DNA from: a virus
Length of the DNA stretch: 26,305 bases
Strand: one strand, 5' to 3'
IMG/VR virus record: IMGVR_UViG_3300008740_000041
Span: 1-26,305 of that record
The translations under genes were made by a program, and so were the position numbers. The notes below the pieces were generated by a model. That model ran no database searches, was not told the origin of the DNA, and saw only the letters and a program-made list of their open reading frames with translations. This document shows, piece by piece, positions 1 to 26,305 of the stretch. Every line of letters begins with the position of its first letter. The first letter of the stretch is position 1.

Positions 1-33
1 GGCTGGGGTAGGGGGGTAGGGGCAGGGGTAGGG
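1..33 (+). repeat. G-rich telomere-like tract with G-quadruplex potential
   Basis: Five G runs (5-8, 11-16, 19-22, 25-28, 31-33) are separated by the dinucleotides TA, TA, CA and TA. This meets the usual rule for an intramolecular G-quadruplex on the plus strand. It resembles an imperfect GGGGTA repeat. The composition is the opposite of the AT-rich rest of the window. It could be a real genome-end or intergenic element, or a contig-end artefact; the sequence alone cannot decide. Confidence 0.6.
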
Positions 34-89
34 ATGAGATAGATGGGATGAGGTTGGCTCAGGATCAGACGATAGATAGCTAGTAGAGA

Positions 90-221
90 GGGGAAAGATG
101 AATCATAGGGGAGGGAGGAGGGGGTAAAGGCAAAACGTAAACGTAAACGCAAAAAAAAACAAAGGGGCCCCAAAGAGGGAAACGAACTTTTCCTGAAAAA
201 AAAAGGGGGGAGGGGAGGGGG
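90..221 (+). repeat. Further low-complexity G-run blocks
   Basis: G runs recur at 90-93, 108-111, 113-115 and 120-124, and again as a dense block at 205-210, 212-215 and 217-221 directly after a nine-A run. Between them lie two tandem CGTAAA units (136-147), a nine-A run and the palindrome GGGGCCCC (164-171). No open reading frame crosses the area. The second and third G clusters could also form quadruplex or G-triplex structures. Function unknown. Confidence 0.5.
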
Positions 222-416
222 CTACCCTATACTCCTATATACGTGATAATATTTTTTTTTAACGTCCCCTATATACGAAAATATATTCTATATTTTCTTA
301 CTACCCATACTATATATACCTTATATAAGGGGATAAGGGTGAATTTCTTTGTAAATTTTAGTTTTTATATGTGAATAGCTATACTATGCAAACATTCAAA
401 ATTCAAACACAAAATT
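222..416 (+). promoter_or_regulatory. AT-rich leader upstream of the first gene, probable promoter region
   Basis: This gene-free stretch changes abruptly from G-rich to A/T-rich. It carries a 10-nt direct repeat, CCTATATACG at 234-243 and 268-277, and a perfect 12-nt palindrome, CCTTATATAAGG at 319-330. Nearer the gene there is TATACT (380-385) and a weak Bacteroidota-like pair, TTTG (348-351) and TATATGTG (366-373), but the spacing is shorter than the usual -33/-7 promoter. It is the obvious place for a promoter serving the rightward operon. The exact start site is not resolved. Confidence 0.35.
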
Positions 417-722
417 ATGGCAAGTAGAAGATCAGACTTAGATCAAACACAAGATATGCTCAATCGCATGAAAACAAACGGTAATGATGATGATGATTAT
501 ACCACGTATGGAAGACCAGAAACCTACACAGGAGAAGATGGAGCTACTTATTCCGGAGATCATATTGATGAAGGAAACTTAAGTGCCAAGCATTTTGTTG
601 AGAAAAAAGGTCCATATGTAACTGTATTAGAAGCTACAGATAAATTTCCTGCTGGATTTAAATTATATACTACTGGTAAATCTTTAAAACAAGATAAAAG
701 TGGTAATGTAATAGATGAATAA
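417..722 (+). CDS. Hypothetical protein (101 aa)
   Basis: I do not recognise this protein. It is a hydrophilic 101-residue product with a basic start (MASRRSDLDQTQD), an Asp-rich stretch near residues 23-27 and a C-terminal half rich in beta-prone residues and ending in DE. It has no signal peptide or membrane segment. The ATG sits in the AAATTATG context seen at several other genes here, with no Shine-Dalgarno. It is the first gene after the long non-coding leader, so it probably opens the operon. A tiny candidate gene follows directly at its stop (TAAATG). Confidence 0.75.
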   Translation: MASRRSDLDQTQDMLNRMKTNGNDDDDYTTYGRPETYTGEDGATYSGDHIDEGNLSAKHFVEKKGPYVTVLEATDKFPAGFKLYTTGKSLKQDKSGNVIDE

Positions 723-827
723 ATGTACAAATATAATATCAGTACCACTTCACTTGCATATCGAATTATAAGAAAGAAACTAAACCAACAATTTAAAAAA
801 TTTAAACATGGCGGACGAAAACGGTAG
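723..827 (+). CDS. Possible 34-aa basic microprotein
   Basis: A short frame starts with ATG immediately after the previous stop (TAAATG) and ends in TAG 20 nt inside the next gene. The peptide is strongly basic (many Lys/Arg, MYKYNISTTS at the start, GGRKR at the end). It fills what would otherwise be an 85-nt gap in a tightly packed operon. Such a short frame can arise by chance, so this is only a candidate. If it is not a gene, the gap would be an untranslated spacer ahead of the gene at 808. Confidence 0.3.
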   Translation: MYKYNISTTSLAYRIIRKKLNQQFKKFKHGGRKR

Positions 828-1296
828 CAGTTTGGGTAAAACAAACGATGATTTTATAAAGTTTGATTACTCTGACAAGCACAAAGCAGATAAAAGTAGA
901 TTTAAATCTAAACGCGAAATAAAGCAAATTCTTAAAGATAAAACTAAATCTAGCATTAGACCAAATAGCAATTTAGGCCCAGACGCAAGTACAGGAAGTC
1001 CTGATACTGGTCCATGGGATGAACACCAAGAAGAAAAAACTAACATAGAACTAGGAGATGCTGAAAAATCCTATGGAGGATCTAGTAATATTTTAAGTGG
1101 CGCAGGTAAGAGTATGTCAGAAATTTTTAGTAAGATGGCTTCAACAGCTGCGCTCTCTGCAGTAAGTAGCAAAATGTTAAAAGACGCGCTGCCGAGACCA
1201 GTGATACCTAAAGAAAATATTACTATAAATCCAAGTGATATTGATCCACGTGGTCCATTAGGACATAGTGAAGATGATCCATATAGTAACGACTAA
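808..1296 (+). CDS. Hypothetical protein, charged N-terminus (162 aa)
   Basis: The family is not recognised. Residues 1-60 are rich in Lys and Asp, with a basic segment near 29-48 (SRFKSKREIKQILKDKTKSS). The middle is Gly/Ser/Asp-rich and probably disordered. An Ala/Ser-rich helix candidate (SKMASTAALSAVSSKML) lies around residues 108-124, and the C-terminus is Pro/Asp-rich. Nothing points to an enzyme. The ATG lies after an A-rich leader (TTTAAAC). It sits directly upstream of the large fibre gene (10-nt gap), so a virion or assembly role is plausible but unproven. Confidence 0.75.
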   Translation: MADENGSSLGKTNDDFIKFDYSDKHKADKSRFKSKREIKQILKDKTKSSIRPNSNLGPDASTGSPDTGPWDEHQEEKTNIELGDAEKSYGGSSNILSGAGKSMSEIFSKMASTAALSAVSSKMLKDALPRPVIPKENITINPSDIDPRGPLGHSEDDPYSND

Positions 1297-1306
1297 AAAA
1301 TAAGTA

Positions 1307-3442
1307 ATGGCAATAATATATACATATCCATTAGCTACTACAATAGATGCTGACGATACTTTAATACTGTCCAAAACCAATAACAAAAATGCAACAAGAA
1401 CAGTTAAGGTAAGTACTATTGCGGGTTATTTTGGAGTAGCTAATGCATGGAATAGAATTGATGCTAATGGTTCAGGAGTAGTTCAAGCAGTAGGAACTGA
1501 TCAACTACTGAATCTTACTTCAGGATCTTTAACTTTTACAACACCCGCTCCAGATACTATAAATATTGAAGCTCCTCCTGGGGATGGTAATATAGCAGAT
1601 AGGAATTTAACATTCACTAATAATTGGAATGCAGATTTAATAGATTTTACCTGGGAAATTATAGATAGCACTTTGCCTGCTCTTCAACAAAATATAATGT
1701 CATTTGACAAAGATATAATTGGGATAGGTGGAAATGAAAGTGCTTGGAGTATTCCTATCAATGAAAGAAATTTAGGTGGTGCAGTAGATCCAGGAACTGG
1801 TGCAGCTGGTCCTCCTTGGCCTGGTAATATATTCTTAGGTGGAGATAATGCAGGTTCCTCTAGTCATCAATTTTTAGATACATCGATAAGTTTAGGTGTT
1901 AATGCACTACCTTTCGCTGGTCAAACTGATTACTTTGGTACTAGTGGTGCAGGAAGTGAAAATGATACAGAATGTGTAGCTATAGGTTATAATTCTTTAT
2001 TGAATTGGGGAATATTAGGTGCTGTAGGTGGAGAACAAGGTGGACAAAATATTGCTATTGGACCCTACTCTCAGTCTTTAAATCAAGGTTTCGCAACTCC
2101 TACCACAACAGGTTCTTACAATGTTAGTATAGGTGGTCGATCTTTAGAAGACCTTAATGCTGGAGAAATGAATACAGCTTTAGGTCATAATGCAGCGTGG
2201 CTAGCTACAACAGCTAGTCGTAATCTAGTAGCAGGTATGGAAGTAGCCAATGGAGTACCTAATAATGTAGGTACAGGTTATACTCCTGTTGGTTTAGTAT
2301 TAGGATCAGATAATTTAATATTAGGTTATCATGCAGATGTAGATGACACAGAAGGTGCGTTGGTAATAGGTAACGAATCATTCACTGCAAATAGTTTAAT
2401 AGCTGGTGGAGGTCAAGGAGAAGCAGATTATACTTTGGTAATTGGTAACTCTAGTCAATCATTTGGAGAATTTAATTTAGTTATAGGTAATTTAAACACA
2501 CAAGGAGTAGGTGGTATTAACGGTATAAGAGATGCAGGGCTAGGTTTAGCTACCGCTATTGGTCACTCAGCAACAGTATATAATCCCAATCCATTTGCTT
2601 TTCCAGATCAATATACCCACGCTACTGCTATAGGTACTTTTGTAGAAGTAAATGGTTATGCAAATGATGCAATTGGAGAAGCTGCTAAAATAGGTGATCC
2701 TGGTATAATAGCAGAAAGAGATGTAGCAAACAATGTAACTATAGGTAATTATAGTACTTTAATTAGTAATCGATCAGTAAACGTTGGTATTGATTCTAGT
2801 TTAGGTACACCAGGTGCTGGAATTCCAATAGCAGATGCTGTAGCAATTGGTTATGGTAATAACGTACAGTTTAGTGGTGGTGTTTCTTTAGGATCTTTTT
2901 CTGTTCCAATAGCAGATAACGAATTTAGAGTAATGTTAGGTGGTTCACCAGACATAAGTTTAGTTGGACAAGCAGCTGGCTCTGGAATAAATAGTCTTAT
3001 ATCATTAGCGGGTGACTTAGATATAAGGGGTAATAAACTTTATGTAAACCCTGTAGATTCTCCAAATAAACTTACTTTCTTTTACGAACAAGTTGAATTT
3101 AGAGGACAAACTAACGCTCAACAAGAGACTGCGGGAATTATTACCGCTGCCGCTCCATATGCACCTGATATGAACAAAGGTGATATATTGAATGTAACTA
3201 TAGATGGAGGAGCCGGACCAGTTATTACTTTTAATGATGCTGATAATAGAACACCAGGTACTTATATATGGATTATCGCGCAAGGTGCTGCTCCAGCTAC
3301 TATAGCTTGGGCGGGTCCTTCTTATCGTTGGCAAGGTGGTGTTCCACCAGTTTTGAGTGTAAACCCAGCAGATGTAGATATTATTACATTTGTTTGTGAT
3401 GATGCGGGGAATATGTTTGGATCGGCTATAACAGGATTTTAA
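1307..3442 (+). CDS. Tail fibre / adhesin with YadA-head-like beta-roll repeats (711 aa)
   Basis: Probable virion fibre for host attachment. The N-terminus (residues about 10-43, DADDTLILSKTNNKNATRTV) resembles the short adaptor segment seen at the start of many phage fibres. From about residue 190 to 545 there are roughly 15 repeats around a [A/V/L]-[I/L]-G core (CVAIGYNS, NIAIGPYS, NVSIGGRS, TALGHNA, LVIGNES, LVIGNSS, TAIGHSA, VTIGNYS, VAIGYGN, VSLGSFS). This is the periodicity of trimeric-autotransporter head domains (left-handed parallel beta-roll). The last 60 residues (TYIWIIAQG, YRWQGGVPPVL, DIITFV) match a C-terminal motif common on phage fibres. It is probably a trimer. The fibre call is firm; the receptor is unknown. 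The next gene starts on the base after its stop. Confidence 0.8.
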   Translation: MAIIYTYPLATTIDADDTLILSKTNNKNATRTVKVSTIAGYFGVANAWNRIDANGSGVVQAVGTDQLLNLTSGSLTFTTPAPDTINIEAPPGDGNIADRNLTFTNNWNADLIDFTWEIIDSTLPALQQNIMSFDKDIIGIGGNESAWSIPINERNLGGAVDPGTGAAGPPWPGNIFLGGDNAGSSSHQFLDTSISLGVNALPFAGQTDYFGTSGAGSENDTECVAIGYNSLLNWGILGAVGGEQGGQNIAIGPYSQSLNQGFATPTTTGSYNVSIGGRSLEDLNAGEMNTALGHNAAWLATTASRNLVAGMEVANGVPNNVGTGYTPVGLVLGSDNLILGYHADVDDTEGALVIGNESFTANSLIAGGGQGEADYTLVIGNSSQSFGEFNLVIGNLNTQGVGGINGIRDAGLGLATAIGHSATVYNPNPFAFPDQYTHATAIGTFVEVNGYANDAIGEAAKIGDPGIIAERDVANNVTIGNYSTLISNRSVNVGIDSSLGTPGAGIPIADAVAIGYGNNVQFSGGVSLGSFSVPIADNEFRVMLGGSPDISLVGQAAGSGINSLISLAGDLDIRGNKLYVNPVDSPNKLTFFYEQVEFRGQTNAQQETAGIITAAAPYAPDMNKGDILNVTIDGGAGPVITFNDADNRTPGTYIWIIAQGAAPATIAWAGPSYRWQGGVPPVLSVNPADVDIITFVCDDAGNMFGSAITGF

Positions 3443-3922
3443 ATGAGTATTTTAGCCCCTATAAGTTTTTGGAAAAATCCTGCTCCTGCAGGTCCCACTG
3501 TAGATTGGAAAGCCTATGTAGAAAATGTAAGTGGTGGAGTATGGACTAATGGAATTGGGGGAATTCAATTTGATACTACTGGCTCACCAGGAACAAACGA
3601 TATACAGAACGCTTTTCATGCTGGAGTTAACCCATGGCCCGCACCAGCTCCACTTACAACAATTCAAAACATAACAGATTTAGATTTATCATTTAGTGGA
3701 ATAGCTATACCGGTCGTTAGTGGTGCACTTCCCGTTTTGATTTGGGATGTAGAAATGACTAATACCAATCCAATACCCGATTTAATTACAGGTCCAACAT
3801 GTATAATGAGTGATGGTGTTGGAGCATCTTTACCGTGTTCAGTAACTATTAATGGATTCATAACTCAAGCAGATCCAGGTACACAATGTATTATACATTT
3901 AGTTCAGTGTCCAGGATGTTAA
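3443..3922 (+). CDS. Hypothetical protein, probable virion surface component (159 aa)
   Basis: Not recognised. The ATG follows the fibre stop with no gap, which suggests translational coupling and a related role (fibre partner, tip or decoration). The protein is rich in Gly, Pro, Thr and Ile with alternating beta-like segments and few charges. Five Cys lie in the last 40 residues (TGPTCIMS, LPCSV, TQCII, VQCPGC) and the chain ends in Cys, which is unusual in this window. There is no signal peptide. The Cys could be structural, but nothing shows metal binding. Confidence 0.75.
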   Translation: MSILAPISFWKNPAPAGPTVDWKAYVENVSGGVWTNGIGGIQFDTTGSPGTNDIQNAFHAGVNPWPAPAPLTTIQNITDLDLSFSGIAIPVVSGALPVLIWDVEMTNTNPIPDLITGPTCIMSDGVGASLPCSVTINGFITQADPGTQCIIHLVQCPGC

Positions 3923-3937
3923 TATAAAATAAAAAAT

Positions 3938-4066
3938 ATGCCTACAGCTAGTCAAGAAACAATAGATCGTGTAAATGCAGAACTACCTAAAATACAAAAT
4001 AAAACTAGTGATAAGACTATTGTAGATTTATGTAAATGGATATATGACGATATACAATCACAATAA
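3938..4066 (+). CDS. Small hypothetical protein (42 aa)
   Basis: I read a 42-residue frame starting MPTASQETIDRVNAELPK and ending WIYDDIQSQ before TAA. The ATG follows an A-rich leader (AAAATAAAAAATATG), as for neighbouring genes, and the frame fills the 154-nt gap between two longer genes. The composition is helical and acidic with no membrane segment. The family is unknown. Its start context and packing argue for a real gene. Confidence 0.5.
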   Translation: MPTASQETIDRVNAELPKIQNKTSDKTIVDLCKWIYDDIQSQ

Positions 4067-4076
4067 ATAAAGTAAT

Positions 4077-4373
4077 ATGCCTGATAAAGAAGAAAAAAGA
4101 AATTATAAACATATAATTAAAAGTACTCGCCCAATAGTAAAACCACCTTATAAAGGAGACATAGTACACACAGAAGCAAAAACTAAAAGTCGTATTCCAT
4201 CGGAACAACTGATAAGGAAATTAGAAAGACTGACAAGTGGTAAACAAATAGGAGATAATAAAAACACTTATGTTACCAGATTAATAAATTATATAGAAAA
4301 AAATTTAGAGGTTCGAGATGATAAAAAAATAAATGATTTATTAAACAGATCAAAACAAATGATAAAAAAATAA
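4077..4373 (+). CDS. Hypothetical basic protein (98 aa)
   Basis: Not recognised. It is a Lys-rich, soluble 98-aa protein with a charged start (MPDKEEKRNYKH) and a likely helical C-terminal half (residues about 43-98) with regularly spaced Leu/Ile, ending KQMIKK. It may bind nucleic acid or a partner, but no motif shows this. It lies just upstream of the chaperonin genes, separated by a 25-nt A/T-only leader that appears to be the start region for groEL. Confidence 0.7.
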   Translation: MPDKEEKRNYKHIIKSTRPIVKPPYKGDIVHTEAKTKSRIPSEQLIRKLERLTSGKQIGDNKNTYVTRLINYIEKNLEVRDDKKINDLLNRSKQMIKK

Positions 4374-4401
4374 AATAAATTTAACTTAATTTAATCAAAT
4401 G
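4373..4401 (+). promoter_or_regulatory. A/T-only leader before groEL
   Basis: The stretch AAAATAAATTTAA (4372-4384) just upstream of groEL recurs at 8631-8643 ahead of the gene at 8648. A related 16-mer stands before the gene at 11733. It is probably a translation-initiation leader in a host that does not use Shine-Dalgarno pairing. A promoter role cannot be excluded. Confidence 0.35.
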
Positions 4402-5955
4402 AATGAAACAATTGTTAAGCATCTTAACTTCGGTATAGATGCTAGAGATAAAGTGTTTGAAGGTATAGAGAAACTAACAAAAGCAGTTAGTTCTACTTTA
4501 GGTGCTAGTGGTAAATGTGTAATATTAGAAGATCAACACGGTAATCCTCAAATTACTAAAGATGGTGTTACAGTAGCAAATAGTATTATATTATTAGACC
4601 CAGTAGAAAATATGGGATCTAAATTATTAAAGGAAGCTGCTAGAAATACAGTGAAAGAAGCTGGAGATGGAACAACAACTGCTACGGTTCTAGCTTATGC
4701 TATTTTATGTGAAGCATATAAATATATAGAAAAAGAAACTCCTAGAAATTTAAAACTAGGAATTAACAAAGCTGTAGAAAAAGTAATTAAATATTTAGAA
4801 ACTAACTCTTCTAAAGTAAAAGGTAAGAAAATAGAACAAGTTGCTACCATTTCTGCTAATAACGATAACGAATTAGGTCAAATAATAGGGGAAGCATTCA
4901 AACAAGTGGATGAGACGGGATTAGTGATGATGGAAACTAATGATGAACCTTTAACGTATGTAGAGAGTATAGAAGGAGTGCAATATGAGCGTGGATTAAA
5001 GAATGATCACTTTATAACCAACAAAGGTAAAGGTACAGCAGAGTTAATTAACCCATTAGTATTAATAGTAGAAACCCCTATAGAAAACATTAGAAAAATT
5101 CAAAGTGTTTTAGAACATGTAATAAAAAATAAGCGTTCATTACTAATTATAGGTGATACTGATCCTCAAGTTGTAAATGCTTTAGCCATGAATAAGGTTA
5201 ATGGTCATATAAAGGTTAATGTAGTTGATGCACCTGTATATGGAATAAGTAAGAGAGATACTTTAGATGATTTAGCATTATTAACCAAAGCTACTATAAT
5301 AAATGAAGATCTAGGTGATGATATGGATATGATTGATATAAGTCACTTAGGAGAATGTAATAAGAGTACTACTACTAGAAGCGATACTATATTACAAGTT
5401 GAAGACTATGATACGGAAGTAGAATCTTTAATTGAATCTTTAAAAGAACGAATAAGAAAAGCTGGTCATAAAGCCATTGTTAAGAATTTAGAAAAAAGAT
5501 TAGCTCGACTGTGTGCAAAAGTTGCTATAGTTAAAGTAGGTGCTAATTCTGAAGTAGAGTTAAAAGAAAAAAGAGATAGAGTCGAAGATGCGATTTGTGC
5601 TACAAAAGCCGCGGTTAAAGAGGGTATAGTACCTGGAGGAGGTATTGCATTATTAAATGCTTCCTCAACTATTAAAGCAGAATCTATAGGTGAACAAGTG
5701 TTATTAGAAGCAATTAAAGCTCCTTACAATATTATCTTGGAAAATGCTGGTATAGATGATTACGAACCACCAACAATAAAAGGTAGAGGATTAGATGTGG
5801 TTACAGGCAAAACAGTAAGTATGGTAAAGTCCGGAATAATAGATCCACTGCTTGTTACAAAAAGTGCGTTACGAAACGCGGCTTCAGTAGCCACTACCAT
5901 TTTGTCGACTGATTGTGTAATTAATAATTTAAGAGCACATGAGAGCGATAGGTAA
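4399..5955 (+). CDS. groEL: GroEL-type chaperonin (518 aa)
   Basis: ATP-driven group I chaperonin subunit, expected to form rings that fold phage (probably capsid or tail) proteins in the cytoplasm. By comparison with E. coli GroEL, the equatorial ATP-site motifs are present: ITKDGVTV (K54, D55), GDGTTTATV (D90, equivalent to D87), RVEDA (D397, equivalent to catalytic D398), PGGGIAL (413-415) and GIIDPLLVTKSALRNAASVA (Asp in the D495 position). The apical domain is about 190-370. The chain stops at NNLRAHESDR, so the flexible GGM-repeat tail is missing. Several apical positions that bind substrate and GroES differ (Y199 is Leu, L200 is Lys, Y203 is His, L234 is Gln). It overlaps groES by 17 nt. 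The gene's AT-rich codon use matches its neighbours, so it is not a recent host acquisition. Confidence 0.95.
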   Translation: MNETIVKHLNFGIDARDKVFEGIEKLTKAVSSTLGASGKCVILEDQHGNPQITKDGVTVANSIILLDPVENMGSKLLKEAARNTVKEAGDGTTTATVLAYAILCEAYKYIEKETPRNLKLGINKAVEKVIKYLETNSSKVKGKKIEQVATISANNDNELGQIIGEAFKQVDETGLVMMETNDEPLTYVESIEGVQYERGLKNDHFITNKGKGTAELINPLVLIVETPIENIRKIQSVLEHVIKNKRSLLIIGDTDPQVVNALAMNKVNGHIKVNVVDAPVYGISKRDTLDDLALLTKATIINEDLGDDMDMIDISHLGECNKSTTTRSDTILQVEDYDTEVESLIESLKERIRKAGHKAIVKNLEKRLARLCAKVAIVKVGANSEVELKEKRDRVEDAICATKAAVKEGIVPGGGIALLNASSTIKAESIGEQVLLEAIKAPYNIILENAGIDDYEPPTIKGRGLDVVTGKTVSMVKSGIIDPLLVTKSALRNAASVATTILSTDCVINNLRAHESDR

Positions 5956-6199
5956 ACATATAATTTTAAAAGAAACTAAAGAAAGTGGTACTTTAACTGC
6001 TGGAGGTTTAGAACTCGGAGAAAAACACCGAGAAGATATAAGATATAGAAAAGGTACAGTAGCGTTAGTAGGGGAAGAAATAAATGTTATACAAACAGGT
6101 GATGAAATTTATTTTGATAGACACGCTGGTTGTAATTTAGAAGTTAAAGATGATATTTATAGGGTGATAAAAGAACAAGACGTGGTGATAGTGTTATGA
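5939..6199 (+). CDS. groES: GroES-type co-chaperonin (86 aa)
   Basis: Lid subunit for a chaperonin, expected to act as a heptamer capping the GroEL ring. Visible family features are the N-terminal strand (MRAIGKHIILKETKESG), the mobile loop with TAGGLELGEKHRED (about 14-36), the core GTVALVG, the pattern TGDEIYFDRHAG, and an end resembling the YLIMKESDILAVI strand (YRVIKEQDVVIVL). At 86 aa it is slightly shorter than the usual 95-97. The mobile-loop anchor reads LEL where bacterial GroES has IVL, so an acidic residue replaces the middle hydrophobic one. The gene starts inside groEL (17-nt overlap), and the order groEL-groES is the reverse of the usual bacterial operon. Its stop overlaps the next start (ATGA). 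Confidence 0.88.
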   Translation: MRAIGKHIILKETKESGTLTAGGLELGEKHREDIRYRKGTVALVGEEINVIQTGDEIYFDRHAGCNLEVKDDIYRVIKEQDVVIVL

Positions 6200-6639
6200 G
6201 AAAATTAACATCAAAAGATCTAAAAGATTTAAATTTACTTAAGCATTATAGAATTATACGTAAATGGGCAGCTAAAACCTGTAATATTAAAGAATCAGAC
6301 CTAGAGCTTCTAATATATTTAGATGCAATAGATTTTTTTACAAGAAAAGATTTTAAAGAAGGTACATATTCTTACAGCTGGGACAATAGGCGCTGGAACA
6401 GATTATTAAAAGAGGGTTGGATCGTAGTTTGGCGAGAGCGAAATAGAACAACACAAAAATACAATATCTATAAAGTTTCATTTAAGTGCAAGCAGCTAAT
6501 AAGTCGCATGTACCGAATTATGTTAGGGGAAGAGGAAATACCTACAAGTCTTCAGCGTAACCCTATAATGAAAAGAAAGAGTTATATGGATAAAGTTCTT
6601 TCATATAGTATTTTACAAGCAAATAAAGACAAAATATGA
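6196..6639 (+). CDS. Putative winged-helix (MarR-like) DNA-binding protein (147 aa)
   Basis: The layout suggests a winged helix-turn-helix. Helices cover about residues 9-29 (LNLLKHYRIIRKWAAK) and 34-48 (ESDLELLIYLDAIDFFT). A recognition-helix candidate lies at about 63-75 (WDNRRWNRLLKEG), then a beta wing (WIVVWRERNRTTQKYNIYKV), then a long basic helix (CKQLISRMYRIMLGEE). MarR-family proteins follow this order. The C-terminal 35 residues are basic. The start overlaps the groES stop by 4 nt and the stop overlaps the next gene the same way, so it is translated as part of the chaperonin cassette. It may be a late regulator or a virion-associated DNA-binding protein. The fold is inferred from pattern only. 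Confidence 0.55.
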   Translation: MRKLTSKDLKDLNLLKHYRIIRKWAAKTCNIKESDLELLIYLDAIDFFTRKDFKEGTYSYSWDNRRWNRLLKEGWIVVWRERNRTTQKYNIYKVSFKCKQLISRMYRIMLGEEEIPTSLQRNPIMKRKSYMDKVLSYSILQANKDKI

Positions 6640-7049
6640 GTTATTCACGACCCACAAAAATTGAAGATGCAGCTGGTTTGATAGCTGGCCAAAAAGCTTT
6701 AGAAAAATCTCAAAGTGGAAAAACTACTTTTAAACCTAAAGATGAAAACACATTAAGCGATTTAGCTGGAGATTTAAACATGGAGGACGCTGGAGCAGTA
6801 ACTACAGAAGTAAATCCTAGCGATGGAGTTGAAGTATCAGGAGTAGATTTAACTACAGGTGCTTCAGCAATGTTGGGTGATCAGGGTTTTTATAAAAGTG
6901 GTGGTCCTATAAACGATCCCAATTTTTACAAAGGACAAGGTGTAGTAGATAATAGTGATCCAGGATTTTATGTAAATCCAAAAACTGAAAAAACTACTAC
7001 TAATCCAGATGATATAGAAGCAAACTTATTAGCCAACTTACAAAAATAA
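6636..7049 (+). CDS. Hypothetical protein with FYK repeats (137 aa)
   Basis: Not recognised. It is hydrophilic and probably largely disordered, rich in Gly, Asp, Asn and Thr. Three spaced aromatic motifs (GFYKSGG at 84, NFYKGQG at 96, GFYVNPK at 110) recur every 12-13 residues and look like short linear motifs. The N-terminus (KIEDAAGLIAGQKALEKSQ) may form a helix. It is coupled to the preceding gene by an ATGA overlap. The repeats suggest a binding peptide or virion component; there is no enzymatic signature. Confidence 0.7.
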   Translation: MSYSRPTKIEDAAGLIAGQKALEKSQSGKTTFKPKDENTLSDLAGDLNMEDAGAVTTEVNPSDGVEVSGVDLTTGASAMLGDQGFYKSGGPINDPNFYKGQGVVDNSDPGFYVNPKTEKTTTNPDDIEANLLANLQK

Positions 7050-7054
7050 AAATT

Positions 7055-7192
7055 ATGCCAGCATTAGGAAAAAAACAAAAACCTGCAGGGAAAAATAACC
7101 CGATAAAAGTAAATAAAGTAAAAAATATACCTCTACCAGGACAAGAATATCCTGTGTATAAAGGAAACGCGGTATTACGTGCTAACAAATAA
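7055..7192 (+). CDS. Small basic hypothetical protein (45 aa)
   Basis: I read a frame starting MPALGKKQKPAGKNNPIK and ending GNAVLRANK before TAA. It is Lys-rich, Pro-containing and soluble. The start lies in the AAATTATG context used by many genes here, 5 nt after the preceding stop, and the next small gene begins 3 nt after its stop. This packing supports a real gene. The family is unknown. Confidence 0.55.
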   Translation: MPALGKKQKPAGKNNPIKVNKVKNIPLPGQEYPVYKGNAVLRANK

Positions 7193-7195
7193 GTC

Positions 7196-7360
7196 ATGAA
7201 CTTGACTGATGTTAAACTTTACGCTGCAAATACTGGAGCTTTTATGGCTAGTTGTTGTGATTGGTTAGAACCAACGTTAAAAATATTACTTTTAACAGCT
7301 ACATTAGGATATACTTTAAATAGATGGTATGTGTTAAGAAAAAATAATAAAGATGAGTAA
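7196..7360 (+). CDS. Small membrane protein, holin candidate (54 aa)
   Basis: The 54-residue frame begins MNLTDVKLYAANTGAFMA and has one clear hydrophobic segment (about residues 27-41, TLKILLLTATLGYTL), followed by a basic tail (RWYVLRKNNKDE). A second, weaker hydrophobic stretch lies around 14-21. Size, topology and an 8-nt overlap with the downstream amidase gene fit a holin or other membrane lysis protein. Holins are too diverse to confirm by sequence, so the role is inferred from position. Confidence 0.55.
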   Translation: MNLTDVKLYAANTGAFMASCCDWLEPTLKILLLTATLGYTLNRWYVLRKNNKDE

Positions 7361-7970
7361 GAAAATTTGGCTCTTAGATCCCGGACATGGTGGTTTAAAC
7401 CCTGATACAGGTAAATATGTTACCTCAGGTAAACGCTCACCTAAATGGGAAGATGGAAGTCAATATTTTGAAGGGGTTGGAAATAGAGATATTGTAAAAA
7501 AAATTAAAGAAAAGTGTTCTAATGCGGGAATATTAGCGTTAGATATAGTAAATGATTGGCAAGATGTTCCATTATCTACTAGAGTAAATAGAGCAAACGC
7601 TATTTATGCTTATTATAACAATTCAGTATATGTTTCAGTGCATTCTAACGGCTTTAGTAAAGAATCTGCCCATGGATATTCAGTTTACACCTCACCAGGT
7701 CAAACTAAATCAGATAAATACGCAGATATTTTATTAAGTTATATGGAATTAGAATTTCCTGATCATAAACTCAGAAAAGACATGTCAGATTCGGACATGG
7801 ATAAAGAAGCTGCATTCTATGTGCTACGCAAAACAAAAATGCCAGCCATATTGTCAGAGAATTTCTTCATGACAAACAAAAAAGAATGCGATTTATTACT
7901 AACAGATGATTTTAGGGACAGAATAGCAAATTGTCACTTTAAAATGATTAGAAAAATTGAAAATCAATAA
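7353..7970 (+). CDS. N-acetylmuramoyl-L-alanine amidase, phage endolysin (205 aa)
   Basis: Zinc amidase of the Amidase_3/LytC type, cleaving the bond between MurNAc and the L-Ala of the peptide stem at lysis. The expected ligands are visible: H12 in LLDPGHGG, E40 in QYFEGVGN, and H97 in YVSVHSNG. The catalytic Glu is E169 in ILSENFF. The single catalytic domain fills the whole 205 aa. There is no signal peptide and no wall-binding domain, which fits a Gram-negative host and release through a holin. The start overlaps the holin-like gene by 8 nt. Confidence 0.92.
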   Translation: MSKKIWLLDPGHGGLNPDTGKYVTSGKRSPKWEDGSQYFEGVGNRDIVKKIKEKCSNAGILALDIVNDWQDVPLSTRVNRANAIYAYYNNSVYVSVHSNGFSKESAHGYSVYTSPGQTKSDKYADILLSYMELEFPDHKLRKDMSDSDMDKEAAFYVLRKTKMPAILSENFFMTNKKECDLLLTDDFRDRIANCHFKMIRKIENQ

Positions 7971-7972
7971 TT

Positions 7973-8200
7973 ATGAGTAGAATGAACAAATATGAGGATA
8001 AAGAAGCTGCAATGGACGACTATTCTCACGAAAAAAAATTAGGTGCAGACGCTAGGTATGACATGGAACACGGTCATGGTAGATGGGCGGGTGCAGACAT
8101 TGATCATGCACACGCTTTAAAAAGAGATGCACATGATGATGCTCTACACAGACACGCTAGAGAGAAAGTATTAAAACACATGCATGGACATAAATCTTAA
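7973..8200 (+). CDS. His-rich small hypothetical protein (75 aa)
   Basis: Eleven of 75 residues are His, mostly in the C-terminal two thirds and alternating with Asp, Ala or Gly (EHGHGRW, DHAHALKRDAH, LHRHAREK, KHMHGHKS). The whole protein looks helical, with charged residues throughout. Such density suggests metal binding or a pH-sensitive surface, but no known site is formed and I do not recognise the family. The start is in the AATTATG context, 2 nt after the amidase stop, so it is co-translated with the lysis genes. Confidence 0.75.
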   Translation: MSRMNKYEDKEAAMDDYSHEKKLGADARYDMEHGHGRWAGADIDHAHALKRDAHDDALHRHAREKVLKHMHGHKS

Positions 8201-8203
8201 ATT

Positions 8204-8470
8204 ATGGCAGAATTAACGGAAAAAGAAAGAGAAGCCCGCACAAAACCAGGCGGATCCAACGTTGGTGATTATGATGATGTTAAAAAATCAGATTTTTGTG
8301 GACCATCAGGTGGAGCTCCAGAAGGAAGTTATCCAGTAAACACAAGAAAAAGAGCTAAATCAGCTCTTAAGCTAGCTCATAATGCTCCAGATCCAGAAGG
8401 AATAAAAGCTTGTGTATACAGGAAATATCCTGGATTAAAGAAAAATATGAACAGAGGAAAAAGAGATTAA
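8204..8470 (+). CDS. Conserved hypothetical protein with FCGPSGGAPEGSYP motif (88 aa)
   Basis: The central block (residues about 31-75, FCGPSGGAPEGSYPVNTRKR then ALKLAHNAPDPEGIKACVYR) resembles a small domain found repeatedly in phage proteins, where an F/Y-C/A-G-P start is followed by NTRKRAKAAL and ending near a Cys. Its function is not known to me. The N-terminus is charged (MAELTEKEREARTK) and the C-terminus basic (KKNMNRGKRD). There is no membrane segment. It is packed 3 nt after the His-rich gene. Confidence 0.7.
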   Translation: MAELTEKEREARTKPGGSNVGDYDDVKKSDFCGPSGGAPEGSYPVNTRKRAKSALKLAHNAPDPEGIKACVYRKYPGLKKNMNRGKRD

Positions 8471-8471
8471 T

Positions 8472-8627
8472 ATGTACGATAAAATAAAAACCGTTGTAAC
8501 AGCTCCATTATTTCACTCAGCGGCAGCTACAGGAATTGGATTTTTAGTGTTGATGCAAGGGAATGTATTATACGCAGGAATGGCGTTTGGAATTGGAATT
8601 TGTAAATTTTTAGACGCATTTAAATAA
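8472..8627 (+). CDS. Small hydrophobic membrane protein (51 aa)
   Basis: I read a frame starting MYDKIKTVVTAPLF and ending CKFLDAFK before TAA, one base after the preceding stop. Nearly all of residues 8-47 is hydrophobic or small, with two candidate membrane helices (about 8-28 and 32-47) joined by a short MQGN turn. This could be a second holin, an antiholin or another small inner-membrane protein. Only the membrane nature is supported directly. Confidence 0.55.
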   Translation: MYDKIKTVVTAPLFHSAAATGIGFLVLMQGNVLYAGMAFGIGICKFLDAFK

Positions 8628-8630
8628 ATT

Positions 8631-8650
8631 AAAATAAATTTAATTAAATG
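8631..8650 (+). promoter_or_regulatory. A/T-only leader with repeated 16-mer
   Basis: TAAATTTAATTAAATG at 8635-8650 ends in the start codon of the next gene. The identical 16 nt end in the start codon at 11733 (11720-11735). The groEL leader is related. It is a likely initiation leader; a promoter role is possible. Confidence 0.35.
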
Positions 8651-8845
8651 AAAAAAGGGATAGGTACTAGACTTTATGACGCAAATCAAAAATTAGGTAT
8701 TCACCGAGTAACTAATAAAATGGCTCAAGCTGTTGGTAAAAAAGATTGTGGTTGTAAAAAACGAGCTAATAAAATAGATGCAATAGAAGAAGGAATTTCT
8801 AATACTATATCTAGTATGTTTCAAAAAAATAAAAACAAAAAATAA
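8648..8845 (+). CDS. Small Cys/Lys-rich conserved hypothetical (65 aa)
   Basis: A basic 65-aa protein with a helical first half (GTRLYDANQKLGIHRVTNKM) and the short motif KKDCGCKKRANK at residues 31-42. A D-C-G-C-basic motif like this recurs in small proteins of many phages, but I know no function for it. The C-terminus is Lys/Asn-rich. It starts after the repeated A/T-only leader and ends in a TAATG overlap with the next gene. Confidence 0.65.
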   Translation: MKKGIGTRLYDANQKLGIHRVTNKMAQAVGKKDCGCKKRANKIDAIEEGISNTISSMFQKNKNKK

Positions 8846-9465
8846 TGGCAACAATATTAAAAGGTTATAGAGGAAATAAAACAGGATCCTTTGAAGAGAT
8901 AGATGATATAGCTAGTACTTATGAACCAGGTATCATACCTATGGGCAAAAAGAAAAAAGGAGATCCAAAAGAAGCTGGTGACGTAGAAGCTGCAAAAACA
9001 GCTAAATTTGAAGCTTTAGTTGCTAAAGCAGAAGAGAAAGGATGGAGTGATAAGAAAAGAATGAGGAAAGGCGTTGATGGAAAAGCAAAAGATATATTAG
9101 ATCCATTAAGTAAGAGAGCGGTATTTAAAAAAGGTCAATGGGTTGGAACTAAAGATAAATGGGGAGGAAATTTAAGAAGTGAAGAAACTGGTAAAATCAA
9201 AAAACCACATATTTCTATTGACAAAACTCCAGTAGAAGAAACTAAATCACCACAAGGAAGATTAAATCCTTTTTATAACATGCCTTTGGGAGATAGAATT
9301 AAATCCCGTATACAAGGTAAAGGTCCTAAATCTGATTATTGGGTGGAAGGATTTCAAGCTGATCATCGTCCTGGAACTCCTTATCAAACGACACAAGGAA
9401 AGCATGGAGATCTTCCTACTGGAAAAACAAAAACAAAAAGAAAAATAAACATAGATTGGTACTAG
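8845..9465 (+). CDS. Hypothetical basic protein (206 aa)
   Basis: Not recognised. It is Lys- and Gly-rich, with basic clusters (MGKKKKGDPKE at 32-42, DKKRMRKGVDGKAK around 69-82, KTKTKRKIN at the end), low hydrophobicity and several Pro. It looks mostly unstructured or nucleic-acid/virion associated, with no enzymatic motif. Translation is coupled on both sides, with TAATG at the start and a TAGTG arrangement with the next gene. Confidence 0.7.
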   Translation: MATILKGYRGNKTGSFEEIDDIASTYEPGIIPMGKKKKGDPKEAGDVEAAKTAKFEALVAKAEEKGWSDKKRMRKGVDGKAKDILDPLSKRAVFKKGQWVGTKDKWGGNLRSEETGKIKKPHISIDKTPVEETKSPQGRLNPFYNMPLGDRIKSRIQGKGPKSDYWVEGFQADHRPGTPYQTTQGKHGDLPTGKTKTKRKINIDWY

Positions 9466-9668
9466 TGAAAGACGGGGTAAAAAATGTAATTACTAATATC
9501 ATTGGTTTAATTATATTAGGAATAAATATTTATATGTTCTATTGGGGTGAATTAGAATTAACACCTTTTTTAGTTATACTATGTGTGTCTCTATCTTTAT
9601 TTCTATTTAAAGGATCAAAAACAAAAGAATGGCTATCAAAAGGATTATCAAAAATTATATCCAAGTAG
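9465..9668 (+). CDS. Small two-helix membrane protein, holin candidate (67 aa)
   Basis: Two hydrophobic helices (roughly IIGLIILGINIYMFYW and LTPFLVILCVSLSLFLF) are joined by a short acidic loop (GELE), with a basic C-terminal tail (KTKEWLSKGLSKIISK). This is a typical small holin-like shape. I chose GTG at 9465 because it overlaps the preceding TAG by one base, just as TAATG does elsewhere in this operon; a TTG at 9456 would add three residues. It lies directly before the spanin-like gene (40-nt overlap), which supports a lysis role. Confidence 0.6.
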   Translation: MKDGVKNVITNIIGLIILGINIYMFYWGELELTPFLVILCVSLSLFLFKGSKTKEWLSKGLSKIISK

Positions 9669-10078
9669 TACTACTAACATTAATATTAGTAGGATGTTCG
9701 CCACAAAAAAGATTAAATAGACTAATTACTCGTTATCCTCAACTATCTCAAATGGATACATTGATAGTGAGGGATACAGTGGTGATAGAAACGTATAATC
9801 ATGACACTATAACTTTATTAGAATTTCACGATACTACTACGGTAATAAACAATGAAAAAGTTATATTAAAATATTTTTACGACACTTTACGAGAAGTTAT
9901 ACACCATGAGGTAGAGTGTTTAGGAGATACTGTGTATACTGAAAAACTAGTTACAGTAGAAAAAGCAGTGTTTCGTGAATTGTCATGGTGGGATAAATAC
10001 AAAGAATTTATATACATAGCGCTAGTATTACTGTTGGTGCTAATAGTTTTAAAAAAAATAGGTAAACTAGCATTATAA
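9629..10078 (+). CDS. Lipoprotein with C-terminal membrane anchor, probable unimolecular spanin (149 aa)
   Basis: It is likely to disrupt the outer membrane at the end of lysis. Residues 1-23 form a signal peptide with lipobox LVGC (acylated C23), followed by SPQ with no Asp at +2, consistent with outer-membrane sorting. Residues 24-120 are a hydrophilic periplasmic span with repeated T/V-rich strands (DTLIVRDTVVIE, HDTITLLEFHDTT, GDTVYTEKLVTVEK). Residues about 126-141 (EFIYIALVLLLVLIVL) form a transmembrane helix, then a basic end KKIGKLAL. An N-terminal lipid anchor plus a C-terminal inner-membrane helix is the defining layout of u-spanins such as phage T1 gp11. Similar lipoproteins are common in phages of Bacteroidota. 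Confidence 0.72.
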   Translation: MAIKRIIKNYIQVVLLTLILVGCSPQKRLNRLITRYPQLSQMDTLIVRDTVVIETYNHDTITLLEFHDTTTVINNEKVILKYFYDTLREVIHHEVECLGDTVYTEKLVTVEKAVFRELSWWDKYKEFIYIALVLLLVLIVLKKIGKLAL

Positions 10079-10087
10079 AAAAACAAT

Positions 10088-10732
10088 ATGAGTACAATAG
10101 GAACAACTTTAAAAGAACCAAGAGTATTTGCACATGATGCAATAGCACTTAATGATCTTACTTATCCTCCAACTCCAGCGGTAACTTTTACAGTTGTTGA
10201 AGCAGGAACTGATTATACTGCAGCGACAGTATATGATACCATGTCACAAGATGGAGGTAGAGAAGCTAATATAAATGTGGTTGCAATAGGCGTAGGTGGA
10301 ACTGTTACATCTGTTGATTTAGCGGGTGGTGATGGTGGATATAACTACGCGGTAGGAGATTTAATAACTCTCACAGGTCAGGGATCGAATAATAATTGCA
10401 TTGTAGAAGTAGCTACAGTTAATGCTGCTACAGGTACATGGAGTTTGGGTAATCCTATTACTCCTATGCCTAGAAGTTTTAATACTGTTCCTTATTGGGA
10501 TGAAAAAACTGCTTACACTTATTCTACAAGCCTTCCTTCAGGACCTTTTCAAACACCAGGACCTGGAGCAACCCTATACATAGGAGCTGATATGGATATT
10601 ACAGTTATAAATGAAGCTTGCACTGAAGTGGAATATCCAGGTGTAGCATCAGGTAGTTTTCTACCAGTATCTGTGTTAAGCATTGTAGCTAAATCAACAG
10701 CTGGATTAGATGACGTATTAGTCTTATTCTAA
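10088..10732 (+). CDS. Putative virion surface / fibre protein (214 aa)
   Basis: It has a beta-rich composition with few charges. Residues about 66-110 contain the Gly-rich strand pattern VGGTVTSVDLAGGDGGYNYA then VGDLITLTG, typical of small beta repeats in phage fibre and baseplate proteins. There is no signal peptide or membrane segment. The last strands (SGSFLPVSVLSIVAKST) resemble a structural domain closing strand. It heads a short set of surface genes, with a TAATG overlap to the next. The structural role is inferred; the specific function is unknown. Confidence 0.55.
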   Translation: MSTIGTTLKEPRVFAHDAIALNDLTYPPTPAVTFTVVEAGTDYTAATVYDTMSQDGGREANINVVAIGVGGTVTSVDLAGGDGGYNYAVGDLITLTGQGSNNNCIVEVATVNAATGTWSLGNPITPMPRSFNTVPYWDEKTAYTYSTSLPSGPFQTPGPGATLYIGADMDITVINEACTEVEYPGVASGSFLPVSVLSIVAKSTAGLDDVLVLF

Positions 10733-10887
10733 TGTATATAGGTAATAAAAATGTAATTCCTGCAATATCTAATCTACCTGGTCAAGGAAATCCAGGTGCG
10801 GGACCTGTACCATCTAATAACTTTATATTAATGGAAGGAACTGGATTTGTGTTAATGGAAGATAATTCAAAAATAATTTTAGAATAA
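10732..10887 (+). CDS. Small hypothetical protein (51 aa)
   Basis: I read a frame starting MYIGNKNVIPAISNLPGQ and ending EDNSKIILE. It begins in a TAATG overlap with the preceding gene and ends in a TAATG overlap with the next one, which is strong evidence for translation. The middle is Gly/Pro/Asn-rich. The C-terminal part carries two similar strands (NFILMEGTGF, FVLMEDNSKI), an internal beta-hairpin-like repeat. It is probably a minor virion protein related to its fibre-type neighbours. Confidence 0.6.
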   Translation: MYIGNKNVIPAISNLPGQGNPGAGPVPSNNFILMEGTGFVLMEDNSKIILE

Positions 10888-11711
10888 TGGCAGATACAAA
10901 AATAAGTGGATTTCCTAGTAATCCAACACTAAGCGAAATACAAGGATTAGCAGGATATGATGCTGCAGGTAATGCTAGAATAAGTGGTGATGATATAATT
11001 TCAGCAGTAAATACAGCTACAGTAACTAATGGGTTATTGTGTTTGTATGATGCAGGTAACTTTGACAATGTAGCAAAGACGTGGGCAGATAGTTCAGGTA
11101 ATGCGTTTGGAACAGCAGTTATGGGAGGTGCATCAAGTACAGATCCAGTATTAAATACAGTTGGTTTAGGGCAACCTTATTTAGAATGTGATGATAGTCA
11201 TATGATAGTGACACCAGCTTCACCATGGACACAATACAGTTACACTCAAGAAACATGGATAGATTTTACAGGTAATAGTTCTTTTTCTGGAGTAACTGAT
11301 TTTTCGCCTTTAGAAGAATATGCTATGTACTGGGGAGGAGCTGGAGCTTGGTTTAGTGCTGAGGAAGTAATAATGACTACAGATGGTACTGATGAATTTC
11401 CTGTTAGTGGTGGAGCACCATTAGCATGGGGTGGTGGTCCTACAGGATGGCATCATATAGTAATTACTTTCACAGGAACAACTGTAACTATTTATATAAA
11501 TGGAGAACCTTCAGTAACGTCCACGCAAGATGCAAATGTAGGTACTGGACCAGGTCTTAATTCGGAATTAGATCTATTATGTGCTCATAGTGGTGGGAGC
11601 GTATATGGATTTGAAGGAAATTGTGCTCTAATTGCAATATATGAGAGAGCATTAAACGCAACAGAAGTAAAAAATAACTTCAACGCAACAAGAACTCGAT
11701 TCGGGTTATAA
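10887..11711 (+). CDS. Fibre protein with LamG/concanavalin-like domain (274 aa)
   Basis: Probable carbohydrate-binding virion protein. Residues 1-42 (ADTKISGFPSN, LAGYDAAGNARISGDDI) are a fibre-type N-terminal adaptor. Residues about 45-274 form a LamG-like jelly roll. It opens with GLLCLYDAGN and has the hallmark GWHHIVITFTGTTVTIYING (W188, H189, H190), then an acidic loop and the closing ALIAIYERALNATEVKNNFN. The protein ends TRTRFGL, a common ending of these phage LamG modules. No catalytic residues are visible, so it is read as a lectin, not an enzyme. It starts in a TAATG overlap. Confidence 0.72.
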   Translation: MADTKISGFPSNPTLSEIQGLAGYDAAGNARISGDDIISAVNTATVTNGLLCLYDAGNFDNVAKTWADSSGNAFGTAVMGGASSTDPVLNTVGLGQPYLECDDSHMIVTPASPWTQYSYTQETWIDFTGNSSFSGVTDFSPLEEYAMYWGGAGAWFSAEEVIMTTDGTDEFPVSGGAPLAWGGGPTGWHHIVITFTGTTVTIYINGEPSVTSTQDANVGTGPGLNSELDLLCAHSGGSVYGFEGNCALIAIYERALNATEVKNNFNATRTRFGL

Positions 11712-11716
11712 ATAAT

Positions 11717-11735
11717 AATTAAATTTAATTAAATG
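11717..11735 (+). promoter_or_regulatory. Palindromic A/T leader with repeated 16-mer
   Basis: A perfect 14-nt palindrome, AATTAAATTTAATT (11717-11730), is followed by AAATG. It contains the same 16 nt found at 8635-8650. It could serve as an open, unstructured initiation leader or an operator-like site. Confidence 0.35.
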
Positions 11736-11996
11736 AAAATTAAAGAAGAACAGTTAGAAACGATTAGAAAACAACAACAAGATGTTAACAATCTTTTAAA
11801 TAACATTGGATATTTACAAGCTCAACAACATGGTTTATTACATCAATTAGGTGAAATGAACGTTGGAATAGAAAATTTCAAAAATGAAATGGAAAAAGAA
11901 TATGGAGCTGTAAATATAAATCTAGAAACAGGGGAATATACACCTTTAGAAACTAAAGAAGAACCTGAGATGAAAGTTGTTGAAAATGTCGAATAA
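11733..11996 (+). CDS. Small coiled-coil protein (87 aa)
   Basis: Residues 1-57 are a predicted helix or coiled coil (EEQLETIRKQQQDVNNLLNN, then LQAQQHGLLHQLGEMN). Next comes MEKEYGAVNINLETGEYTPL, a pattern I associate with small conserved phage proteins of unknown role, and then an acidic tail. There is no membrane segment. It starts after the repeated A/T-only leader. The stop overlaps the start of the following gene by 11 nt. Confidence 0.7.
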   Translation: MKIKEEQLETIRKQQQDVNNLLNNIGYLQAQQHGLLHQLGEMNVGIENFKNEMEKEYGAVNINLETGEYTPLETKEEPEMKVVENVE

Positions 11997-12219
11997 TATA
12001 AGAAAAATTAGTATTGGATCTGATTATAAGAATGATGCTATGCATTATTCAGTGGGTCAAGAAGTTTATGGTGGACATAGGATTTGTAATATTTTACATA
12101 ATGAAGAAAGTAGTTCATATACAGTTTGGATAAGTAAAAATGAAGAAGTTTTACCTTGGAAAAATTTTAATTCAAATATGGCTATTGCAGTAGAATATGA
12201 CTTAGAATATAATGAATAG
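11986..12219 (+). CDS. Small hypothetical protein (77 aa)
   Basis: I prefer the ATG at 11986 (MSNNIRKISIGSDYK) over a TTG nine bases upstream, because ATG starts dominate here and the overlap is shorter. The protein has mixed beta character, with YSVGQEVYGGHRICNILHNE, then SSYTVWISKNEEVLPWKNF, and an acidic end (EYDLEYNE). This resembles a small SH3-like barrel, but I cannot name the family. It overlaps the next gene by 8 nt. Confidence 0.65.
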   Translation: MSNNIRKISIGSDYKNDAMHYSVGQEVYGGHRICNILHNEESSSYTVWISKNEEVLPWKNFNSNMAIAVEYDLEYNE

Positions 12220-12820
12220 TCTCTATGATTTTATAATTACTCCAGTTGATGGTCGCTATAATAACACAAAAAAGATAGGTGATAAAACTTTAATATTAAA
12301 TACAAGTATTGAAGATTTTAAAGCAATAAATAAAGAAGGTATAGTGTTAAAAACTCCTTTAGCATTTAAATCACCTATTGAAGTAGGAGACCGAGTAATG
12401 GTTCATCATAATATATTTAGAAGATTCTACAATATAAAAGGTAAAGAACAAAATAGTAGATCTTATTTTAAGGAAGACATGTATTTCTGTAGTATGGATC
12501 AACTTTATTTATATAAGAAAAAAGATCAATGGAATGGTTTTTTAGATAGATGTTTTGTTCAACCTATAAAAGAAAATAATAAATACCGAATTAACCCAAC
12601 TAAACCTAATATAGGAATTATAAAATATAACAATTCTAAATTAAAAAAATTAGGTATAGAAGTAGGGTCGTTAGTTTCTTTTAAAAAAGAAAGAGAATTT
12701 GAGTTTGTGATAGATAACGAATTACTCTATTGTATGAAATTAAATGATATAGTTATAGAACATGAATACGAAGGAAACGAAGAAAAATATAATCCTAGCT
12801 GGGCAAGTTGCGGTAGATGA
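12212..12820 (+). CDS. Two-domain GroES-like protein (202 aa)
   Basis: Two tandem segments follow the GroES barrel pattern. In residues 43-103: GIVLKTPLAF, then IEVGDRVMVHHN, then FKEDMYFCSMDQLYLYKK. In residues 135-185: GIIKYNNSKLKKLG, then IEVGSLVSFKKEREFEFVID, then ELLYCMKLNDIVIEHEY. This matches the family order G-x-V, then VKVGDxVxF, then Y-x-x-M-x-x-xDIxAI. A short mobile-loop-like stretch may lie near residues 15-42. The protein ends EKYNPSWASCGR. It could be a diverged co-chaperonin working with the phage or host GroEL, or a structural derivative. Its last 59 nt overlap the next gene. The fold call is moderate and rests on pattern only. Confidence 0.5.
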   Translation: MNSLYDFIITPVDGRYNNTKKIGDKTLILNTSIEDFKAINKEGIVLKTPLAFKSPIEVGDRVMVHHNIFRRFYNIKGKEQNSRSYFKEDMYFCSMDQLYLYKKKDQWNGFLDRCFVQPIKENNKYRINPTKPNIGIIKYNNSKLKKLGIEVGSLVSFKKEREFEFVIDNELLYCMKLNDIVIEHEYEGNEEKYNPSWASCGR

Positions 12821-13037
12821 ATTGATAAAAGTTGCTAAAGAACCAATTGTAGATAGTGGGGATGATGTATCTGCTGATAGATTAAAAAATGCTGCTGCTA
12901 CTAAAAAGTTAGCTATTTTTGATGCTTTTGAAATTCTTAACAGAATGGAAGAAGAAGAACAAATTTTAGAAGGTAAACCTATAGAAGATAAACCCAAGAG
13001 ATCTTATTCTGTATCCCCTGAAAAAAGATCTAAATAA
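12762..13037 (+). CDS. Candidate small terminase subunit (91 aa)
   Basis: It is a helical 91-aa protein directly upstream of the large terminase, the usual place for the DNA-recognition subunit. Visible segments are a basic start (MNTKETKKNIILAGQVAVDE), a conserved-looking helix VSADRLKNAAATKKLAIFDA followed by FEILNRMEEEEQ, and a disordered basic end (KRSYSVSPEKRSK). Similar short proteins precede the terminase in related phages, but I cannot see a classical HTH. The ATG lies 59 nt inside the preceding gene and no nearer ATG exists in frame. The stop overlaps the terminase start (TAATG). Confidence 0.5.
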   Translation: MNTKETKKNIILAGQVAVDELIKVAKEPIVDSGDDVSADRLKNAAATKKLAIFDAFEILNRMEEEEQILEGKPIEDKPKRSYSVSPEKRSK

Positions 13038-15268
13038 TGGCATATATTCAAACTTTGTATACTATATTAAAAGATGTAGTAAAACCTAAGATTCTTAAAA
13101 AAAAGAATAGATATAAACAATGGGAGTATGGATACAATGATGAGTATGATTTTATTGTAATAAGTAAAACTGGAGAAATTGGAGAAATCATTGAAATACA
13201 AAATCTCAAGATTGCTTTACCGGCAGTTAATAAACCGTTCAAACGAAGTGAAAATAAATCAGAGCAATATTGGGAAAAACAACCCTACCCAAAAGAACTA
13301 AAGAGAATAAAAAGTACTTTTGAGTGGGATGAATATCCAGCAGATTTTAAAGAAAAATGGTTTGATTATATAGATGAAGAATTTAATAGAAGAGAAGAAG
13401 GGTTTTGGTATTATAACAATGGTGTACCTAATTATATCACTGGTACTCACTACATTTATTTGCAATGGGCAAAAATTGACATTGGATCAGCCGATTATAG
13501 AGAAGCAAATAAATTATTTTTCTATTTTTGGGAAGCGTGTAAAGCCGATACGAGGTGTTATGGAATGTGCTATCTTAAAAACAGACGATCAGGATTTTCT
13601 TTCATGGCGTCATCAGAACTTGTTAATCAAGCCACCATGTCTAGCGATTCAAGATTTGGTGTATTATCCAAAACAGGTTGGGATGCTAAAAAGATGTTCA
13701 CGGATAAAGTTGTACCAATCTCGGTTAACTATCCGTTTTTCTTCAAACCAATCCAGGATGGTATGGATCGTCCTAAAACCGAATTGGCCTACCGGGTACC
13801 TGCATCTAAATTAACGAGAAGAAAATTAGATACAAAAGAAAAACTAGAGGAATTAGATGGATTAGATACTACTATAGATTGGAAAAACACTGGAGATAAT
13901 AGTTATGATGGTGAAAAACTTAAACTCTTAGCTCATGATGAAAGTGGTAAGTGGGAAAGACCAGATAATATTAAAAACAATTGGAAAGTAACTAAAACTT
14001 GTCTTCGATTAGGAAGAAGAATTATAGGTAAATGTATGATGGGATCTACCAGTAATGCATTAGATAAAGGAGGACAAAACTTTAAAGATATATATTACAA
14101 TTCTGATGTAAATAAAAGAAATAGGAATGGTCAAACAAGTTCTGGATTATATTCTTTATTTATCCCTATGGAATGGAATTATGAAGGATATATAGATCAA
14201 TATGGATATCCAGTCTTCGATACTCCAGTTGAACCAATAATGGGGATAGACAATATCTTAATAAAAATTGGTGTTATAGAATATTGGGAGAATGAAGCAG
14301 ATGGACTAAAGAATGATCAAGACGGTTTAAATGAATTTTATAGGCAATTTCCAAGAACAGAAAAACATGCTTTTAGAGATGAAACCAAAGAATCATTATT
14401 TAATCTTGTTAAAATCTACGAGCAAATAGATTATAATGAGGATGTAAATAACATGGCTCAAGTGTCACAAGGTAATTTTCAATGGAGAGAAGGAGTTAAA
14501 GATAGAGAAGTTGTTTTTTTACCAAATAACAATGGAAGATTTAAGATATCATGGGTTCCACCTAAAAATCTTCAAAATCAAGTGATTATAAAAAATGGGT
14601 TAAAGTATCCTGCTAATGAACATATTGGAGCTTTTGGATGTGATCCATATGATATTTCAGGAACAGTGGATGGTAGAGGATCTAAAGGTTCTTTACACGG
14701 GTTAACCAAATTTCATTTAGAAGAAGGTCCAATTAATAGATTTTTTCTTCAATATATCTCTAGACCACCTACAGCTGAAACCTTTTTTGAAGATGTATTA
14801 ATGGCATGTGTGTTTTACGGAATGCCTATTTTAATTGAGAATAATAAACCTAGAATTTTATATCATTTTAAAAAAAGAGGATATAGACACTTTTGTATAA
14901 ATAGACCAGATAAAGTGTGGAGTAAATTATCTGTAACAGAAAGAGAATTAGGAGGAATTCCTAACTCTAGTGAAGATATAAAACAAGCTCACGCAGCAGC
15001 TATTGAAACTTATATAGAAACTCATGTAGGATTTAATGAAGAAGGTCTATGTGGAAATATGTATTTTCAAGAGACGTTAGAAGATTGGGCACAATTTAAT
15101 ATAAATAAACGAACAAAACACGATGCTTCTATTAGTTCAGGTTTAGCTATTATGGCTTGTAATAAAAACAAATACAGACCACTTGCTGAACGTACAGTTA
15201 AAAAGATTGATTTAGGAATAAAAAGATATGATAACGATGGAGTTGTTTCAAAAATAATAAATAAATGA
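13037..15268 (+). CDS. terL: Terminase large subunit (743 aa)
   Basis: ATPase-nuclease that translocates and cuts DNA during packaging. The N-terminal ATPase has a deviant Walker A (KNRRSGFS, residues 181-188), a Walker B with catalytic Glu (LLAHDE, D301/E302) and a coupling motif (GSTSN, 336-340). The C-terminal RNase H-like nuclease has D536 (GCDPYD), E601 (ILIENN) and D696 (HDASIS) as probable metal ligands. The long N-terminal region before the ATPase (with GTHYIYLQWAKID at 136-148) and the 743-aa length exceed typical phage terminases and recall those of crAss-like phages. The start is in a TAATG overlap; the stop overlaps the portal start by 4 nt. GC rises sharply over the ATPase core, about 13560-13805. 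Confidence 0.9.
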   Translation: MAYIQTLYTILKDVVKPKILKKKNRYKQWEYGYNDEYDFIVISKTGEIGEIIEIQNLKIALPAVNKPFKRSENKSEQYWEKQPYPKELKRIKSTFEWDEYPADFKEKWFDYIDEEFNRREEGFWYYNNGVPNYITGTHYIYLQWAKIDIGSADYREANKLFFYFWEACKADTRCYGMCYLKNRRSGFSFMASSELVNQATMSSDSRFGVLSKTGWDAKKMFTDKVVPISVNYPFFFKPIQDGMDRPKTELAYRVPASKLTRRKLDTKEKLEELDGLDTTIDWKNTGDNSYDGEKLKLLAHDESGKWERPDNIKNNWKVTKTCLRLGRRIIGKCMMGSTSNALDKGGQNFKDIYYNSDVNKRNRNGQTSSGLYSLFIPMEWNYEGYIDQYGYPVFDTPVEPIMGIDNILIKIGVIEYWENEADGLKNDQDGLNEFYRQFPRTEKHAFRDETKESLFNLVKIYEQIDYNEDVNNMAQVSQGNFQWREGVKDREVVFLPNNNGRFKISWVPPKNLQNQVIIKNGLKYPANEHIGAFGCDPYDISGTVDGRGSKGSLHGLTKFHLEEGPINRFFLQYISRPPTAETFFEDVLMACVFYGMPILIENNKPRILYHFKKRGYRHFCINRPDKVWSKLSVTERELGGIPNSSEDIKQAHAAAIETYIETHVGFNEEGLCGNMYFQETLEDWAQFNINKRTKHDASISSGLAIMACNKNKYRPLAERTVKKIDLGIKRYDNDGVVSKIINK

Positions 15269-17736
15269 TTTATACTAATACTAGAAGTGCTTTTCCCGAC
15301 CAAGTAGTTCCTCAAGAAGAGAAAATGAGTTTAGAATATGGACTCATGGTAGCAAGAGCAATAGAAGGACAATGGTTCAGTCAAGGTATAGGTGGTGATA
15401 GATATGCATTTAATTATAATATTTTTCATCAAAGACGATTATACGCACGAGGAGAACAAAGCATTCAAAAATATAAAGATGAGCTCTCTATCAACGGTGA
15501 TTTATCATATTTAAATTTAGATTGGAAACCAGTACCTATAATTCCTAAATTTGTAGATATAGTAGTTAATGGTATGTCTGATAAGATATACGATATAAAA
15601 GCTTATTCACAAGATCCTGCTTCTCAAAAAGCAAGAACTGATTATGCTACTAAAATACATAAAGATATAAAGACTAGAGCTTACATGGAAAAAGTGGAAC
15701 AAGCTTTAGGCATGAATATAGCTGAAACGCAAGGTATGGATAACGTACCTATAAATGAACAAGAATTAGAGGTTCATATGCAGTTAGATTATAAACAATC
15801 TATAGAACTAGCTGAAGAAGAATTAATCGCTAATACACTTGCTAAAAATAAATTTAATTTAACTAGAACTAGATTTATAAAAGATTTAGTAGTCTTAGGA
15901 ATAGGTGCAGTAAAAACCACTTTTAATAGAGCAGAAGGAATAGTAGTAGATTATGTGGATCCGGCTAATTTAGTATGGTCTTATACTGAAGATCCAAATT
16001 TTGAAGATATATACTACGTAGGTGAAGTTAAATCTATTAGTATACCAGAGTTAAAAAAAGAGTTTCCAGATATAAGTGATAGAGAACTAGAAGAGATACA
16101 AAAATTTCCAGGTAATACTAATTACGTAAGAAATTGGGAAGGAAGAAACAATAACAATACTGTTCAAGTTTTATATTTTGAGTATAAAACTTACGCTGAT
16201 CAAGTATTTAAAATTAAATACACAGATCAAGGATTAGAAAAAGCTATTGAAAAAACTGATTTCTTTAATCCTCCTCCAAATGATAATTTTAAGAGAGTAT
16301 CGAGATCTGTAGAGGTACTTTATCATGGAGCTAAAATCTTAGGTCACCCTATAATGTTACAATGGAAAGTTGCTGAGAATATGACTCGACCTTTTTCCAA
16401 TACTTCTAAAGTTAACATGAATTATCAAATTTGTGCTCCTAGCATATATAAGGGTAGAATTGAATCATTAGTAGAACGTATGACCGGTTTTGCAGACATG
16501 ATACAGTTAACGTCATTAAAGTTGCAACAGGTACTAGCTAGGACAGTCCCAGATGGAGTATTTTTAGATGTAGATGGTCTAGCAGAGGTAGACTTAGGTA
16601 ATGGTACTAATTACAATCCTCAAGAAGCTTTAAACATGTATTTCCAAACTGGTAGTATTGTAGGTAGATCTATGACACAAGATGGAGATTTAAATCATGG
16701 TAAAGTTCCTATTCAAGAGTTAAATAGTTCTAGTGGTCAATCAAAAATTCAGTCATTAATTGCTACTTATCAGTATTATTTACAAATGATAAGAGACGTA
16801 ACCGGATTAAATGAAGCAAGGGATGGTAGTATGCCAAATGAAGACTCTTTAGTAGGATTACAAAAATTAGCTGCTGCTGCTTCTAACACCGCAACAAAAC
16901 ACATTTTATCAGCTAGTTTGTTTTTAACATTAAGAGCATGTGAAAACATATCTTTAAGAGTAGCTGATTGTATTCAATTTGACTTGTTAAGAGAATCTTT
17001 AATAAATAGTATAAGTTTATTTAATGTAAAAACTTTAGAAGAAATACAAGATATACATTTATATGATTTTGGAATTTATTTAGATATTGAACCTGATGAA
17101 GAAGAAAAAGCTTTATTAGAACAAAATATTCAAATGGCACTTCAACAACAAAGTATAAATTTAGAAGATGCTATTGATATACGAGAGATAAGGAATTTGA
17201 TGTTAGCTAATCAATTGTTAAAGCTTAGGAGAAAAAGAAAACAAGAAGCAGATCAAAAAGCACAACAACAAATGATTCAAGCTCAAGCTAAAGCAAATGC
17301 GGAAGCTGCTGAAAAAGCAGCAATGGCTGAGGTTCAAAAACAACAGGCAATTGCAGAAACAACAATGCAATTAGAACAAGGAAAAGGTCAAATAGCAATT
17401 CAAAGAATCCAAACAGAAGGAGAGATTAAAAAGCAATTGATGGAACTTCAATTTGGATATGACAAACAGTTGAAGGAAATGGAAGTTCAACAAGCTCGGC
17501 TCAAAGAGAAAGAAATAGAAGATAGAAAAGATACCAGAACGCGGATCCAAGCCACACAACAAAGTAAAATGATAAATCAAAGACAAAATGACTTATTACC
17601 AACTGATTTTGAAATGGCTGCTGCACCAAGTCCTCCAGAAGCTGAAGCTATGGCATTAGAAGATAGTCAACAACCACAAATAGAAGAAACTGAAACAATA
17701 CAAGAAACAAACATGCCACCACAAATGGGTATGTAA
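15265..17736 (+). CDS. Portal protein (823 aa)
   Basis: Dodecameric channel at the capsid vertex through which DNA enters and leaves. The call rests on its place right after terL, its size, and portal-like segments: residues 86-107 (DWKPVPIIPKFVDIVVNGMS), the middle alpha/beta region, and the helical block around 500-570 (YQYYLQMIRDVTGLNEARDG, then LQKLAAAASNTATKHIL). Residues about 650-755 are a long Gln/Ala/Lys-rich coiled coil, probably the barrel or crown inside the head, and 775-823 is an acidic Pro-rich tail. Portals of 800 aa with this extension are typical of large podoviruses. The ATGA start overlap implies coupled translation with the terminase. Confidence 0.85.
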   Translation: MIYTNTRSAFPDQVVPQEEKMSLEYGLMVARAIEGQWFSQGIGGDRYAFNYNIFHQRRLYARGEQSIQKYKDELSINGDLSYLNLDWKPVPIIPKFVDIVVNGMSDKIYDIKAYSQDPASQKARTDYATKIHKDIKTRAYMEKVEQALGMNIAETQGMDNVPINEQELEVHMQLDYKQSIELAEEELIANTLAKNKFNLTRTRFIKDLVVLGIGAVKTTFNRAEGIVVDYVDPANLVWSYTEDPNFEDIYYVGEVKSISIPELKKEFPDISDRELEEIQKFPGNTNYVRNWEGRNNNNTVQVLYFEYKTYADQVFKIKYTDQGLEKAIEKTDFFNPPPNDNFKRVSRSVEVLYHGAKILGHPIMLQWKVAENMTRPFSNTSKVNMNYQICAPSIYKGRIESLVERMTGFADMIQLTSLKLQQVLARTVPDGVFLDVDGLAEVDLGNGTNYNPQEALNMYFQTGSIVGRSMTQDGDLNHGKVPIQELNSSSGQSKIQSLIATYQYYLQMIRDVTGLNEARDGSMPNEDSLVGLQKLAAAASNTATKHILSASLFLTLRACENISLRVADCIQFDLLRESLINSISLFNVKTLEEIQDIHLYDFGIYLDIEPDEEEKALLEQNIQMALQQQSINLEDAIDIREIRNLMLANQLLKLRRKRKQEADQKAQQQMIQAQAKANAEAAEKAAMAEVQKQQAIAETTMQLEQGKGQIAIQRIQTEGEIKKQLMELQFGYDKQLKEMEVQQARLKEKEIEDRKDTRTRIQATQQSKMINQRQNDLLPTDFEMAAAPSPPEAEAMALEDSQQPQIEETETIQETNMPPQMGM

Positions 17737-17739
17737 ATA

Positions 17740-17771
17740 AATTATATAATATTATATCATGGAAGAAAATA
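17740..17771 (+). promoter_or_regulatory. AT-rich start element shared with the gene at 20821
   Basis: The 22-nt gap (TATATAATATTATATC) plus the first codons ATGGAAGAAAATA closely match 20802-20833 (TATATTATATTATATT then ATGGAAGAAAATA). Because 20821 follows a strong terminator, its copy must include a promoter or a start signal. By analogy this copy may do so for the scaffold and capsid genes. Confidence 0.35.
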
Positions 17772-18964
17772 AAGAAAATTTACCTGTTAGAGAAGAACCA
17801 ATTAGAGATGACAAGGTAGAAGGTTTAAAAGTTAAAGTTAAACCAAAACCTAAAAAACTTACTAACAATACTAAGGAAACACCAAAAATAAATTTAAATA
17901 AGGAAAAAGATGCCATTTCAGAGTCAAGCACAATGCACGTGGATGCGGATAAACAAACCACGAATGTACAAGAAGTGGAGAGCGGAACATCCGAATCAGG
18001 ATTGCAGCCAGTTACCGAAGCGAAAAAAGAAGAAAAGAAGCAAGAAGAGGCCGGGACGAACCCACCGCAGGTAGTTGAAGAAATAACTAATGATGCACCA
18101 GTTACTCCAACTACAAATCCTACTCCTGTTGATCAACCAAATCTACCTGAAGGAGTTGATAAGTTAGTTAAATTTATGAAAGAAACTGGTGGAAATGTAA
18201 ATGATTACGTTAGATTAAACGCTGATTATAGTGGCGTAGATGATGTAACATTACTTAAAGAATATTATAAAAATACTAAACCTCATCTAGATGCTGAAGA
18301 AATAGAATTTCTTTTAGATGATAAATTTGCTTATGACGCAGATTATGATGAGGATAAAGATATTCGTAAGAAAAAACTTGCGATTAAAGAAGAAGTTGTA
18401 AAAGCTCATGCTCATTTGAATGATCTAAAGAGTAAATATTACGAGGAAATCAAGTTGAGACCTGGTATTACTCAAGAGCAACAAAAAGCAACAGACTTTT
18501 TCAATAGATATAACGATGAACAAAAGCGCGCTACAGCACAACATGAAGTTTTTGTAACAGATACTAAAAAACATTTTTCTGGGGATTTCAAAGGTTTTGA
18601 GTTTAACCTAGGAGAAAAGAAATTTAGATACAATGTTACAAATCCTGATGATGTAGCTAACCAGCAATCAGACATTAAAGACTTTGTTAAGACGTTCTTA
18701 AATAAAGATGGCACTGTAAAAGATTACTCTGGTTATCATAAAGCGATTTATGCTGCGAGAAATGCTGATGCAATTGCAAATCATTTCTATGAACAGGGTA
18801 AAGCTGATGCTATTAAGAATGTAGTATCCAATACCAAAAATATAAATAATTCTGCTCGTTCTAGCGAACCAACAGAACATGTATATTTAAATGGTTTAAG
18901 GATAAAAGCTGTTACTGGCGCAAATAGTTCAAAGTTAAAAATAAATACAAGAAATAAAACTTAA
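17759..18964 (+). CDS. Probable scaffold / head assembly protein (401 aa)
   Basis: It lies between portal and major capsid, the usual place for a scaffold. Residues 1-130 are highly charged and probably disordered (Lys/Glu/Pro-rich, KVKVKPKPKK; KKEEKKQEEAG). Residues about 131-360 are mostly helical and acidic (DKLVKFMKETGGNVNDYVRL, then LLDDKFAYDADYDEDKD). The C-terminus (EHVYLNGLRIKAVTGANSSK) is basic, as expected for a capsid-binding tail. There is no protease motif. Nucleotides about 17927-18073 (residues 57-105) are near 48% GC, far above the flanks, and use GCG, CCG and CGG codons that are rare elsewhere. Confidence 0.6.
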   Translation: MEENKENLPVREEPIRDDKVEGLKVKVKPKPKKLTNNTKETPKINLNKEKDAISESSTMHVDADKQTTNVQEVESGTSESGLQPVTEAKKEEKKQEEAGTNPPQVVEEITNDAPVTPTTNPTPVDQPNLPEGVDKLVKFMKETGGNVNDYVRLNADYSGVDDVTLLKEYYKNTKPHLDAEEIEFLLDDKFAYDADYDEDKDIRKKKLAIKEEVVKAHAHLNDLKSKYYEEIKLRPGITQEQQKATDFFNRYNDEQKRATAQHEVFVTDTKKHFSGDFKGFEFNLGEKKFRYNVTNPDDVANQQSDIKDFVKTFLNKDGTVKDYSGYHKAIYAARNADAIANHFYEQGKADAIKNVVSNTKNINNSARSSEPTEHVYLNGLRIKAVTGANSSKLKINTRNKT

Positions 18965-18974
18965 AACTTAAAAC

Positions 18975-20396
18975 ATGGCGTTTACAAGTATGCATGCAGG
19001 ATTAGCTCCTGCTCAGGATAGAGTCGTGTTAGACAGCAATTACTTACAGTGGACCGATTCAGGTGCTGCTGATTTTGCTGACTTTGCACAACAATATCTT
19101 CCTGAATTATATGAACAAGAAGTCGAAAGATTTGGTAATAGAACCATATCTGGATTTCTTAGAATGGTCGGAGCAGAAATGCCAATGACCTCAGATCAAG
19201 TAATCTGGTCTGAACAAAATAGATTACACATAGCGTATGATACATGTACCGTTGCAGGTAACGTTTTTACTGTTGCTCTTCCAGCTGGTGCTACTCAACA
19301 TACTCTTAGAAATAACAATACAATTGTTGCTTATGATCCAGTTAGTGGATTAGTATTAAAAGGTATTGTTACTGATGCTGAAGGTGGAGGTGGAGCTCCA
19401 ATTACAAATATTTTCACAGCTGTTTGTTATACTCAGGCTAACTGGGGTGCTATAGCAGGTGCTGCGAATGTAAGATTATTCGTTTATGGTTCAGATTTCC
19501 AAAAAGGAACTGTTGGCATGGGCGGAGGTGTTGAACCAGTATTAAGTACGTTTCAAAACAAACCTATTATAATTAAAGATCAATATGAAGTATCAGGTTC
19601 TGATACAGCTCAAATTGGTTGGGTTGAAGTTGCAACGGAAGATGGTTCAACTGGATTCTTGTGGTATATAAAAGCCGAATCAGAGACTAGATTAAGATAT
19701 GAAGATTATCTTGAGATGGTAATGGTTGAAGGTGAAATAGATACTCAAGGAATTGCTATATCAGGCGGAGGTACTCAAGGTATGTTTGCTGCTCTAGAAG
19801 ATAGAGGTAATGTATATTCTGGTTTTGCTGGAGCTGCGGCTCCTGGCGCTGGTGCATTAGGTGATTTCGATCAAATATTGCAACAACTAGATAAGCAGGG
19901 CGCTATTGAAGAAAACATGCTTTTCTTAGATAGAGCTACAGCTCTTGACTTTGATGATATGATCGGTGCTCAAGCTGGTGGTGGTTACGCTGCTGCTTCT
20001 TCAGTATCTTATGGTCTATTTGATAACTCAGATGAGATGGCATTAAACTTTGGTTTCACAGGTTTTAGAAGAGGTTCTTATGACTTCTACAAAACCGATT
20101 GGAAATACTTAAATGATGCTTCTACTCGTGGAATGGTTGATAACATTAAAGGTGTTATGATACCTGCAGGAACATCTACTGTTTATGATCAAATGCTTGG
20201 TCAAAACATTAGACGACCTTTCTTACACGTGAGATATAGAGCTTCACAAACGGATGATAGAAGAATGAAATCATGGATCACAGGATCTGTTGGAGGTGCT
20301 TACACTTCTAGCTTAGATGCAATGGAAGTCCATTATCTTTCTGAAAGATGCCTTTGTGTACAAGCTGCTAATAATTTTGTATTATTTACAGATTAA
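18975..20396 (+). CDS. Major capsid protein (473 aa)
   Basis: It forms the icosahedral shell, expected HK97 fold. The evidence is its position after portal and scaffold, its size, and composition: an N-terminal arm (MAFTSMHAGLAPAQDRVVLD), a helical segment with FAQQYLPELYEQEVERFGNR (about 38-57), Gly/Ala-rich beta regions, and few charges. RLRYEDYLEMVMVEGEIDTQ (about 240-260) and RRPFLHVRYRASQTDDRRMK (about 418-437) look like conserved structural stretches. No N-terminal propeptide is obvious. The codon choice uses more C-ending codons than the neighbours, as often in highly expressed genes. Confidence 0.82.
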   Translation: MAFTSMHAGLAPAQDRVVLDSNYLQWTDSGAADFADFAQQYLPELYEQEVERFGNRTISGFLRMVGAEMPMTSDQVIWSEQNRLHIAYDTCTVAGNVFTVALPAGATQHTLRNNNTIVAYDPVSGLVLKGIVTDAEGGGGAPITNIFTAVCYTQANWGAIAGAANVRLFVYGSDFQKGTVGMGGGVEPVLSTFQNKPIIIKDQYEVSGSDTAQIGWVEVATEDGSTGFLWYIKAESETRLRYEDYLEMVMVEGEIDTQGIAISGGGTQGMFAALEDRGNVYSGFAGAAAPGAGALGDFDQILQQLDKQGAIEENMLFLDRATALDFDDMIGAQAGGGYAAASSVSYGLFDNSDEMALNFGFTGFRRGSYDFYKTDWKYLNDASTRGMVDNIKGVMIPAGTSTVYDQMLGQNIRRPFLHVRYRASQTDDRRMKSWITGSVGGAYTSSLDAMEVHYLSERCLCVQAANNFVLFTD

Positions 20397-20422
20397 TTTA
20401 TTAACTTTTAAAATATAAAATT

Positions 20423-20749
20423 ATGGCACTTATAAAATTCGAAACAACAGGCGCTGGTGATGTAATCGTAGACATTAATGTCCCGGTTACTCTCTCAGGT
20501 GTAGCAGTTGATAGAGGCACAATAGCTGCTTCAGATGCTACTGGAGCAACGTCATTGGAAATCCAATGGGGAACCAATTGGGATGATGTACCTGAAGCAA
20601 CATTATTAATGACTAATATGTTGAATGCTGCTATTGAAGCAGGTGTTGCAGATCCGTATGCTATACCAGTTCTTTCTGAAATATGCAAAGATGGAGGATA
20701 TTTAGAACCAGATGAATGTAAACAATTCACTACTTATAGTTATTCTTAA
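20423..20749 (+). CDS. Small capsid-associated protein (108 aa)
   Basis: Immediately downstream of the capsid gene and ended by a strong terminator, so it is probably made with it. The first 50 residues look like beta strands (MALIKFETTGAGDVIVDINV, then PVTLSGVAVDRGTIAASDAT). The rest is helical and acidic (EATLLMTNMLNAAIEAGVAD) with two Cys (EICKDGG, DECKQF). It may be a decoration or minor head protein; the family is not recognised. The start is in the AAATTATG context. Confidence 0.65.
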   Translation: MALIKFETTGAGDVIVDINVPVTLSGVAVDRGTIAASDATGATSLEIQWGTNWDDVPEATLLMTNMLNAAIEAGVADPYAIPVLSEICKDGGYLEPDECKQFTTYSYS

Positions 20750-20762
20750 TCTTTTACTATCA

Positions 20763-20789
20763 AGACCCCACTAACGTGGGGTCTTTTTT
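20763..20789 (+). terminator. Strong intrinsic terminator
   Basis: A perfect 9-bp stem, AGACCCCAC (63-71 of this line) with GTGGGGTCT (20776-20784), has a TAAC loop and is followed by five more T. It closes the capsid transcription unit. Confidence 0.93.
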
Positions 20790-20799
20790 AACAAATTAA

Positions 20800-20820
20800 T
20801 TATTTATATTATATTATATT
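20800..20820 (+). promoter_or_regulatory. Probable promoter/leader between terminator and next gene
   Basis: The only sequence between the terminator and the next start is A/T repeats (TATTTATATTATATTATATT). Transcription of the following gene must start here unless there is read-through. No -7/-33 pair stands out, so the call rests on position and on similarity to the leader at 17740. Confidence 0.35.
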
Positions 20821-21570
20821 ATGGAAGAAAATACAAACACATGGGAAGTGAAAGATAGAAATTATTATCTTTTACATGGTAGATCCCCATTATCATATAC
20901 GTTACCATCTAAACATACAAGAAGATTTCCTTTATTGCATTTTGATAAAGAAAAGGGTAACCAAAGAGAATTAAGATATGCTACTAATCAAGCTTCTCCT
21001 TTTGTTGATGAACAAGTAGGTGAAGCTACATTACAGCATATTGTTTTTAAAGACGGTGCATTGTTTGTACCAAAAGAGAAACAAAATTTACAAAAATTGC
21101 TTTCTTTGTATCATCCAGCATTAAACAAAAGATATGCTGAATTAGATAGAATAGTAGAAGCTAAAGATGAATTAGAAGATATAGAAATGCAAAACCATGC
21201 GATTTCTGCAGCGTTGAGTTTAGAAATAGATCACGCGGAAGCTATTTTAAGAGTGGAAGAAGGTTCTGGTGTGAGTAAATTGAGTTCAAAAGAAATAAAA
21301 AGAGATGTTGCTTTATTAGCTAAAAATAAACCTAGATTGTTTCTAGCGTTAGTTAATGATGAGAATGTACAACTTAGAAATTTTGGAATAAAAGCTGTAG
21401 AAGCTCAAATTCTTAAGTTAGCACAAGATCAACGAACCTTTTCTTGGGCATCTAATGGTAAAAAATTAATGACAGTGCCATTTGATGAAAATCCTTACTC
21501 TGCTTTAGCAGCGTGGTTTCAAACCGATGAAGGCTTAGAGGTATACAAATCTATAGAGAAAAAGTTTTGA
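20821..21570 (+). CDS. Conserved hypothetical phage protein bracketed by terminators (249 aa)
   Basis: The N-terminal half has NTWEVKDRNYYLLHGRSPLS, then LPSKHTRRFPLLHFD, RELRYATNQASPF and FKDGALFVPKE. I recognise this as a pattern recurring in marine phages, without a known function. The middle (about 85-165) is helical or coiled (LQKLLSLYHPALNKRYAELD). The C-terminus has KKLMTVPFDENPYSALAAWF. It is soluble with no membrane segment. It lies alone between two intrinsic terminators, so its dose is set separately from capsid and tail genes. It could be a head-completion or assembly factor. Confidence 0.7.
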   Translation: MEENTNTWEVKDRNYYLLHGRSPLSYTLPSKHTRRFPLLHFDKEKGNQRELRYATNQASPFVDEQVGEATLQHIVFKDGALFVPKEKQNLQKLLSLYHPALNKRYAELDRIVEAKDELEDIEMQNHAISAALSLEIDHAEAILRVEEGSGVSKLSSKEIKRDVALLAKNKPRLFLALVNDENVQLRNFGIKAVEAQILKLAQDQRTFSWASNGKKLMTVPFDENPYSALAAWFQTDEGLEVYKSIEKKF

Positions 21571-21600
21571 TAAAAAACTATAATAACCTGTAATAGTAAT

Positions 21601-21630
21601 AAGGGCGGCATAACGCCGCCTTTATTGTTT
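21601..21630 (+). terminator. Intrinsic terminator
   Basis: A six-bp GC stem, GGCGGC (21604-21609) with GCCGCC (21615-21620), extends outward by G-T and two A-T pairs. It has an ATAAC loop and the T-rich tail TTTATTGTTT. The tail is less uniform than in the first terminator, so some read-through is likely. The next gene starts only about 20 nt further on. Confidence 0.85.
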
Positions 21631-21647
21631 ACGGTAAAAAAAATAAT

Positions 21648-22424
21648 ATGGCAATAGGTATAGATAATGTTTATAAAACAGTGTTGCTCATTTTAAACAA
21701 AGAACAACGTGGTTATATAACACCTCCAGAGTTTAATAAATTAGCTGTGCAAGTACAGTTAGAAATATTTGAGAAATATTTTGAAGATTATAATCAACAA
21801 TTTCGTGTTCCACAAAATGATAGTGAATATGGTAATAGATTAGATAATTTAGACGAAAAAATGTCTATATTCAAAGATAATGTAGCACTAAATTTTATTA
21901 ATTTATTTCCAGATAGATCTCATTATACTATTCCAAGCAGTATATATTATATTGGAAATCTATTTTTTCAAAATGAAACTACCGGGCAATCTTACTTAAT
22001 GGAGAGAGTAGATCCTGGAGAAGCTATTTTGAGAAATAATTCTAATCTTACACAACCCACCTCTATTCATCCTATTTATAGTGAAAATGGAAACTATGCA
22101 GGTGGAAGTTTTCCAGGAGCTCCTAGAATTGATATATACGGTCCACCTGATGATGCGTTAAATTTAAATTCCGTAAGAGCTTTGTGCATTAGAAAACCTA
22201 ATGATCCAGTATGGGGATATGATGTTATTCCTGCAGGTCAACCAGGTCAAGGGGCTTATACTAATAACCCAGGAACTACCACCGACTTTGAATTACATCC
22301 TGAAGAACAAACTGACGTTATTATACAAATATTAATGTATGCTGGTGTTATTATAAGAGATCCTCAAATAGTTCAAAATGCCGCAGCTATGATACAACAA
22401 GAAACTGTTAATGAAAAAAGCTAA
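21648..22424 (+). CDS. Conserved virion protein, head-tail connector/ring candidate (258 aa)
   Basis: The N-terminal helices (IDNVYKTVLLILNKEQRGYI, TPPEFNKLAVQVQLEIFEKY) are a pattern I know from a conserved structural protein of large podoviruses and marine phages. A beta-rich middle follows (SHYTIPSSIYYIGNLFFQ), then Gly/Pro loops (about 140-215) and a C-terminal helix (EEQTDVIIQILMYAGVIIRD). The position between the capsid and tail proteins suggests an adaptor or ring protein. The specific role is not proven. It ends 6 nt before the next gene. Confidence 0.6.
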   Translation: MAIGIDNVYKTVLLILNKEQRGYITPPEFNKLAVQVQLEIFEKYFEDYNQQFRVPQNDSEYGNRLDNLDEKMSIFKDNVALNFINLFPDRSHYTIPSSIYYIGNLFFQNETTGQSYLMERVDPGEAILRNNSNLTQPTSIHPIYSENGNYAGGSFPGAPRIDIYGPPDDALNLNSVRALCIRKPNDPVWGYDVIPAGQPGQGAYTNNPGTTTDFELHPEEQTDVIIQILMYAGVIIRDPQIVQNAAAMIQQETVNEKS

Positions 22425-22430
22425 TATATT

Positions 22431-23627
22431 ATGGGATTAATAAAAGAAACAAATGCTCAATATTATGCTGGTCAACAAATATTAGAATCAACCGGAGCTG
22501 TAGGCGAGCAATATCATTTTGATTTTAATACTATATTAGAACTAGGTGCATATAATAGTTATGATCCGGCTGTACCTGAATACTCTTTAAACAATTTTAA
22601 AGTATATACATCTCCTACTGCAGTAGGTCCTTTTGAAGGACCTGGAACTTCTTGGACTGAATATATTGGAGGATATACTATGGAAGGCAATACTTTAATT
22701 GCTGCACCTGGTCCTATTCCGGTTGGTTATATTGGTTTACAAGTAAAACAATCAGCTTTATGGAATAATTATGGTGGTTATGAATATGTATCGTTAAATG
22801 ATGTTATAAATAACTTCATGATGATGTATATTGGTAAAGATAAAATAATTCCAAAAGCACAAAGAGGTGATGTAATTTTTCATGCAAAAAGAGGATTACA
22901 AGAATTTTCTTATGACACTTTAAAAAGTATTAAATCTCAAGAAGTAACTATTCCTACTGGTTTATCAGTGATTATTCCTCAAGATTATGTAAACTATGTA
23001 GAACTTTCATGGATAGACAAAGCGGGTGTAAAACGTATTATATATCCCACTGATTTAACTATCAATCCAACAGAAACACCAATACAAGATAATACTCCCT
23101 CCGGTGTGCCAACACAAGATCAATTTGGCGACAATCTAGAAAGTACCTCCATAACGGAAGAAAGATGGAAATCTAATCCAAAAGAATTTACTATAGATCC
23201 TATATTTGATCCTTCAGGACTAGGCCAAGATTGGTATCAATACTGGAACGTAGGATTATTAGGTAGACAATATGGATTATTGCCTGAATTAGCTCAATCT
23301 AATGGTTGGTTTACAATAGATCATCTAAAAGGTAAATTTAGTTTTAGTAGTGATTTAGTAGGTAAGTTAATAGTAATAGAATATATATCTGATGGATTAG
23401 CATATGATTTAGATAGTAAAGTTCCTAAAATGGCTGAAGAAGCTTTATATATGCATATTGCGTATGGATTATTAGGTAGCAGAATGGGTGTACCTGAATA
23501 CTTAGTACAACGATTTAAAAAAGACAGAAGAGCAGCGCTACGAAATGCTAAAATTAGACTAAGTAATTTGAAATTAGATGAATTTGTACAAGTATTACGT
23601 GGTAAATCTAAATGGATTAAATATTAA
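22431..23627 (+). CDS. Conserved virion protein, tail/ring candidate (398 aa)
   Basis: A central block (residues about 122-195: VSLNDVINNFMMMYIGKDKI, then GDVIFHAKRGLQEFSYDTLK, SIKSQEVTIPTG and IPQDYVNYVELSWI) is strongly reminiscent of a protein conserved next to the tail genes of crAss-like and other marine podoviruses. The C-terminus is basic and helical (KKDRRAALRNAKIRLSNLK), as if docking to a partner. There is no enzymatic signature. It is probably part of the head-tail connector or tail tube, translated with the gene before it. Confidence 0.62.
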   Translation: MGLIKETNAQYYAGQQILESTGAVGEQYHFDFNTILELGAYNSYDPAVPEYSLNNFKVYTSPTAVGPFEGPGTSWTEYIGGYTMEGNTLIAAPGPIPVGYIGLQVKQSALWNNYGGYEYVSLNDVINNFMMMYIGKDKIIPKAQRGDVIFHAKRGLQEFSYDTLKSIKSQEVTIPTGLSVIIPQDYVNYVELSWIDKAGVKRIIYPTDLTINPTETPIQDNTPSGVPTQDQFGDNLESTSITEERWKSNPKEFTIDPIFDPSGLGQDWYQYWNVGLLGRQYGLLPELAQSNGWFTIDHLKGKFSFSSDLVGKLIVIEYISDGLAYDLDSKVPKMAEEALYMHIAYGLLGSRMGVPEYLVQRFKKDRRAALRNAKIRLSNLKLDEFVQVLRGKSKWIKY

Positions 23628-23631
23628 ATAG

Positions 23632-26305
23632 ATGGCAGAAGTTAAAAACACATTCATCCAATCTAAAATGAATCAAGATTTAGATGGAAGAGTTTTACCT
23701 AATGGGCAATATAGATATGGCAAAAATATACAAATTAGTAGATCAGAGGCAGCAGATGTAGGAGCATTAGAGAACGTATTAGGTACTAGATTTTTAACAT
23801 CGTTTGGTTTAGATGATTGTGCTTATGAAATAATTGGACACTTTGCTGATGTTGTAAATGATTTAATTTATGTATTTATAACTGATTATAGTGATTCTAG
23901 TTCTACTAAGTTAGCTAATGATATATCAGGACAAAACGTAGCTTTTGGTTATATACAAAAGAACTGTTTTATAGGTGTATATAACAATAGAACTCAAGCA
24001 GGAACCTTATTAGTAGGTGGTGATTTTTTGAATTTTTCTAAAACTTTTCCTATTACTGGTGTTAATCTTATAGAAGATTTACTCTTTTGGACTGATAATA
24101 GAAATCAACCTAGAAAAATAAATGTTAACACTGCGTCTGGTAATCCATTTGAGTTAGGAGGAGCAACTGGTTATTATACTAATGAAGATAGTATTTCTGT
24201 AGCTAAATATTATCCTTTTGAAAGTATTTCCTTATTAAAAAACATAGGTGGACCAACGCAATGGGTTTCCACTATGACTAATAAAACAGAAAGATTTTTA
24301 CCTCCATATTGTGTAGCTGAAGTTATAGTTCCTATGGGTGTTCCAGGAAATTCATGTGTATTAATAGGTACATGGAACACAATAGATATAGGAAGTAAAA
24401 TGGAGAGTGTTGGAATCTTAGATGATCCTATAACAGGTAATCCGGCATTAGTTACTAATGTACAACCAGATGTTCCAGCCGTAGGACAAACTACCCTTAC
24501 TTTTGATGTTGCACAACAATTTGATGCAGGTGATTTGATTTATTTTCAATATCCTAGTCCAGATTTTGATGCAACATGGCCTGGTGATGAAACTTTTTTG
24601 TCAGATAAATTTGTAAGATTTAGTTATAGATTTCAGTTTGATGATGGAGAATATTCTTTAATGGCACCATTTACTCAAGCATGTTTTGTCCCTAAACAAG
24701 ATGGTTATTTTATAGGTAAAGATGTAGACACTTCAACACCTCCTATGATGAGTAATAGTGATATAACTTGGAGTGTTTCTGAGACTTTAATTGGAGATGA
24801 AGGAAAAGCATATTCCAGTTCTATAGTAGAATTTTTTGAAAATAAAATTCAAAATATAGAATTAATGATTCCTTCTCCTTATCAATCTGATGATCAAATA
24901 CCCTTTGAAGACCTAACAGAAAAATTTAAAGTTAAAAGTATAGATATAATTTACAAAGAATCTGAGAGTACAACAGCTTACATATTAGATACTATTAATG
25001 CTACTGAATTTGCTCCTGGTACTTTACCTACTCCAGGGCAAAAATATTATGCTTATGACTATCAATCTCGTAAACCTTGGAAAACCCTACCAGCTCGTGA
25101 AATAACTAGAGTTTATGATAAAGTTCCATTAAGGGCTTTAGCCCAAGAATCTTCAGGAAATAGAATCATATATGGAAATTATATAGATAAACATACTTCT
25201 CCAGATACTTTAAGTTATGTAGTGTCTATTGATCCTAAACCAGCGATTGCAACTTATGATAAAGATACTTACGTAAGAAAAGAATACCAAAATCATACTG
25301 TTAAACAAAATAGAACTTATCAAGTTGGAGTAGTATTATCAGATAGATATGGAAGACAGTCAGATGTAATTTTATCTGATATATTTGATGAAGTAATATC
25401 GGGATATGGTTCTACTATTTATCATCCATATAAAACTACTGAATTTGAACTTATAAATGGAACTGATACTTGGCCAGGAGATATAATAAACATGATTTGG
25501 CATCAAACAATTCCAGAAGTAATAGATAAAGTTGGATATCCTGGATTATATAGAGATAATATTGGAAAATTATCTGGTATAGAATTAGGAACATCTTCAG
25601 GATGGGGTAATGTTTGTGAATGGCCAAGTAATGATGTAATAGGGCAATATGGAGCCACGGCTAATATAGGTTTTTTTTCTACTCCAACAGGAGATATAGA
25701 TCCTACTACTGTATGGATTAATGAAAGTTCTAATGATTGGCAAGAAGGAGAACCTATTGATAGTATAACTCCTGTTTTAGCAATTTGTCCCATGCCTCCT
25801 GCTCCAGGTTGGGATACACGTTGGAAGGGTAAAACATTAATTGATCAAAACACGTTAGGATGGTATTCTTGGAAAGTTGTAGTTAAACAAACTGAGCAAG
25901 ATTATTATAATTGTTATTTACCAGGGATTTTAGCTGGATGGCCTAAGGATTTAAGAACCACAGGAGATTTTGCTCAAGTTACTTTTCCTAAAGGAGATTG
26001 GGCTACAACCGCTCATATAGTTCTTATAAATGATAATATAAATAAAATACCTAGAGATTTATCAGAGGTAGGACCAGAGCAAAAAGTATTTGGAAGTAGT
26101 GTTAAATTGTTTGGAAGAGTAGAAAATCATAAAGACAACTGGGCTGCTAGCTGGAATTGTTATAATCAACAATTTGATCCTGAGGTTTTACCTGATATTG
26201 CAGTTAATTTAGGTAATTTAACAGATTTAAATTTAGGTAGTATAATTGAAAAAGCAGGTACTGATAATGCAGCAGCTGCTCCTTTATCTTATCCAGGACC
26301 TAATG
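23632..26305 (+). CDS. Very large tail / muzzle-type virion protein, partial (at least 891 aa)
   Basis: The open frame starts with ATG 4 nt after the preceding stop and runs without a stop to the window edge, so the C-terminus is missing. The N-terminus (KNTFIQSKMNQDLDGRVLPN then GQYRYGKNIQISRSEAADVG, ALENVLG) and residues about 744-767 (YSWKVVVKQTEQDYYNCYLP) are hallmarks I associate with a huge conserved tail protein of crAss-like and related marine phages. The visible part is beta-rich with many aromatic and Asp residues and no membrane segment. It is probably a nozzle or muzzle at the tail tip; the exact role is inferred. Confidence 0.75.
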   Translation, partial: MAEVKNTFIQSKMNQDLDGRVLPNGQYRYGKNIQISRSEAADVGALENVLGTRFLTSFGLDDCAYEIIGHFADVVNDLIYVFITDYSDSSSTKLANDISGQNVAFGYIQKNCFIGVYNNRTQAGTLLVGGDFLNFSKTFPITGVNLIEDLLFWTDNRNQPRKINVNTASGNPFELGGATGYYTNEDSISVAKYYPFESISLLKNIGGPTQWVSTMTNKTERFLPPYCVAEVIVPMGVPGNSCVLIGTWNTIDIGSKMESVGILDDPITGNPALVTNVQPDVPAVGQTTLTFDVAQQFDAGDLIYFQYPSPDFDATWPGDETFLSDKFVRFSYRFQFDDGEYSLMAPFTQACFVPKQDGYFIGKDVDTSTPPMMSNSDITWSVSETLIGDEGKAYSSSIVEFFENKIQNIELMIPSPYQSDDQIPFEDLTEKFKVKSIDIIYKESESTTAYILDTINATEFAPGTLPTPGQKYYAYDYQSRKPWKTLPAREITRVYDKVPLRALAQESSGNRIIYGNYIDKHTSPDTLSYVVSIDPKPAIATYDKDTYVRKEYQNHTVKQNRTYQVGVVLSDRYGRQSDVILSDIFDEVISGYGSTIYHPYKTTEFELINGTDTWPGDIINMIWHQTIPEVIDKVGYPGLYRDNIGKLSGIELGTSSGWGNVCEWPSNDVIGQYGATANIGFFSTPTGDIDPTTVWINESSNDWQEGEPIDSITPVLAICPMPPAPGWDTRWKGKTLIDQNTLGWYSWKVVVKQTEQDYYNCYLPGILAGWPKDLRTTGDFAQVTFPKGDWATTAHIVLINDNINKIPRDLSEVGPEQKVFGSSVKLFGRVENHKDNWAASWNCYNQQFDPEVLPDIAVNLGNLTDLNLGSIIEKAGTDNAAAAPLSYPGPN

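Follow-up and report, generated by a model that had tools for sequence, protein, structure and literature searches.

A candidate one-piece spanin displaying a constant periplasmic cysteine was found in IMGVR_UViG_3300008740_000041, a single IMG/VR record of 26,305 bases (the window, meaning the whole stretch of DNA that was analyzed). By architecture and context, the 149-residue protein encoded at 9629–10078 on the plus strand is very probably a unimolecular spanin (u-spanin), with a probability of roughly 0.88. Its two membrane anchors, its position in a lysis cassette, and purifying selection on its gene argue for this assignment and uphold what had been proposed from the sequence alone. As judged by sequence searches, the protein represents a new family, and what sets that family apart from known u-spanins is the constant cysteine. 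From the sequence pattern, the odds appear evenly balanced that this widespread family acts as a disulfide-linked homodimer, the redox state of which could gate or time membrane fusion.

The window terminase matches 90 phage records (top match MW202828.1 at 63%), comprising 68 from Flavobacterium, 15 from Cellulophaga, 2 from Tenacibaculum, 1 from Maribacter, and 4 that are uncultured or unnamed. These relatives support the Bacteroidota host suggested earlier and, together with PHROG matches of the portal and one virion protein, make a podovirus-like phage of Bacteroidota a fair reading of the window. The phage carries GroEL and GroES genes (4399–5955 and 5939–6199) with relatives in MW202828 and elemo. 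It may also encode a second GroES-like protein at 12212–12820, before the terminase gene, where the elemo relative is annotated as co-chaperonin GroES. A 711-residue protein (1307–3442) contains short recurring motifs such as IAIG / VALG / LVIGN, which we take to be reminiscent of trimeric adhesin head repeats, and is probably a fibre.

Anchors and predicted fold

The spanin gene begins with ATG in an open frame of 155 codons, and its coordinates, frame, and start had been called correctly. Residues 1–23 (9629–9697, plus strand, as are all features of the gene) form a putative lipoprotein signal in which a positive n-region and a hydrophobic stretch lead to the lipobox LVGC, ending at C23, the presumed acylated residue. 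This lipobox had already been pointed out, and its cysteine column holds Cys in all 59 rows of the family alignment. No acidic run follows C23, and SPQKRL or TPQKRL is found in 38 of the 59 rows. The predicted periplasmic part, residues 24–119 (9698–9985; a span of ∼96 residues), is delineated by AlphaFold and conservation as a helix at 25–35 followed by six predicted strands with D-T pairs, and it includes the single periplasmic cysteine, C97 (codon TGT, 9917–9919, placed by its alignment column). A Trp-rich juxtamembrane stretch, a C-terminal transmembrane (TM) helix (residues 120–148 in AlphaFold, block pLDDT up to 91), and a positive C-tail complete the protein (9986–10072). The TM helix had been placed at about 126–141 and was recovered at 128–144 by hydropathy. 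Its C-terminus is predicted to lie in the cytoplasm. Across the alignment, the tail carries a net positive charge in all 59 rows, and WW stands ahead of the TM (columns 120–121) in 42.

AlphaFold, run with alignment A8 (51 rows), returned a model with a mean pLDDT of 67.8 and a pTM of 0.28, in which strands at 45–53, 56–58, 71–74, 78–85, 90–97, and 100–108 lie between the two helices; an alignment of 22 rows gave a poor model (mean pLDDT 45.6). At moderate confidence, the periplasmic part is modeled as a short helix with a predominantly beta-stranded remainder. The repeated D-T strands noted in the sequence-only reading hold up in that six D-T pairs are present (43/44, 49/50, 59/60, 68/69, 85/86, and 100/101), most of them among the top conserved periplasmic columns, while the beta character itself is supported at the moderate confidence of the model. 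Foldseek retrieved no PDB match at an E value of 0.001 or better; from BFVD, it retrieved three unnamed viral proteins (61, 26, and 27% identity), the rest being noise.

The combination of both anchors is rare enough among the ORFs of the window and of the family loci to be more than chance. By simple rules, a lipobox with a C-terminal TM was found in 1 of 62 window ORFs of at least 50 residues, namely 9629–10078, and in 18 of 593 ORFs of at least 60 residues in the family loci, all 18 of which are family members. These rules miss real cases (14 reference stretches with 1169 ORFs gave 4 hits, 2 of which look real, with the phi13:2 candidate recovered by looser rules after having been missed) and also give spurious ones, such as the minus-strand ORFs L149 and L231, which were dropped from 27 distinct hits as not credible. 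By the same rules, the window contains no other spanin candidate, and neither the window nor its 59.9 kb relative G002 contains another lipoprotein. Two short extra lipobox ORFs in G001 (62 and 50 residues) were judged spurious, and among four others in G003, two on the minus strand (100 and 66 residues) resemble real small lipoproteins.

Lysis cassette and proposed action

Gene context supports placing the candidate spanin gene in a lysis cassette. An Amidase_3 endolysin (N-acetylmuramoyl-L-alanine amidase; 7353–7970, plus strand; Pfam E 5.4e-26, PHROG endolysin E 5.8e-34) ends 1.66 kb upstream of the spanin gene, with other genes between. The spanin gene is itself overlapped by 40 nt by a holin-like ORF with two hydrophobic stretches, predicted to be two TMs (9465–9668, plus strand, starting from GTG at 9465 or TTG at 9456). 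Two further plus-strand ORFs are holin or antiholin candidates: a 54-residue, one-TM ORF (7196–7360), which overlaps the endolysin start and has relatives preceding the endolysin in many family loci, and a 51-residue membrane ORF (8472–8627), relatives of which also occur in many family loci. None of these three small ORFs gave a significant family match in searches that included PHROGs and Pfam.

The same association recurs across the family. Among loci with at least 1.5 kb of upstream DNA, an endolysin lies upstream of the spanin in 38 of 44 (20 Amidase_2, 10 Amidase_3, and 8 M15), at distances of −34 to 2970 nt before the spanin; the queries used found no endolysin in the other 6. In all 46 loci with a match, the best endolysin match is on the strand of the spanin, and ten examples were confirmed in Pfam. 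A compact order of endolysin, TM protein, and spanin is seen (e.g., L076, 2419–2799 / 2814–2993 / 2974–3408). In 46 of 55 loci, the spanin gene overlaps a TM ORF lying upstream; among control ORFs from these loci, 81 of 245 do so. With two or more TMs required of the overlapping upstream ORF, the figures become 30 of 55 and 39 of 245. The TM proteins in this slot are of two unrelated-looking types. Searching with one small holin-like TM protein alone retrieved 43 loci, with a family ORF in 40 of 42 newly examined; such an ORF is present in 28 of 30 new contigs, on either side of the TM gene. This search is partly circular, as its three seed proteins adjoin spanins, although the swapped gene order seen in most new contigs escapes this circularity. 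Within the search, the upstream DNA of L335 amounts to 163 nt, the slot in L330 is taken by a different protein, and the family ORF of L355 is 555 nt away.

In related phages, the slot next to the endolysin or to that same TM protein is occupied by other proteins (L330:957–1556; L042:13391–14014, minus strand; L043:10326–10871; L130:13482–14081; and L135:9235–9783). Their N-terminal TM is followed by a linker rich in D-T and by a C-terminal part resembling a few beta strands. The slot proteins of elemo and BS-TP4 end in Phe, and the C-terminal part of the latter is DUF6808. Judging from these sequences, the slot proteins might be inverted spanins, with the N-terminus in the inner membrane and the beta strands in the outer membrane. 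No paper on DUF6808 or DUF6549 was found in the open-licence literature.

By analogy with T1 gp11 and Rz/Rz1, we infer export, acylation, topology, fusion, and a part in lysis for the 9629–10078 protein. One molecule would span the periplasm through the peptidoglycan mesh. Once the holin had opened the inner membrane and the amidase had removed the wall, the extended beta-rich part would gain freedom of movement and could associate with neighboring molecules. Its collapse would then draw the membranes together and fuse them, removing the outer-membrane barrier so that phages burst out.

A family with one periplasmic cysteine

Successive searches of viral contigs retrieved 9, then 32, then 93 relatives, of which 80 were kept; 78 full-length members collapse to 59 distinct sequences. 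The alignment of 59 rows, from which L064 (frame broken) and L116 (incomplete) were removed and to which L112 and L121 were added, spans 29–99% identity with a median of 49%. The start codons of diverged members were assigned by script as guesses, with 17 TTG, 2 GTG, and one misread start in the set of 59. The spanin frame of L037:5001–5403 is broken after ∼100 codons at the same place as that of L064, by either a sequencing error or a real change. Purifying selection is apparent from 142 pairs at 70–95% identity (median dN/dS 0.126, range 0.046–0.345), computed without the first 20 aligned codons since genes overlap there.

Homology searches place this family away from named ones. In the phages collection, tblastn found no match at E values of up to 0.1 for the window protein, up to 10 for L036, or up to 1 for L122; profile A2 found no relative in the genome contigs and no match in MW202828 and elemo, the latter search having been run without a positive control. 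The window protein matched PHROG 812 "Rz-like spanin" at a nonsignificant E value of 0.19, with nothing above cutoff in Pfam or NCBIfam, and no scanned member gave a significant profile match to known spanin families in PHROGs, Pfam, or NCBIfam. The top match among scanned members was that of L101 to phrog_5595 (function unknown; E 0.0017). This 243-position profile matches the small TM protein (∼12–77) and the periplasmic part of the spanin (∼140–230), which are collinear in G003, and might possibly represent a fused holin–spanin protein elsewhere; among 16 records searched for such a fusion, only separate ORFs matched. With the family profile, a lysis gene that as yet lacks a name could be annotated in many marine viral contigs, and the profile offers a sensitive handle on the adjoining small holin-like genes.

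The conserved periplasmic cysteine went unmentioned in the sequence-only reading. Exactly one Cys lies between lipobox and TM in each of the 59 rows, and in 58 it occupies the C97 column (34 TGT and 24 TGC codons), about three-quarters of the way from lipid to helix. The exception, L117, has Leu at 97 and its single Cys at residue 70. The C97 column retains Cys in 8 of 8 representatives after collapsing at 50% identity and in 18 of 19 at 70%, and 21 of 21 distinct rows found later likewise carry one periplasmic Cys. With one odd cysteine per chain, no intrachain partner, and C23 presumably lipidated, either an intermolecular disulfide or a free thiol is to be expected, the disulfide being the most likely state of C97. 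Two covalently joined copies would then form the working unit, a homodimer like those of two-component spanins.

The alternative for C97 is that the protein is a u-spanin in which this residue forms no disulfide, remaining a free thiol or serving a structural or metal-binding role, and the protein acts as a noncovalent oligomer as proposed for T1 gp11. We regard this as a sizable possibility, short of an even chance. It gains from published u-spanins, which work without a periplasmic Cys in the accounts available, and from a survey of candidates around related amidases, in which 13 of 25 credible distinct u-spanins have no periplasmic Cys and 12 have one. That the cysteine is not universal among such candidates, or among five from Bacteroidota phages listed in SpaninDB (0 of 5), weakens the case for the dimer. 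Moreover, H93 is nearly invariant in the family (0.97), so that a His-Cys site could be envisaged; in sister alignment A6 (hhalign E 1e-24), however, the Cys is present in all 3 rows and the neighboring His is not conserved. The relocation of Cys from 97 to 70 in L117, with one still present in every row, is easier to reconcile with an intermolecular link than with a site fixed in one place. In 4 of the 12 Cys-bearing candidates, these 4 being of a different family, the cysteine lies just before the TM; L256, L257, L258, and L278 show this arrangement within an otherwise cysteine-less u-spanin group beside related amidases.

Readings in which the protein is not a u-spanin fare worse. It is unlikely to be a lipoprotein tethered to the membrane that serves some other late purpose, superinfection exclusion or envelope anchoring for instance, and sits near lysis genes by chance. 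Such a role would agree with the lack of any significant match to a spanin family and with the weak matches of similar Bacteroidota-phage lipoproteins to the Cor superinfection-exclusion PHROG (L209, E 0.0065; L076, E 0.3), but these are limited to the first 40–50 residues, comprising the signal and lipobox. Furthermore, the gene accompanies endolysins of three classes and both types of small holin-like protein, and lipobox/TM rules reveal no alternative spanin candidate in the window. Very improbable is the idea that the protein is the outer-membrane half of a two-component spanin, its C-terminal helix being incidental and its inner-membrane partner encoded elsewhere. The window is a 26 kb fragment, and a partner gene could lie outside it, but the C-terminal TM helix and positive tail are kept across the family, and lipobox rules find no second lipoprotein in the window or in G002. 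An o-spanin is a lipoprotein without a TM that acts with a separate i-spanin, whereas this protein has a C-terminal TM.

Comparison with known spanins

The u-spanin layout in Bacteroidota phages is already on record, and the sequence-only reading was mistaken in holding that little about it had been described for these hosts. Table 5 of PMC6139136 (SpaninDB) lists phi13:2, phi18:3, phi19:3, phi12:1, RAP44, 11b, and FCL-2, among others; a passage of PMC12596118 states that Bacteroidetes phages use u-spanins exclusively; and u-spanins are named in Cellulophaga phages Ingeline and Nekkels in the relevant passage of PMC8776804. Since that table gives phage names only, the SpaninDB-phage candidates compared here were picked by architecture. 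Those from 11b, FCL-2, RAP44, phi12:1, and phi13:2 share host phylum and architecture with the window family, and all except the FCL-2 candidate adjoin an endolysin, as the window family does. Their sequences differ from it, and all five lack a periplasmic Cys (the phi12:1 candidate being partial).

The Ingeline and Nekkels candidates also display this architecture, with no sequence similarity to the window family by clustering; the available text of PMC8776804 does not specify which ORF is meant. Those picked here, Nekkels_1 (40598–41071; L124–L126) and Ingeline_1 (32052–32525; L123), are annotated as hypothetical proteins and have exactly one periplasmic Cys each. This had given rise to the idea that a single Cys is general to Bacteroidota u-spanins, which was rejected given the Cys-less candidates (13 of 25 and 5 of 5). 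Closer to the window family is a sister group from marine viral contigs (L282, L290, and L292; L329–L348; L355), which shares the C-(S/T)-P-Q head, P-x-L, D-T pairs, the Cys-x-D-T motif, and the C-terminal TM. It differs in that the TM gene follows the spanin gene in some members and H93 is not kept in A6.

The prototype u-spanin, T1 gp11, resembles the window protein in its lipobox, short helix followed by a beta-rich part, aromatic pre-TM stretch, C-terminal TM, and positive tail; the relevant passage of PMC6139136 gives the T1 gp11 family a short helix and then four or more strands. No homology is detectable over the periplasmic part. The family HMM matches T1 gp11 weakly (E 0.0028 among 5291 segments) via the two anchor ends, neither of which is significant alone. 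T1 gp11 has no Cys between lipobox and TM, its other Cys after the lipobox lying in the TM, whereas the window family has C97. Passages of the survey PMC6139136 report 58 of 58 u-spanins without a periplasmic Cys and take this lack to mean that the mechanism of u-spanins is fundamentally unlike that of Rz/Rz1; the observation is repeated in a passage of the review PMC7830690. Lack of a periplasmic cysteine is a property of that published set rather than part of the u-spanin definition, and the window family departs from it. No report of a cysteine-bearing u-spanin family was found in the available text of the open-licence literature.

A family with a constant Cys makes the conclusion of PMC6139136 on the mechanism by which one-piece spanins disrupt the outer membrane directly testable by a single substitution. 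Rz/Rz1 have the same proposed job, and their periplasmic Cys forms covalent homodimers, according to the accounts available. The difference is that Rz/Rz1 are two proteins with a coiled-coil inner subunit, whereas the window system would be one protein with predicted strands. If the disulfide-linked homodimer is real, the covalent-dimer rule, said to be limited to two-component spanins, would also govern a class of one-piece spanins.
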